Below are positions 1 to 64,000 of a stretch of DNA of 64,000 nucleotides, piece by piece (within the stretch, counting starts at the first letter, position 1; the number at the start of each line of letters is the position of its first letter). Both the position numbers and the translations under genes were made by a program. Below the pieces are notes generated by a model, which was not told where the DNA came from, did not search any database, and worked only from the letters and a program-made list of their open reading frames with translations. This DNA comes from Rhodospirillaceae bacterium (lineage in GTDB: Bacteria; Pseudomonadota; Alphaproteobacteria; Rhodospirillales; Rhodospirillaceae): positions 248,001 to 312,000 of the forward strand of contig CANJRD010000001.1 of NCBI GenBank assembly GCA_947476695.1, given 5' to 3'.

Positions 1-454
1 GATCGACTTTGGTGGAGATCGCAACCGGCTTGCCGCCGGGCGATTTGATCGCGTTCGACAGCGCCGTGATCTGCGCCTCAGAGAGCGCGACGGCGCTTGT
101 GACTTGGGCGGTCTGCTGACCGCGGCGCGTCGCGAGAATTTCGAGATAGCCGCGGATCATGTCCGGCAGCGAGAACAAACGCCGGTTGCTTGCCACGAGG
201 CCCAGGAACTTCTGCACCACCGGCGAAAATTGCGCTTGGGCCGCGATCGCCGCGATGCCCTTGCTTTGATCTGCGCGGGAAAGGACCGGGCTCTTGATAA
301 AGCGCGTGAAATCAACGCTTTGATCAAGCATCGACTTCAGAGCGTTGAGATCGTTCGCGACCGCATCGATCGCGCTCTGCTCTTCAGCCAAGTCGTAGAG
401 CGCGGACGCGTATCGCGCGGCCAGTCCGCCTACCCTTGCGCCATCAGCTGCCAC
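1..454 (-). CDS. atpH: F1Fo ATP synthase subunit delta (partial)
   Basis: Reading leftward from GTG at 454, the frame gives an AtpH-like N-terminus with the VGGLAARYASALYDLAEEQ signature, then a helical domain and SPVVQKFLGLVASNRR. About 151 codons are present; the family is usually near 180 residues, so the window edge removes the C-terminus. The subunit links F1 to the Fo stator. The frame is open back to a stop at 554-556, but no ATG lies in it; the ATG at 525 is out of frame, so GTG 454 is preferred. It lies 215 bases after priA in the same direction, an order seen in many alphaproteobacteria, where the remaining F1 genes would follow outside the window. Confidence 0.93.
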   Translation of the reverse strand, partial: MAADGARVGGLAARYASALYDLAEEQSAIDAVANDLNALKSMLDQSVDFTRFIKSPVLSRADQSKGIAAIAAQAQFSPVVQKFLGLVASNRRLFSLPDMIRGYLEILATRRGQQTAQVTSAVALSEAQITALSNAIKSPGGKPVAISTKVD

Positions 455-668
455 TGTCGGATTGCCTCTTGCTCGAACCGCCGGAGCGACCTTTGGGAGG
501 GACCGGTCAAAAAGGAGGCCGCCATCCCCGCGGTCGCGGGCTAAACTATTGTCTTAGAACGATATTTCGAGGCTAACGCGTCACCCCAATGATCGCCGGC
601 GGGTTGGTAGCATAGGGATGTGGGCGTTGCAACAGGCGGGGGCCTTTTTGGCCGAATTCCGAGCGGTT

Positions 669-2915
669 TCACATGAAACTATACGGATCGACGTCGACTT
701 GGACCCGCACCGAGTTCGGCAGACGCACCCGATCCAGCCATTCCGCGACCAAAGGCTGGGGCTTTGTACTGCGCGCCGTCTTGAGCAGAAGCCGGTGACG
801 ATGCTGGCCCCGCAAGACCGCCATGACGGCGGGTGCCGGGCCCAAAACCTCGATTCCCTCGCCCTGCGGCGCCACCGCGGCGAGACGTTTGGCGGTCTCA
901 CGCACCGCGATTTCATCCGGGCCGGACAATATAAGTGCAGTGAGACGGCCAAACGGCGGCATGGCCAGCAGTTCGCGACCGGCGATTTCCTGGGCCAGGA
1001 AGGTTTCGGCGTCGCCCGTGGCCAGGGCCTGCATCACCGGATGGCCGGGATCGTGGGTCTGCAATAGCACCCGGCCCGGCCGCTGCGCACGGCCGGCGCG
1101 GCCCGCCACCTGATGCAGCATCTGGTAGCAGCGCTCCGCCGCGCGCAGGTCCCACCCCGATAATCCGAGATCCGCATCGACCACACCGACAAGGGTGAGG
1201 GCCGGGAAGTGGTGGCCTTTGGCCAGCACTTGCGTGCCGACCAGCAGATCGATTCGGTGATCGAGAATATCGGCGATCAATTCGGCGATGGCGGACGGAC
1301 GCTCCAACGTGTCGGAAGCGACGGCGCGGATGCGCGCATCGGGCCAGCGTGTCATCGCTTCTTCGGCGACGCGTTCGATGCCGGGCCCGCAAGGCACGAA
1401 CGATTCCGTCGCTGAACAGCTTGGACACTTCTCCGGCAGCTTCGCGGAGAAGCCGCAGTGATGACACTGCAGCTTGCGGGAGAGTTTGTGTTCCACCAGC
1501 CAGGCCGTGCAGCTGGGGCAATGCAGTCTGTGGCCGCAGGTCCGGCAGATCGTAACGGGGGCATAGCCGCGCCGATTCAGAAACAGCATCGCCTGTTCGC
1601 CGGAGGCGATGGTCTTGCTGACGGCATCGACCAATGGCGGCGACAACCAGGCGCGGCCCCAGCGCGCCTTCTCCGGCGGATGGGCGCGCATATCGATGAC
1701 TTCAATCGTCGGCAAGGTGGCGGCGTTGTAGCGCTGGGGCAGATGCACGCGCTTGAAGCGGCGATTGCGTACGTTGATGACGGTCTCCAGCGACGGCGTC
1801 GCCGACGCCAGCACGATGGGACACTGTGTGATCTGCGCACGCACGATCGCCATGTCGCGGGCGTGATAGATCACGCCTTCCTCCTGCTTGAACGCGCCTT
1901 CGTGTTCTTCGTCGACGATGATCAGCCCGAGATTCTGGAACGGCAGGAACAGCGCGGAGCGCGCACCGACCACGACAGCCGCGCTGCCGTCGGCCACCGC
2001 GGCCCAGGTCGCACGGCGAATCTTGCCCGGCACGTCGGAATGCCATTCCGCCGGACGCGTGCCAAAGCGGCCGACGAAACGCGACAGGCTTTGCGCGGTC
2101 AGTGCGATTTCGGGCACCAGCACCAGAACCTGCTGACCGCGCAGCAATGCCGCCGCCACAGCCTCTAAATAGACTTCGGTCTTGCCCGAACCGGTGACGC
2201 CTTCAAGCAGCGTGACGGAGAATCCCTTGCCGACCATATCGACCAGTTCGCGGGCGGCTTGCGCTTGGCCGGGTTCGAGCCGCGGCGCGCCATGATGCGG
2301 ATTCGGCGTCTCGAACATCGACGGGGCGCGCTGCTCGGACAGCGTCAGGACGCCGGCATCGATCAGATCGCGCACGCCGCCGGGACTGACGCCAGCGGCT
2401 TTCGCGAGCGCCGTCGCCGTCGTAAATGGTCCGCGCTGCGCGGCTGTGAGCAATTTTTGGCGGCTCGCCGTGACCTTGAGTCTGCAGTCTTCCAGCGCAC
2501 GGCCCGACGCCATGATCACCGGGACAGTCGGCACCGATTGCAACCCGCGCGCGGCATTCAGCGCCATGCGCAAGACCACGCCGGTTTCCTGCACGGTGTA
2601 AGCCGCGACCCAGGTGACGAATTGACGCAGCGCCTCGGGCAACGGCGGCAGATCGCGGCGGTTGGCGACCTCTTTCAGTTTCCCCGGCGCGATCTCGCTT
2701 GTGCCCGCGCCCCAGACAACACCAACCTCGAATCGCCGGCCGAGCGGCACTTCGACGATATCGCCCGCGTGCAGCGTTTCGCCTTCCGGCACGCGATAGT
2801 CATAGGCCGGCAACGGCAACGGCAATTGCACGCGAATCTGACTGCCCGGCGCAAAAGTGCGCGGCGACTCAGGCGTTGCGGCCTCGTCGGCAGCGATGGC
2901 GATAGAGGAAGGCAT
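669..2915 (-). CDS. priA: primosomal protein N' (replication restart helicase PriA)
   Basis: The 748-residue product matches the usual PriA length. An N-terminal 3'-DNA-binding region is followed by a superfamily 2 helicase core with Walker A GVTGSGKTEVY (about residue 240), Walker B DEEH, and motif VLASATPSLET. The zinc-binding insert CRTCGHRLHCPSC ... CHHCG ... CPSC follows at about 455-495. PriA reloads the replisome at collapsed forks. It starts 80 bases from the divergent transaldolase gene. The first 20 or so residues are Ala/Pro-rich and not family-typical, so the true start could be slightly downstream. Confidence 0.97.
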   Translation of the reverse strand: MPSSIAIAADEAATPESPRTFAPGSQIRVQLPLPLPAYDYRVPEGETLHAGDIVEVPLGRRFEVGVVWGAGTSEIAPGKLKEVANRRDLPPLPEALRQFVTWVAAYTVQETGVVLRMALNAARGLQSVPTVPVIMASGRALEDCRLKVTASRQKLLTAAQRGPFTTATALAKAAGVSPGGVRDLIDAGVLTLSEQRAPSMFETPNPHHGAPRLEPGQAQAARELVDMVGKGFSVTLLEGVTGSGKTEVYLEAVAAALLRGQQVLVLVPEIALTAQSLSRFVGRFGTRPAEWHSDVPGKIRRATWAAVADGSAAVVVGARSALFLPFQNLGLIIVDEEHEGAFKQEEGVIYHARDMAIVRAQITQCPIVLASATPSLETVINVRNRRFKRVHLPQRYNAATLPTIEVIDMRAHPPEKARWGRAWLSPPLVDAVSKTIASGEQAMLFLNRRGYAPVTICRTCGHRLHCPSCTAWLVEHKLSRKLQCHHCGFSAKLPEKCPSCSATESFVPCGPGIERVAEEAMTRWPDARIRAVASDTLERPSAIAELIADILDHRIDLLVGTQVLAKGHHFPALTLVGVVDADLGLSGWDLRAAERCYQMLHQVAGRAGRAQRPGRVLLQTHDPGHPVMQALATGDAETFLAQEIAGRELLAMPPFGRLTALILSGPDEIAVRETAKRLAAVAPQGEGIEVLGPAPAVMAVLRGQHRHRLLLKTARSTKPQPLVAEWLDRVRLPNSVRVQVDVDPYSFM

Positions 2916-2995
2916 CGTCTACACTGTTCCAGCCGCCGGGCCGATGCAACACGCCGATGCCCCGCGGATCGCGCACTCAACCTTGACGGACTCTC

Positions 2996-3649
2996 ATGAA
3001 ATTCTTCGTCGATACCGCCGATCTCAACGAGATCAAGGACCTTGCCGCCACCGGAATGGTGGACGGCGTCACAACCAACCCGTCGCTGGCCGCGAAGTCC
3101 GGCAAGAAGTTCGTCGACCTGATTGCCGAGATTTGCGCCGTGGTGCCCGGCCCGGTCAGCGCGGAAGTCACCGCGCTCGATCATGCCACGATGATGAAGG
3201 AAGCGGCGGTCCTGAAGAAGATCGCCAAGAACGTGACAATTAAAGTGCCGCTGACGCCGGACGGCCTGAAGACCTGCAAAGCGCTGTCGTCCGAGGGGAC
3301 TATGGTCAACGTGACCCTGTGCTTCTCCGCCAACCAGGCGCTGCTGGCCGCCAAGGCGGGCGCGGCGTTCATCTCGCCCTTCGTCGGCCGTTTGGACGAC
3401 ATCGGCTATGACGGCTTGGAGCTGATCGCCGACATCTGCCAAATCTACAATAACTATGAATTCAAGACCGAGGTGTTGGTCGCATCGATCCGCCACCCGG
3501 TGCACGTGCTGCAGGCCGCCAAACTGGGCGCCCATGTCGGCACCATGCCGCCGTCTACCCTACGGGCCCTGTTCAACCATCCCTTAACCGACAAGGGCCT
3601 AAAAGCGTTCATGGACGATTGGGCCAAGACCGGACAGTCGATTATCTGA
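2996..3649 (+). CDS. fsa: transaldolase / fructose-6-phosphate aldolase family
   Basis: This is a 217-residue short-type (class 3B) transaldolase, a TIM barrel. It opens [16 protein letters not shown] and carries [13 protein letters not shown]; the Schiff-base lysine is in NVTIKVPLT near residue 83. [15 protein letters not shown] and [11 protein letters not shown] are further family motifs. It would interconvert fructose-6-phosphate with dihydroxyacetone or sedoheptulose phosphates in the cytoplasm. Sequence alone does not separate transaldolase from aldolase activity. It appears to head a rightward run with the DUF484 gene and xerC. Confidence 0.95.
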
Positions 3650-3674
3650 CGCGGTTGGCCTGCAAGGGGGACGG

Positions 3675-4382
3675 ATGGCGGACCAGCTGAAAGCTGAACC
3701 AGGACGCGACCTGCAGGAGCAGGACGTACTGGCGTATCTGCGCCGCAACCCGCGCTTCCTGTCCTCGCACCCCGAATTGTTGGCTTCGATTGCGCCGGAA
3801 GGCCGATTCGAGCCTGATGCCGTCGTGGTCGATATGCAGCGCTTCGTTGTGGAGCGCCTGCGCCGTCAGGTCGACGACCTGAAGGCGACCGGCGAACGCC
3901 TGGTCACGACCACCCGCGCCAACATGTCGCTAGTCGAGCGCACGATGGAATGCGCGCTCGCCCTGCTCTACGCGCACGATTATGAGGAACTCGGCCAGAT
4001 CCTCTCCGACGACCTGCCAGCGCATCTCAACGTCGACGCGGTCGCGATCGGTTTCGAATGCGCGAACGTTCCCGATGACTCTTCAGGCATCGTGCGGATG
4101 CTGGCGCCCGGCACGGTGGGCGAGCTGATGGGCGGCAACGTGCTGAGCTGCATCCGCTCCGAGACCGATGGCGATGCGACGCTATACGGCGCGTCCGCCG
4201 GGATCGTGCGATCCGATGCGCTGATCATGCTGGCCGAAGGCGAAGGCCTGCCAGCCGGCATCTTCGCCGTGGGTTGCCGGACACCGGGGCACTTCGAAGC
4301 CGGCCAGGGCACTGAGCTGATTGCCTTCCTCGCCCATGTCACACGCTACGCCGTGGGGCGCTGGTGGACGCTGCAGCTGTAA
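3675..4382 (+). CDS. DUF484 family protein
   Basis: The 235-residue product has the DUF484 layout: an N-terminal segment (DVLAYLRRNPRFLSSHPELLASI), a coiled-coil stretch at about 55-90 (RFVVERLRRQVDDLKATGERL), and a GAF-like C-terminal domain. The function of the family is not established; in many proteobacteria the gene lies beside xerC, as here, suggesting a link to chromosome segregation or cell division. A good ribosome site (AAGGGGGACGG) precedes the ATG. The last 19 bases overlap the GTG start of xerC. Confidence 0.93.
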   Translation: MADQLKAEPGRDLQEQDVLAYLRRNPRFLSSHPELLASIAPEGRFEPDAVVVDMQRFVVERLRRQVDDLKATGERLVTTTRANMSLVERTMECALALLYAHDYEELGQILSDDLPAHLNVDAVAIGFECANVPDDSSGIVRMLAPGTVGELMGGNVLSCIRSETDGDATLYGASAGIVRSDALIMLAEGEGLPAGIFAVGCRTPGHFEAGQGTELIAFLAHVTRYAVGRWWTLQL

Positions 4383-5350
4383 ACCCGCCCGCGATTTTCT
4401 TTCCCGCGCAGGCCGATCTGGCCGACGCGATCGCAGCCTGGCGCGATTGGCTGAGCGCCGAGCGCCGCGCTTCAAAACACACCGCTGACGCCTACGCCCG
4501 CGATCTCGCGGCGTTCCTGCAATTCCTTGTCGGGCATCTGGGCGAAGAGCCGTCGCTGGCCAGCCTGGCGACATTGAAGGCCGCCGACTTCCGTTCGTAT
4601 CTCGCCCATCGCAGCGACGGGGGCCTTGCCCGCAGTTCGATGGCGCGCGCGATGTCGACGCTGCGTAATGCGTTCAAGTTCCTCGATCGGCGCGGCCTGG
4701 TCCACAACCCGGCCCTGGCGACGGTGAAGACCCCGCGCCTGCCGCGCTCGGTCCCTAAGGCCCTGGCCGCCGACGACGCCCTCGCCACCGTGCAGGAAGC
4801 CGGAAGCCTGCATGAGGAACCGTGGATGGCGGCGCGCGATACCGCGCTGTTGCTGCTGCTCTACGGCTGCGGCCTGCGTCTGGGGGAAGCGCTGTCGCTG
4901 ACCTGCGGCGAGCTCAAGGCCTTGAGCGGTCGTGGCGGCGACACGCTGCGCGTGCTCGGCAAGGGCAACAAGGAGCGTATCGTTCCGGTGTTGCCGGTCG
5001 TCCGCGAAGCGTTGATCGACTATCGCAAGCAATGCCCCTTCGGCGCAGCGCCAGACGCGCCGCTGTTCGTCGGTGCGCGCGGCAAGCAGCTCAATCCGGG
5101 CGTCGTGCAACGCCAGATGCGTAAACTGCGGGCGTTGCTCGGCTTGGCCGAGACCGCAACGCCTCACGCGCTGCGTCACAGTTTTGCAACGCATCTGCTG
5201 GCCAAAGGCGGCGACCTGCGCACCATCCAGGAATTGCTGGGCCATGCGTCCTTGTCGACCACCCAGCGCTATACGGCGGTGGATATCGCCGGACTGGGCA
5301 AGGTTTACGACGCCGCCCATCCCCGCGCACATTTGAAGACGTCGCGCTGA
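4364..5350 (+). CDS. xerC: tyrosine recombinase XerC
   Basis: The 328-residue product has an N-terminal SAM-like core-binding domain (about 25-115) and a C-terminal catalytic domain. The tyrosine-recombinase residues are visible: Arg in YGCGLRLGEAL, HALRHSFATHL, the GHASLSTTQ box, and the nucleophile Tyr in QRYTAVD. This composition and the genomic position fit the housekeeping chromosome-dimer resolvase that acts at dif with XerD, rather than a phage integrase. Translation starts at GTG inside the DUF484 gene, implying coupling. Confidence 0.95.
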   Translation: MDAAAVNPPAIFFPAQADLADAIAAWRDWLSAERRASKHTADAYARDLAAFLQFLVGHLGEEPSLASLATLKAADFRSYLAHRSDGGLARSSMARAMSTLRNAFKFLDRRGLVHNPALATVKTPRLPRSVPKALAADDALATVQEAGSLHEEPWMAARDTALLLLLYGCGLRLGEALSLTCGELKALSGRGGDTLRVLGKGNKERIVPVLPVVREALIDYRKQCPFGAAPDAPLFVGARGKQLNPGVVQRQMRKLRALLGLAETATPHALRHSFATHLLAKGGDLRTIQELLGHASLSTTQRYTAVDIAGLGKVYDAAHPRAHLKTSR

Positions 5351-5407
5351 CGGCTGGCCGTCTTGACGGCCGTGCTACACTGCGGGACGCGACCGCAGGA
5401 GACTGGC

Positions 5408-7063
5408 ATGGCTTTGATCGACACCCGCGCTCCACAGATGTTTCCGACGCTGGACGCCCAGCACATCGAAACCGCGAAGCGTTTCGCCAGCGGGCCCGCC
5501 CGCGACTTCGCGCCCGGTGAGACCCTGTATGCCGTCGGCGATCGCGGCGTGCCGATGTGGCTGGTGCTGGAGGGATCGATCGAGGCCGCGCGACGTGACG
5601 GCATCGGCCATCAAGCGCATATCGGCCAGATCGAAAAGGGCCAGTTCAGCGGCGAGGTCAGCCAGCTCGACGGTCGCAGCGTGCTGGTGATGGGCTATGC
5701 CGGGTCGAAAGGGTGCAAGGCCCTCCCTTTCGAGGCTGCGCAAATCCGCGCGCTGGTGATCGGCTCGGCCGAGATCGGCGAGATTATCATGCGCGCCTTC
5801 ATCCTGCGCCGCGTGGCCCTGCTGCAGGACGGCACCGCCGGCGCCGTGTTGGTGGGCCGGCGCGGTAATGTCGACTTCACGCGACTGCAAGGCTTCCTGA
5901 GCCGCAACGGCTATCCCTGCACCGTGTTCGATTGCCAGACCGACGAAGGCAATGCGGTGATGGATCAGTTCGGCATCCATGCCGACGAACTGCCGTTGAT
6001 GATCTGCCCAAACGGCAAGGTATTGAAGCGGCCCACCGACGCCGATGCCGCCGCGTGTCTCGGCATCATCCCCGAGCTTCACCTCGACCAGCTCTATGAT
6101 GTGGTGGTGGTCGGCGCGGGCCCGGCGGGATTGGCCACCGCCGTCTACGGCGCTTCCGAAGGACTGTCGGTGCTCGTGCTCGATCAGCGCGCCATCGGCG
6201 GACAGGCCGGGGCCTCGGCGCGCATCGAGAATTATCTCGGCTTCCCGACCGGCATCACCGGCCAGGCGCTAGCGGGGCGCGCGTTTAACCAAGCGCAGAA
6301 GTTCGGCGCGGAGATCGCCATCCCGATGGAGATCGCCAAGCTGTCTTGCGATCCCGACGGCGTCCTGCGGCCGGAACTTGCCTCGGGGCAAAAACTGCGC
6401 ACGCGGTCGGTGGTCATCGCCTCGGGCGCGCGTTATCGCCGGCTCGATATTCCCAACCTCGCCGACTTCGAGGGCGCCGGCGTCTCGTACTGGGCCTCGC
6501 CGATTGAAGCGAAGCTCTGCGAGGGCGAGGACGTCGCCCTCGTCGGCGCCGGGAACTCGGCGGGCCAGGCGGTGGTGTATCTCGCGCCCAAGGTGAAACA
6601 TCTGCACATGGTCGTGCGCGGTAAGGGACTTGAGGCTACCATGTCGCAGTATCTGATCGACCGGATCAAGGCCCTGAAGAATGTGACCGTGCACGTGCAG
6701 GCCGAAGTCGTCGCCCTTCAAGGCGACACGGTGCGCGGGCTGGAAGGCGTGACGTTCCGCAATCGCGCCGACGGCAAGGAGTGGCAGATGCCGCTGCGGC
6801 ACCTGTTCCTATTGATCGGCGCCGATCCGAATGTCGCCTGGGCGAAAGACTGCACCGATCTGGACGAAAAGGGCTTCATCGTCACCGGCAAGAAATTCGG
6901 CAAGCATGGCGACGGCACGCGTCAGCCCATGCCCCTGGAGACGACAATGCCCGGTGTGTTCGCGGTGGGCGACGTGCGCGCCGGCTCGACCAAGCGCGTT
7001 GCCGCGGCAGTCGGCGAAGGCGCCGCCGCCGTCGCGCAGATCCACGCTTTCCTCGCGACCTAG
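5408..7063 (+). CDS. cyclic-nucleotide-binding domain / thioredoxin-reductase-like FAD oxidoreductase fusion
   Basis: The 551-residue protein has three parts. Residues 30-135 are a cyclic-nucleotide-binding-like beta-barrel domain. Residues 140-215 look like a thioredoxin-fold segment (GAVLVGRRGNVDF, NGYPCTVFDC). From 228 a class II thioredoxin-reductase module follows, with FAD motif GAGPAG (236-241), NAD(P)H motif GAGNSA (380-385) and a C-terminal FAVGDVRAGSTKR. Where E. coli TrxB has CATC, this protein has YWASPIEAKLC (361-371), so the redox-active CxxC is absent. It may be a flavin reductase of another substrate or one controlled by a bound ligand; its substrate is unknown. ATG 5408 is chosen because CAGGAGA precedes it; an upstream in-frame start at 5363 lacks one. 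Confidence 0.88.
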   Translation: MALIDTRAPQMFPTLDAQHIETAKRFASGPARDFAPGETLYAVGDRGVPMWLVLEGSIEAARRDGIGHQAHIGQIEKGQFSGEVSQLDGRSVLVMGYAGSKGCKALPFEAAQIRALVIGSAEIGEIIMRAFILRRVALLQDGTAGAVLVGRRGNVDFTRLQGFLSRNGYPCTVFDCQTDEGNAVMDQFGIHADELPLMICPNGKVLKRPTDADAAACLGIIPELHLDQLYDVVVVGAGPAGLATAVYGASEGLSVLVLDQRAIGGQAGASARIENYLGFPTGITGQALAGRAFNQAQKFGAEIAIPMEIAKLSCDPDGVLRPELASGQKLRTRSVVIASGARYRRLDIPNLADFEGAGVSYWASPIEAKLCEGEDVALVGAGNSAGQAVVYLAPKVKHLHMVVRGKGLEATMSQYLIDRIKALKNVTVHVQAEVVALQGDTVRGLEGVTFRNRADGKEWQMPLRHLFLLIGADPNVAWAKDCTDLDEKGFIVTGKKFGKHGDGTRQPMPLETTMPGVFAVGDVRAGSTKRVAAAVGEGAAAVAQIHAFLAT

Positions 7064-7064
7064 G

Positions 7065-7835
7065 CTATTTCCACGGACTGTCGCGATCGACGTTCGGGAT
7101 GCGCCGGCGGAACCCCACGCGATGGGTCTCCGTCGCGAATGGCCGCGAGTGCGCCGGCTGGAACACCGACACCTGCGGCTTGCGGAAGAAAAACACCATC
7201 GCCGCACCGGCCACGAAGCCGGCGATATGCGCCATGAAGGCGACGCCGGGTTCGTCCGGTGTCGTGCCCGCCTCGCTCCACAACTGCATCAGGAAATAGA
7301 AGCCGAGCACGATCCAAGCCGGCATGTTCACGAACGTGAAGAAGATGATCAGCAGCACAAACACTTTGATGTTCGAGCGCGGATGCAGAATGAGGTAGGC
7401 ACCGAGCACGCCGGAGATCGCGCCCGAGGCGCCGATCATGGGAATGTCGGACGCGGGGTTCAGACTGAACTGCCCCTCCGCCGCCGCTAAGCCGCAGGCG
7501 AGATAGAAGATCAGATAGCGCTTGTGCCCAAGGGAGGCTTCGACGTTGTCGCCGAAGATCCACAGGAACCACATGTTGCCGATCAGATGCATCCAGCCGC
7601 CATGCATGAACATATGCGTGACGAGCGTGAAGATGGCGGGCACTTCGATGTTGGGAAACTTGACCTGTCCCGAGATTCGCCCCGGCACAAGGCCGTAGGC
7701 ATAGGCCGCGAATTCGGACGCGCCCTCGTCGAGCCCGTTCTGCCACAGGAACACCGCGATGCAAGACGCGATGAGCGCGTAGTTCACGAACGGCTTGGTC
7801 GTATGCGGATTGTCGTCGCGGATCGGGAGAAGCAT
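7065..7835 (-). CDS. rhomboid family intramembrane serine protease
   Basis: This 256-residue polytopic protein has about six membrane segments. The catalytic serine lies in GASGAISG (Ser137) and the partner histidine in AHIAGF (His203). The HGGWMHLIGNMWFL segment supplies the conserved HxxxN of rhomboids. It would cleave transmembrane substrates within the inner membrane; the substrate is unknown. The C-terminal tail after residue 220 is basic and cytoplasmic. It converges with the reductase fusion, leaving a single base between the stop codons, and lies downstream of the GT2 gene on the same strand. Confidence 0.93.
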   Translation of the reverse strand: MLLPIRDDNPHTTKPFVNYALIASCIAVFLWQNGLDEGASEFAAYAYGLVPGRISGQVKFPNIEVPAIFTLVTHMFMHGGWMHLIGNMWFLWIFGDNVEASLGHKRYLIFYLACGLAAAEGQFSLNPASDIPMIGASGAISGVLGAYLILHPRSNIKVFVLLIIFFTFVNMPAWIVLGFYFLMQLWSEAGTTPDEPGVAFMAHIAGFVAGAAMVFFFRKPQVSVFQPAHSRPFATETHRVGFRRRIPNVDRDSPWK

Positions 7836-7872
7836 AGGCCCACGTTAAGCGTGGTTCAGAGCCGCCACAAGA

Positions 7873-8652
7873 TCAGGTTTTGGCGCCCAGCAGCTTGGCG
7901 ACACGGTCCAGTCGCGCTTTTACAACCACGTCCATTTGCGGCGTGAGAACGAAGCCGTCATCGAGGCCGGCGTTGTTCCAGTCCTTCATCGACATGCCGA
8001 ACTTGGCGCGTTGCCGGTCGAGGGCGTTGCCCGGTGACACGAATTGTTCACAAGTGAAGATGTCGAGCTTCTTGTGCTTCACCAGATCGCGCAGGCAGAG
8101 CCGGTACAGCGTGTCTTCGGTGCGGTAGGTGCGGAAGTCGGGTTCCTCCGCGAAGCCGAGGATCATGTCATGCCAGACGCGCCGGACGCAGAAATTGATC
8201 GGGCAGCTTTCGTCCAGCGACGGCGGCCAATCCGGATGCATCGGCATATCGATCTTCATGCGCGTGAAGACGTAACCGACGGAGTCGTCCGCGAGCAGCG
8301 CGTTGAGACACAGGCTGATGTGGTTCGGATAGATCACATCGTCGGAATCGAGGAAGAACAGGAAGTTTCCGAACGACTGGCGCACGCCTTCATTGCGCGC
8401 GAAGCCCGGACCCCGGTTTGTCGGATACGTCACAAGCCGCACAGCCGGATCGTGTTTGGCCCACGCGCGCGCAATATCGGCCGAGCCGTCGGTCGACACG
8501 TCATCGACAACAACGATCTCCGCATCAAGCGGCTGCTGCTCGACGTCGGTGTATTGGCGCAGCGACGTGACCGCACTTTCGATGGTGCGGTCGAGCGTCT
8601 CGGCGGCGTTATAAACCGGGATAATGACGGCGGCGGTCGGACGACGCGCCAT
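7873..8652 (-). CDS. family 2 glycosyltransferase
   Basis: The 259-residue protein has a GT-A fold start (AAVIIPVYNAAETLDRTIESA), nucleotide-binding VVVDDVSTDGS and NRGPGFARNEG, and the metal-binding DSDD at 102-105. The C-terminus has no clear membrane segment. It would transfer a sugar from a nucleotide donor; the acceptor is unknown, but envelope polysaccharide is the usual role. It lies 12 bases after lpdA in the same direction, so it is probably co-transcribed with the 2-oxoglutarate dehydrogenase genes without a metabolic link to them. Confidence 0.9.
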   Translation of the reverse strand: MARRPTAAVIIPVYNAAETLDRTIESAVTSLRQYTDVEQQPLDAEIVVVDDVSTDGSADIARAWAKHDPAVRLVTYPTNRGPGFARNEGVRQSFGNFLFFLDSDDVIYPNHISLCLNALLADDSVGYVFTRMKIDMPMHPDWPPSLDESCPINFCVRRVWHDMILGFAEEPDFRTYRTEDTLYRLCLRDLVKHKKLDIFTCEQFVSPGNALDRQRAKFGMSMKDWNNAGLDDGFVLTPQMDVVVKARLDRVAKLLGAKT

Positions 8653-8664
8653 CAGGCCGGGCCT

Positions 8665-10083
8665 CTAGATGTGGATGGCGCGCTTGTCGACGCTCAGCGC
8701 GGCTTCCTTCACCGCCTCGCCGAGCTGCGGGTGCGCGTGGCAAGTGCGTGCGATGTCTTCCGCCGCAGCGCCGAATTCCATGCCGAGCGCGACTTCCATG
8801 ATCAGGTCACCCGCCGCCGGGCCGACGATATGGCAGCCGAGCACACGATCGGTCGTCGCGTCCGCCAGGATTTTCACGAAGCCGTCGGTGTCGCCGTTGG
8901 CGCGCGCGCGGCTGTTGGCTGTGAACGGGAACTTGCCGGTCTTGTAAGCGACACCGGCTTCCTTCAGCTGTTCCTCGGTCTTGCCGATGCCGGCGACCTC
9001 GGGCCAGGTGTAAACAACGCCGGCGATGGCGTCGTAATTGATATGCGCGGTCTGACCGGCCATCAGTTCGGCGCAAGCCACGCCTTCGTCCTCGGCCTTG
9101 TGCGCGAGCATCTGCCCGCCGATCACATCGCCGATGGCGAAGATGCCTTCGACGTTGGTCTGGAAATTCTCGTCCGCCTGGACGAAGCTGCGATTGGTCA
9201 AGGTGACGCCGGCTTCCGCGAGGCCGAGGCCCGCGGTGTAGGGACGACGCCCGACCGCGACCAGCACCACATCCGCCTTCACTTCTTCCGCCGCCCCGCC
9301 TTTGGCGGGCTCGACGCTCAGCGTGACGCCGCCCTTCGCCGCGACAGCCTTGGTAACCTTGGCGCCGAGCTTGAACTTCATGCCCTGGCGCTCGAGGATG
9401 CGCTGCATCTGCTTGCGTACTTCGCCGTCCATCGACGGCAGGATGAAGTCGAGATATTCGATCACAGTGACTTCGGCGCCAAGACGACGCCAGACCGAGC
9501 CCATCTCCAGGCCGATGACGCCCGCGCCGATGACGACGAGCGACTTGGGAATTTTGTCCAACGTCAGCGCGCCGGTGGACGAGACGATCTGCTTTTCGTC
9601 GATGGTGATGCCCGGCAGCGGCGTAACTTCGGAGCCCGTGGCGAGCACGACGTACTTTGTCGTGTAGCTCTCGTCCTTGCCGTCGAGGGTCTTCACCGCG
9701 ATTTCATGGGCGCCGCGCGCCGCCTTGGCGATACGGCCGGTGCCCTTGATGTAGGTGACCTTGTTCTTCTTGAACAGGAACTCGATGCCGGTGGTGTTCT
9801 GCTTCACCACATCGTCCTTGCGCGCCATCATCGTCGGCAGATCGATCTCGACCTTGCCCACCTTGATGCCGTGCCCGGCGAAGGCGTGATTGGCTTCATC
9901 GAACAGATGCGAGGACTGCAGCAGCGCCTTCGACGGGATGCAGCCAACGTTCAGGCAGGTCCCGCCAAGCGCACCGCGATTCTCGACGCAAGCCGTCTTC
10001 AGACCAAGCTGCGCCGCGCGGATCGCGCAGACATAGCCACCCGGTCCACCGCCGATGACGATGACGTCGAAGGATTCAGCCAT
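8665..10083 (-). CDS. lpdA: dihydrolipoyl dehydrogenase (E3)
   Basis: The 472-residue flavoprotein has FAD motif [10 protein letters not shown], the redox disulfide in [13 protein letters not shown] (Cys43 and Cys48), NAD motif [11 protein letters not shown], and the C-terminal interface [10 protein letters not shown] with the catalytic His. It reoxidises the dihydrolipoyl groups of the E2 subunit and reduces NAD+. It follows sucB on the same strand, separated by a 105-bp palindromic repeat. Given its neighbours it serves 2-oxoglutarate dehydrogenase, though E3 is often shared with other complexes. Confidence 0.98.
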
Positions 10084-10110
10084 TGTCTGCGTTCCTCACA
10101 CCAACTCGGT

Positions 10111-10215
10111 CGTCACCCCGGCGAAGGCCGGGGTCCATTCATCATCCGCACGGACCGTGCGCTTTGCGCGATGGATCCCGGCTCGCGCCGCTACGCGGCT
10201 TGGCCGGGATGACGG
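10111..10215. repeat. intergenic palindromic repeat between sucB and lpdA
   Basis: The element begins CGTCACCCCGGCGAAGG and ends GGCCGGGATGACGG, so its ends are inverted repeats. It holds two hairpins: CCCCGGCgaagGCCGGGG (about 10117-10134) and a second built from GATCCCGGCT...GGCCGGGAT around a GCCGCTACGCGGC centre. Such paired-hairpin elements recur between genes in many alphaproteobacterial genomes. Sitting inside a probable operon, it could terminate or process the transcript, or protect the sucAB message. Copy number elsewhere is not visible from this window. Confidence 0.85.
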
Positions 10216-10259
10216 TCGGTGGGAGTTGCGCCCTCGGGTGAAACCCGAAGGTTCGCGCG

Positions 10260-11540
10260 TTACGCTTCCACCAGCAGGCGGCTCGGGTCTTCGATGTTTT
10301 CCTTCACGTGCACCAGGAAGGTGACGGCTTCGCGGCCGTCGACGATGCGGTGATCGTAGGACAACGCGAGATACATCATCGGACGCGCGACGATCGAGCC
10401 GTCTTCCAGCACGACCGCGCGCTGCTTGATGTTGTGCATGCCCAGGATGCCGGACTGCGGCGTGTTCAGGATCGGCGTCGACAGCATCGAACCGAAGATG
10501 CCGCCGTTGGTGATCGTGAAGCTGCCGCCCTTCATGTCTTCCATGGTGAGCTTGCCGTCGCGCGCCTTGCGGCCGAGGCCGGAAATCTCCGCCTCGATCT
10601 CGGCGTACGACTTGGTGTCGCAATCGCGCACCACCGGAACAACGAGGCCGGTCGGCGTGCCGACGGCGACGCCGACGTCGTAGTAGTTCTTGTAGACGAT
10701 ATCGTCGCCGTTGATCTCGGCGTTCACCGCCGGGAGCTCCTTCAGCGCCGCGACGCAGGCTTTCACGAAGAAGGACATGAAGCCCATCTTCACGCCGTGC
10801 TTCTTCTCGAAGGCGTCCTTGTGCTTGCTGCGCAGAGCCATCACCGCCGACATATCGACCTCATTGAAGGTCGTCAGCATCGCGGCGGTGTTCTGAGCTT
10901 CCTTCAGGCGGCTGGCGATCGTCTTGCGCAGGCGCGTCATCTTCACGCGTTCTTCGCGAGGCTTGCGGTCGGGCGCGGCACTCGGCGAAGCGGCTTCGCC
11001 GCCACTGGCGATGTACTTCAGCACGTCGGCCTTCACGAGACGGCCACCCTTGCCGGAGGCCGGGATCTTCTTCGGATCGAAATTGTGCTCGTCGACCAGA
11101 TGGCGCACAGACGGCGCCAGCGGATAGTCGGACGGCAGCGAGGCCTTCGGCGCGGCGGGCGCGGCAGCCGGCGCGGGCGCAGCAGCCTTTGGCGCAGGCG
11201 GCGGCGCAGCAGCGGCAGCCTTGGGCGCAGGCGCGGCGGCCTTCGGCGCTTCGGCTTTCGCGGCAGCGGCCGGCGCCGCGGCGGCTTTCGCCGGCGCGGC
11301 ACCGGCGGCACCGATCACACCGAGCACCGCACCGACGCCGACATTGGCGCCGGCCTCGACGACGATCTGGCCCAGCGTCCCGGCGGCGGGCGAATTGACC
11401 TCGACCGTGACCTTATCGGTTTCAAGTTCGACCAGCGGCTCGTCCGCGGCGACGGTGTCGCCGACTTTCTTGAACCACTTGGCAACGGTCGCTTCGGTGA
11501 CGGATTCACCCAGCGTCGGGACTTTAATCTCGGTCGACAT
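10260..11540 (-). CDS. sucB: 2-oxoglutarate dehydrogenase E2, dihydrolipoyl succinyltransferase
   Basis: The 426-residue protein has an N-terminal lipoyl domain with the modified lysine in [11 protein letters not shown] (Lys43), a long Ala/Pro linker (about 75-140), an E3-binding domain (about 145-180), and a C-terminal acyltransferase domain with the catalytic HRIVDG motif. It transfers succinyl to CoA in the 2-oxoglutarate dehydrogenase complex. ATG 11540 follows GAGGGG at good spacing; a GTG two codons upstream overlaps that site and is less likely. It lies between sucA and lpdA. Confidence 0.98.
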
Positions 11541-11603
11541 GTTCACCCCTCGGCGGACGCGCGGGACGGCATCCGCAGTGCTCGGACGGAAAAATTACGC
11601 AAA

Positions 11604-14540
11604 TTACTCGGCAGCCATCTTGCCCATCTTGGTGGCACGCTTGAACGGCTGCGGGATCTGGGCCAGCGGCGTCACCAAAGCCCATTCCACAAGCTGATTC
11701 TGTTCGCGCACGTGCACCTTCATCAGGCCGGTGGCCGGCGACGCGGCCGGCATGCGGCCGGCGTAGAACGGACGCTTGGCCTTGATGTCGATGTCTTCAA
11801 GCGCGTATTCGAGGCGGCGGTCGACAAACGTCCAGGAACCCATGTTGGCGGGTTCTTCCTGGCACCACACGACCTCGGCGTTCTTGTACTTCGCCAGTTC
11901 GCGCGCGATCGTGTCCTTCGGCCACGGATAGAGCTGTTCCACGCGCACGATGGCGACGTCGTCGATATTCTTGTCTTCCCGCGCCTGCAGCAGGTCGTAG
12001 TAGACCTTGCCGGAGCACAGCACGACGCGACGCACTTTCGCCGGCGCGGCGATCTTGCCGGTTTCGCCGATCACACGCTGGAAGCTGGTGTTCGGGCCCA
12101 TTTCTTCGATGGTCGAGACGCAGCGCTTGTGACGGAGCAACGACTTCGGCGTCATGATGACCAGCGGCTTGCGGAAGTTGCGGCGGTTCTGACGGCGCAG
12201 CGCATGATAGTAGTTCGCCGGCGTGGTGATATTGCAGACCTGCCAGTTGTCCTGCGCGGATAGCTGCAGATAACGCTCCATGCGCGCCGAGGAATGCTCG
12301 GGCCCTTGGCCTTCGAAGCCGTGCGGCAACAGCATCACCAGACCCGACAGGCGCAGCCACTTGCTTTCGCCCGAGTTGATGAACTGGTCGATGATCATCT
12401 GCGCGCCGTTGGAGAAGTCGCCGAACTGCGCTTCCCAGATGGTGAGCGCATTCGGTTCCGCCAGCGAGAAGCCGTACTCGAAGCCGAGCAGCGAGAGTTC
12501 CGACAGCGGGCTGTCGTGCACCTCGAAGTGACCCTGCTTGCCGGGACGGATGTTCTGCAGCGGGATGTAGCGGGCTTCGGTGTTCTGATCGACCAGCACC
12601 GAGTGGCGCTGCGAGAACGTGCCGCGGCCGCAATCCTGGCCTGACAGACGCACCATTGTGCCTTCGGCGACCAACGTCCCGAACGCGAGCGCTTCCGCGG
12701 TCGCCCAATCGAAGTCCTTGCCGCTCTCGAACATGTCGGCCTTGGCCTTGAGCTGGCGAACGATCTTCGGGTTCACGGCAACGCCGTCCGGTGCCGTGGA
12801 AATGACCTTGCCAACTTCCTTGAGAAGGTCGAGCGGCACACCTGTCTTATCGTCGCGGTATTCCTCTTCCTCGCCCATCTGCGCGAGGCCTTTCCAGGCG
12901 CCTTCGAGCCAATCGGCCTTGTTCGGCTTAAAGCCGGCGGCCGCCTCGAAGTCGGTCTCCATCTGATGCATGAACTGGCTGGTCATCGCGTCCGCCTCGG
13001 CCTGGGTGAACAGGCCTTCCTGCACCAGGCGCTGCGCATAGAGCGTGCGCGCGGTGGTATGCGTCTCGATCGCCTTGTACATCAGCGGCTGAGTGAACTT
13101 CGGCTCGTCGCCTTCGTTGTGGCCGAAGCGGCGATAGCAGACCATGTCGAGCACGACGTCGATGCCGAATTCCTGACGGAACTCGATAGCCAGACGCGCG
13201 GCTTGCACGACGGCTTCCGGATCGTCCGCGTTGACGTGGAAGATCGGTGCTTCGACCATCTTGGCGATGTCGGTGCAGTACAAACCCGAACGGCTATAGC
13301 GCGGCGTCGTGGTGAAACCGATCTGGTTGTTCACGACGACGTGGATGGTGCCACCCGTGGTGTAGCCCTTGATCTGCGAGAAGCCGAAACACTCGGCGAT
13401 GATGCCCTGGCCGGCGAAAGCCGCATCGCCGTGCATCAGCAGGGCGAGCACTTTCTTGCGCGACTTGTCGCCGAGCTGTTCCTGCTTCGCGCGCACCTTG
13501 CCGAGCACGACGGCATCGACGACTTCGAGGTGTGACGGATTGGCGGTCAGCGACAGGTGGACGGTCTTGCCGTCGAACGTGCGGTCGGCGGAGGTGCCGA
13601 GGTGGTACTTCACGTCGCCGGAGCCTTCGACGCTTTCCGGGTTCGGCGAGTTGCCTTGGAATTCCGAGAACAGCGCGCTGAACGGCTTGTGCATGACGTT
13701 CACGAGCACGTTCAGGCGGCCACGATGCGGCATGCCGATGACGATCTGTTCAACGCCGAGCGCACCGCCGCGCTTGATGATCTGTTCCAGCGCCGGGATC
13801 AGCGCTTCGCCGCCGTCGAGGCCGAAACGCTTGGTGCTGGTGTACTTGATGCCGAGGAACTTCTCGAAACCCTCAGCTTCCGTCATGCGCTCGAGGATCG
13901 CGCGCTTGCCTTCAGGCGAGAAGTTCGGCTTGGAGCGCGTGCTCTCGATGCGGCTTTGCAGCCATTCGCGCTGCTTGATGTCCTGCACGTGCATGTACTC
14001 GATGCCGAAGGTCCCGCAATAGATTTCCTTCAGCACGGCGAGGATCTGGCGCAGCGTCGCGCTCTCGAAACCGAGCAGGCCGCCGAGCACGATCGGACGA
14101 TCGAGATCGGCTTCGGTGAAGCCGTGATATTTGTAATCCAGCTCCGGGTGCGCGGTTTCGCCGGTGAGATGCAGCGGATCGAGGTTGGCGAGCTGATGAC
14201 CGCGCGTGCGGAAGGCGCGGATAACGCCCAGTGCCTTGATCGAGTCTTCGGCATGCGTGAGCACCGCGGTCTTTTCTGCCGGCGCCGCGCCGTTCTTCGC
14301 GCCCTTGCCGTCGGCCTTGCCCTTAGGGGCGGCGTCGGGATCGGCGGAGCCGATGATGGTCGCGTCGGAGGGCGCCCAGCTCGCGCCTTCAAGCTCCCGC
14401 AAAAGGTCGGCTTCGTCGTCCTTGAGGTCGGCGAAGAAGCCCGCCCAACTGCGGTCGACCGCAGCCGGGTTCTTCAGGTATTGGGCGTAAAGTTCGGCGA
14501 TGAAGGTGGCGTTTGCGCCACTAAGAAACGAAGCGTCCAC
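11604..14540 (-). CDS. sucA: 2-oxoglutarate dehydrogenase E1 component
   Basis: The 978-residue protein starts MDASFLSGANATFIAELYAQY, the typical N-terminal peptide that recruits E2. Thiamine-diphosphate-binding sequences GDAAFAGQG and NNQIGFTT are present, followed by the transketolase-like domain containing LPHGFEGQGPEHSSAR. The length is typical (930-990). It decarboxylates 2-oxoglutarate and succinylates lipoyl-E2. A probable promoter lies about 110-140 bases upstream, so it can be transcribed apart from the sucCD-pagL-MBL genes. Confidence 0.98.
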   Translation of the reverse strand: MDASFLSGANATFIAELYAQYLKNPAAVDRSWAGFFADLKDDEADLLRELEGASWAPSDATIIGSADPDAAPKGKADGKGAKNGAAPAEKTAVLTHAEDSIKALGVIRAFRTRGHQLANLDPLHLTGETAHPELDYKYHGFTEADLDRPIVLGGLLGFESATLRQILAVLKEIYCGTFGIEYMHVQDIKQREWLQSRIESTRSKPNFSPEGKRAILERMTEAEGFEKFLGIKYTSTKRFGLDGGEALIPALEQIIKRGGALGVEQIVIGMPHRGRLNVLVNVMHKPFSALFSEFQGNSPNPESVEGSGDVKYHLGTSADRTFDGKTVHLSLTANPSHLEVVDAVVLGKVRAKQEQLGDKSRKKVLALLMHGDAAFAGQGIIAECFGFSQIKGYTTGGTIHVVVNNQIGFTTTPRYSRSGLYCTDIAKMVEAPIFHVNADDPEAVVQAARLAIEFRQEFGIDVVLDMVCYRRFGHNEGDEPKFTQPLMYKAIETHTTARTLYAQRLVQEGLFTQAEADAMTSQFMHQMETDFEAAAGFKPNKADWLEGAWKGLAQMGEEEEYRDDKTGVPLDLLKEVGKVISTAPDGVAVNPKIVRQLKAKADMFESGKDFDWATAEALAFGTLVAEGTMVRLSGQDCGRGTFSQRHSVLVDQNTEARYIPLQNIRPGKQGHFEVHDSPLSELSLLGFEYGFSLAEPNALTIWEAQFGDFSNGAQMIIDQFINSGESKWLRLSGLVMLLPHGFEGQGPEHSSARMERYLQLSAQDNWQVCNITTPANYYHALRRQNRRNFRKPLVIMTPKSLLRHKRCVSTIEEMGPNTSFQRVIGETGKIAAPAKVRRVVLCSGKVYYDLLQAREDKNIDDVAIVRVEQLYPWPKDTIARELAKYKNAEVVWCQEEPANMGSWTFVDRRLEYALEDIDIKAKRPFYAGRMPAASPATGLMKVHVREQNQLVEWALVTPLAQIPQPFKRATKMGKMAAE

Positions 14541-14843
14541 GGCGGAATCCCTGGTTGGCTGCCCGTTTCCGGCCCGGATGACCCCCGCCTTCGGCGCGGT
14601 TCACGGCCCGGCCCGCACTTTGCGCGCAGTGGGGCAGCGGCACGCCCTTTACATAGCCGAATATCCCTCTCTCCACAATGACTTAGCAGTCAAACTTGCG
14701 CGCGCTGTGCCGGGTAGCAGACTTGTGTTCACCCCCAACAGTTGTATCTAGAAATCCGCCAAGTCCTTGAGATATCGGGTTTTCCGAGAAGTGCTATCGG
14801 TTTTTTCGCAGCGCCGCATGCCGCGACCTGCACGGACGGCAGA
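14541..14843. other. 303-bp gene-free stretch upstream of sucA
   Basis: No reading frame with coding character is seen on either strand. It holds a possible sucA promoter (14650-14678) and about 100 bases of leader. The part next to the MBL gene has no convincing terminator hairpin. Confidence 0.7.
14650..14678 (-). promoter_or_regulatory. possible sucA promoter
   Basis: Read leftward: TTGTGG (14678-14673), a 17-base spacer and TATGTA (14655-14650). Transcription would start near 14643, about 100 bases before the sucA ATG. The -35 box is imperfect. Confidence 0.35.
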
Positions 14844-15716
14844 TCAGGTTTGCGGGGTCGTGAAGCCGAAACCGCCCGCATCGCCGGTGATCTGGACGGC
14901 GGTGGGCCTTGGGAAATGCGCCGGCAGGACCCAGGCCCCGGACTCGGCGACACGCTCGATGAAGGCGATGCGGGTGGTCGCCGCCAGCTGCGGGTCGGCG
15001 CAGAAGCGGCTCGACCACTGCGGGCGCTCGATCTGCACCGGGTGATGGATGGTATCGCCGACGAGGTAGGCACGTTGCTTGCCGTCGTCGAGGCAGAGGA
15101 TGACGTTGCCGGGCGTGTGTCCGGGCGCGGGCATCAGATGAATGCCCGGCTCGATCTCGTAGTCGCTGTCGACGATGACGGCGAGACCCGCGTCAAGGAT
15201 CGGCTGCACGCTGTCGTCCCACGAGCCGTGATTCACGTTGGCGTCACGCCTGCGCACCTCCTGCCAGTGATCGACCTCTGTGCGCGCCATCAGGTATTTC
15301 GCGTTCGGGAACGTGGGCACCCAGCGTCCGCCGATGAGGCGCGTGTTCCAGCCGACGTGATCGACGTGCAGATGCGTGCACAGCACATGCGTGACGCTTT
15401 CCGCCGGACAGCCGGATGCCGCGAGGTCGGTGAGGAAGCTGCCGTTGCGCCGATGCCAGTCAGGCCGCATCGGGCGCTCCTTGTCGTTGCCGACACAGGT
15501 GTCGACCAGGATCACGTTGCGCTCAGTGCGGATGATGAGCGCGTAGAAGCCCATCACCAGCTTGTTGCTGGCCGCATCGTAGAAGCGCGGATCGCGCGAC
15601 GCATCCGTCTGCGCGAATGCATCCGGCACCGCGTCGGGAAGCAGGAAATCGGGCGCGAAGGACGGCCCCTCGGTCTCGACCACGCGTGTGATGGAGAACG
15701 GACCGGGGAGTTTCAT
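14844..15716 (-). CDS. MBL-fold metallo-hydrolase
   Basis: The 290-residue protein carries the metallo-beta-lactamase zinc signature THLHVDHVGW (His115, His117, Asp119, His120), a third ligand in APGHTPGN, and a later GDTIHHPVQ. The family includes lactonases and other hydrolases; the substrate is not predictable here. No signal peptide is seen, so it is probably cytoplasmic. It starts 3 bases after the pagL stop on the same strand, so the two genes are likely co-transcribed. Confidence 0.88.
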   Translation of the reverse strand: MKLPGPFSITRVVETEGPSFAPDFLLPDAVPDAFAQTDASRDPRFYDAASNKLVMGFYALIIRTERNVILVDTCVGNDKERPMRPDWHRRNGSFLTDLAASGCPAESVTHVLCTHLHVDHVGWNTRLIGGRWVPTFPNAKYLMARTEVDHWQEVRRRDANVNHGSWDDSVQPILDAGLAVIVDSDYEIEPGIHLMPAPGHTPGNVILCLDDGKQRAYLVGDTIHHPVQIERPQWSSRFCADPQLAATTRIAFIERVAESGAWVLPAHFPRPTAVQITGDAGGFGFTTPQT

Positions 15717-15719
15717 GGA

Positions 15720-16226
15720 TCAGAAGGCGAAGGAGATTGCCGCCAGCGCCGAGTTCAGACCCGGATTCACGCGATGCGTATTCGCGTTCGAGATATGGGT
15801 GAGCATCAGGCCGGCGCGCATGTTGTCGGTGATGGAGTACGAGAACTGCAGACCGAGATGGAACTCGAACGTGCCGCCGAGTTCGTAGCCGTTGCCGCGA
15901 TGATACGCGCCCATGCCGGCGGAGGGTTCGAGCTCGAACTTGCCCCACCGGAAAGGTGCGGCCAGACCGGCATAACCGTACATCGCGTCGTTGCCGGCGA
16001 TCATGCCGCCGACGAACGGATGGAAGCCGCGAAAGGCAGCGTCATCGTCGCTTTGCGCGAAACCCCAGCCGAAACGATAGACCGCACGGCCCTCGACGGC
16101 GTGCGGACGATGGGACACCAGGTCGTAGAGACCGACGCCCAGCGTCAACACACCGGGATCTTCGGCGCGCGCGGCACTTGCGGTCAGCAAGACGGCGGCA
16201 GCGATGAACGCGCGCATGAAACCCAC
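15720..16226 (-). CDS. pagL: PagL-type lipid A 3-O-deacylase / acyloxyacyl hydrolase family
   Basis: The 168-residue protein has a signal peptide (cleavage likely after ARA, residue 21) and alternating beta-strand sequence ending in phenylalanine (AISFAF), as in outer-membrane barrels. The PagL active-site block is seen as THISNANTHRVNPGLNS: His144 and Ser146 correspond to the catalytic His126 and Ser128 of Pseudomonas PagL. The position of the catalytic Glu140 is Asn158 here. It would remove the 3-O acyl chain of lipid A at the outer membrane if active. It sits 6 bases after sucD, inside the TCA gene run. Confidence 0.82.
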   Translation of the reverse strand: MGFMRAFIAAAVLLTASAARAEDPGVLTLGVGLYDLVSHRPHAVEGRAVYRFGWGFAQSDDDAAFRGFHPFVGGMIAGNDAMYGYAGLAAPFRWGKFELEPSAGMGAYHRGNGYELGGTFEFHLGLQFSYSITDNMRAGLMLTHISNANTHRVNPGLNSALAAISFAF

Positions 16227-16232
16227 GAGCCG

Positions 16233-17108
16233 CTAGCCGCCCATCGCCTTCAGCATCGTCGAGCCGAGCGCGGACGGCGAATCGGCAATCAGGAAACCTG
16301 CGCTCTTCATGGCCTCGAACTTCGCGGCGGCCGTGCCTTTGCCGCCGGAGATGATGGCGCCGGCATGACCCATGCGGCGGCCCGGCGGCGCGGTGGTGCC
16401 GGCCACAAAGCCGATGATCGGCTTCTTGGTCTTCGAGGCCTTGTAGAACGCGGCGGCTTCTTCTTCGGCGGTGCCGCCGATTTCACCGATCATCACGATG
16501 CCCAACGTTTCCGGGTCGCCCAGGAACAGATCGAGGCAATCGATGAAGTTGGTGCCGTTGACCGGATCGCCGCCGATGCCGATGCAGGTCGTCTGGCCCA
16601 GGCCGGCGGCAGTCGTCTGGTGCACCGCTTCATAGGTCAGCGTGCCCGAGCGCGACACGATGCCGATCTTGCCGCGCTGATGGATGTGGCCCGGCATGAT
16701 GCCGATCTTGCATTCGCCCGGCGTAATGATGCCCGGGCAGTTCGGCCCGATGAGACGCGTCTTGGAGCCATTGAGCGCGCGCTTCACGCGCACCATGTCG
16801 AGAACCGGAATACCTTCGGTGATGCAGACCGCGAGCGGGATTTCCGCGTCGATCGCTTCGAGGATCGCATCGGCCGCGAACGGCGGCGGCACATAGATCA
16901 CGGTCGCATCGCAACCGGTCTTCTGACGCGCTTCCGCCACGGTGTCGAACACCGGCAGATCGAGATGCGTGGTGCCGCCCTTACCGGGCGTCACGCCGCC
17001 GACCATCTTGGTGCCGTAGGCGATCGCCTGCTCGGAGTGGAACGTACCCTGGCTGCCGGTGAAGCCCTGGCAGATGACCTTGGTGTTCTTGTTGACGAGG
17101 ACGGCCAT
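16233..17108 (-). CDS. sucD: succinyl-CoA synthetase alpha subunit
   Basis: The 291-residue protein begins [21 protein letters not shown] with the CoA-binding fold. The phosphorylated histidine lies in [18 protein letters not shown], and [13 protein letters not shown] and [11 protein letters not shown] are family motifs. With SucC it makes ATP (or GTP) from succinyl-CoA. One base separates its start from the sucC stop, indicating tight coupling. Confidence 0.98.
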
Positions 17109-17109
17109 G

Positions 17110-18309
17110 TTATGCGGCCTCCTTCACGGCCTTAACCACCTTTTCGGCGGCGTCGGCGAGGTTGTCGGCCGAGATGATCGGCAGACCGGACTCGCGCATG
17201 ATTTTCTTGCCCAGTTCGACGTTGGTGCCTTCGAGGCGCACGACCAGCGGCACGTTCAAGCTGACTTCGCGCGCGGCGGCGACGACGCCTTCCGCGATCA
17301 CGTCGCAGCGCATGATGCCGCCGAAGATGTTCACCAGGATGCCTTCGACGTTGGCATCCGACAGGATGATTTTGAACGCCTTGGTCACGCGCTCGCGCGT
17401 GGCGCCGCCGCCGACATCGAGGAAGTTCGCCGGCGACCCGCCCTTGAGCTTGATGATGTCCATGGTCGCCATCGCGAGACCGGCGCCGTTGACCATGCAG
17501 CCGATCGAGCCGTCGAGCTTGATGTAGTTGAGATCGTGCTTCGAGGCTTCGAGTTCCATCGGATCTTCTTCGTCCTCGTCGCGCAGTTCGAGGATGTCCG
17601 GGTGACGATAGAGCGCGTTGGAATCGAAGTTCATCTTCGCATCCAGCGGCAGCACGTCGCCGTCGGCCGTCACCACCAGCGGATTGATTTCGAGCATCGA
17701 AGCGTCGGTGGCGAGGAAGGCGCTGTAGAGCGAGGTCAACAGCTTGGTCGCCGACTTGATCTGGTTGTCCTTGAGGCCCAGCGCAAAAGCGATCTTGCGG
17801 CAGTGGAAGCCCTGGATGCCGGTGGCCGGATCGATCGTCTGCAGGATGATCTTTTCCGGGCTGTCGTGCGCGACGTCTTCGATGTTCACGCCGCCTTCGG
17901 TCGACGCCATGATCGTGACGCGGCTGGAGCCGCGATCGACCAGCATCGAGAGGTACAGCTCGCGGCTGATGTTGCAGCCGGCTTCAATGTAGATGCGCTT
18001 CACGGTCTTGCCGGCGGGGCCGGTCTGGATCGTGACCAGCGTGTTTCCCAGCATCTGCTTGGCGTTTTCCTTCACGTCGGCAACCGACTTCACGACGCGC
18101 ACGCCGCCTTTGCCGCCGCCCGAGGCTTCCTTGAACGTGCCCTTGCCGCGACCGCCCGCGTGGATCTGCGACTTCACGACGTAGACGCCCTGCGGCAGCC
18201 CTTCGGCCACCTTCTGCGCCTCTTCCGGGGTGTAGGCGATGCCGCCCGGCAGCACCGGCACGCCGTACTTCTTCAGGACCTGTTTGGCTTGGTATTCATG
18301 GATATTCAT
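17110..18309 (-). CDS. sucC: succinyl-CoA synthetase beta subunit
   Basis: The 399-residue protein opens [19 protein letters not shown], has an ATP-grasp domain ([27 protein letters not shown]) and a C-terminal ligase domain ([17 protein letters not shown]). It provides the nucleotide site of the SucCD enzyme and appears to head the leftward sucC-sucD-pagL-MBL run. A promoter-like sequence lies about 90-120 bases upstream. Confidence 0.98.
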
Positions 18310-18399
18310 GGCTGTCCGTCGTCACTGCTGGCGCGGCCACGGGAACGGGCTCGCGCATGTGAAACTTGGTGAAGGAAGGCCCCTCGGAAAACGCCGGCC

Positions 18400-18427
18400 T
18401 TTATAGCACCCCGGCTTATGCCTGCAA
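18400..18427 (-). promoter_or_regulatory. probable sucC promoter
   Basis: Read leftward: TTGCAG (18427-18422), a 16-base spacer and TATAAA (18405-18400). The start of transcription would be near 18393, giving a leader of about 85 bases before the sucC ATG. Confidence 0.45.
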
Positions 18428-18483
18428 CCCGCCCCGGCTTGCGGCGAGTCGCAAAATCGGAAATGGGTGCCTATACTTAGGCC

Positions 18484-19116
18484 ATGCGTGTTCTCGACCT
18501 GCAGACCCTGGACGCGGCCTCGATTTCGTCCACCCCGTATCCACACTTCACCACCGGCGGTGCGTTGAAGGCCGATGCCGTGCCCTCGCTGATGCGCGAC
18601 TTCCCCGCCATCGCCCAACCGGGCTTCTTCCCGATCGATGACGTACCCGTGTCCGGCGCCTTTGCCGATCTGCTGGCGGACCTGCAAAGTCCGGCCTTCA
18701 GCGAACTGGTCGGCAAGAAGCTGGGGATGGACCTGGTCAGCCGGCCGACGCTGATCACCGTACGGAAGTGGTCGCGCGCCAGCGACGGCCGCATCCACAC
18801 CGACAGCGCGAGCAAGATCGCCACGCTACTCGTCTATCTGAATGCGGACTGGGCCGGCAGCGGCGACGGGCGCCTGCGCGTGCTGAAGAACGACCACGAC
18901 TTCAACGACTATGTCGCCGAGATCAATCCGGTGGCCGGCACGGTGTTCGGATTCAAGCGCACGGAGTCGTCGTGGCACGGCCACCTGCCCTTCACCGGCG
19001 AACGCCGCGTGGTGCAGATCACTTGGCTGCTGGACGAATCCAAGGTGGCGCACAAGCGCCGCCTGGGAAAGCTGAGCCGCTGGCTCAAAGCGCTGCGGGC
19101 GAAGTTGACGGCGTAA
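18484..19116 (+). CDS. 2-oxoglutarate/Fe(II)-dependent oxygenase
   Basis: The 210-residue protein shows the double-stranded beta-helix iron facial triad: HxD in GRIHTDS (His105, Asp107) and a distal His in SSWHGH (His165), followed by ERRVV, whose Arg would bind 2-oxoglutarate. The YLNADW...GDGRLRVL segment is typical of the prolyl-4-hydroxylase-like group. The substrate is unknown. TATACT lies 6 bases before the ATG with no ribosome site between, which suggests a leaderless transcript, although no good -35 is visible. The stop shares one base with the next gene's ATG. Confidence 0.87.
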   Translation: MRVLDLQTLDAASISSTPYPHFTTGGALKADAVPSLMRDFPAIAQPGFFPIDDVPVSGAFADLLADLQSPAFSELVGKKLGMDLVSRPTLITVRKWSRASDGRIHTDSASKIATLLVYLNADWAGSGDGRLRVLKNDHDFNDYVAEINPVAGTVFGFKRTESSWHGHLPFTGERRVVQITWLLDESKVAHKRRLGKLSRWLKALRAKLTA

Positions 19117-19745
19117 TGAGCGCCACGCCCGACGCCGAATCGTCCGACTCGAACGGCGCAACCCTCCGCTCCTATCAGGAACACACGAAAGAGTACGTAG
19201 AGGGGACGCATAGCCTCGTCGCCGGCGCTTCGAAGGACTGGATCGACGAAGCGTTACGTGGTCTTCGCCCCGATGCGAGAATCCTGGAAGTGGGAAGTGC
19301 CTTCGGGCGCGACGCGGCCTACATCGCGGCAAAGGGCTTCGCGCTCGAATGCACCGACGCCGTGCCTGCATTTGTCGAACACCTTAAAGCCACGGGCTTC
19401 GCCGCACGCCAGCTCAACCTGCTGTCGGATGTTCTCGGCGGACCTTACGACCTTGTTTTCGCCAACGCCGTCTTCCTTCATTTTACCCGAAGCGAGTTTT
19501 CAGGGGCGCTGCGCAAGACCTTCGACGCCCTCACGCCGCAAGGCCGGATCGCCCTCAGCCTCAAGCGCGGCCAGGGCGAGTCTTGGTCCAGCCACAAGCT
19601 CGACGCCCCGCGATACTTTTGCTTCTGGCAGCAAGACCAGCTGGAACCGCTCCTGAAGGACTGCGGCTTCTCACATTGGACGATCACGGACACGACGATG
19701 GATCGTACACACGCAGAATGGCTATTCGTTATCGCGCACAAGTGA
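19116..19745 (+). CDS. class I SAM-dependent methyltransferase
   Basis: The 209-residue protein has SAM-binding motif I ILEVGSAFGRDA (56-67), an acidic motif II position in LECTDAVPAF, and the motif IV region YDLVFANAVFLHF. The start is set at ATG 19116, which overlaps the oxygenase stop as TAATG; earlier starts in this frame lie inside the oxygenase. The acceptor is unknown. The overlap with a 2OG oxygenase gene suggests the two modify the same target. Confidence 0.87.
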   Translation: MSATPDAESSDSNGATLRSYQEHTKEYVEGTHSLVAGASKDWIDEALRGLRPDARILEVGSAFGRDAAYIAAKGFALECTDAVPAFVEHLKATGFAARQLNLLSDVLGGPYDLVFANAVFLHFTRSEFSGALRKTFDALTPQGRIALSLKRGQGESWSSHKLDAPRYFCFWQQDQLEPLLKDCGFSHWTITDTTMDRTHAEWLFVIAHK

Positions 19746-19746
19746 C

Positions 19747-20175
19747 ATGCCGATGACCGACGAGCTGCCGGAACGCGCCGCTTTTCGTAAGAAATATTTC
19801 GAGCCCGTCGTCTACGCGATCTTTATCGCCGTAGTGCTTGAGCTGTGTCTGGCGGCGGGATTTGGGCTGTGGCCCAGCAGCTTCTACACGTTCCGGCCGC
19901 TTCTGTTTCTGGTCGTGTTCGGCGGTGCGCTGATCTCGGCTTCCGTCGCACGCTCGCTCATCTTGCGCGCCATTCTCGAGACGTTTCTAATTCCGGCGCT
20001 GTATATCGTCGCGCTTCAGCCGCCGGGCATTTTCGCGACGGTGACGTGGATGCTGTATCCCGCCGGCGTTTTCGTGCCCCTCGTCACGACGTTCGGATAT
20101 CCAGTCTGGACCAATGCGCTCTATTTCATCGTCTTCAGAAGAAGCGCCGTCCTCGGCGACTGGACGCGGGACTAA
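19747..20175 (+). CDS. small integral membrane protein of unknown function
   Basis: The 142-residue protein has about four hydrophobic helices (roughly 20-40, 50-70, 75-92 and 95-125) and ends in a charged tail (RRSAVLGDWTRD). I do not recognise a family. It starts one base after the methyltransferase stop and appears to be the last gene of a three-gene rightward unit closed by the terminator at 20177-20213. A second ATG two codons downstream is an equally possible start. Confidence 0.7.
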   Translation: MPMTDELPERAAFRKKYFEPVVYAIFIAVVLELCLAAGFGLWPSSFYTFRPLLFLVVFGGALISASVARSLILRAILETFLIPALYIVALQPPGIFATVTWMLYPAGVFVPLVTTFGYPVWTNALYFIVFRRSAVLGDWTRD

Positions 20176-20176
20176 C

Positions 20177-20213
20177 AAAAAAAGGCCGGCCCTGACAGGG
20201 ACCGGCCTTTTTC
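20177..20213. terminator. bidirectional Rho-independent terminator
   Basis: The hairpin pairs GGCCGG(C)CCTG with CAGGGACCGGCC, with one bulged base and a short loop. It is flanked by AAAAAAA on the left and TTTTT on the right, so it can end transcription from both the membrane-protein unit and the convergent mdh gene. Confidence 0.85.
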
Positions 20214-20232
20214 GTCGCTGCTGTGACGCAGC

Positions 20233-21246
<1,014 letters not shown>

Positions 21247-21333
21247 CTAAATAAGTGGCCTTCGGATAGCGCGAACGGCTGTCCTGGGCAAGGGTCGCCA
21301 GGGCTGCACCGGACCCGCAAGGGAGTAGCTGCG

Positions 21334-22335
21334 ATGAAAGCCGCCGGACTCGCCGCGATAGTGCTGGTTTTGGCCGGTTGCGCCCACCCGGGCGCGCCGC
21401 CGGCAACCGCGCGGCTCCCCGACCTGCTGAGCTATGAACTTTTACGGACGGACGGTGGGCGGATGACACCGCGACCGATGACCGTGGCCGCCGCGGCCGA
21501 GGCCCTTTCGGCCTATGACGTCATTGTCCTCGGGGAGATGCACGATCATCCCGGCAACCATGTCGCCCAGATGGCGCTGTATCGCGCGCTGGCTGATCGC
21601 TCCGGTGCGGTCGATTTGTCGATGGAGCAGTTCGAGCGGGACACCCAGCCGGTGATCGACGACTACCTCGCCGGCAAGATCGGCGAAGCTTCGCTGCGCA
21701 AGAAGGCGCGCGCCTGGGACAATTACGCCGAGAGCTACCGGCCGCTGGTGGAATTCGCCAAGGCGCGGCGCTTCGCGGTGATCGCCGCCGATCCGCCAAC
21801 CGACATCGTGCGCTGCATCGGACAAGAGGGGCTTGGCGTGCTCGACACGTTCGCGCCGGCCAAGCGCGCGACCGTTGCCGCAAGCGTGAACATCGGGGAC
21901 GGCCCCTATCGCGACAAGTTCATGGGCTTCGCCACCGGCACCACCGGTCACGGCGGCGGCACCAAGGAAGCGCCGAGCGAAAGCGCGCTGCGCGGGTACG
22001 CCGCGCAAGCCGCCCGCGACGACACCATGGCGGAATCGATCGTGCGGCATCTCGCCGCGCATCCCGGTCACAAGGTCGTGCACCTGACCGGATACTTCCA
22101 TGCCGAGAGTTTCCTCGGCACGGTGGAGCGAATCAAAAGCCGCAACGCCGCGCTGAAGGTTGCCGTGGTGAATCCCGTCACCGGCAACGACGCGCTGGCG
22201 GAGACGCAGCAGAAGAGCGGCACATTTGTGCTGCGGCTTCAGAGCCTGCCGGAAGCATACCTATCGGATGACGAAGCCAGCACCGCCATCGGCGCGCGTA
22301 TGGCGCAACGGCCCAAGGCCGCCTGCGAAGGATAA
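21334..22335 (+). CDS. ChaN-family (DUF399) lipoprotein
   Basis: The 333-residue protein has a lipoprotein signal with lipobox LAGC (Cys16). A ChaN-like domain begins at about residue 60 with VIVLGEMHDHPGNHVAQ, followed by LSMEQFERD and HLTGYFHAES. ChaN of Campylobacter binds haem and is tied to iron uptake; no iron-uptake genes are adjacent here, so the role is uncertain. ATG 21334 follows GGGAG and gives the signal peptide; earlier in-frame starts run back through mdh. Confidence 0.88.
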   Translation: MKAAGLAAIVLVLAGCAHPGAPPATARLPDLLSYELLRTDGGRMTPRPMTVAAAAEALSAYDVIVLGEMHDHPGNHVAQMALYRALADRSGAVDLSMEQFERDTQPVIDDYLAGKIGEASLRKKARAWDNYAESYRPLVEFAKARRFAVIAADPPTDIVRCIGQEGLGVLDTFAPAKRATVAASVNIGDGPYRDKFMGFATGTTGHGGGTKEAPSESALRGYAAQAARDDTMAESIVRHLAAHPGHKVVHLTGYFHAESFLGTVERIKSRNAALKVAVVNPVTGNDALAETQQKSGTFVLRLQSLPEAYLSDDEASTAIGARMAQRPKAACEG

Positions 22336-22343
22336 TATTTGGA

Positions 22344-22390
22344 GCGTGATCTTTTCGGAAAACCGGTTCCCACTTTTCCGGATCACGCGC
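22344..22390. repeat. short palindromic repeat, copy 1
   Basis: The outer arms are GCGTGATC and GATCACGC, enclosing CGGAAAA / TTTTCCG around CCGGTTCCCAC. It lies between convergent genes, and its last base is the last base of the methyltransferase stop codon. A near-identical copy is at 44891-44939. Confidence 0.9.
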
Positions 22391-23400
22391 TAACGGAACG
22401 CGATTCCGATCCCGGCGCCGAGATAGAAGTGATCGGCGGGCTGTTCCTTGAAGAACACAAAGCGGCGGCCAGTCGCTTCGGCGAAAGCCGCAAGCCGTTC
22501 GGTGACATGGGCGTTGTCGCCGAGGATCACCGAACGATCGCTCAAGCGCGGCGCGATGGTCTCATATTCGCGCGCCTCGTATTCGGCGGAGTGATCGCTG
22601 TCGTTGATGAACAGATCGATCGGATCGGCGACCGTCTGCAGCGTCGCGATCGAATCACCGTAGGCAATGCGTCCGACCTCGTTGTAAGGCGCAGTGAGCA
22701 GCGCGCCCGCCTCGGGCCGGATGTCCGTGCCCATATAGCGACCTTCCGCACCTTCGGCACGATTGCGCAACAACGCCGCGCACAGCACGACGCTGCCCAG
22801 CCCTTTGTCGACGCCCGTCTCGATGACGAGACGCGGCTTCAACGCCCGCACCAGCGCGTACCAGCCGATGCGGCGTGAATAGCGCGCCGTGCGATCCGAC
22901 ACCGCGCGCGCGGCCGGATCCTGCGCATCGTGCGCGCGGCCGAAATGATCGCGCAATTGCGCGTCGGTCTCGACCTCGGCGATATAGTTTTTGATCTCCG
23001 CCACCGGCCGCGCGGTCACGACCGCGATCAGGTGCGCGAGATAGAGCTTGTTCGCCGGCGTCAGGTCGTACGTGTAGTTGGTGTCCTCGCGCGAACGCAG
23101 CAGCCACTGCGCCACGGCGCGCAAGGCGTTCGCCGCCGTCGGCATCGCAAGCGAGGCGCGACGGGCAAGATTGCCGAACCGCAAGCGTTGATCGTCGAGA
23201 TGCGCCGCCCCCGGCGCGGCCATGACGGCCGCCAGGTCCTCGAAAGCGGCGGCGTCGACCGGAACATGCGCGCTGATCTGCACGCCATCGGCGGTGCGGA
23301 AACCAAGGTCGAGACGCGCCGGCGGCCCGGGCTGCGCCGTCAGGCTGACGCCGCGCGCCGCATCGTCGAAGGAAACGGGCCGTTCCAGTGCCATATCCAA
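22390..23400 (-). CDS. class I SAM-dependent methyltransferase-like protein
   Basis: The 336-residue protein has a Rossmann methyltransferase domain in its C-terminal half: LVIETGVDKGLGSVVLCAALL as motif I, YMGTDIRPEAG, and IDLFINDSDHSAEYEAREYETI, the layout of the Methyltransf_24 group. The N-terminal 140 residues resemble no domain I know. The acceptor is unknown. It starts 2 bases after the zapE stop on the same strand, so it is probably co-transcribed with zapE. Confidence 0.82.
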   Translation of the reverse strand: MDMALERPVSFDDAARGVSLTAQPGPPARLDLGFRTADGVQISAHVPVDAAAFEDLAAVMAAPGAAHLDDQRLRFGNLARRASLAMPTAANALRAVAQWLLRSREDTNYTYDLTPANKLYLAHLIAVVTARPVAEIKNYIAEVETDAQLRDHFGRAHDAQDPAARAVSDRTARYSRRIGWYALVRALKPRLVIETGVDKGLGSVVLCAALLRNRAEGAEGRYMGTDIRPEAGALLTAPYNEVGRIAYGDSIATLQTVADPIDLFINDSDHSAEYEAREYETIAPRLSDRSVILGDNAHVTERLAAFAEATGRRFVFFKEQPADHFYLGAGIGIAFR

Positions 23401-23402
23401 TC

Positions 23403-24536
23403 CTACGCGATGTGATCGGCGCGGAGATAGTCCGCCGCCTGCATTTCGATCAGGCGGGACACCGTGCGATGGAATTCGAACCCGCCTTCCTGACCGACGT
23501 ACAGCTGTTCCGGCGGCACGGCGGCCGAGCAGATCAGCGCGGTGCGGTGTTCGTACAGGGCGTCGACCAGTGTGACGAAGCGCCGCGCGGCATCTTTGAG
23601 GTTCTCGTCCATCTGCGGGATGTCGGACAGGATCACCGTTTCATAGGCTGCCGCGATCGCCATGTAGTCGCTGGGACCCAGGGCTTGCCGGCACAAATCG
23701 TCGAACGCGAAACGCGCGACCTGGTGCGCCGCCGCCGGGACGTTCACGCGGCGGCCGTTCACGACCACATGATCTGGCTTCGGGTCGGCGTCGTCGGTGA
23801 GCCGCGCCCAGGCGGCGTCGAGCGCCCGGTCGGCGGCCGGACCCAGGGGCGCGTAGTAAACCGCCGCACCCATCAACCGGCCGAGGCGATAGTCCTGCTT
23901 GGCGTCGAGGGCCAGCAGGTCGAGCTTCTGTTTGATCAGCGCGATGAACGGCAGGAACTTGTCGCGTTGGAGGCCGTCTTTGTAGAGCTCGTCCGGGTGG
24001 CGATTGGACGTGGCAACCACCACCACACCGCGATCGAACAATCGCTGGAACAGCCGGCCGATGATCATGGCGTCGGCGATGTCGCGCACCTCGATCTCAT
24101 CGAGACACAGCAGCGTGGTTGAATCCGCGATGCCGTCGGCCATGCCGGGGATGGGATCGCCCTCGTCGGCGAACATCGGCAGTTGGCGGCGGCGATGAAT
24201 CTCGGCGTGGAAGTCGCGCATGAAGGCCTGGAAATGCACGCGCTCCTTGGCCTGGAACGGCGCGACGTCGAAGAACAGGTCCATCAACATGGACTTGCCG
24301 CGCCCGACACCGCCGTAGAGATAAAGCCCTTGCGGCGGCGCCGCCCCTTCGCCGCGCAAGCCGAAGCGCTGCATCCACCCGCGCTTGCCGCTGCGCGGGG
24401 CATAGCCCTTGAGCGCATTGGCGAGGCTGGTGAGTTTTTCCGCCGCCAGTTCCTGTGCCGGATCGGCGATCAGGCTGCCTTCGGCGACGCGCGCGCGATA
24501 GCGGGCGATCGGCGTCGTGGTCGACGCGTCAGACAT
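23403..24536 (-). CDS. zapE: cell division protein ZapE (AFG1-like ATPase)
   Basis: The 377-residue AAA-type ATPase has Walker A GGVGRGKSMLMDLF, Walker B LLCLDEIEVRDI and sensor sequence VVVATSNRHPDELY, all characteristic of the AFG1/ZapE family. In E. coli ZapE acts on FtsZ rings under stress; in mitochondria AFG1 helps turn over respiratory subunits. It follows a strong terminator that separates it from the DHH gene. Confidence 0.95.
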   Translation of the reverse strand: MSDASTTTPIARYRARVAEGSLIADPAQELAAEKLTSLANALKGYAPRSGKRGWMQRFGLRGEGAAPPQGLYLYGGVGRGKSMLMDLFFDVAPFQAKERVHFQAFMRDFHAEIHRRRQLPMFADEGDPIPGMADGIADSTTLLCLDEIEVRDIADAMIIGRLFQRLFDRGVVVVATSNRHPDELYKDGLQRDKFLPFIALIKQKLDLLALDAKQDYRLGRLMGAAVYYAPLGPAADRALDAAWARLTDDADPKPDHVVVNGRRVNVPAAAHQVARFAFDDLCRQALGPSDYMAIAAAYETVILSDIPQMDENLKDAARRFVTLVDALYEHRTALICSAAVPPEQLYVGQEGGFEFHRTVSRLIEMQAADYLRADHIA

Positions 24537-24556
24537 GACTCAGGGTCCGGAAAACA

Positions 24557-24584
24557 AACATGCCGCCCTTAGAGGCGGCATGTT
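24557..24584 (-). terminator. Rho-independent terminator after the DHH gene
   Basis: A perfect 11-bp stem (AACATGCCGCC / GGCGGCATGTT) with a six-base loop lies 37 bases past the DHH stop. Read leftward it is followed by TGTTTTCC, a U-rich tail. Confidence 0.8.
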
Positions 24585-24620
24585 CGCGAAAAACGCAAGA
24601 CGTCGCAGCGGCAAGGCGGC

Positions 24621-25550
24621 CTAGCCGTCCTTGTTGATCTGTTCGATCAGCGCGCCGAGGGTCTTTTCGGCCTGCTCGTTCGGAACCTGGCAGGTGCCAG
24701 CCGCATGGTGACCGCCGCCGCCGTACTTCAGGCACAGCTCGCCGACGCTGGTCTTCGACGAGCGGTCGAAGATCGACTTGCCGATGGCGAACACGGTGTT
24801 CTGCTTCTTCAGGCCCCACATCACGTGGATCGAGATGTTGGTTTCCGGGAACAGCGCGTAGATCAAGAAACGGTTGCAGGCCCAGATGGTGTCTTCGTCG
24901 CGCAGGTTGAGAACCACGAGGTTCTTGTGCACCTTGGCGCAACGCTTCACCTGATCCTTCGCCTTGGCTTCGTGCTCGACGTACAGGTCGGTACGTTCGA
25001 CGACATCCGGCAGATTGAGGATCTGGTCGACCGGCATCTCCACGCACTTTTCGATCAGCTCCATCATGAGCTGATAGTTGGAGATGGTGAATTCACGGAA
25101 ACGGCCCAGACCGGTGCGGGCATCCATGATGAAGTTCATCAGGTCCCAGCCCTGCGGGTCGAGGATTTCTTCCTTGTTGAACTGCGCGGCATCGCCCTTG
25201 TCGACGGCGGCCATCAGCGCATCGGAGATGCAGGGCAGCTTCGCCTTGCCACCATAGTAGTCATACACGACACGGGCCGCGGACGGCGCCTTGGGGTCGA
25301 TGATGTGGTTGGCCTTCTTGCCCCCGCGGATGGTTTCGGAGGCATGGTGATCGAAGGCGAGGTGCACGCCTTCGACATAGGGTAGGTTGGTGGTGATATC
25401 GCGAGCGGTGATCTCGATCACGCCGTCCTGCATGTCCTTGGGATGCACGAACTTGATCTCATCGATCATGTCGAGCTCCTTGAGGATGGCCGCGCAGACG
25501 AGGCCATCGAAGTCACTGCGCGTGACCAGCCGGAATTTACCTGAGGACAT
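24621..25550 (-). CDS. DHH-family phosphoesterase
   Basis: The 309-residue protein has the DHH motifs: SDFDGLVCA (about 12-20), DHHA (67-70), and a C-terminal DHHA1 domain with LKYGGGGHHAAGTCQV. The family includes exopolyphosphatases, NrnA-type oligoribonucleases and c-di-AMP phosphodiesterases; the sequence does not decide between them. The start is placed at ATG 25550 because AGGGGGGAG lies just upstream; a TTG seven codons earlier overlaps that site. Confidence 0.87.
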   Translation of the reverse strand: MSSGKFRLVTRSDFDGLVCAAILKELDMIDEIKFVHPKDMQDGVIEITARDITTNLPYVEGVHLAFDHHASETIRGGKKANHIIDPKAPSAARVVYDYYGGKAKLPCISDALMAAVDKGDAAQFNKEEILDPQGWDLMNFIMDARTGLGRFREFTISNYQLMMELIEKCVEMPVDQILNLPDVVERTDLYVEHEAKAKDQVKRCAKVHKNLVVLNLRDEDTIWACNRFLIYALFPETNISIHVMWGLKKQNTVFAIGKSIFDRSSKTSVGELCLKYGGGGHHAAGTCQVPNEQAEKTLGALIEQINKDG

Positions 25551-25589
25551 CGAAAACTCCCCCCTCGACAAGACGTTATTTGGCCGAAA

Positions 25590-25617
25590 AGATAAACAGG
25601 ACGTGCCCTTAAGACAA
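25590..25617 (-). promoter_or_regulatory. possible promoter of the DHH gene
   Basis: Read leftward: TTGTCT (25617-25612), a 16-base spacer and TTATCT (25595-25590), about 40 bases before the ATG. Confidence 0.35.
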
Positions 25618-25682
25618 CGTCTGATCCTGGGCGTCTGCGCCCGAAAAGTGCAATACCAGGAAAGCCATAGAAGGATGACGGA

Positions 25683-25991
25683 ATGCGACGTTTGTGTGTG
25701 ACCGGGCTATTGGCCCTGACCGTCCTGACGGGCGGCTGCGCCGGCCAGCCCTATGTCGACACACGACGCGAGGCGGGCCGGTCGATCAACATCGGCCCCT
25801 CCAATGAGGAGACGGTCGCGATCTGTCATGCGGGTGTGACCGCGCCGCCGGAGGCGGTGAAACTGGCCGAGTCGGAATGTGCCAAGACGGGCCGGGTGCC
25901 GCATTATGAGGAGCGGACCCGCTTTACCTGCGCGTTGAAGACGCCGACCCGCAGCTATTTCCGCTGCGTTCCGAAGGATGCCCCCAAGTAA
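25683..25991 (+). CDS. small lipoprotein of unknown function
   Basis: The 102-residue protein has a clear lipoprotein signal ending TGGC (Cys19). The mature part has four cysteines that could pair (AICHAG, SECAKTG, FTCALKT, FRCVPKD), suggesting a small disulfide-stabilised periplasmic domain. AAGGATGACGG precedes the ATG. I recognise no named family. It is convergent with sdhB, 11 bases away. Confidence 0.75.
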   Translation: MRRLCVTGLLALTVLTGGCAGQPYVDTRREAGRSINIGPSNEETVAICHAGVTAPPEAVKLAESECAKTGRVPHYEERTRFTCALKTPTRSYFRCVPKDAPK

Positions 25992-26002
25992 GGGGCCGTC
26001 CG

Positions 26003-26785
26003 TCAGCCGGCGCGTTCGACCATTTTCTTCTTAATGTCACCAATCGCCTTCGCGGGGTTCAAACCCTTCGGGCAGGTGTTGGTGCAATTCATGATCGTGT
26101 GGCAGCGATACAGGCGGAACGGATCCTCGAGCTGATCGAGGCGCTCGCCCGTGGCTTCGTCCCGGCTGTCGTTGATCCAGCGCGCCGCCTGCAGCAGCAC
26201 GGCCGGGCCGAGGTAGCGGTCGCCGTTCCACCAATAGCTCGGGCAGCTGGTGGTGCAGCAGAAGCACAGAATGCATTCCCACAGACCGTCCAGCTTCTCG
26301 CGCTCTTCCGGCGATTGCAGGCGTTCGCCCGAGGCCGGCGTCGGCGTTTCGGTCTTGAGCCACGGCTCGATGGACGCGAGCTGAGCATAGATGTGGGTCA
26401 GATCGGGCACCAGATCCTTCACCACCGGCATGTGCGGCAGCGGATAGACCTTCACTTCGCCTTTGCATTCCTCGATCGGCTTCAGGCAGGCCAGCGTGTT
26501 GCTGCCGTCGATGTTCATCGAGCAGGACCCGCAGATGCCTTCGCGGCAGGAGCGGCGCAGCGCGAGCGTGGAGTCCATCTCGTCTTTGATCTTCAACAGC
26601 GCGTCGAGGACCATCGGGCCGCAGGTGTCCATGTCGACGTCGTAGGTGTCGGTGCGCGGATTGGCGCCGGTGTCAGGGTCATAACGATAGACCTTGAACT
26701 TGCGCACGTTCTTGGCACCGGCCGGAGCAGCGTGATGCTTGCCGGTCTGGACCTTGGAATTCTTGGGCAGCGAGAGTTCGACCAT
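26003..26785 (-). CDS. sdhB: succinate dehydrogenase iron-sulfur subunit
   Basis: The 260-residue protein has the [2Fe-2S] ligands in CREGICGSC, then the ferredoxin-like clusters in [16 protein letters not shown] and [17 protein letters not shown]. It passes electrons from SdhA flavin to ubiquinone at the inner membrane. It is the last gene of the leftward sdhCDAB operon, 12 bases after sdhA. Confidence 0.98.
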
Positions 26786-26797
26786 GTGCCGTGACCC

Positions 26798-28582
26798 TTA
26801 GTAAACGCGCGCTTTGGGTTTGATGTACTCGATCTCGTTCGTCAGCGTGTACTTGTGCACCGGACGATAATCGAGCTTCACGTTCCACTTGTCGTCGACG
26901 TAGGCGACAGTGTGCTTCAGGCAGTTCTCGTCGTCACGGTTCGGGAAGTCTTCATGCGCATGCGCGCCGCGGCTTTCGTGACGGGCTTCCGCGCCATGGA
27001 TGGTGGCGAGCGCGCAGGCCATCAGGTTCTCGAGTTCCAGCGCTTCGACAAGGTCGGTGTTGAACACCAGACTGCGGTCGGCGATCTTCAGGTTCGACAG
27101 CGTCGGCGCGATCTGCGCTATCTTCGCGATGCCTTCCTTGAGCGTCTTCGAGGTGCGGAACACGGCGGCATCGGTTTGCATCGTGCGCTGCATGTTCTTG
27201 CGGATCACCGACGTCGGGGTGTCGCCATTGGCATTGCGGATGCGGTCGAGGCGCGACAGCGCGAAGTCGGCGGAGTCTTTCGCCAGCGGCTTCTGCTTCT
27301 CGCCCTTCTTGAGGATGTCGCGGCAACGCAAAGCAGCCGCGCGGCCGAACACCACGAGATCGAGCAGCGAGTTCGCGCCCAGACGGTTCGCGCCGTGCAC
27401 GGAGACGCAGGCGTTCTCGCCGATGGCCATCAGGCCCGGGATGGTCGCATCCGGGTTCGCGGCGGTCGGCTTGATCACTTCGCCCATGTAGTTCGTCGGC
27501 ACGCCGCCCATGTTGTAGTGCACGGTGGGCAGCACGGGGATCGGCGCCTTGGTGGCGTCGACGCCGGCAAAGACCTTCGCGGATTCGGTGATGCCCGGCA
27601 GGCGCTTGTGCAGCACGTCGGCACCGAGGTGTTCGAGGTGCAGGAAGATGTGATCCTTTTCCGGACCCACGCCGCGGCCTTCGCGGATTTCCATGGTCAT
27701 CGAACGGCTGACGACGTCGCGCGAGGCGAGATCCTTCGCCGTCGGCGCATAACGCTCCATGAAACGTTCGCCTTCGGAGTTGGTGAGATAGCCACCTTCG
27801 CCGCGCGAGCCTTCGGTGATCAGCACGCCCGCGCCGTAGATGCCGGTCGGGTGGAACTGGACGAATTCCATGTCCTGCGTCGGCAGGCCGGCGCGCATCG
27901 CCATGGCGTTGCCGTCGCCGGTGCAGGTATGCGCCGAGGTGCAGGAGAAGTACGAACGGCCATAGCCGCCGGTCGCCAGCACGGTCATCTGCGCCTTGAA
28001 GCGATGGATGGTGCCGGTCGCCATGTCGATGGCGATGACGCCGCGGCAGCCGCTCTCGTCCATGATCAGGTCGATGCCGAAGTATTCGATGAAGAACTCG
28101 GCTTTGTACTTCAGGCTTTGCGAGTACAGCGTGTGCAGGATCGCGTGGCCTGTGCGGTCGGCGGCAGCGCAAGCGCGCTGCACCGGGGCCGCGCCGAAGT
28201 CGCGCATGTGGCCGCCGAACGGGCGCTGGTAGATCTTGCCTTCGGGCGTGCGCGAAAACGGCACGCCGGCGTGCTCAAGCTCGCGGATCGCGGGCACCGC
28301 TTCGCGGCACATGTATTCGATCGCGTCCTGGTCGCCGAGCCAGTCGGAGCCCTTCACGGTGTCGTACATATGCCACTGCCAATTGTCTTCGCCGATGTTG
28401 CCGAGCGAAGCGGCGATGCCGCCTTGGGCGGCGACGGTGTGGCTGCGGGTCGGGAAGACCTTGGTGATACAGGCTGTCTTGAAGCCCTGTTGCACCATGC
28501 CGAACGTGGCGCGCAAACCGGCGCCACCGGCGCCGACGACAACCACGTCGTATTCGTGATCAACGACCGTGTAAGCGGACAT
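26798..28582 (-). CDS. sdhA: succinate dehydrogenase flavoprotein subunit
   Basis: The 594-residue protein has FAD motif GAGGAGLRA, the covalent-FAD histidine in [11 protein letters not shown], and the active-site stretch [20 protein letters not shown]. The C-terminal domain includes [19 protein letters not shown]. It oxidises succinate to fumarate. It lies 6 bases after sdhD. Confidence 0.98.
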
Positions 28583-28588
28583 GGCGGC

Positions 28589-28981
28589 TTAGCCCCCCAG
28601 GCAGACGATCAAGGTGGAGACAATCGCCAGCGCCGCGAGGGCGTAACAGACGAGCTTCACGAGCAGCACGGACGCGATACGCGTGCCGTGACTGGAGACA
28701 TAATCTTCAAGCACCACCTGCATGCCGATGGCGCCATGATGGAAGGCGACGGCGATGAAAGCGATGAAAGCGGCGGCATTGATCGGTGAGTCGATCCAAT
28801 AGCCGAAGTCGGTACGGCCCGAGGCCATACGCACGACCGAGATGATGAACCACAGCGTCAGCGGGACCAGCGCAATGGCGGTGACGCGCTGCGCCCACCA
28901 GTGATGCAGGCCTTCCTTCGCCGAGCCGAGACCGCGTGCGCGGCCGAGCGGGGAGCGGAGATTGTTCGTCGATGCGGACAT
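28589..28981 (-). CDS. sdhD: succinate dehydrogenase membrane anchor subunit
   Basis: The 130-residue protein has three transmembrane helices and the SdhD-type start LGSAKEGLHHWWAQRVTAIA. HHGAIGMQVVLEDYV contains the haem/quinone-region histidine. The start is ATG 28981, just after the sdhC gene; the same frame extends further upstream into sdhC but without a better start. Confidence 0.93.
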   Translation of the reverse strand: MSASTNNLRSPLGRARGLGSAKEGLHHWWAQRVTAIALVPLTLWFIISVVRMASGRTDFGYWIDSPINAAAFIAFIAVAFHHGAIGMQVVLEDYVSSHGTRIASVLLVKLVCYALAALAIVSTLIVCLGG

Positions 28982-28995
28982 GTTCGGCGCCCCCC

Positions 28996-29388
28996 TTAGA
29001 TGAACACGAACAGCCAGGAGATGAACGTCAGCGCGAGCGTGCCGACAATCACCAGCGCGTTGCTCATCGCATACTGCGGCTTCTCGAAGCCGGCGCCGAA
29101 GTCCCAGAACAGGTGACGGATGCCGTTGCAGAGATGGAAGTACGCGGCCGCGGAAAAGCCGAACATGATGAACAGACCGGGCCACGAGGCCATGAAGTCG
29201 GTCGCCATGCGATAGGCGCCGGGGCCGTAAGCGGCGGCGGCGATCCACCACGTCAGCAACAGCGTGCCGAGCGTGAGCCCGATGCCGGTGATGCGATGCA
29301 GGATCGAGAGGATCGCGGCCAGGGGCAGGCGATAGACCTGCAAATGGGGCGAAAGCGGTCGGGCGGCAACTTTAACGGGGGCGGTCAT
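28996..29388 (-). CDS. sdhC: succinate dehydrogenase cytochrome b556 subunit
   Basis: The 130-residue protein starts with RPLSPHLQVYRLPLAAILSILHRITG, with the quinone-site Ser and Arg and three membrane helices; HLCNGIRHLFWDFG holds the haem-ligand histidine. ATG 29388 gives the family-typical N-terminus, though its ribosome site is weak. It heads the sdhCDAB operon, behind a promoter at 29507-29535 and a leader with a strong hairpin. Confidence 0.95.
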   Translation of the reverse strand: MTAPVKVAARPLSPHLQVYRLPLAAILSILHRITGIGLTLGTLLLTWWIAAAAYGPGAYRMATDFMASWPGLFIMFGFSAAAYFHLCNGIRHLFWDFGAGFEKPQYAMSNALVIVGTLALTFISWLFVFI

Positions 29389-29447
29389 GGCACTGTCCAG
29401 AAACAGCCGGAAGGAGCGCAACAGTTGGGGTCCGGAGGCGGGCCTAA

Positions 29448-29481
29448 GGCGTTAAGAATCCTCAGATTCTTGGTTAACGCC
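29448..29481 (-). promoter_or_regulatory. hairpin in the sdhCDAB leader
   Basis: The arms GGCGTTAACCAAGAATC and GATTCTTAACGCC pair over 13 bp with a four-base bulge and a four-base loop. It lies in the predicted untranslated leader, about 60-93 bases before the sdhC ATG, and has no U tail in the sdh direction. Confidence 0.45.
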
Positions 29482-29506
29482 GCCCCCCCTTTGCAACCCC
29501 GGGCCA

Positions 29507-29535
29507 TTCCTAGCGATGCGGTGGGGGGAAGTCAA
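29507..29535 (-). promoter_or_regulatory. probable sdhCDAB promoter
   Basis: Read leftward: TTGACT (29535-29530), a 17-base spacer and TAGGAA (29512-29507) preceded by CGC. The same CGCTAGG element recurs at two other probable promoters in this window (60146 and 61176). Confidence 0.5.
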
Positions 29536-29695
29536 CGAAGGGGGAATCCGGACGGCGCAAACCTGCCTTGCGCGGGCGGCCGTGCGGGGTCGCTTGCCTG
29601 TTAAAGCAGGGAAATAACAGGCGGAAGGGGCCTGCCCCGTCATTCGCTCCGCAAAGTATTCGCGTTCCTGGATCATCGCCCGGGATTCTAGCGGC

Positions 29696-29714
29696 GCGGC
29701 GGGAGTCCCGCCGC
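29696..29714 (-). terminator. GC-rich hairpin downstream of thiC
   Basis: The inverted repeat GCGGCGGGA / TCCCGCCGC lies about 85 bases after the thiC stop. No U tract follows, so termination is uncertain. Confidence 0.3.
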
Positions 29715-29800
29715 CTGCATTCGTGCCGCAGGACTGGCGTGCCCTTACCTGCCCTCCCCCCGATGGGGAGAGGGCATCGTGAGAGGTTGGGATGGCCGCG

Positions 29801-31811
<2,011 letters not shown>

Positions 31812-31823
31812 GGACTGTTGCGG

Positions 31824-31851
31824 AGTATGGCCCAAAGCCGCCACAGGTCAA
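31824..31851 (-). promoter_or_regulatory. probable thiC promoter
   Basis: Read leftward: TTGACC (31851-31846), a 16-base spacer and CATACT (31829-31824). The start site would be near 31817, just before the riboswitch aptamer. Confidence 0.55.
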
Positions 31852-31923
31852 CCGCAGCGCCGGCATAGCGGCCATACCAGACCGCGACGGAAAGCAGTTC
31901 CGCTCGCCGTCCCTCCGGGAGAT

Positions 31924-31962
31924 CGCCCACGGAAATCGATCCCGTGGATCGATTTCCGGGCG
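31924..31962 (-). terminator. strong hairpin after the VOC gene
   Basis: A perfect 12-bp inverted repeat (GGAAATCGATCC / GGATCGATTTCC, three-base loop) is extended by CGCCC / GGGCG across a two-base bulge. It starts 7 bases past the stop of the VOC gene. There is no U tract, so it may stabilise the 3' end rather than terminate. Confidence 0.45.
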
Positions 31963-31969
31963 CTCGCGG

Positions 31970-32488
31970 TTATTCCGGATTGCCGGCCCATTTCTCGGGG
32001 CGGTCGCCGGCATTGGCCTTGGCGACGTTCCACTCGATGAGATTGATCTTCTCGCCGTCGGGACCGCGGATGGTCATCTCGCGCTGTTTGACGCGACCGC
32101 GAACCCGATAGGGCGCCGGGCCGCCGACGATGGTAAGGCCGCGCGCCGTCACCTTCGCCGCGACCTCGTCCAGATCCTCGCAATAGAACACCATGCACAA
32201 CTCGCCGATGTTCGCCCCCGCACTGGACCGCGTCAGCCGGGGCGGCTGGGGGTTCTTGATCTCGAACAGGCCGACCATGCCGTAAGCGGGCATGTCGGGC
32301 ACCTTCAGGATGCGCACACGGCCATCGATGCTGTCCGGCATGCCGATCAGTTCATGGGTGTTGCCGCCCTTGGGGATCGCACCGTCCAGGAACACGTCGG
32401 TGAGGCCGAGCACGTCCATATAGAAGTCCGCGGAACGATCGAGGTCCGACACCATCAACGCGGCGCGGACCATTTGACTCACGGGCAT
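31970..32488 (-). CDS. VOC-family (glyoxalase-like) protein
   Basis: The 172-residue protein has the vicinal-oxygen-chelate start MVRAALMVSDLDRSADFYMDVLGL, and a second beta-alpha module ending RGPDGEKINLIEW, where the Glu is a usual metal ligand. VOC proteins include lyases, epimerases and dioxygenases; the substrate is unknown. It follows the CoA-ester lyase gene by 20 bases on the same strand. Confidence 0.85.
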   Translation of the reverse strand: MPVSQMVRAALMVSDLDRSADFYMDVLGLTDVFLDGAIPKGGNTHELIGMPDSIDGRVRILKVPDMPAYGMVGLFEIKNPQPPRLTRSSAGANIGELCMVFYCEDLDEVAAKVTARGLTIVGGPAPYRVRGRVKQREMTIRGPDGEKINLIEWNVAKANAGDRPEKWAGNPE

Positions 32489-32508
32489 GGCAGCCTCCCT
32501 TTTTTTGT

Positions 32509-33399
32509 TCAGTTCGCGGCAAGTTCCGCGATCATCCGCGCATCGGCCAGCAAGCGCTCGGCTTCGGCCACGTGCAGCACTTCGACCAGACGCCCGTCGA
32601 GCAGCGTCACGCCCTTGCCCTCGGCGCTGGCGATGCGATGCGCCTCGACGATGCGCTTAGCGCGTTCGATCTCGGCTGGCTTCGGCGCGAAGGCCTCGTT
32701 GGCGCCGGCGACCTGCTTCGGGTGGATCAGCGTCTTACCGTCGAAGCCCATGTCGCGGCCCTGGCGGCAAGCCGCCGCGAAACCGGCATCGTCTTCGAGA
32801 TCGATGTGAACGCCGTCCAGGATCCAGAGACCATAAGCGCGCGCGGCGAGAACGCAGTGCTGCAAAGCATGCAGCATCGGCGCGCGGTCGGCCGGATGCG
32901 TGCAGCGCAAATCCTTCGCGAGATCGGCGGTGCCGACCATAAGGCCGGCGAGGCGCGGTTTGCTGAGCGTTGCATTCACGTTCGCGATATCGGCGGCGGC
33001 AAGCACGCCGCGCGGCGTTTCGGTCATCGCGCAAATATAAAGCGAGTCCGGCGCGCCGGCGCGCTCCAGCTGGCGCACGACTTCCTGCACATCGCGCGGG
33101 CCGTTCACTTTCGGCAACACGATACCGTCTGCCCCCGACGTCGCCGCGGCGGCAAGATCGTCGGCGCACCATTGCGTATCCACCGCGTTGACACGAATCA
33201 GCAACTCGCGCCGGCCATAGGCCTTGGAGGCGATGGCCGACAGCGCGGCGGAGCGGGCCACGGGCTTCTGATCGGGCGACACCGCGTCTTCGAGATCGAG
33301 GATGAGACCGTCGGCCGGAATGGCCTTGGCTTTTTCCAGCGCGCGAGGATTGGACGCCGGCATGTAAAGCATGCTGCGGCGTGGGCGCGACACGAACAT
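32509..33399 (-). CDS. HpcH/HpaI-type CoA-ester lyase (citrate lyase beta-like)
   Basis: The 296-residue TIM-barrel protein has RRSMLYMPASNPRALEKA, the metal-binding LILDLEDAVSPDQK, RVNAVDTQW, MTETPRGVL and GKTLIHPKQV. These mark the citrate-lyase-beta / malyl-CoA lyase family, which splits or hydrolyses malyl-, methylmalyl- or citramalyl-CoA esters. The exact substrate cannot be told. ATG 33399 follows AGGAG; an upstream TTG overlaps that site. Confidence 0.9.
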   Translation of the reverse strand: MFVSRPRRSMLYMPASNPRALEKAKAIPADGLILDLEDAVSPDQKPVARSAALSAIASKAYGRRELLIRVNAVDTQWCADDLAAAATSGADGIVLPKVNGPRDVQEVVRQLERAGAPDSLYICAMTETPRGVLAAADIANVNATLSKPRLAGLMVGTADLAKDLRCTHPADRAPMLHALQHCVLAARAYGLWILDGVHIDLEDDAGFAAACRQGRDMGFDGKTLIHPKQVAGANEAFAPKPAEIERAKRIVEAHRIASAEGKGVTLLDGRLVEVLHVAEAERLLADARMIAELAAN

Positions 33400-33550
33400 G
33401 AGAGGACTCCTGTCAGTCAATTACGTCAGTGCGGTGATAGCGGAAGGCACCGGCATCGGTAAAGCGGGCACGGGTAAAGCGCGCGCTTGCGCTTCGCGGC
33501 ATCCTCAAACAGTGTAGCGCCGAACGGACCGGGACAAGAACAGCGACCCC

Positions 33551-34195
33551 ATGTTTTTCGCGATCACCGACATCGCCTTTGTACGCGGCGTGATCGCGGG
33601 CTTCGCATTGGCGGCCCCTTTGGGACCTGTCGCCGTGCTGTGCATCCGCCGCGGGCTTGTGCGCGGGCGCGTGGAATGTTTTGTGGCAGGGCTGGGCGCG
33701 GCCATCGCCGATGCGATCTTCGGCTCCGTCGCCGGACTCGGCATCACCTATATCTCGTCGCGCGTGATCGAATACCAGACCGCGATCGGCATCGTCGGCG
33801 GCATCATCCTGATGATCGTCGGAATGGGCACATATCGAACGCCCGTGCGCGAGATCAGCGGAGAGCTTCATGTCCAAAGCCTGTGGCACGATCTGATCGC
33901 CGCCTTCTCAATGGCGATCACTAATCCGGCGACCATGCTGGGGGTCGCGGGAATCTTCGCCGTGTTCGGCCCGATCGACCTGCGCGCCGAACCGATTAAG
34001 GCATTTTGGCTGGTGGTCGGCGTGTTCGCCGGATCGGCCGGATGGTGGCTGTTGCTGGCGGGCGCGGTGGGCACGTTCCGTCAACGCTTCGTCGACGGCG
34101 GCTTGCGCCGCTTGAACAAAGCGTCCGGCGCCGTCATCGCCGTCTGCGGCGCCGGCGTGCTGGGGACCGTGGTCTATCGGCTGATCGCGGGTTAG
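33551..34195 (+). CDS. LysE-family amino-acid exporter
   Basis: The 214-residue membrane protein has six predicted helices. It opens with the LysE/RhtB-type GFALAAPLGPVAVLCIRRGL and has AFSMAITNPATMLGVAGIFAVF in the middle. The family exports amino acids or similar small molecules from the cytoplasm; the substrate is unknown. It converges with asd: its stop ends at 34195 and the asd stop begins at 34196. Confidence 0.9.
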   Translation: MFFAITDIAFVRGVIAGFALAAPLGPVAVLCIRRGLVRGRVECFVAGLGAAIADAIFGSVAGLGITYISSRVIEYQTAIGIVGGIILMIVGMGTYRTPVREISGELHVQSLWHDLIAAFSMAITNPATMLGVAGIFAVFGPIDLRAEPIKAFWLVVGVFAGSAGWWLLLAGAVGTFRQRFVDGGLRRLNKASGAVIAVCGAGVLGTVVYRLIAG

Positions 34196-35269
34196 CTAGG
34201 CGACGCTCAGGTATTCGCGCACCAGAATTTCCGCGATCTGCACGGCGTTGAGCGCAGCCCCCTTGCGCAGATTGTCCGACACGCACCAGAACGACAGACC
34301 GTGCGGCACCGAGTGATCCTTGCGGATGCGGCTGACAAAGACCGAGTCTTCGCCCGCGGCCTCGGCCGGGGTGGCGTAGCCTTCGTCGGCGCGATGATCG
34401 ATCACCGAGATGCCCTGAGCGTGGCGCAGCACTTCGCGCGCCGCGCTGTCGGTGATGGGCTTCTCGGTCTCGATGTTGATGTATTCGGCATGGCCGATGA
34501 ACGTCGGCACACGGGCGCAGTTGGCGTGCACCTTGATCTCCGGGTCGAGAATCTTGCGCGTCTCCGCGGTCATCTTCCATTCTTCCTTGGTCGCGCCGTC
34601 GTCCATGAAGATGTCGATATGCGGGATGACGTTGAAGGCGATCTGCTTGGTGAAGATCGACCGGGTTTCGACGGCCGCCTGGTTGGCGTAGATGCCTTTG
34701 GTCTGGTTGAACAGCTCGTCCATGCCCGCCTTGCCGGCGCCCGAGGTCGACTGATAGGTCGACACCACCACGCGCAAAATCTTGAAGGCGTCATGCAGCG
34801 GCTTCAAAGCCGTCACCATCTGGATGGTGGAGCAGTTCGGGTTGGCGATGATGTTCTTTTTCTTATAGCGCGCGATCGCTTCGGGGTTCACTTCCGGCAC
34901 GACGAGCGGAACGTCGGGATCCATGCGGAAATGCGAGGTGTTGTCGATCACCACGCAACCTTGCGCCGCCGCACGCGGGCTGTGCACGGCGGACACTTTC
35001 GAGCCCGGGGACGACAACGCGATATCGACGCCGCGAAAATCGAACTTCGCGAGATCCTCAACCGGAAGAACTTCGTCTTCGCCGAACGAAACTTTCTGTC
35101 CGACCGAACGATCGGACGCGAGGGCAATCACCTTGGAGATGGGAAACTTGCGGTCGGCCAGTGTCGTCAGCATTTCACGGCCCACGTTGCCGGTGGCGCC
35201 GATGACAGCGACGACGAAGCCATCTTCGCGATCGTTGCGACGTTGCGGCGGACGAGTTGTGACAGACAT
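34196..35269 (-). CDS. asd: aspartate-semialdehyde dehydrogenase
   Basis: The 357-residue enzyme has the NADP motif VAVIGATGNVGREML and the catalytic cysteine in NPNCSTIQMV. STYQSTSGAG and the active-site region VPTFIGHAEYINIE are also seen. It makes aspartate semialdehyde for lysine, threonine and methionine synthesis, and it feeds the diaminopimelate branch completed by dapF at 46.6 kb. About 17 residues before VVAVIGATG are not family-typical, so the start may lie slightly downstream. Confidence 0.97.
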   Translation of the reverse strand: MSVTTRPPQRRNDREDGFVVAVIGATGNVGREMLTTLADRKFPISKVIALASDRSVGQKVSFGEDEVLPVEDLAKFDFRGVDIALSSPGSKVSAVHSPRAAAQGCVVIDNTSHFRMDPDVPLVVPEVNPEAIARYKKKNIIANPNCSTIQMVTALKPLHDAFKILRVVVSTYQSTSGAGKAGMDELFNQTKGIYANQAAVETRSIFTKQIAFNVIPHIDIFMDDGATKEEWKMTAETRKILDPEIKVHANCARVPTFIGHAEYINIETEKPITDSAAREVLRHAQGISVIDHRADEGYATPAEAAGEDSVFVSRIRKDHSVPHGLSFWCVSDNLRKGAALNAVQIAEILVREYLSVA

Positions 35270-35374
35270 AACAAAGCTCCAGGTTGCTTGTGCAGTTTTT
35301 AAGTTCTAGGCCTGCATAAGGTGCGGCAAACTACGCTTCGGACCCCTGGCAACGCAAGCTTGGACGCCCACGGA

Positions 35375-35719
35375 ATGGCCAACCCCATCACGCGCTACGC
35401 CGACTTTTGGCTTTATTACCTGCGCGAGCATCGCCACCCGCACACGCGCGCGCTGCATTATGTCGGCACCGTCATGGCGTTGTATCTGAGTGCGCGCGGC
35501 TTCAGCGGATATCCCTGGGCGCTGATCGGCGTGCCGATCTGCGGCTATGGCTTTGCCTGGCTCGCCCACTTCCTGGTGGAACGCAATCGTCCGGCCACCT
35601 TCACGCATCCGGCGTGGTCGCTGTTCAGCGACTTCCGCATGTTCGGCCTGTTCCTGATCGGCCGCCTGCATCCGGAATTGGAACGCGCCGGTATCGATCC
35701 GGGACGCAGCTTCCTTTAG
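35375..35719 (+). CDS. Mpo1-like / DUF962 membrane protein
   Basis: The 114-residue protein has the DUF962 pattern: [22 protein letters not shown], two hydrophobic helices, and [27 protein letters not shown]. In yeast, Mpo1 is an iron-dependent dioxygenase of 2-hydroxy fatty acids, and the conserved histidines are present here. ATG 35375 is preferred; an upstream start at 35321 adds an atypical leader. The last four bases overlap the convergent MFS gene. Confidence 0.85.
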
Positions 35720-37311
35720 TGCGCACCCGGCGCGCTGCCGCCGCCGCTTTTCTTCAGGAAGGCGACTGAGGCCGCCGCCAGCACCAGCATCGCGCCCAAG
35801 AGACCGAACGTATCGCCGAACCCCATCAGCGCGGCCTGACCGTGGATGGTGTGGCCGATCGCGATCATCGCCTGCTTGGTGGCAATCGCCGCGTCGGTCG
35901 TGCCCTGATGCAGGAAGAACTGCTTCAGCTGCGCCAGGCGTTCTTGGGTCTGCGGATCGGTCAGCGTGACGTGGCGGTTGATGACATTCGAGTGATAGTG
36001 CTCGCGCTTGGTGAAGAACGTCAGCAGCACGGCCGTGCCGAACGCGCCGCCGACGTTGCGCATCATGTTGAACAGGCCCGAGGCCGCGCCCGTGTTCTCC
36101 GGCTCGATTCCGGCCATCGACAGGCCCGACAGCGGCGCCAGCACCACCGACATGCCGATGGCGCGGATGATGTTGGGCAGGAAAAGCTGATCGGCGCCGA
36201 CGTCTTTCGACAGCTGCAAATTCCAGAAGCAACTGACAGCGAACAACAGGAGCCCGACGGCGACGAGGATGCGGCCGTCGACCTTCTGCTGCAGCTTCGG
36301 CACGAAGGGGATCAGCAGCAACTGCGGCAAGCCGGTCCACATCACCACCGTGCCGATCTGCTGGGCATTGTAGCCCTGCGCTTGCGCGAGATAGGCCGTG
36401 AGCAGATAGCCCGAGCCGTAGAGCCCGAAGCCCAGGAAGAATGTGGCGAGCGAGCCGAGACCGAAGTTGCGGCGCCCGAACAGGCGCAGGTTCACGACGG
36501 GGTTGGGCTTATGGAATTCGATCCACGCGAACATGCTGAGCGAGACGACGGCGACGACCGTGAGACGCAGGATGAACGGCGAGCCGAACCAATCCTCGGT
36601 GTTGCCTTCCTCCAGAACGGTCTGCAGCGAGGCAAGGCCGACCGCGAGCGTGGCGATGCCACTCCAGTCCCCGGTCTTGAGCAGGTCGAGCTTCATCGGT
36701 GCCGGTTCCAGCGCCCAGTAGAGGGCTGCGAACATCACCAGACCGGGCACCGCGTTCACATAGAAAACCCAATGCCAGTTGAGCGTCTCGGTGAGATAGC
36801 CGCCGATGGTCGGGCCGATGGAGGGCGCGAACATCGCGCCGAGGGCGAACATCGCCATGCCGATGGGCTGCTTCGACTTCGGCAGCAAGGTCACAACGAT
36901 GGTGAAGGCCAGCGGAATCAGGACGCCGCCGAAGAGGCCCTGAAGGCCGCGCAGGGCGATCATCTGGCCCAGGTTCTGCGCAAAGGCGCAGAGCACCGAG
37001 AAGATCGTGAACAGGGCGATGTTCACCAGCAGGAAGCGCCGGCGCGAGAACACGCGGCTCAAGAAATCCGTCAGCGGGATGATGATGATCTCGCCGATCA
37101 GATACGACGTCGTGATCCAGGCGCCATTCGCGCCGCCGGTGCCGATGCCGCCTTCGATGGGGAACAGCGCCGAGTTGGTGATCTGGATATTCAACACCGC
37201 CATGAACGCGCCCAACGTCGCGCCGAAGACGCCGACCCAGGTCTTCAGGCTGACGGCGTCTTCGGAATACGGCGGCGCGGCGGAACCTGCGGCCAGGGTA
37301 GCGGCGGACAT
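35716..37311 (-). CDS. DHA2-family multidrug MFS transporter (EmrB-like)
   Basis: The 531-residue protein has about 14 membrane helices, typical of the DHA2 drug:H+ antiporters, with the motif-C-like [17 protein letters not shown] and the motif-A region [15 protein letters not shown]. It lies 25 bases after the EmrA-like gene and should form an inner-membrane pump with it. It is expected to be controlled by the divergent TetR regulator. Confidence 0.94.
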
Positions 37312-37336
37312 GACACGCCCTCCCCGGGCGGGATGT

Positions 37337-38479
37337 TTACTTTGAAGCGAGCGCGCCGTTCGTCGACGCCGGCTTGGTGTCGATGGTCGCCAGGACCGAC
37401 ATACCCGGACGCAGCGTGCCGTTCAGCGCGGCATTGGGCTCAAGCGCGATCTTCACCGGAATGCGCTGCACGATCTTGGTGAAGTTCCCGGTCGCGTTAT
37501 CCGGCGGCAGCAGGGCGAATTCCTGACCGCTGGCGGGCGACAGGCTGTCGACATGGCCCACGATCTCGACGCCGGGGAACATGTCGATGTGCACTATTAC
37601 CTTTTGGCCGGGCTGCACATCCGTCAGCTGCGTCTCTTTGTAGTTCGCGGTGATGTAGACATCCCGCAGCGGCACGATCTGCATCAGCTGCGTGCCGGCC
37701 TGGACGAAGGCGCCGGTGCGCAAGGCGCGCGCGCCGGCGATGCCGTCGACGGCCGCGGTGATGTTGGTGTAGCTGAGATTGAGCTCCGCCTGACGCGCGA
37801 GCGCCTCGTTCTGCGCCAGCACTGCCTGCGCCTTGCTCAACTGCGCGCGCAGCACGTCGGCTTGCTTCACGGTCGCGGCGAGGTTGGCCTGGCCGCGCTG
37901 CACGGCGGCATTGGCCTGACGGATCGTCGCTTCGGCCTGTTGCACACGCTGCACGGTGCCGTAGCCGCTGTGAACGAGATCGGTGTAACGGTCATGGTCC
38001 TGGCGCGCATAAGCCTGCGTCGCCTGATCGCTGACGATGGTCGAGCGCGCGGCGTTGACGCTTTCGTGCTGCTGGCCCAACTGCGCTTCGATGTTGGCGA
38101 TGTCGGCCTTGGCCGAATCCACCGCGGCGCGGGCTTGGGCGAGCGCGTTCTGGAAATCGGCGTCGTCGATGCGCGCCAGCACTTGGCCGGCTTTCACCGG
38201 CTGATTGTCGGTGACCAGCACATCCTTGATGTAGCCGGACACCTTCGGCGCGACCGTCGTGGAGTCCGCAGCGACATAGGCGTCGTCGGTATCCACGGCG
38301 AACCGGCCGGTCGTCCAATAATTCGTCGCAAATGCGCCAAGCGCCAGCACGGCGGCCAGGGCGAGGGAGGCTTTCAGCGCACGCTTGAGGGTGACGCGCC
38401 GGTCCGCCGCCACCGCGACCGAATCGGCGGTGCTGATCAGCGGAGCTTCCAGATGTTGGAAGGCGGTATGTGAGCCCAT
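37337..38479 (-). CDS. EmrA-like membrane fusion protein (HlyD family)
   Basis: The 380-residue protein has a short cytoplasmic start, one membrane helix (about 33-53), a lipoyl-type half motif (DAYVAADSTTVAPKVSGYI), a long coiled-coil hairpin (about 115-230), and a beta-barrel region with NYKETQLTDVQPGQKV. It links the EmrB-like pump to an outer-membrane channel. Its start lies 55 bases from the nearer TetR-type operator. Confidence 0.94.
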   Translation of the reverse strand: MGSHTAFQHLEAPLISTADSVAVAADRRVTLKRALKASLALAAVLALGAFATNYWTTGRFAVDTDDAYVAADSTTVAPKVSGYIKDVLVTDNQPVKAGQVLARIDDADFQNALAQARAAVDSAKADIANIEAQLGQQHESVNAARSTIVSDQATQAYARQDHDRYTDLVHSGYGTVQRVQQAEATIRQANAAVQRGQANLAATVKQADVLRAQLSKAQAVLAQNEALARQAELNLSYTNITAAVDGIAGARALRTGAFVQAGTQLMQIVPLRDVYITANYKETQLTDVQPGQKVIVHIDMFPGVEIVGHVDSLSPASGQEFALLPPDNATGNFTKIVQRIPVKIALEPNAALNGTLRPGMSVLATIDTKPASTNGALASK

Positions 38480-38534
38480 GGCGTTTCTCCTTGGCGCGGC
38501 CGGCCGCTTGACGGGCCGGCGCCTTAGTCGATAT

Positions 38535-38552
38535 GGAAACTGTATAGTTTCC
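38535..38552. promoter_or_regulatory. TetR-type operator, site 1
   Basis: The perfect palindrome is GGAAACTGTATAGTTTCC, with a GGAAAC/GTTTCC core and a six-base AT-rich centre. It lies between the divergent emrA-like and tetR genes, 27 bp centre to centre from the second site. Confidence 0.65.
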
Positions 38553-38561
38553 TTCTTATAT

Positions 38562-38579
38562 GGAAACCATATAGTTTCT
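38562..38579. promoter_or_regulatory. TetR-type operator, site 2
   Basis: GGAAACCATATAGTTTCT repeats the first palindrome with one arm mismatch. Both are preceded by ATAT, giving a tandem pair that probably overlaps the divergent promoters. Confidence 0.6.
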
Positions 38580-38605
38580 TTTCATGGCACCCCTGAAGTT
38601 CCTGC

Positions 38606-39268
38606 ATGACAGAGCCCCAGGACAAACCCGCCCCAAAACGTGGCCGGCCCCCGCGCGGCAGCGAGGGCGGACGGCGCCGGGAGATTCTGGCCGCCGCCGA
38701 AGATTTGTTTTTGATTCAAGGGTTTGGCGCGGTGAGCATGGATGCCATCGCCAAGCACGCGGGGGTGTCGAAGAAGACGATCTATTGCCAGTTCGAGACC
38801 AAGGAAGACCTTTTCCAGGCGATCATGCGCTCGCACATGGACGCGCTGCCGTTGCCGGCCCTGCCGCCGGATGCCGCCGACGTCGCGGCTTTCGAGTCGG
38901 CGATCGCGGTCTACCTGGAGCAGCTGGCCAACGCGATCATCGGCCCGGTCGCCGTCGGCCTGTTCCGGCTGTCGATCTCAGAGGCGGTGCGGTTCCCCGG
39001 GATCGCGGAGTCGTTCTATCGAGAGGGCGCGCTGCGCCACATCACGCATCTTGAGGGCTGGCTTTCGCGTCAGCAGGCGTTGGGCTTGATCGAGCTTTGC
39101 GACGCGCGGGCCACGGCAAACATGCTGACGTCGTTCACGATCCTGGAGCCACTGCGCGCGAACGCGCTGGGCGTGCGTGAATTGCCGTCGCCCGAAGACA
39201 TCGGCAAACGCGCGCAGATGATCGCGAAGATCTTCGCGCGCGGCTGCGTGAAGCCGGAGAAACGCTAG
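38606..39268 (+). CDS. TetR/AcrR-family transcriptional regulator
   Basis: The 220-residue protein has a basic N-terminus ([15 protein letters not shown]), then the TetR helix-turn-helix [29 protein letters not shown] (about 38-66), and a helical ligand domain. By position it should repress the divergent efflux genes and perhaps itself through the twin palindromes. Its stop overlaps the convergent leuB stop by four bases. Confidence 0.93.
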
Positions 39269-40386
39269 GCCAATTTGCCGAGTTCGGCGACGACGGCGTC
39301 GGCCATCGCGTCGGTGCCAATGGCCTTCTGACCCGGTTCGACGATGTCGCCGGTGCGGATACCGGCGGCGAGCACGTTGCGGACCGCCTTCTCGATCAGG
39401 TCCGCTTCCGCGCCTTGATTGAACGAGTAGCGCATCATCATCGCGACCGAGAGGATCATCGCCAACGGATTGGCGATGCCCTGGCCAGCGATGTCCGGCG
39501 CGGAGCCGTGCACGGGTTCATAGAGCGCCGCCTGACGGCCGTTTGCATCCGCCGCGCCCAGGCTGGCGGACGGCAGCATGCCGATTGAGCCTGTGAGCAT
39601 CGAGGCAAGATCGGACAGCAAATCGCCGAAGAGGTTGTCGGTGACGATCACGTCGAACTGCTTCGGACGGCGCACGATCTGCATGGCGCAGTTGTCGGCG
39701 TACATGTGCGACAACTCGACATCCGGGAACTCAGCCTTGCCCAGCGCGGTGATCTCTTCGCGCCACAGCACGCCGCTTTCCATCACGTTGGCTTTCTCGA
39801 CCGAGCACAGACGATTGCCGCGCTTGCGGGCCAGCTCGAAAGCCACGCGGCCGACGCGCTTGATCTCGTCGGTCGTATAAACCTGCGTGTTGATGCCGCG
39901 ACGGCCGCCGCCGGGCAGATCGAAGATGCCGCGCGGTTCGCCGAAATACACGCCGCCCGTCAGTTCCCGCACGATCATGATGTCGAGGCCGCTGACGAGA
40001 TCTTCCTTCAGCGTTGAGGCCGAGGCCAGCGCGGGCTGCACGATCGCCGGACGCAGGTTGGCGAACAGCTGCATCTCCTTGCGCAGGCGCAGCAGACCGC
40101 GTTCGGGACGCTTGTCGTAATCCAACTGATCCCACTTGTAGCCGCCGATGCAGGCGAGCAGCACGGCGTCGGCCTTCTGCGCCTGCGCCAGGGTCTCGTC
40201 GGTCAAGGGCGTGCCGTGCGCGTCATAAGACGCGCCGCCGACAAGACTGTCGGTGACGTTGAACTTCGCGCGGCCTTTGCTCTCCAGCCACGACATGACC
40301 TTGCGCGCGCCGGCCATGACTTCGGGCCCGATGCCGTCGCCGGCAAGTGCCAGGATGTTGCGGACAGGCGTATTGGTGGCCGACAT
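39265..40386 (-). CDS. leuB: 3-isopropylmalate dehydrogenase
   Basis: The 373-residue enzyme opens [18 protein letters not shown] and has [28 protein letters not shown], and the catalytic/metal residues around [35 protein letters not shown] is also present. It catalyses the third leucine-specific step. It lies 57 bases after leuD on the same strand. Confidence 0.98.
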
Positions 40387-40443
40387 AGCGAAGCCCCCTT
40401 TTGAGTCAGATGAGAACGCGACGCTTAAACGTACAACGGGGCT

Positions 40444-41061
40444 TTAAGCGTAGAGCCAGGGCTGCTCGGCTTTCTGCTTCGCCTCGAAGGTCTTGATCTT
40501 GTCGAGGTGCTGCAGCGTGAGCCCGATGTCGTCGAGGCCGTTCAGCATGTTGTGACGGCGCGTCGCGTCGAGATCGAAAGCGGTCGTCGCGCCATCCGGC
40601 GCGGTGATCGTCTTGCTTTCGAGATCGACGGTGAATTCGGCGCCCGCGGTGTTGCCGGCGCTGGCCTTCTTCATCAGCACGTCGACGTCGGCCTGCGGCA
40701 GCGTCACGCAGAGAATGCCGTTCTTGAAGCAGTTGTTATAGAAAATGTCGGCGAAGCTGGGCGCGATGACGCAGCGGATGCCCATGTCGAGGATGCCCCA
40801 GGGCGCATGTTCGCGGCTGGACCCGCAGCCAAAGTTGGCGCCGGCGACGAGGATCTTGGCGCCGCGATACTGCGGCTTGTTCAGCACGAAGTCCGGCTTC
40901 TCGCTGCCGTCGTCGTTGTAGCGCATGTCGAAGAACGCGGCCTTGCCCAGGCCGGTGCGCTTGATGGTCTTCAGGAACTGCTTCGGCATGATCATGTCTG
41001 TGTCGACATTGACCAGCGGCATCGGCGCGGCGATGCCTTTCAGGACCGTGAACTTCTGCAT
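40444..41061 (-). CDS. leuD: 3-isopropylmalate dehydratase small subunit
   Basis: The 205-residue protein has the aconitase swivel-domain signature [18 protein letters not shown] and [15 protein letters not shown]. With LeuC it isomerises 2- to 3-isopropylmalate. A 61-codon gene lies between it and leuC on the same strand. Confidence 0.98.
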
Positions 41062-41081
41062 CGTCTGTATCCCCGTTTTAG

Positions 41082-41267
41082 TTAGCGGCGCGCCTTACGA
41101 CGCGTGCCGGCAATCAGAACCGTGAGCGGATCGACGTCGTCGACCAGGATCGCATCGCGCGGCTTGGAGCGCACGTGCTCGAGATTGATGGCCTCGGATC
41201 GCGCGCGACCGCGCAGCGCTTCGAGATCGACAATGATGGGCCAGCCGAGTTTCAGGGACGGCGGCAT
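41082..41267 (-). CDS. 61-residue protein of unknown function between leuC and leuD
   Basis: The ATG shares a base with the leuC stop (TGATG) and the frame ends 20 bases before leuD, so it fills the gap exactly in the operon frame. Its codons favour G or C at the third position, as in neighbouring genes. The product has a hydrophobic patch (LGWPIIVDL), an acidic centre ([15 protein letters not shown]) and a basic tail (TRRKARR). I know no family. The position suggests translational coupling with leuC and leuD. Confidence 0.65.
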
Positions 41268-42679
41268 CAGGTCACCTTGCGAACATCTGTGAGATGGCCG
41301 GTGACTGCGGCCGCCGCAGCCATCGCCGGGGAGACAAGATGCGTACGTCCGCCGCGGCCCTGGCGGCCCTCGAAGTTACGGTTCGAGGTCGAGGCGCAGC
41401 GTTCACCGGCCTGCAAGACATCGGGATTCATCCCGAGACACATGGAGCAGCTCGCCTCGCGCCACTCGGCGCCGGCGGCCAGGAAAATCTTGTCGAGACC
41501 TTCTTCCTCGGCCTGATGCTTCACCAGGCCCGAGCCCGGCACGATCAACATGCCGACACCGGCCGCGACCTTGCGGCCCTTCAGGATTTCGGCGACCGCG
41601 CGCAAGTCTTCGATGCGGCCGTTGGTGCAGGATCCGACGAACACCTTATCGACCTTCACCTCGTCGAGCTTCTGACCGGGCGTCAGGCCCATGTACTGGA
41701 GGGCCCGCGTGGCGGAGGCGCGCTTGTCCGGGTCCGCGAAGCTGTTCGGGTCCGGCACCACCGCCGTGATCGGCAGCACGTCTTCGGGGCTGGTGCCCCA
41801 GGTGACATGCGGCACGATCGTCGCGGCGTCGAGCGTGACTTCCTTGTCGAAGGTCGCGCCGTCTTCGGTCTTCAGCGTCCGCCAGTAAGCGACGGCGGCT
41901 TCCCAGGCCGCGCCCTTGGGCGCGTACGGACGGCCCTTGAGATAGGCGAAAGTCTTTTCGTCAGGCGCGATCAGGCCGGCGCGCGCGCCGCCTTCGATGG
42001 TCATGTTGCAGACCGTCATGCGGCCTTCCATCGACATCTCGGTGAAGGTGTCGCCCTGATACTCGATCACGTGACCGGTACCGCCGGCCGTGCCGATCTT
42101 GCCGATGATCGCGAGAACCAGATCCTTCGACGTGACACCGCTCGGCAACTTGCCGTTCACGGTGACGCGCATGTTCTTCGACTTCTTCATCACCAGCGTC
42201 TGGGTGGCGAGCACGTGCTCGACGTCCGAGGTGCCAATGCCGAACGCCAGCGCGCCGAACGCGCCATGCGTGGCGGTATGCGAGTCACCGCAGACGATCG
42301 TCTTGCCCGGCTGGGTCAGGCCCTGTTCCGGCCCGATGATGTGCACGATGCCCTGACGGATATCGTTCATCGGAATATAGGGAACGCCGAACAGCTTGAC
42401 GTTTTCGGTCAAGGTATCGAGCTGCTCGCGGCTGTCCGGGTCCTTGATGATCTGCAGGCGATCCGGCGTGGACGGCACGTTGTGATCGGGCACCGCGATG
42501 GTCTTGTCGGTGCGGTGCATCTGCCGATGCGCCAAGCGCAGGCCTTCGAAGGCCTGCGGCGTGGTGACTTCGTGCACGAGATGCAGGTCGATGTAGAGAA
42601 GCGCCGTACCGGCGTCATCCGTCGTTGCGACGAGATGGCTATCCCAAACTTTGTCGTACAGCGTGCGCGGCTTGGTCAT
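41267..42679 (-). CDS. leuC: 3-isopropylmalate dehydratase large subunit
   Basis: The 470-residue protein has the [4Fe-4S] cysteines in [12 protein letters not shown] and [10 protein letters not shown], plus [21 protein letters not shown]. The start is ATG 42679 ([15 protein letters not shown]), with GGGAAGA just upstream; a GTG four codons earlier overlaps that site. A perfect 10-bp hairpin lies immediately before the ribosome site. It follows rplS on the same strand. Confidence 0.98.
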
Positions 42680-42693
42680 CGATCTTCCCACAC

Positions 42694-42716
42694 ACCCGCG
42701 GGCGCCGCCCGCGGGT
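42694..42716 (-). terminator. hairpin between rplS and leuC
   Basis: A perfect 10-bp inverted repeat (ACCCGCGGGC / GCCCGCGGGT) with a three-base loop ends about 4 bases before the leuC ribosome site. It lacks a U tract, so partial termination, RNA processing or modulation of leuC translation are all possible. Confidence 0.4.
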
Positions 42717-42772
42717 CAAACAACTCCAACACTGCGCGTCGGCCAGCGACCGACGCGCCCGCAAAGAATAGC

Positions 42773-43165
42773 TTAGGCCTTTTCGCCGGCAGCTTCGTCG
42801 CTGGGGCTGTACTGCTCTTCGGTGATGCGGGCCGCACGGCCACGACGATCACGCAGGTAGTACAGCTTCGCACGGCGGACACGGCCGCGACGCACGACTT
42901 CGATCTTGTCGACCACCGGTGCGTAGAGCGGGAACACGCGCTCGACGCCTTCGCCGAACGAAATCTTCCGCACGGTGAAGGACGAATTCAGGCCGGCGTT
43001 CTTGCGCGCGACGCAGACGCCTTCGTAGGCCTGGAGGCGGGTCTTGTCGCCCTCGGCGACCTTCACGTGCACGCGGAGCGTGTCACCGGTGGAGAATTCC
43101 GGCACGCCGCGCTTGCCTTTGAGTTCGGCAACTTGATCGTGCTCGATCTGCTGAATGATGTTCAT
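42773..43165 (-). CDS. rplS: 50S ribosomal protein L19
   Basis: The 130-residue protein starts [17 protein letters not shown] and has [27 protein letters not shown], and [15 protein letters not shown] near the end. The last 20 residues are an acidic alphaproteobacterial-style tail. It lies in the rpsP-rimM-trmD-rplS order common to bacteria. Confidence 0.98.
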
Positions 43166-43218
43166 GGTGGTCGTCCTTTTTTCGCTATCTTGTTGTTCTT
43201 TAGTTACGCTGCTCGTCT

Positions 43219-43923
43219 CTAGTCGTCTTTACGTCCGGCATAGCGCGCCCATAAATCGGGACGCCGGGCCTTGGTAATCTCTTCCGCCTGCGCCTGCCGC
43301 CATGCGGCGACCTTGGCGTGATGTCCGGACTTGAGCACCTCGGGCACCTCGCGCGTGCCCCACAGGTCGGGTCGCGTGTAGTGCGGGTACTCTAAAAGCC
43401 CGATCTCGAAACTCTCGTTCTCCAGTGACTCCGTCTTGCCGACCACACCCGGCAACAGGCGCACGGTTGCATCCAACAAAGCCAGCGCCGCGATCTCGCC
43501 GCCGGACAGGATGAAGTCGCCGAGGCTGACTTCTTCCACATCCCAGGCGTCGAGCAGACGCTGGTCGACTCCTTCGTAACGGCCGCAGATCAGCGTGACG
43601 CCGGGACCCGCAGCGAGGGACCGGATGCGTGTCTGGTCCATGAGCTTGCCGCGGGGGGTCAAGTAGATCAGCGGGCGCGGAGGCCGATGGGCGCTTTTGA
43701 TCGCCGCATCAAGTACATCCGGGCGCATCACCATGCCGGCGCCGCCCCCGAAGGGGCTGTCGTCGACGGTGCGATGTTTATCACGGGCAAACCCCCGGAT
43801 GTCCACCGATTCAAGCGTCCAAATGCGGTCTTCCAAGGCCTTGCCGGCCAGCGAAATGCCAAGCGGTCCGGGGAACATCTCCGGGAAAAGCGTCAGCACC
43901 GTCGCGTGAAACGACTCGGTCAT
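43219..43923 (-). CDS. trmD: tRNA (guanine37-N1)-methyltransferase
   Basis: The 234-residue SPOUT methyltransferase has [33 protein letters not shown], the knot SAM site [14 protein letters not shown], and [15 protein letters not shown]. It makes m1G37 in tRNA to prevent frameshifting. It lies 6 bases after rimM. Confidence 0.98.
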
Positions 43924-43929
43924 GGGGCC

Positions 43930-44457
43930 CTACGAAGTCTCTCCTTCCTCATCGGTTCCGTCGTCGAACAGACCCGGCAGCGGGATCACGAAAATCACGC
44001 CCGCGGCCATGTCCACGCTCTCGATCGCTTGCGGCGCGAACGGAATCAGGTCCGTCTCGCCGTCGGGCCGCGCGACTTCGATGATGTCGCCCGCCCCGTA
44101 ATTAAGCACCGCATTCACGCGACCGCGGCTTTCGCCGGTGGTCAGCTTCACCTCCAGGCCGATGAGATCGGCGTGGTAGTAGCTGCCCTTCTCCGGCGGT
44201 GGCAGTCGGCTGCGCTCAACGAACAGCTGCGCGCCCTTCAATGCCTCCGCCGCGTCGCGATCGTCGATGCTCTCCAATCGACCGACCACCAGATCCTTCA
44301 CCGTGCCGGTGACCTTGAGCCCGAGCTTGCGCCCGTCGGTCAGTGTCACCGGGCCGTAGGCGCCGACGTCGCGCGGATTTTCGGTGAAGCTTTTGATCCT
44401 CACCTCACCGCGCACGCCCTTGGCGCCGACGATCGCACCTACACAGATGCGATCCAC
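43930..44457 (-). CDS. rimM: ribosome maturation factor RimM
   Basis: The 175-residue protein has an N-terminal RimM barrel (VGAIVGAKGVRGEVRIKSFT) and a C-terminal PRC-barrel (YYHADLIGLEVKL...GAGDIIEV). It helps assemble the 30S head. It lies between rpsP and trmD with 5- and 6-base gaps. Confidence 0.96.
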   Translation of the reverse strand: MDRICVGAIVGAKGVRGEVRIKSFTENPRDVGAYGPVTLTDGRKLGLKVTGTVKDLVVGRLESIDDRDAAEALKGAQLFVERSRLPPPEKGSYYHADLIGLEVKLTTGESRGRVNAVLNYGAGDIIEVARPDGETDLIPFAPQAIESVDMAAGVIFVIPLPGLFDDGTDEEGETS

Positions 44458-44462
44458 AGCAA

Positions 44463-44837
44463 TTAGGACGCAGCGGAATCAGCAGCTTCAGCAGCGGCCT
44501 TCGCGGCTTCTTCCGCGGCCTTCATGCGCTCTTGCGCCTTCGCACGCGGCTTGTCCTGCTTGGTCTGCTCGTGGCGCTTCGGCGCTTCGACCAGGCCCAG
44601 CGGCGACAGGAAGCGGGCGACGCGCTCGGTCGGCTGCGCGCCGATGCCCAGCCAATGCTTGATGCGGTCTTCTTTGATCACCAGACGCTCTTTGTGATCG
44701 TGCGCGACGCGCGGATTGTAGGTGCCGACCTTCTCGATGAAGCGGCCATCGCGCGGGCTGCGGCTGTCGGTGACGACGAGACGGTAGTAAGGCTGGCGCT
44801 TCGCGCCGACGCGGGACAAGCGGATCTTCAGGGACAT
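44463..44837 (-). CDS. rpsP: 30S ribosomal protein S16
   Basis: The 124-residue protein starts MSLKIRLSRVGAKRQPYYRLVV and has GRFIEKVGTYNP and IKHWLGIGAQPT. After about residue 80 it has a Lys/Ala/Glu-rich tail of 40 residues, longer than the E. coli protein but usual in alphaproteobacteria. CAGGAGAGAA precedes the ATG. It follows ffh on the same strand. Confidence 0.98.
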   Translation of the reverse strand: MSLKIRLSRVGAKRQPYYRLVVTDSRSPRDGRFIEKVGTYNPRVAHDHKERLVIKEDRIKHWLGIGAQPTERVARFLSPLGLVEAPKRHEQTKQDKPRAKAQERMKAAEEAAKAAAEAADSAAS

Positions 44838-44890
44838 GTGAAAGTTCTCTCCTGTTTCGAATTTCTAACTAAGCAAATGACTTACTTATT

Positions 44891-44939
44891 GCGCGTGATC
44901 TGATCGGAAAACCGGTTCCCACTTTTCCGGATCACGCGC
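44891..44939. repeat. short palindromic repeat, copy 2
   Basis: It has the same arms as the copy at 22344-22390 (GCGTGATC / GATCACGC; CGGAAAA / TTTTCCG around CCGGTTCCCAC). It begins two bases past the ffh stop codon, between ffh and rpsP. Confidence 0.9.
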
Positions 44940-44940
44940 C

Positions 44941-46380
44941 CTAACGTTTTCCAAACGGGAAGCCGCCGCGTCCGGGCATTCCGCCCGGCATCTTCGGCAT
45001 ACCACCCATTCCCGGCATACCGCCGCCACCCAACAAGGCGCCGAGGCCGCCCATCTTCTTCATGCGCTTCATCACGCTTTCCATCTGCTGATGTTGCTTC
45101 AGCAGCTTGTTCACGTCGGCGACCGTGACGCCGGAGCCCAGGGCAATGCGCTGTTTGCGCGACGCCTTGATCAGGTCCGGCACGCGCCGTTCCTTCGGCG
45201 TCATCGACTGGATGATCGCTTCCTGGCGCTTGAAGGCTTTTGGATCGAGCTTGGACTGATCGATCTGCTTCACCGCGGCGCCGATGCCGGGGATCAGGCC
45301 GAGCAGGCCCTTCATGTCGCCCATGCGCTGGATCTGCTGCAACTGGCTGAGCATGTCGTTGAGGTCGAACTTGCCTTCCTGCATGCGGGCGGCAAGCTTC
45401 TCGGCCTTCTCGTGATCGATATTCGCCGCGGCCTTTTCGACCAGGCTGACGATGTCGCCCATGCCGAGGATGCGGCCGGCGATGCGGTTGGCGTCGAAGG
45501 TGTCGAGCGCGTCGACCTTTTCGCCGACGCCGATCAGCTTGATCGGACGGCCGGTGACCGCGCGCATGGACAGCGCGGCACCGCCGCGCGCATCGCCGTC
45601 GACGCGCGTCAGCACGATGCCGGTGATGCCGATCTTCTCGTTGAAGGACTTCGCGGTGACGACCGCGTCCTGGCCGATCATCGCGTCGGTGACGAGCAGC
45701 GTTTCGTGCGGTTTCACGATGTCGCGCACGGTTTCGACTTCGCCCATCATCGCATCGTCGATGGTAAGGCGGCCGGCGGTGTCGTAGATCACGACGTCGA
45801 AGCCGCCCTTGCGGGCTTCATCGAGGCCGCGGCGCGCGATCGCTTCGGGCTTTTCGCCGGCGACGATGGGCAGCGTGACGACATTCACCTGGCGGCCGAG
45901 GATCGCGAGCTGTTCCTGCGCGGCCGGACGATAGGTATCGAGGGAGACGAGCAGCACGCGCTTGCGCTCTTTCTCCTGCAGACGTTTGGCGATCTTGGCG
46001 GTGGTGGTGGTTTTGCCGGAGCCCTGCAGACCGACCATCAGCACGCCGACCGGAACCGGGGCCGCGAGGTCGATGCCCGCGCCGCCCAGCGTCGGCATTT
46101 CCTGGGAATTCGGATCGCCGCCGAGCATCGTGACGAGCTCGTCGTGGACGATCTTCACGACCATCTGGCCGGGCGTGACCGACTTGATGACGCTTTCGCC
46201 GACAGCCTTCTCGGTGACCTTGGCGATGAAGTCCTTCACCACCGGCAGCGCGACGTCGGCCTCGAGCAGCGCCACGCGCACTTCGCGCATGGCCGCGGTC
46301 ACGTCGGCTTCGGTGAGGGCACCGCGCCGCGTGAGCTTCGAGAGGGCCGAGCCCAGCTTCTCTGTTAAGGCGTCAAACAT
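44941..46380 (-). CDS. ffh: signal recognition particle protein Ffh
   Basis: The 479-residue GTPase has an N domain, G domain (GLQGSGKTTTTAKIA, DTYRPAAQEQL, DTAGRL, TRVDGDARGG) and a methionine-rich M domain (about 330-440) that binds 4.5S RNA and signal peptides. The tail is Gly/Met/Pro-rich. With FtsY (48.8 kb) it targets membrane proteins co-translationally. A good promoter lies at 46496-46524. Confidence 0.98.
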   Translation of the reverse strand: MFDALTEKLGSALSKLTRRGALTEADVTAAMREVRVALLEADVALPVVKDFIAKVTEKAVGESVIKSVTPGQMVVKIVHDELVTMLGGDPNSQEMPTLGGAGIDLAAPVPVGVLMVGLQGSGKTTTTAKIAKRLQEKERKRVLLVSLDTYRPAAQEQLAILGRQVNVVTLPIVAGEKPEAIARRGLDEARKGGFDVVIYDTAGRLTIDDAMMGEVETVRDIVKPHETLLVTDAMIGQDAVVTAKSFNEKIGITGIVLTRVDGDARGGAALSMRAVTGRPIKLIGVGEKVDALDTFDANRIAGRILGMGDIVSLVEKAAANIDHEKAEKLAARMQEGKFDLNDMLSQLQQIQRMGDMKGLLGLIPGIGAAVKQIDQSKLDPKAFKRQEAIIQSMTPKERRVPDLIKASRKQRIALGSGVTVADVNKLLKQHQQMESVMKRMKKMGGLGALLGGGGMPGMGGMPKMPGGMPGRGGFPFGKR

Positions 46381-46495
46381 TCAGTCTTTTCAATTGCTTA
46401 GCCAAACGAAGTTCGCGCCCGTGCGCGATAACGCGGACGGACGTCCCCTGAGAGGCAGCCAAATCCCGGATATGCTGGGGCTTGAGCCGGGGCGA

Positions 46496-46524
46496 GGTGT
46501 ACGCGCCGCGCCCCCGAGAGTCAA
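46496..46524 (-). promoter_or_regulatory. probable ffh promoter
   Basis: Read leftward: TTGACT (46524-46519), a 17-base spacer and TACACC (46501-46496). The leader to the ffh ATG would be about 110 bases. Confidence 0.5.
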
Positions 46525-46599
46525 GCAATGGCGGGGCTAAGAGGCAGTAAATTGTTACAGGCCAAGGATTTAGGCCGATTCGCCCCGACCCCCTCCCCC

Positions 46600-46628
46600 T
46601 GGACAGCCCCCACCCCCGCACCTATAAC
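46600..46628 (+). promoter_or_regulatory. probable dapF promoter, leaderless
   Basis: TGGACA (46600-46605), a 17-base spacer and TATAAC (46623-46628) are followed by only six bases before the dapF ATG at 46635. Transcription would start at or next to the A of the start codon, and no ribosome site is present. Confidence 0.55.
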
Positions 46629-46634
46629 GCCGCC

Positions 46635-47489
46635 ATGAGCGCAAGCCTGCCCTTCCGCAAGATGCACGGCCTCGGCAACGACTTCGTCGTGCTGGATGCC
46701 CGCGCGCGCGCCTTCGACCTGACACCCGCGCAGATTCGCGCCGTCGCCGACAGACGTACAGGCGTCGGCTTCGACGAGATGCTGATCCTGGAACGGCCGC
46801 GCGAGGGCGGCGACGGCTACATGGGCGTGCGCAATGCCGACGGCACATTCTCCGCCAGCTGCGGCAACGGCTCGCGCTGCGTCGCCGGCCTGCTGATGGC
46901 CGAGAGCGGCAAGGACAAGATCGTGCTGGAGACGGCGGCGGGTCCGCTGATCGCCTGGCGCGCCGAAGACGGCCTGATCGCCATCGACATGGGCCCGGCG
47001 CGCCTGGACTGGAACGAGATTCCGCTGCGCGAGAATGTCGACACCCTGCACCTGCCCGTGAGCGAAGGACCACTCGCCGATCCTGTCGCGGTCAGCATGG
47101 GCAACCCGCATGCGGTGTTCTTCGTGCCGGATGTGAATGCGATCGACCTCGAGACGCTCGGCCCGAAGCTCGAACACCATCCGCTATTCCCGGAGCGCGC
47201 CAATATCGAGATCGTGCAGGTGCTCGATCGCGGACATTTGCGCATGCGCGTGTGGGAACGCGGCGCCGGCATCACGCGCGCCTGCGGCACCGGCGCTTGT
47301 GCCGTGGCGGTGGCCGCCGCGCGCCGGGGACTTGCCGACCGCGCGGTGACGATCACGCTCGACGGCGGCGATCTGAATATCTGGTGGCGCGAAGACAACC
47401 ACGTCATCAAGACGGGTCCGTTCGCGGAGTCCTTCGCCGGCACGCTCGATGCCTCGCTGCTGCCCGCGACGTCGGGAGCTGCCGCGTGA
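46635..47489 (+). CDS. dapF: diaminopimelate epimerase
   Basis: The 284-residue enzyme has both catalytic cysteines: Cys76 in FSASCGNGSRC and the second in ITRACGTGACA. It opens FRKMHGLGNDFVVLDA. It converts LL- to meso-diaminopimelate for lysine and peptidoglycan. The stop overlaps the GTG start of mtaB, and ftsY follows by overlap, forming a dapF-mtaB-ftsY unit probably read from a leaderless promoter. Confidence 0.98.
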   Translation: MSASLPFRKMHGLGNDFVVLDARARAFDLTPAQIRAVADRRTGVGFDEMLILERPREGGDGYMGVRNADGTFSASCGNGSRCVAGLLMAESGKDKIVLETAAGPLIAWRAEDGLIAIDMGPARLDWNEIPLRENVDTLHLPVSEGPLADPVAVSMGNPHAVFFVPDVNAIDLETLGPKLEHHPLFPERANIEIVQVLDRGHLRMRVWERGAGITRACGTGACAVAVAAARRGLADRAVTITLDGGDLNIWWREDNHVIKTGPFAESFAGTLDASLLPATSGAAA

Positions 47490-48757
47490 CTACGCCGCGG
47501 CCCGCCGGCCCCAAAGTTGTGAGCCTGGGCTGCCGGCTGAACACCTATGAATCCGAGGTGATGCGCGATCACGCCGCCACGCAAGGGCTGGGCAACGCCA
47601 TCATCGTCAATACCTGCGCGGTGACGAAGGAAGCCGAGCGCCAGAGCGTGCAGACCCTGCGCCGCCTGCGCCGCGAAAATCCGGACGCTCACATTGTCGC
47701 CGCCGGTTGCGCCGTGCAGCTTGACCCCGCGCGCTATGCGCCGCTGGCCGACCGTGTGCTGGGCAACGAACACAAGATGAAGCACGCCAGCTTCGCGCCG
47801 GAGATCGAAGCACCGATCCTGGTCAGCGACATCATGGACGTGCGCGAGACCGCCGAACATCTGGTCGAGGGCTTCGAGGGCCGGGCGCGCGCCTTCGTGC
47901 AGGTGCAGCAGGGCTGTGACCATCGCTGCACCTTCTGCATCATCCCCTTCGCGCGCGGCAACAATCGCAGCGTACCGATGGGCCGCATCGTCACCGAGAT
48001 CCGCGCGCTGGTCGCGAGCGGCTATCAGGAAGTCGTCATCACCGGCGTCGATATCACCGGCTATGGCAGCGATCTGCCGGGCAACCCGACGCTGGGCCAG
48101 ATGGTGCGGCGCCTGCTGGCCGCCGTGCCGGAATTGCCGCGCCTGCGTTTATCCTCACTCGATCCGGCGGAAGTGGATGAAGACATCTTCCGGCTGATCG
48201 CCGAGGAACCGCGCCTGATGCCGCACTTCCACATCTCCGCCCAAGCCGGCGACGACATGATCCTGAAGCGCATGAAGCGCCGGCATGCGCGCGCCGATAT
48301 CGTCCGCTTTGCCGAACGCGTGCGCGGGCTTCGCGCCGATGCCGTGTTCGGCGCCGACCTGATCGCCGGTTTCCCGACCGAGACCGACGAGATGTTCGCC
48401 AACACCGCGGCGCTGATCGGCGACGCCGGCCTGACGCACCTGCATGTGTTCCCCTATTCCATCCGCCCCGGCACCCCGGCGGCGAAGATGCCGCAGGTGC
48501 ATGGCGCGACCGTGAAGGCCCGCGCGGCGCGCTTACGCGAACTCGGCCGCGCGGCGTTCGCCAAGCTCGCCGACGGGTTCGTCGGCACCACGGCGGATGT
48601 GTTGATGGAAAAGCCCGACATCGGCCACAGCGCGCATTTCCTGCCCGTGGCCTTCGACGCGCCGCAGATTGCCGGCCGCGTCGTACGCGCGCGCATCACA
48701 CAGGCGACCGGCGATCGCCTACAGGCCCACGTTATCGAAGCCCAGGCGCGCGCATGA
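47486..48757 (+). CDS. mtaB: tRNA t6A37 methylthiotransferase MtaB
   Basis: The 423-residue radical-SAM enzyme has the N-terminal cluster cysteines (Cys16 in SLGCRLNTYES, Cys44, Cys75) and the radical-SAM triad GCDHRCTFC (Cys144, 148, 151). SRLNTYES-type sequence and overall layout match MtaB rather than MiaB or RimO. It adds the 2-methylthio group to t6A37 in tRNA. GTG 47486 overlaps the dapF stop (GTGA); its own stop overlaps ftsY (ATGA). Confidence 0.95.
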   Translation: MTTPRPAGPKVVSLGCRLNTYESEVMRDHAATQGLGNAIIVNTCAVTKEAERQSVQTLRRLRRENPDAHIVAAGCAVQLDPARYAPLADRVLGNEHKMKHASFAPEIEAPILVSDIMDVRETAEHLVEGFEGRARAFVQVQQGCDHRCTFCIIPFARGNNRSVPMGRIVTEIRALVASGYQEVVITGVDITGYGSDLPGNPTLGQMVRRLLAAVPELPRLRLSSLDPAEVDEDIFRLIAEEPRLMPHFHISAQAGDDMILKRMKRRHARADIVRFAERVRGLRADAVFGADLIAGFPTETDEMFANTAALIGDAGLTHLHVFPYSIRPGTPAAKMPQVHGATVKARAARLRELGRAAFAKLADGFVGTTADVLMEKPDIGHSAHFLPVAFDAPQIAGRVVRARITQATGDRLQAHVIEAQARA

Positions 48758-49680
48758 GCAATTGGTTCTCGCGCCTCGTTACGGGTCTGTCCAAGACCTC
48801 GAACAAGCTTGTCACCGGCATCACCGACATCCTCACCAAGCGCAAGCTTGATGACGCGGTGCTGACCGAGCTCGAGGACCTGCTGCTCACCGCCGATCTC
48901 GGCACCGAGACGGCGGGAAAGCTGACGCAAAGCCTGGCCAAGACGCGCTTCGGCAAGGAAGTCACCGACGAAGAAGTGCGCGAAGCTTTCGCCGTCGACA
49001 TCGCGCGCGTGCTGGAGCCCGTGGCGCGCCCGTTGAGCATCGATCCGACGGCGCGGCCGTTCGTGATCCTGATGGTCGGCGTCAACGGCGCCGGCAAGAC
49101 CACCACCATCGGCAAGCTGGCCAAGATGATCGCCGCCGAAGGACGCAGCCTGTCGTTGGTCGCCGGCGATACGTTCCGCGCCGCGGCCGTCGAACAGCTG
49201 AGGGTCTGGGGCGCCCGCGTGAACGTGCCTGTGATCGCCGGGGCGGAGAATGCGGATTCAGCCGGGTTGGCTTTCGATGCGCTGATGCAGGCCAAGAAGC
49301 GCGGCGACGACGTGCTGCTGATCGACACCGCCGGCCGGCTGCAGAACAAAGACCAGCTGATGCTAGAGTTGCAGAAAGTCGGCCGCGTTCTGAAGAAGGT
49401 CGATCCCGACGCGCCGCATGCGGTGCTGTTGGTGCTCGACGCGACCGTCGGTCAGAACGCCCATGCCCAGGTCGAGGCCTTCAAGGCGATGGTGGGCGTG
49501 ACGGGATTGGTCATGACCAAACTCGACGGCACCGCCAAGGGCGGCGTGGTCGTCGCGCTGGCCGAGAAGTTCGGCCTGCCGCTGCACTTCATCGGCGTCG
49601 GCGAAGGTGTGGACGATCTGCGCCCGTTCACGGCCCGCAGCTTCGCGCGCAGCTTGATGGGGCTGAGTCCGGAAGGCTGA
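48754..49680 (+). CDS. ftsY: signal recognition particle receptor FtsY
   Basis: The 308-residue GTPase has an N domain and the G motifs GVNGAGKTTTIGKLA (109-123), AGDTFRAAAVEQL, DTAGRLQNK and TKLDGTAKGG. It lacks the long acidic A domain of E. coli FtsY, as is common in alphaproteobacteria. It receives SRP-ribosome complexes at the membrane. Confidence 0.97.
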   Translation: MSNWFSRLVTGLSKTSNKLVTGITDILTKRKLDDAVLTELEDLLLTADLGTETAGKLTQSLAKTRFGKEVTDEEVREAFAVDIARVLEPVARPLSIDPTARPFVILMVGVNGAGKTTTIGKLAKMIAAEGRSLSLVAGDTFRAAAVEQLRVWGARVNVPVIAGAENADSAGLAFDALMQAKKRGDDVLLIDTAGRLQNKDQLMLELQKVGRVLKKVDPDAPHAVLLVLDATVGQNAHAQVEAFKAMVGVTGLVMTKLDGTAKGGVVVALAEKFGLPLHFIGVGEGVDDLRPFTARSFARSLMGLSPEG

Positions 49681-49705
49681 TTACTTCAGCCCCTGATTAC
49701 TTCAG
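49679..49705. repeat. 12-base direct duplication at convergent stop codons
   Basis: TGATTACTTCAG occurs twice, at 49678-49689 and 49693-49704 (within a base), separated by three C residues. The first copy carries the ftsY TGA; the second encodes the end of the amidotransferase gene on the other strand. Confidence 0.7.
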
Positions 49706-50404
49706 GCCAAGCCCGTCCAGCCATTGATTGAAGCAGGCCGCGCCCTGCGTCTCCAATGCCGGACCGAAGCGGCGCGAATCCGCGCGCAGCTTGCGCACGT
49801 TCGTCCGCGACACGCCGATCTCGACCGCATGACCGACGAACCAGCTCTCCAGTTCATTGAGGCGCACTTCCGGATGGCACTGGAAGGCGAGCGTATTCTT
49901 GCCGTGCGAAAAGGCCTGATGCAGGCAGGTTTCGGTTCCGGCCAGCAGCACCGCGCCTTTCGGCAGATCGAACGTTTCGCCATGCCAATGGAACATGAAG
50001 GTGTGTTCGGCGGCGAGATACTTCACCGGCGAGGCCATGCCCGCGGCCGTGAGCAGCAATGGGCCCCAACCGACTTCCTTGGCGGGACCGGCATAGACGG
50101 CCGCACCCAATGCGCGCGCGATCATCTGGGCGCCGAGGCATATACCGAGTGTGGGTTTGTCGGCGGCGATGCGCTGGCGCAGCATCGCGATCTCGCGCGC
50201 GACAAACGGATAGTTCAGTTCGTCGTTGGCCGAGATCGGCCCGCCGAGAACCACCAGCAAGTCCGGCGCAAGAGGATCGACATGCGAAAGGTCGGCATCG
50301 GGGATGTCGAGATAGCTCTGCGTCCAGCCACGCTCCTTGAACAATTGCTCAAGCGTGCCTAAGCCCTCGAACGCCACGTGGCGCCACGCCTGCACCGAAG
50401 TCAT
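49697..50404 (-). CDS. class I glutamine amidotransferase-like protein
   Basis: The 235-residue protein has the triad of class I amidotransferases: Cys89 in LGICLGAQ, and His177 and Glu179 in FQCHPEVR. It stands alone without a synthetase domain, like the GMP-synthase-like or gamma-glutamyl hydrolase groups. The N-terminus (VAFEGLGTLEQLFKERGW) fits that group. The amide acceptor is unknown. Confidence 0.88.
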   Translation of the reverse strand: MTSVQAWRHVAFEGLGTLEQLFKERGWTQSYLDIPDADLSHVDPLAPDLLVVLGGPISANDELNYPFVAREIAMLRQRIAADKPTLGICLGAQMIARALGAAVYAGPAKEVGWGPLLLTAAGMASPVKYLAAEHTFMFHWHGETFDLPKGAVLLAGTETCLHQAFSHGKNTLAFQCHPEVRLNELESWFVGHAVEIGVSRTNVRKLRADSRRFGPALETQGAACFNQWLDGLGLK

Positions 50405-50494
50405 CGCGTTCCTTCAACCCCCAAAATACCCGCAGTGTGCGTAGCCCTTTGGCGGTGAAATTGCGACCCCAAAAGCGCAGGTCGTGGGCGATCC

Positions 50495-51040
50495 CTACCG
50501 TTCCCAGTGCAGCGTCGGAGGTTCGGCGAACGGCGTGAAGTCCGCGACGCCTTCGCGCTCGCGGTGATGGCGCAGCGCCCATTGCACGGCAGGGAACGCC
50601 AGATCGCTCCACGGAATTTCGTCCCAGCCGAACAGACCGACATCCTCGCTTTCCGTGCCGATCGAGAACGTGGGCGAAAGCATCTGCGCCCGATAGACCA
50701 TATAGACTTGGCCGATATGCGGCAGATTGTAGATGCCGAGCAGACGATCGACCGCGATGCGCGCGCCCGCTTCTTCCCATGTCTCGCGCACGGCGCCAGC
50801 GGCGACGGTTTCGCCCACTTCGAGGAACCCAGCGGGAATTGTCCAATAGCCTTTGCGCGGCTCGATGGCGCGCTTGGCCAGCAGAACGCGATCCTGCCAA
50901 GTCGCCACCGCGCCGACGACAATGCGCGGATTCGCATAGGCCACGAAATCGCACTCCGGACAGACGAGTCGCGGGCGATCGTCGCCGGCCGGAATCTTCT
51001 GGACGCGTGGACCTTTTTTCGGAGGTGCGGACGTGTTCAT
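50495..51040 (-). CDS. NUDIX hydrolase
   Basis: The 181-residue protein has a full Nudix box, GFLEVGETVAAGAVRETWEE followed by AG. A short N-terminal CPECDF may be half of a zinc ribbon; no second pair is seen. It resembles the NUDIX proteins grouped with NADH pyrophosphatases, but the substrate is not certain. ATG 51040 is used in preference to an upstream start that adds an Arg-rich leader. Confidence 0.88.
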   Translation of the reverse strand: MNTSAPPKKGPRVQKIPAGDDRPRLVCPECDFVAYANPRIVVGAVATWQDRVLLAKRAIEPRKGYWTIPAGFLEVGETVAAGAVRETWEEAGARIAVDRLLGIYNLPHIGQVYMVYRAQMLSPTFSIGTESEDVGLFGWDEIPWSDLAFPAVQWALRHHREREGVADFTPFAEPPTLHWER

Positions 51041-51115
51041 GACGCGCACTGTCGCGCGCGGGTCGGGCCGTCGCAAGACATACGAAGAAGCTTCGCGCCC
51101 AGAAGCGAGGCGCCT

Positions 51116-51331
51116 TTAGGCGAGGATGTCGAGATTGCGGCCGCGATTGGGATTGAGCGGCGGCGTCAACGAGGTGTTGATGCTGCGCAGGTTCGCGGCC
51201 GTATCGCTCATCTGGCTAACAACGGTGCGTTGTTCGGCGGTCTTCGACGCGGTTGCCGCAGTGCCGAGATCCTTCAACAGGTTCGCACGCTGGCGCGTGA
51301 CGAGCGCTTCAGGATCGAGCGATGTGTTCAT
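51116..51331 (-). CDS. 71-residue protein of unknown function
   Basis: The frame has strong G/C preference at the third codon position, like adjacent genes. The product looks helical and soluble (LVTRQRANLLKDLGTAA, VVSQMSDTAANLRSINTSL), with an Asn/Arg-rich end. No family is recognised. It lies between secA and the NUDIX gene on the same strand, 54 bases after the secA stop. Confidence 0.55.
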   Translation of the reverse strand: MNTSLDPEALVTRQRANLLKDLGTAATASKTAEQRTVVSQMSDTAANLRSINTSLTPPLNPNRGRNLDILA

Positions 51332-51385
51332 GGCCGAAGTCTACACCCGCTGGCGTGCCAGAGCCATCGCGCCGGCGCGTTTGCG

Positions 51386-54097
<2,712 letters not shown>

Positions 54098-54425
54098 CGA
54101 TACCTCTAAGCAGGGAAGGCGGTCGGGGTCGAAGCGCTTTTAAAGTTCGAAGCCCTTGGCCCAAGCCAAAAAGACCGCGGGATCGTCAGGCATCCGGGCG
54201 GACATCCGACGGGCGGTGCGGAACAGATAGAAGCCCGCGTTCGCGAAGTCAACGATACGGCCCGCCCATTCTCGAAGAAATCATTGGTGGGCTTGGATTT
54301 TTCGCACCTCTGCACATCGGGCGGACCCGTTGTTTTTAAAACCGCCACGCTTGTCGCGGAAGCGCAGCTATGCCATTGAGGCGCGGCATTTTTTCCACTC
54401 CCGGACATTCCAACACCCGAGTTCG
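54098..54425. other. 328-bp gene-free stretch between divergent secA and argJ
   Basis: Open frames here lack coding character and family resemblance. It contains the secA promoter and about 120 bases of secA leader. No clear argJ promoter is seen. Confidence 0.75.
54224..54252 (-). promoter_or_regulatory. probable secA promoter
   Basis: Read leftward: TTGACT (54252-54247), a 17-base spacer and TATCTG (54229-54224). The leader to the secA ATG would be about 120 bases, long enough for control of the leader as known for secM-secA in E. coli, though no upstream peptide is seen. Confidence 0.55.
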
Positions 54426-55664
54426 ATGATGGCCGCTCCTCCCGTCTCGCCGCTGGCGCCCAAGATGCTGCCGACCCTGCCGCCTATCCCGGGCGTGCGG
54501 TTCGCCGCCCATGCGGCCGGTATCCGTTACAAGGTGCGCTCCGACCTCATGGTTGCGGTCATGGACCCCGGCACCACCGCCGGCGGGGTGCTGACCCGCT
54601 CCCTCACGGCTTCGGCGCCGGTCGAGAGCTGCCGCGCCCATCTGAAATCGGGCAGCGGCCGGGTGCTGGTGGTCAATGCCGGCAACGCCAATACCTTCAC
54701 CGGCCGCCAGGGCGTGGCCGACGTCGAAGCCACGTGCAAGACGGCGGCGACGGTCTTCGGCTGCAAGCCAAGCGAAGTATTCGTGTCCTCCACCGGCACT
54801 ATCGGCGTGCCCTTGCCGGTGGAGAAAATCCTCGACTCCCTGCCGGTCGTGCGCGGCAAGCTCGCGGCCGACGCCTGGATGGAGGCCGCCAAAGCCATCA
54901 TGACCACCGACACCTTCCCGAAGGTGGCCACGCGCACGGCCACCATCGACGGCCTGTCGGTCACCATCAACGGGTTCTGCAAGGGCTCGGGCATGATCGC
55001 GCCGGACATGGCGACGATGCTGGCCTACGTCTTCACCGACGCGGCGCTGAGCGCCGAGGCGGTTCAAGCGCTGATCGCCGATGGCGCGAACAAAAGCTTC
55101 AACTGCCTGACGGTCGACAGCGACACCTCGACCTCGGACACACTGCTGATGTTCGCCACCGGCCAGGCGCGTCATCCGCAGATCACGGCCGCCAACGATC
55201 CCCGCCTCGCCGACTTCAAGGCCAAGCTTGACGATCTGCTGATCGAACTGGCCCAGCTGGTCGCGCGCGACGGCGAAGGCGCGACCAAGTTCGTCGAAGT
55301 GCGGGTGACGGGCGCGGAACACGATGCCGGCGCCAAGCGCATCGCCCTATCCATCGCCAATTCGCCGCTGGTGAAAACCGCCATTGCCGGCGAAGACGCC
55401 AACTGGGGCCGCATCGTGATGGCGGTCGGCAAGGCCGGTGAGCGCGCCGACCGCGACAAGCTGAAGATCGCCGTGGGCGGCACGCTGATCACTAACGACG
55501 GTGCGCCGGTGCCCAACTACGACGAGACCCCGGTGGTCGGGCACATGAAGGGCCAGGACATCGTGCTCGAGGTCGACGTCGGCATCGGCTCGGGCAAGGC
55601 GACCGTCTGGACCTGCGATCTCACCCACGGATACATCGACATCAATGGCAGCTACCGCACCTGA
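54426..55664 (+). CDS. argJ: bifunctional ornithine acetyltransferase / N-acetylglutamate synthase
   Basis: The 412-residue proenzyme has the autocleavage site in KGSGMIAPDMATMLA, where Thr197 becomes the nucleophile. VLVVNAGNANTFTG and NCLTVDSDTSTSDT are family motifs. It cycles the acetyl group between acetylornithine and glutamate in arginine synthesis. The ATG at 54426 is immediately followed by another; either may be used. An upstream frame extension has no family resemblance. The last 20 bases overlap mutT. Confidence 0.97.
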   Translation: MMAAPPVSPLAPKMLPTLPPIPGVRFAAHAAGIRYKVRSDLMVAVMDPGTTAGGVLTRSLTASAPVESCRAHLKSGSGRVLVVNAGNANTFTGRQGVADVEATCKTAATVFGCKPSEVFVSSTGTIGVPLPVEKILDSLPVVRGKLAADAWMEAAKAIMTTDTFPKVATRTATIDGLSVTINGFCKGSGMIAPDMATMLAYVFTDAALSAEAVQALIADGANKSFNCLTVDSDTSTSDTLLMFATGQARHPQITAANDPRLADFKAKLDDLLIELAQLVARDGEGATKFVEVRVTGAEHDAGAKRIALSIANSPLVKTAIAGEDANWGRIVMAVGKAGERADRDKLKIAVGGTLITNDGAPVPNYDETPVVGHMKGQDIVLEVDVGIGSGKATVWTCDLTHGYIDINGSYRT

Positions 55665-56121
55665 GGCGAGCGACGACGAATCCGGTTGCTGGTCTGCGGA
55701 CATTCCCGCGCCAAGTGCCGGACTTCGCATCGTGACTGTGGTCGCGGTCGCCTTGCTGGACGCCGATAACCGCGTGCTGCTGGCGCAGCGCCCCGCGGGC
55801 AAGCACCTCGCGGGCACCTGGGAATTCCCGGGCGGGAAGCTCGAGGACGGCGAGACCCCGGAAGCGGCGCTGATCCGCGAGTTGAAGGAAGAACTCGACA
55901 TCGATATCCGCGCCAGCTGTCTCGCGCCGCTGACCTTCGTGTCGCATAGCTACGAAAAGTTCCACCTGCTGATGCCGCTTTATATCTGCCGCACCTGGCG
56001 CGGCAAGGTGAACGCCCAGGAAGGCCAGAAGCTGGCCTGGGTGTCGTCGCAGCGCTTGCGCGACTATCCCATGCCGCCCGCCGACGAGCCGCTGATCCCG
56101 ATCCTGCAAGACTGGCTGTGA
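55645..56121 (+). CDS. mutT: MutT-type 8-oxo-dGTP diphosphatase
   Basis: The 158-residue NUDIX protein has the box GGKLEDGETPEAALIRELKE followed by EL, and a MutT-like start VVAVALLDADNRVLLAQRP. It should hydrolyse 8-oxo-dGTP to limit mutation. It overlaps the end of argJ by 20 bases, an arrangement common in alphaproteobacteria. The first 25 residues are a nonconserved acidic leader. Confidence 0.92.
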   Translation: MAATAPEASDDESGCWSADIPAPSAGLRIVTVVAVALLDADNRVLLAQRPAGKHLAGTWEFPGGKLEDGETPEAALIRELKEELDIDIRASCLAPLTFVSHSYEKFHLLMPLYICRTWRGKVNAQEGQKLAWVSSQRLRDYPMPPADEPLIPILQDWL

Positions 56122-56198
56122 GCCGCCGATGCGTGTGGCGGCCTCGGTCAGGCGCGTGACACTGGAGCGCGGGCGGCAGCTGCCGTAGTCTCCAGGTC

Positions 56199-56945
56199 AT
56201 GACCGAAGCCGCGCCCACCGCCGCGATCCTGATCATCGGCGACGAGATCCTGTCCGGCCGAACGCAGGACGCCAACGTGTCCTATATCGGACAACGCCTG
56301 AGCACGTTGGGGATTCGCCTGCAGGAATGCCGGATCGTGCCGGATGTGCCGGCGGCCATCGTCGGCGCGCTGAACGCCCTGCGCACCACATATACCTATG
56401 TGTTCACCACGGGCGGCATCGGCCCCACCCACGACGACATCACCACCGACTGCATCGCCTTGGCCTTCGAACGCCAGGTCGTGCGTCATCCCAAGGTTGT
56501 CGCGGCCATGACGGCCTATTTCGGCGACCGCCTGAACGACGCGCGCTTGCGCATGGCCAATGTGCCGGATGGCCCGGATGTAACGCTGATCGACAGCGCG
56601 CTGAGCATCGCGCCGGGCTATCGCATCGAGAATGTCTTCGTGCTCGCCGGCGTGCCGAGTGTGGCGCGCGAGATGTTCGAGTCCCTTGCCCCAACCCTGC
56701 AGCGCGGCGCCGCGGTGCATTCGCAAAGTGTCGACGGGGCGGTGCGCGAGGGCGACATCGCCGCCGTGCTGTCGCGCATCCAGACCGAGCACCCGCGCGT
56801 GACCATCGGCAGCTATCCGCAGGAGCGCAGCACCAGCATTGTCGCGCGCAGCACCGACAAGGCGGAGATCGCCGCCGTGGTGGCCAAGGTCGCGCAGATG
56901 ATGCGCGATATCGGCGCAGAGCCCGTTGTCGGGCCAGCGCCATGA
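56199..56945 (+). CDS. molybdopterin-binding / CinA N-terminal domain protein
   Basis: The 248-residue protein has the MoCF-type fold: AAILIIGDEILSGRTQDAN, VFTTGGIGPTHDDITTDCIA and VFVLAGVPSVAREMFE. It corresponds to the CinA N-terminal domain without the amidase domain. In full CinA that half hydrolyses ADP-ribose; the role of the single-domain form is uncertain. No clear ribosome site precedes the ATG. Its stop overlaps the next gene (ATGA). Confidence 0.9.
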   Translation: MTEAAPTAAILIIGDEILSGRTQDANVSYIGQRLSTLGIRLQECRIVPDVPAAIVGALNALRTTYTYVFTTGGIGPTHDDITTDCIALAFERQVVRHPKVVAAMTAYFGDRLNDARLRMANVPDGPDVTLIDSALSIAPGYRIENVFVLAGVPSVAREMFESLAPTLQRGAAVHSQSVDGAVREGDIAAVLSRIQTEHPRVTIGSYPQERSTSIVARSTDKAEIAAVVAKVAQMMRDIGAEPVVGPAP

Positions 56946-57748
56946 ATGCATTTCCGCGCCTGGACGCCGCCACGCGCCAGAAATTCATCGATGCCGATGC
57001 AGCGCTCGTCGGCAAGCCGCTGAACCCCGCTGAGAATTGCGTGCCCGCGCTGCAAGCCAACGCGCGGCACATGGCGTTGATGCTGCTCGACGATCCATCG
57101 CCGGCGCGCGCGCGCGAGGTGGCGGCTTTCGCCGAAAGCCTGATCGACGCGAGCCTTGCGGCCGCCGTGACGGAACCGATTGCCTGCGCCAAGGGCTGCG
57201 GCCATTGCTGTGTCACCTACGTCAGCTGCACATTCCCGGAAATCTTCCGTCTCGCGGAAGGTGTTCGCGGCCGCGCCGATGCCGAAGCGCGCGTGCGGGA
57301 CGCGTCGGCCCGCGCGCAGTCCATCCCCCAGGTGTACCGCGAGGTGAACCGCGTGATCTGCCCGATCCTGGTCGACAGCGCGTGCTCCGCCTACGCGCAT
57401 CGCCCGGTGGTGTGCCGCGCGGTGCTGTCGCTATCGCTGCCGAAGTGCCTGGCGATCTTCCGCGACGGTTTGCGGGTCGACTTCGCCCACGCCACCGGCA
57501 CCGAAGCGATTCGCGGCTATGCCGTGATCATGTTGCGCGCGGCCCTGATCGTCGCCGGTTTGCCGCATCAGAACTATGAGATGACCCACGCGCTTGATAT
57601 CGCGCTGAGAGACGAGACCGCCGAGGCGCGCTGGCTTGCCGGCGAGCCGGTGTTCGCGGGCGTCGCGGTCGACCGCGCCGACATCGCGGATTCGCATTTC
57701 TATCAATTGGCCGAGGCGCTGGCGTCCGTGGTGCGTCAGACGATCTGA
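56942..57748 (+). CDS. YkgJ-family cysteine-cluster protein
   Basis: The 268-residue protein has the zinc/iron-chelating cluster pattern CAKGCGHCCVTY with a further Cys in VSCTFPE, then CPILVDSACSAYAHRPVVCR and LPKCLAIF. The family's biochemical role is unknown. ATG 56942 overlaps the preceding stop, so the two are coupled. The 3' end overlaps the convergent PrpD-like gene by 13 bases. Confidence 0.88.
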   Translation: MNAFPRLDAATRQKFIDADAALVGKPLNPAENCVPALQANARHMALMLLDDPSPARAREVAAFAESLIDASLAAAVTEPIACAKGCGHCCVTYVSCTFPEIFRLAEGVRGRADAEARVRDASARAQSIPQVYREVNRVICPILVDSACSAYAHRPVVCRAVLSLSLPKCLAIFRDGLRVDFAHATGTEAIRGYAVIMLRAALIVAGLPHQNYEMTHALDIALRDETAEARWLAGEPVFAGVAVDRADIADSHFYQLAEALASVVRQTI

Positions 57749-59160
57749 AGGCTGCGCGAAAGCTCCCCGGCGTCTTTCAAGCCTTCCATCCCGCGACAGA
57801 GCGCCATGATGCGCTGCGCTTGCGCCGCCGGCACCACACCGTCCGCAAGTCCCAGGAACTTCCTGTCGATCTCGGCATCCGTCATGGGCGTGTTGGCGCT
57901 GCCGATGGCATGTGTGATGAACTGATGCCGCTTGGTACCGTCCTTGAGCGTGACGGTCATATCCACCTGATCGGCCGCGAGCGAGGACTCGACCACCGGG
58001 AAGACCTTAGCGCGCAAGGCCAGCACGCGCGGATCGTTGACGGCCGCGGCGCTGAATTCCTTTTCGCCCGCCGCGCCCACGATCAAGGCAACGGCTACGC
58101 CGTGATAGACGCTGAACTTGCTTTCCATGCCGTCGGTGGGCGTGGGACGGCCCGTCAGGATCATGGTGCGCGGATGCACCTTCAGGTCGATGCGTGCAAC
58201 GTCTTGCGCCTTCACGCCCGCCGCGCGCAGCTTCAATGCCGCATCCAGCGAAGGGTGCATCACCACGCCGCAGGGGAACGGCTTGTAAGCGTTGCGCAGG
58301 ATCTCGAAGCGCGTGCCAAGGCCCTCGGTGATCTGTGCATAGTCCTGCTTCGTGCTGACGATCGGCGCCCAGCCGTGCGGCGCTTCGATCATACGATCGG
58401 AGCTCTCGAAATTCTGCGCCGCCAGAAAAGCGGCCATCATGCCGTTAGCGGCGGCGCGCCCGGCGTTGAAGCTCTTGTTCATATAGCCGAGTGACTCTTG
58501 CAGGCCCACCGGCTGCGACGCGGCGATGCCCAGGGCCCAGCCGGTCTGGCGCGCATCGAGGCCGAGCAATCTTGCGGTGGCCGCCGCCGCGCCGAACACG
58601 CCGGCCGTGCCGGTGATGTGCCATCCAATGTCGTAATGCTCCGGACTGACGGCATTGCCGATGCGACACGACGTCTCGACGCCCAGCACCAGCGCGTTCA
58701 GCAGGTCAGCGCCGCCGATCGGCTTGTATTCGGACATCGCCAGCAACACGGGCACCACCGCCGTCGACGGGTGGATCACCGTGGGCAGATGCGTGTCGTC
58801 GAAATCGAGGACGTGGCCGGCGATGCCGTTCAGAAGCGCCGCGTTCATCGCATCGAGCCGCTCGCGCCGCGCGATCAATCCGGCTTGCGGTTTGCCGGCG
58901 AAGGGAATGACCGCGGCACAAGCGCGGTCCGTCGCGGTGTGGTGTGCGCCGCCCAGCGCGGTGGCGACCCAGTTCAGCAGCGTGCGCACAGCCTCACGGC
59001 GCACCGGCGGCGGCAAATCGTCGAAGCGCGCCTTGGCGAGGTATTCGGCCAGCGGTTTCGTCACCGTGGGGACGGTGCCCGGTTTTCCCTCTTGGGCCCA
59101 CGCCGTGTTCGCCATCATCAACCCCGGAAGTCCGCCAACGATCGTCCGCCGCGTCACCAT
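57736..59160 (-). CDS. MmgE/PrpD-family protein with probable Tat signal
   Basis: The 474-residue protein is MmgE/PrpD-like (FDDTHLPTVIHPSTAVVPVL, FGAAAATARLLGLDARQ, LKVHPRTMILTGRP). Members are usually cytoplasmic 2-methylcitrate dehydratases or related enzymes. Starting at ATG 59160, after GGAG, it opens MVTRRTIVGGLPGLMMANTA and then AWAQ: twin arginines, a hydrophobic run and a cleavage-like end, suggesting export by Tat. The substrate is unknown and no propionate genes are near. Confidence 0.87.
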   Translation of the reverse strand: MVTRRTIVGGLPGLMMANTAWAQEGKPGTVPTVTKPLAEYLAKARFDDLPPPVRREAVRTLLNWVATALGGAHHTATDRACAAVIPFAGKPQAGLIARRERLDAMNAALLNGIAGHVLDFDDTHLPTVIHPSTAVVPVLLAMSEYKPIGGADLLNALVLGVETSCRIGNAVSPEHYDIGWHITGTAGVFGAAAATARLLGLDARQTGWALGIAASQPVGLQESLGYMNKSFNAGRAAANGMMAAFLAAQNFESSDRMIEAPHGWAPIVSTKQDYAQITEGLGTRFEILRNAYKPFPCGVVMHPSLDAALKLRAAGVKAQDVARIDLKVHPRTMILTGRPTPTDGMESKFSVYHGVAVALIVGAAGEKEFSAAAVNDPRVLALRAKVFPVVESSLAADQVDMTVTLKDGTKRHQFITHAIGSANTPMTDAEIDRKFLGLADGVVPAAQAQRIMALCRGMEGLKDAGELSRSLQIV

Positions 59161-59196
59161 CTTTGCGCTCCGCTGCTGCGTCGCACAGAGCATAGC

Positions 59197-60078
59197 CTAA
59201 TCGCCGGTGTATCCGCAGGCCTTCAGGTCGGCCAGCATGTGCGCCGGCGGCGGCGCGGTCACCTTGATCGGCGGACGCGAGGGGCTGAGCGGCAGGGCAA
59301 TCGAACGGGAGTGCAGCTGCAGGGACCCGCGCGCGGGGTCGTAAGGCTGCGGTCCGTAGACCGGGTCGCCGACCACGGGGCAGCCGATCTCCGCGCAGTG
59401 CACGCGGATCTGGTGTGTGCGGCCGGTGTGTGGCTCGAGTTCGAGCCACGTGCGAACGCCGTTCGGCGTCTGCGCGGTGCCACGCACTTTGTAAGCGGTG
59501 ACGGCGTCCTGCCCATGAGGATGGACGACCATCTTCCAGCCCTTGCCCGGCGTTTCCTTGCGCAATTTATAGGTGATCAGGCCTTCCGGCTTTTTCGGCA
59601 CGCCCTCAACGATGGCCCAATAAACCTTCTTCGCCTTCCCGGCGGCGAACATCGCGCCGGTCTTGCGCAGGGCCTTGGGGTGACGGCCCAGCACCAGGCA
59701 GCCGGACGTATCGCGATCGAGACGATGCGCAAGCGACGGCGGGCGCGGCAGGCCGAATTTGAGCGCGTCGAACAGGTCTTCGAGGTTAGGGCCGCCGCCG
59801 GGACCTCCATGCACCGGGATGCCGGTAGGCTTGTTGATCACCAGCACCAAGGCATCGCGATACAGGACGCGGGTGAGCAGCTCCTCGCGCGACACGGCGA
59901 TCGAGGGCGTGCGCGGCGTCGATCGCGGCGGCGGACGGTCGCCGCGATCGCTGTGACGATGGCTGCCGCGATGGCCGTCGCGAGGACTTTCGCGTTGGCC
60001 ATCACGGGGCGGCTTGCCACGATGCCGTTTGGCTTTTGGTGGTCGAGATGCGGACATAGAGGCGTTGCTGCACGACAT
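59197..60078 (-). CDS. RluA-family RNA pseudouridine synthase
   Basis: The 293-residue protein has the catalytic aspartate in HRLDRDTSGCLVL. LELEPHTGRTHQIRVHCAEIG and VVGDPVYG are family motifs. The N-terminal 50 residues are Arg/His/Asp-rich and low in complexity (REQSPRDG-like repeats), probably disordered and RNA-binding. The start is uncertain: ATG 60078 and ATG 60057 are both possible and neither has a good ribosome site. The target RNA (tRNA or 23S rRNA) is not evident. Confidence 0.9.
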   Translation of the reverse strand: MSCSNASMSASRPPKAKRHRGKPPRDGQRESPRDGHRGSHRHSDRGDRPPPRSTPRTPSIAVSREELLTRVLYRDALVLVINKPTGIPVHGGPGGGPNLEDLFDALKFGLPRPPSLAHRLDRDTSGCLVLGRHPKALRKTGAMFAAGKAKKVYWAIVEGVPKKPEGLITYKLRKETPGKGWKMVVHPHGQDAVTAYKVRGTAQTPNGVRTWLELEPHTGRTHQIRVHCAEIGCPVVGDPVYGPQPYDPARGSLQLHSRSIALPLSPSRPPIKVTAPPPAHMLADLKACGYTGD

Positions 60079-60123
60079 CGCAAAGGTAATCAAGTTTTTC
60101 CGGCGATGCAGGCGCCTCGGGCC

Positions 60124-60153
60124 TGGACCAAGAGCCCGTCACATCGCTAGGTT
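60124..60153 (+). promoter_or_regulatory. possible promoter of the GT-like gene
   Basis: TGGACC (60124-60129), an 18-base spacer and TAGGTT (60148-60153) in a CGCTAGGTTG context. The surrounding 45 bases resemble those before tRNA-Leu (61146-61190). Confidence 0.35.
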
Positions 60154-60177
60154 GCCAGCGGACTTCAGGGATCCGGC

Positions 60178-61140
60178 ATGGACGTCTTCATAAAATCCTT
60201 CAACAGAATGTTCTGCTTGGCGCGCTGTTTGGCGACCGTTGAGAAGTATGTGGTCGGCGCGTCGCACATCGTCGTCCTGGACGACGGCACGCCGCGTGTT
60301 TTTCTCGATGTCGTTCAGAAGCGCTATCCCAACGTCGAGATCATCCAGCCGCCGCATGGCGAGAGGAAGACCGAACTCGTCGCAAATGGAATCTACAACG
60401 AGCGCTTTTCACCGGAAGAGTATGAGAAATGGGGGCTGATGAACCCCAGCGCGTTTTGGCGGGAAGAGATCGGAAAAAGCCAGAGCGAATACGTTTGTGT
60501 CTTGGAAGAGGACGTCTGGTTCGTTCGCCCCCTTGATCTGAACGCCGTGAAGCGGCGCCTTTCCGCGCACAACACTCTTATCTTTCACCTGTGGCTGCGA
60601 GCGATAACCGCGGCGGCGCGCCCTACCCTCACAAGCGTGAGGGCGGCCATCGACGATGGACTGACGGCGATCTACTTCGAGCCCCACATCAAGATGAATG
60701 TCGACCGGAGCCAAGTGTTCGTTCCGGCCCAAGCCATATACAAAAGGGACTACTTCACGAAGGCGTTCTCGGCGACCGACTATCGGTTCACCGTCAAATC
60801 GCAGTTTAATCTCGCCGTGGAGTACATCAACGCCCTGACGACCACGCCGACGTTTGCCTACGCCGAACACGATCTCGTCGTGCACGGCTTCACAACGACG
60901 TCGCGGAAAACAGAACTTACGGGCGAGGCTTTCGACCCGTTCCCCATGAACCGGGCCTTGAACCAGGCGATGCACGACGATCGTTTCGATTACTGCGCGG
61001 ATCTGCCGCGCGATTTCTCGGAAGCCCGGATTTTTGAGACGATTGAGCAGTATGTGTCGCGCGACAAAGCGGTCGAATGGCAGGCCTGGTATAAGAAATT
61101 CCAGGACTATTACCGAAGCCTGGGCGACGTCATCGGCTAG
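60178..61140 (+). CDS. putative GT-A-type glycosyltransferase
   Basis: The 320-residue protein opens MDVFIKSFNRMFCLARCLAT and HIVVLDDGTPRVF, like the nucleotide-binding strand of GT-A enzymes; CVLEEDVWFVRPLD could be the acidic metal site. No named family is clear to me and no membrane helix is present. It is less GC-rich in feel than the genes to its left (many AAA, TTT and TAT codons), which suggests acquisition. It marks the left edge of the accessory block next to tRNA-Leu. Confidence 0.65.
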   Translation: MDVFIKSFNRMFCLARCLATVEKYVVGASHIVVLDDGTPRVFLDVVQKRYPNVEIIQPPHGERKTELVANGIYNERFSPEEYEKWGLMNPSAFWREEIGKSQSEYVCVLEEDVWFVRPLDLNAVKRRLSAHNTLIFHLWLRAITAAARPTLTSVRAAIDDGLTAIYFEPHIKMNVDRSQVFVPAQAIYKRDYFTKAFSATDYRFTVKSQFNLAVEYINALTTTPTFAYAEHDLVVHGFTTTSRKTELTGEAFDPFPMNRALNQAMHDDRFDYCADLPRDFSEARIFETIEQYVSRDKAVEWQAWYKKFQDYYRSLGDVIG

Positions 61141-61154
61141 GCTTGCGTTCGGGC

Positions 61155-61183
61155 TGGCCCCAAGACGCCGACCTCGCTAGGTT
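61155..61183 (+). promoter_or_regulatory. possible tRNA-Leu promoter
   Basis: TGGCCC (61155-61160), a 17-base spacer and TAGGTT (61178-61183) precede the tRNA by 12 bases. The -35 box is poor, but the CGCTAGG box is shared with two other probable promoters here. Confidence 0.35.
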
Positions 61184-61195
61184 GGCGCCGCGCCT

Positions 61196-61284
61196 GCCCG
61201 CGTGGCGAAATTGGTAGACGCAAGGGACTTAAAATCCCTCGATCCGTAAGGATCGTGCCGGTTCAAGTCCGGCCGCGGGCACCA
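61196..61284 (+). tRNA. tRNA-Leu (anticodon UAA)
   Basis: The acceptor arms GCCCGCG and CGCGGGC pair. The D-loop TTGGTAGA, the anticodon stem-loop GGGACTTAAAATCCC (anticodon TAA), a long class II variable arm (GATCCGTAAGGATC) and the T-loop GGTTCAAGTCC follow, and CCA is encoded (61282-61284). A decayed copy of its 3' half lies 640 bases downstream. Confidence 0.97.
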
Positions 61285-61895
61285 TCACAATTGCGACCGG
61301 AGTGCCCCTGCACATCGAGCAAGGCGACCTCATGCCAGATCGACCCTGCCGTATGAATCATGCGATCTGCTGTTAGATCGAAATCGTGATGGAGATAGAC
61401 GTTGGCGAGAAATACACCATCCGATCGATCAAGCTGCCGCTTCACGAGCTTAAGAAAGCGAGGTGACTGCAGGTGCTGTGGAATTATGCTTCCGTTGTAA
61501 GCGTCGAGAACAATCGCATCATAAAACTCCCGGCAATTTCTTAAGTATTCCGCGCCGTCCGCGACGACGCATTTCACCTGCGCCGGCATTTGAAAATAGT
61601 CGCGGGCCAAATGAAATGTGTTTGGGTTGTTATCGATGACAGTGACCCGCGCTCCAGATCGCACCAGGAGTGTGGCGAGCGTCCCGCCACCGCAGCCAAT
61701 CATCAGAACGCGCTGAGAGCGCTTCTGCCAGAGCAGGCTGAAAAGGGCGTGGATGTAAGATGACAGGCTGACCCCCTGCTCATCCGCTTCGCTCTGACAA
61801 CAATCACCCTGCTCGTAGACAAACGCGCCGGTTTGAATCTTTTTCCGAACGACGATTTCCCCAGCCGAACTAGCGAGCGATGCGACGGTGATCAT
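61263..61895 (-). CDS. spermidine-synthase-like methyltransferase-fold protein
   Basis: The 210-residue protein has the spermine/spermidine synthase core: GAFVYEQGDCCQSEAD, VLMIGCGGGTLATLLV, VTVIDNNPNTFHLAR, VVADGAEYL and YDAIVLDAYNGSIIPQHL. It may be a polyamine aminopropyltransferase or a relative; polyamine activity is not proven by sequence. ATG 61895 is chosen because earlier codons are only translated tRNA remnant. The last seven codons and the TGA lie antisense inside tRNA-Leu. It is the only gene between the tRNA and its decayed copy, and is visibly less GC-rich than core genes. Confidence 0.72.
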   Translation of the reverse strand: MITVASLASSAGEIVVRKKIQTGAFVYEQGDCCQSEADEQGVSLSSYIHALFSLLWQKRSQRVLMIGCGGGTLATLLVRSGARVTVIDNNPNTFHLARDYFQMPAQVKCVVADGAEYLRNCREFYDAIVLDAYNGSIIPQHLQSPRFLKLVKRQLDRSDGVFLANVYLHHDFDLTADRMIHTAGSIWHEVALLDVQGHSGRNCDGARGRT

Positions 61896-61921
61896 GTGAA
61901 ACTGCCTGTAGCCAATCGGAA

Positions 61922-61975
61922 TAAAATCTCTCGATCCATAATGATTGTGCCGGTTCAAGTCGGCTGCGGGCACCA
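61922..61975 (+). repeat. decayed copy of the tRNA-Leu 3' half (att-like)
   Basis: From TAAAATC through GGTTCAAGTC to GGGCACCA this matches tRNA-Leu 61230-61284 in the same orientation, with about five substitutions and one deletion over 54 bases. The match covers the anticodon loop to CCA, the segment usually duplicated when an element integrates into a tRNA gene. Weaker similarity may continue leftward to about 61893. Confidence 0.85.
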
Positions 61976-62011
61976 CATCCATGCGTTAGCTCTGCGCAGC
62001 TAGAGCATACT

Positions 62012-62215
62012 TTAGGGAGTGTCCGTAGCGATCGTGGTCCCTTGGGCGGTTTCTGCGTGGAGTTCCCCCATGAAGTGATAGCTGCCGGGCTTTAGCGGCC
62101 CAATTTGGAAACTTACTTCGCCGTGGGAAGCAACGTCCTTTTCCACGTGAAGATCGTCGCCATCAAATTCCTCCGCCGTGCCATTCTCAGCCGAAACGGA
62201 TAGTATTTGAAAGCC
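62012..62215 (-). pseudogene. C-terminal fragment of a cupredoxin-domain gene
   Basis: Read leftward, the frame encodes FQILSVSAENGTAEEFDGDD, then LHVEKDV, IGPLKPGSYHFMGELHAETA and a short end, resembling the C-terminal half of small periplasmic cupredoxin-like proteins (EEFE...LKPGxYxFxGEFH...TA). The signal peptide and N-terminal strands are missing; upstream the frame runs antisense into the sulfatase-modifying-factor-like gene and loses resemblance. It looks like a truncated gene. Confidence 0.6.
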
Positions 62216-62251
62216 GGCGCGCGGGATATTATTCCGCCGGGGATAAACGGG

Positions 62252-63262
62252 ATGCACCGCATGACACGATTGATTTCCGTCGCGTTGATTCTTCTTTTGG
62301 GAGTTTACGGCGCGGCGCGGGCCGCTGACGCGATCAAGCCAGGCGCGGTCTTCCGGGATTGCCCCACGTGTCCGGAACTGGTGGCGATACCGGCCGGCGC
62401 CTTCGACATGGGCTCGACCGCAGTAGAATCCGATCGCGAGCGCATGCCGCCGCTGTACGCCGCCAACGAGCAGCCCCGTCACCGCGTCACCATCGCCAAG
62501 CCGTTCGCGCTTGGCCGTTTTGAGGTGAACCGCGCCGAGTATGCCGCTTTCGTCGAGGCGACCCAGCGCGATGATGGTTTCTTTTGCCGTATTTACGATG
62601 CGCGCGGCGTCTTGTTCGTCACAACGCCGGGCAAATCTTGGAAAGACGTGGGCTTCCCTCAGACCGATGACCATCCAGTCGTCTGCGTGAGCTGGGACGA
62701 CGCGGTCGCCTATGCCAACTGGCTTTCCTCCAAGACCGGCAAGACCTATCGTCTGCCTAGCGAGGCCGAATGGGAATACGCCGCACGCGGCGGCACCAGC
62801 ACTGCGCGCTGGTGGGGCGATTCCGTCGACGGCGCTTGCGCCTATGCCAATGTCGGCGACCAGGATGCCGGCGATGGCCCATACCTGTGGGGAAAGCCGG
62901 GGGCCCCGGTCACCTACGATCTCAAGGGCGCCGAACGGCTGGTGCGATGCCGGGACGGTTATGCGTTCACCGCGCCGGTGGGAAAATACAAACCGAACCC
63001 CTTTGGCCTGTTTGATATGCTGGGCAATGCGTGGGAATGGGTGGCCGACTGTCGGCACGACACCTACGCTGGTGCGCCGCCTCTGGACGGCTCGGCATGG
63101 GACGCGGCACCCGATCACTGCGTGTCTGGTCTTAGGGTGAACCGCGGTGCCTCCTGGGCGCACTTCCCCTGGGGCATCCGCGCCGCCTTGCGCAACGTCA
63201 ATCCAGCCGATTCGCGCTTCTACACCCAAGGCTTCCGGGTCGCGCGCGAACTCGAACCCTGA
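62252..63262 (+). CDS. secreted formylglycine-generating-enzyme-like (SUMF1 fold) protein
   Basis: The 336-residue protein has a signal peptide (cleavage near ARA, residue 24) and then a full SUMF1/FGE-type domain: LVAIPAGAFDMGS, FEVNRAEYAAFV, HPVVCVSWDDAVAYANWLS, YRLPSEAEWEYAARGG, NPFGLFDMLGNAWEWVADC and NRGASWAHFPWGIRAALRN, ending GFRVARE. The active-site cysteine pair of true formylglycine-generating enzymes is absent from the last segment, so another role is likely. A second ATG at 62261 is also a possible start. No sulfatase gene is near. Confidence 0.85.
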   Translation: MHRMTRLISVALILLLGVYGAARAADAIKPGAVFRDCPTCPELVAIPAGAFDMGSTAVESDRERMPPLYAANEQPRHRVTIAKPFALGRFEVNRAEYAAFVEATQRDDGFFCRIYDARGVLFVTTPGKSWKDVGFPQTDDHPVVCVSWDDAVAYANWLSSKTGKTYRLPSEAEWEYAARGGTSTARWWGDSVDGACAYANVGDQDAGDGPYLWGKPGAPVTYDLKGAERLVRCRDGYAFTAPVGKYKPNPFGLFDMLGNAWEWVADCRHDTYAGAPPLDGSAWDAAPDHCVSGLRVNRGASWAHFPWGIRAALRNVNPADSRFYTQGFRVARELEP

Positions 63263-63323
63263 ACGCCGCGGCGCGCGGTGACATTAGGCCGCCGGTCCAG
63301 CTTGGCGAGATCGACGACGTGCC

Positions 63324-64000
63324 TCAGAGGTGGAGCCCGATCACCCTATCCATCGGCATGACAAAGTCGGCGCGGCGGTGCGCGAGTTGATCAGGCGCTT
63401 GGTCCGGAGCGATTTCGCCATACAGGGTCGTCAGCGGCAGCCCGGCGCATTCTGCCAAATTTGGGAAGAACTGTTCGTTCTTAGTGGCGGGGCTTGCGAG
63501 AACGACGACGTGGCGAACCCTGGTCGTGAAGACGAGGTTCGCGAGCCCCGCACCTTCGACGCCGACAACATGAGTCGCGCGCGCGAAAAGCGCGATCTGA
63601 TCTTCGAGCGAAAGACAGCCGGGGTCGACCGACGCATAGCCCCGCTTCACCCACCAAGCCTCGACCTCGGCTTGATTGAGCAGCATGCGCCCGCCGCGGC
63701 CGCCATCGCGCCGCACGAAAATCTTGAACGTGCCGGACTCCGGCGCACGGCGGCCGACAAGCGACTGCATTGTTTTCAAGAACGCGACGGAGAATGGCAT
63801 CATCGGCACCGCGCGCAGAATGACGTCACGCGCGACGTAGTCGCCCGGTCCGACCGTCACGACGTCGACGGGCCGGCCGGCGATCTGCGGCAGCAGCGCG
63901 TGAATGAGCGCTTCGCCGTTCTTGGGAAACGGGTTGACGATGCCGAGCGTCACCCGCGGACCTTGAGCCGACCTGAGAAAGATCGTTCCCGGCAGATTGA
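63324..64000 (-). CDS. GT61-family glycosyltransferase (partial)
   Basis: The C-terminal part of a DUF563/GT61 glycosyltransferase is seen: FKIFVRRDGGRGGRMLLNQAE, then SLEDQIALFARATHVVGVEGAGLANLVF. The reading frame is open from GTG 63953 to the right edge (NLPGTIFLRSAQGPR precedes it), so the gene almost certainly begins outside the window. GT61 enzymes add pentoses or other sugars to glycans; here an envelope polysaccharide is the likely acceptor. Confidence 0.82.
   Translation of the reverse strand, partial: NLPGTIFLRSAQGPRVTLGIVNPFPKNGEALIHALLPQIAGRPVDVVTVGPGDYVARDVILRAVPMMPFSVAFLKTMQSLVGRRAPESGTFKIFVRRDGGRGGRMLLNQAEVEAWWVKRGYASVDPGCLSLEDQIALFARATHVVGVEGAGLANLVFTTRVRHVVVLASPATKNEQFFPNLAECAGLPLTTLYGEIAPDQAPDQLAHRRADFVMPMDRVIGLHL

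Follow-up and report, generated by a model that had tools for sequence, protein, structure and literature searches.

A probable remnant of an integrative element, reduced to one methyltransferase-like gene, between tRNA-Leu(UAA) and a displaced copy of its 3' half in a Rhodospirillaceae genome

Genomic islands recognised from a tRNA gene and its displaced 3' fragment are well established, as the consulted part of the Islander study describes (PMC4383910). The fGI-2 islands of Methylophilaceae, in the consulted part of their report, range from 330 bp with one CDS up to 42 kb and show direct repeats of a tRNA end and variable content (PMC10872708). The same part describes Tycheposons, which are tRNA-bordered elements of 4-200 kb with cargo and a tyrosine recombinase. 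Moreover, tRNA gene fragments are treated as integration scars, expected to be pervasive in prokaryotes, in the consulted sections of another study (PMC9897764).

We analysed a stretch of 64,000 nucleotides (the window) from a Rhodospirillaceae genome, here G000, in which a tRNA-Leu(UAA) gene is followed by a partial copy of itself. The features of the locus are:

59197..60093, minus strand: pseudouridine synthase, left neighbour (Pfam; tblastn)
61196..61284, plus strand: tRNA-Leu(UAA), CCA encoded (ARAGORN; Rfam RF00005, 59.7 bits)
61230..61284, plus strand: repeated 3' part, tRNA bases 35-89, anticodon to CCA (local alignment)
61263..61895, minus strand: class I methyltransferase / spermidine-synthase-like gene (Pfam, NCBIfam, tblastn, relatives)
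61285..61921, no strand: insert between the repeats, 637 bp, GC 0.54 versus 0.64 for the window
61922..61975, plus strand: displaced, decaying tRNA-Leu 3' half, ending in CCA (alignment; family survey)
62212..63282, plus strand: formylglycine-generating-enzyme-like gene block (FGE-sulfatase, 7e-58, Pfam)

Like Islander islands, the locus combines an intact tRNA gene, a displaced fragment in the same orientation that runs to the 3' end, and content between them, and of the two subsite groups counted in the consulted part of that study the anticodon-centred one matches it (PMC4383910). Islander, as described there, includes an integrase and a length of 2-200 kb in its definition and rejects candidates that lack an integrase or are shorter than 2 kb, whereas the window locus has no integrase and measures ~0.7 kb. 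As in fGI-2, the end of a single tRNA is directly repeated, the content varies and the size can be small; the fGI-2 islands described use tRNA-Lys and a 20-nt repeat in varying numbers, whereas the window has tRNA-Leu(UAA) and one 54-nt repeat (PMC10872708). It resembles the Tycheposons, as relayed in that report, in its tRNA border and cargo, but its insert has no recombinase. Unlike the window locus, the examples in the consulted sections of PMC9897764 still hold ~9-121 kb of element. This class of tRNA scar is already known, and the window locus is an ordinary kind of scar that falls outside Islander's filters because of its small size and lack of an integrase. Scars below those length and integrase filters, as the consulted part gives them (PMC4383910), are therefore probably undercounted.

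The tRNA-Leu(UAA) gene is the sole tRNA gene that ARAGORN and Rfam found in the window. An earlier note, made from the sequence alone, had claimed that its last bases, from anticodon to CCA, recur in the same orientation at about 90% identity, and local alignment confirmed this: 49 of 55 columns are identical between 61922-61975 and tRNA bases 35-89, with five substitutions and one 1-base deletion, and the score of 78 compares with a maximum of 27 at just under 3000 random window places. The length of 55 in that note holds for the alignment columns, while the downstream copy itself has 54 bases. The five substitutions and the deletion look like simple decay. Between the tRNA end and the copy, on the same strand, lie 637 bp (61285-61921).

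If tRNA-Leu, or its 3' half together with adjoining DNA, had been duplicated in tandem and one copy had then decayed, such an imperfect repeat could lie only 0.64 kb away, and the note had suggested that a weak likeness to the tRNA 5' half left of 61922 would support it. That likeness was not found: the best score in 61840-61930 is 5, below the null mean of 6.8. The note had also proposed covariance-model scoring of the repeat region; neither Rfam nor ARAGORN matched the displaced copy, and a pseudo-tRNA at 61880-61975 was rejected on these results together with the missing 5' half. A weak ~53-nt direct repeat of the tRNA 5' flank (~61134-61184), found about 1 kb upstream at 60101-60155, would favour duplication. 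In local alignment its score is reached by 0.2% of 5000 random placements, about the level of self-overlap, but BLAST does not find this repeat and we set it aside as evidence. Moreover, each of the 53 tRNA-Leu(UAA) stretches surveyed below contains exactly one such gene, so that the two intact tandem genes named in the note as a refuting case were not seen. Relatives have different genes between their repeats, no second copy of the methyltransferase-like gene occurs in the genome, and the displaced copy in one relative (G077, below) differs from its own gene by a compensated T-stem pair. We consider a decayed duplication very improbable.

As the note had stated, the interval is shorter than 700 bp and integrase-free: no integrase, integrase fragment or PF00589 match was found in 61285..61921. 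Its count of exactly one spermidine-synthase-like gene is also correct, since the only ORF between the repeats, on the minus strand, matches Methyltransf_25 (4.5e-8) and Spermine_synth (6.3e-7) in Pfam. The mechanical ORF (61982-61263) reads through both repeats; the gene itself likely starts at ATG 61895, where the relatives' proteins begin, and its stop and last codons fall in the antisense of the tRNA. Close relatives of the gene occur in G020, with 79% identity over read-through ORF residues 24-233 and a single stop in the G020 frame, and on contig L063 (78% identity). Homology to the L063 protein reaches residue 231 of the read-through ORF, which is base 61290, 5 nt from the CCA (tblastn), and ~64 C-terminal residues are missing relative to that 267-aa protein. 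The junction likely truncated the C terminus of the window gene, and the G020 copy ends near the same point, at 203 aa. DNA homology to the G020 locus spans 61314-61910, including 15 nt upstream of the ATG. The gene nearly fills the insert, with 5 nt to the CCA and 11 nt to the fragment. In G020 its neighbours are pckA-like, GcrA-like and thiolase-like ORFs (named by eye), and no tRNA-Phe 3' repeat was found at that locus. No second copy of the gene or of the unit was found elsewhere in the window's genome, and among solved structures the protein had no match at E<=0.001. Branch-specific codon changes number 14, 9 and 34 at positions 1, 2 and 3, which would fit past purifying selection at a time that cannot be placed after the insertion. 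A defence role was considered from a PADLOC match to the methyltransferase model mad2 (5.2e-12), which is partial only and was not so read.

We surveyed 53 of the 73 family genomes over 720,025 bases downstream of tRNA-Leu(UAA), using each genome's own last 60 tRNA bases as the query and a score threshold of 17; some stretches were short at contig ends, with a minimum of 543 bases. Forward 3' fragments on the same contig occur in four of the 53 genomes (G000, G001, G002 and G077), and no reverse-strand match reached the threshold in any of the 53. G000, G001 and G002 belong to the window's genus, in which all three genomes compared thus carry a fragment. The fragments comprise 55 columns in G000, 52 columns ~3 kb away in G001, 30 nt exact 557 bp away in G002 and 35 nt with 2 mismatches 1.26 kb away in G077. 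The threshold misses 16-nt fragments such as those of L063; an ungapped suffix test (minimum 14 nt) gave no extra fragments and is also blind to the window's own gapped copy. Within the window's genome, a downstream fragment was found at only one of 41 tRNA loci, that of tRNA-Leu(UAA), with up to 14 kb examined at each of the other 40 and several limited to 0.1-2 kb by contig ends. With regard to the repeated insertions that would mark an additive island, this tRNA has only one repeat in its own genome, and sister species have insertions at the same tRNA; no second tRNA-Leu fragment, which would be a further accreted scar, was found within 59.7 kb downstream.

All four same-contig inserts are small (0.56-3.0 kb) and each has a different cargo: TylF-like and Methyltransf_23 genes in G001, DUF4160 and DUF2442 in G002, and TacA and GNAT as the two ORFs scanned in G077. 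No PF00589 match was found in the inserts of G000, G001 and G002. The same architecture with different cargo, in three members of the genus and in G077, supports the earlier note in reading the repeat as the trace left when an element integrates at the 3' end of a tRNA gene. The tested toxin-antitoxin system dhiTA pairs the domains DUF4160 and DUF2442, according to the part of its study consulted (PMC8198452), and the G002 pair gives NCBIfam DhiT matches below the cut-off of that family. Thus, two of the three other small inserts carry cargo that is or resembles a toxin-antitoxin pair, which fits addictive genes outlasting their element. The compensated T-stem pair of the G077 copy is T-A for C-G relative to its own tRNA 3' half, and the copy is identical over 35 nt to the intact tRNA of G089. 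Two functional origins for gene and copy would predict this pattern; a later change of both gene bases is also possible. Reverse transcription primed by the tRNA was considered as a source of these inserts and dropped, the gene being antisense to the tRNA in the window and sense in G001 and G002.

Islands at tRNA sites hold different content at the same site in related genomes, and this is the case here. HSP20 is a recurring right anchor, detected by tblastn in 25 of 57 stretches (the 53 genomes and four outward flanks of separate fragments). The distance from the first base of the tRNA to HSP20 ranges from 292 bp in G083, which supplied the query, to 18.4 kb in G001; in the window's genome it is 9.2 kb, which places HSP20 outside the window. 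The content of this interval varies among relatives, and the region from tRNA-Leu(UAA) to HSP20 is a variable insertion hotspot of 0.29-18.4 kb. On the left side, each of eight genomes compared shares genes with some of the others, with not every gene in each. The pseudouridine synthase is also the left neighbour in G001, G002, G020, G035 and G009, at five of the 12 loci searched (tblastn).

Displaced tRNA-Leu(UAA) 3' halves also lie on separate contigs in G009, G018, G063 and G064; no intact tRNA-Leu(UAA) was found in the G018 assembly. Three of these fragments, those of G018, G063 and G009, have a tyrosine integrase next to them on the island side and begin in the anticodon stem-loop, near the start of the window copy. 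These three integrases, in other genomes of the family, lend further weight to the integration footprint claimed in the note. The G018 protein contains Arm-DNA-bind_3 and Phage_integrase domains, with which the proteins of G063 and G009 share 68% and 69% identity (that of G009 is cut by the contig end). Matches at E<=1e-100 were confined to G018, G063 and G009 among 317 order-level genomes, with up to 5 candidates scored in each. A displaced 3' half of tRNA-Leu(UAA) thus lies next to each of three related integrases from other genera, so that this element class targets tRNA-Leu(UAA).

In all three genomes, the DNA that separates the fragment from the integrase contains a doubled 11-bp arm-like motif, TACGGGTACCATACGGGTACC. 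When up to 2 mismatches are allowed, the doubled motif occurs at 10 places in 7 of the 73 genomes, and at none with the reversed control. Three places are at intact tRNA-Leu(UAA) genes, three at these integrases and fragments, three at tRNA-Phe and one where no tRNA was found; nine of the 10 thus adjoin a tRNA or such a fragment. In addition, TCAATGRCTTA (<=2 mismatches) directly follows the CCA at 5 of the 53 tRNA-Leu loci, where chance would give 0.0025 per locus, and it follows three other tRNA genes of the window's genome without any mismatch. This site fits the IHF consensus, WATCAANNNNTTR. The arms and the IHF-like site together resemble classical attP anatomy.

The doubled TACGGGTACC arm motif and the IHF-like TCAATGRCTTA are absent at the window locus and present in some relatives. 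The window insert contains no arm motif within 2 mismatches, the sole such match lying inside the displaced copy, and no IHF-like site after the tRNA CCA. G001 has an exact IHF-like site and a single arm with 2 mismatches at the expected offset of 76 nt; about 0.9 such arms are expected by chance over 53 loci, and G017 also has one. G083 keeps the arms and the IHF-like site and has HSP20 only 0.29 kb away; its 1.8 kb of contig yielded no fragment above threshold, and the locus looks like a half-deleted island. The earlier note had proposed a search of relatives for an empty site ending at the tRNA CCA. A perfect one was not found in the relatives examined; the nearest case is G083, in which HSP20 lies 0.29 kb from the first base of the tRNA and the arm repeats remain.

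Taken together, these data indicate that the locus is probably an attL/attR scar, left by an integrative element that deletions have reduced to a single gene. An element with a tyrosine integrase would have recombined into the 3' half of tRNA-Leu(UAA). Its own copy of the tRNA 3' half would have restored the tRNA, making 61196..61284 the attL with a host 5' part and an element-derived 3' part, and the host's original half would have been displaced to the far end as attR (61922-61975), where it would have decayed once selection was lost. Deletions would then have removed the integrase, its binding arms and the rest of the cargo, so that a single methyltransferase-like gene survived, cut back to where the repeats begin, and the remnant should now be immobile. 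This reading draws on a repeat far above chance in the same orientation and with a CCA end, on its restriction to a single tRNA locus in the genome, on the fragments with different cargo in relatives, on the integrases and their common arm motif beside tRNA-Leu(UAA) halves, on the apparent decay stages in G083 and G001, and on the L063 methyltransferase gene between tRNA-Phe 3' copies, described below. The repeat, the site, the variable content of that site in relatives and an integrase class with this target elsewhere in the family are observed. However, the window insert has no trace of an integrase or arm, so that the recombinase responsible, arrival by such an integrase and the subsequent deletions are inferred. 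Moreover, the integrase clade is unmatched at E<=1e-60 in the three genus genomes, the single arm in G001 could be a chance match, and the gene fits the interval more tightly than random deletions readily give. As a shrunken element, the locus would show how far a tRNA-targeted element can be reduced and still be recognised, and the survey maps a family hotspot from tRNA-Leu(UAA) to HSP20 with its own integrase class and attachment-site anatomy.

The tight fit and the missing recombinase trace leave room for a one-gene cassette, consisting of the methyltransferase-like gene and a tRNA-Leu core site, that was excised and inserted by an integrase acting in trans. The small size of all four same-contig inserts points in this direction, as do the missing PF00589 matches in G000, G001 and G002, the TacA and GNAT identity of the two scanned G077 ORFs and the fact that tRNA-Leu and tRNA-Phe can have the same kind of arm motif beside them. 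However, integrases with Arm-DNA-bind_3 would presumably need an arm-like motif and an IHF-like site after the CCA, both of which the insert lacks, and the unit has no second copy in the genome. The L063 locus bears on both sides. There, the methyltransferase gene lies with SulP between two tRNA-Phe 3'-end copies and appears to travel as cargo in an array targeted to a tRNA. These copies bound its unit as they would a cassette, but it is not alone, sharing that unit with SulP and other ORFs. The L063 tRNA-Phe has three forward suffix copies, one of 16 nt exact and two of 16 and 15 nt with one mismatch each; none was found on the reverse strand or in 300 Markov surrogates, and a control over 3.76 Mb of other loci gave 2 matches with both strands counted. 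We regard the cassette as unlikely, and of the two options in the earlier note, a large element that shrank or a small mobilised cassette, the former is better supported and the latter possible. A broader version, in which single genes or pairs circulate between tRNA-Leu and tRNA-Phe 3' ends as compact recombinase-less 'tRNA cassettes' moved in trans, seems to us rather doubtful. If it were true, such cassettes would carry the core attachment site only, the resident integrases would share arm and IHF-like sites, and the length and integrase filters of island finders would discard the cassettes.

The integration scar could also have been made by an integrase of a different class, such as a core-only recombinase, in which case the analogy with G018, G063 and G009 misleads. 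The repeats differ in length, from 55 columns in G000 and 52 in G001 to 30 exact nt in G002 and 35 nt in G077, so that crossover at this tRNA may occur at more than one point, and the G064 fragment lies beside a Type IIG enzyme gene, with no match to that integrase. However, the start of the G000 repeat, at the anticodon, is near the starts seen with the integrase clade, and we consider a different class improbable.

Several further observations concern these loci. The Type IIG restriction-methyltransferase-like gene of G064 (L101:15-2459) ends ~80 nt before the displaced tRNA-Leu 3' half, which suggests defence cargo at the same tRNA-Leu site. In the same genome, at C203:12803-12965, the full tRNA-Leu match is immediately preceded by one to tRNA bases 1-39, which may be a 5' partial copy. 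The L063 region (CANJBL010000005.1, 1647-12591) is an apparent tandem array at tRNA-Phe, with forward 3' copies at 3222, 6904 and ~11251, all of which follow a similar AAGTNNTTGAT...TTG....ACGC stretch; with 1 mismatch, this stretch occurs in 7 of the 73 family genomes, with one control match. The three L063 motif copies equal those of G085:C5, in the window's family, in letters and spacing; the record is titled Candidatus Marinimicrobia, a name that is therefore probably wrong.

Around the window locus, the FGE-sulfatase-like block at 62212-63282 has 91.7% DNA identity to G001, where it likewise follows the tRNA repeat, versus 79.8% for the pseudouridine synthase gene, and the DNA directly flanking the block on both sides has no match to G001; the block may possibly have been exchanged recently. 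A cupredoxin-like C-terminal remnant (62012-62200, minus strand; Cupredoxin_1, 3e-10, profile 52-103 of 104) ends at the edge of this block. The ~53-nt 5'-flank repeat brackets a glycosyltransferase-like gene (60178-61140) that had no match when compared with the corresponding stretches from seven other genomes. Elsewhere in the genome, a stop-broken Phage_integrase remnant (G000:C2:327551-327969) lies ~2 kb from tRNA-Pro and tRNA-Arg genes. Exact TCAATGACTTA occurs 5-8 nt after the CCA of tRNA-Thr(TGT) at L184, tRNA-Thr(GGT) at L188 and tRNA-Glu(CTC) at L207, which are possible further attL sites.
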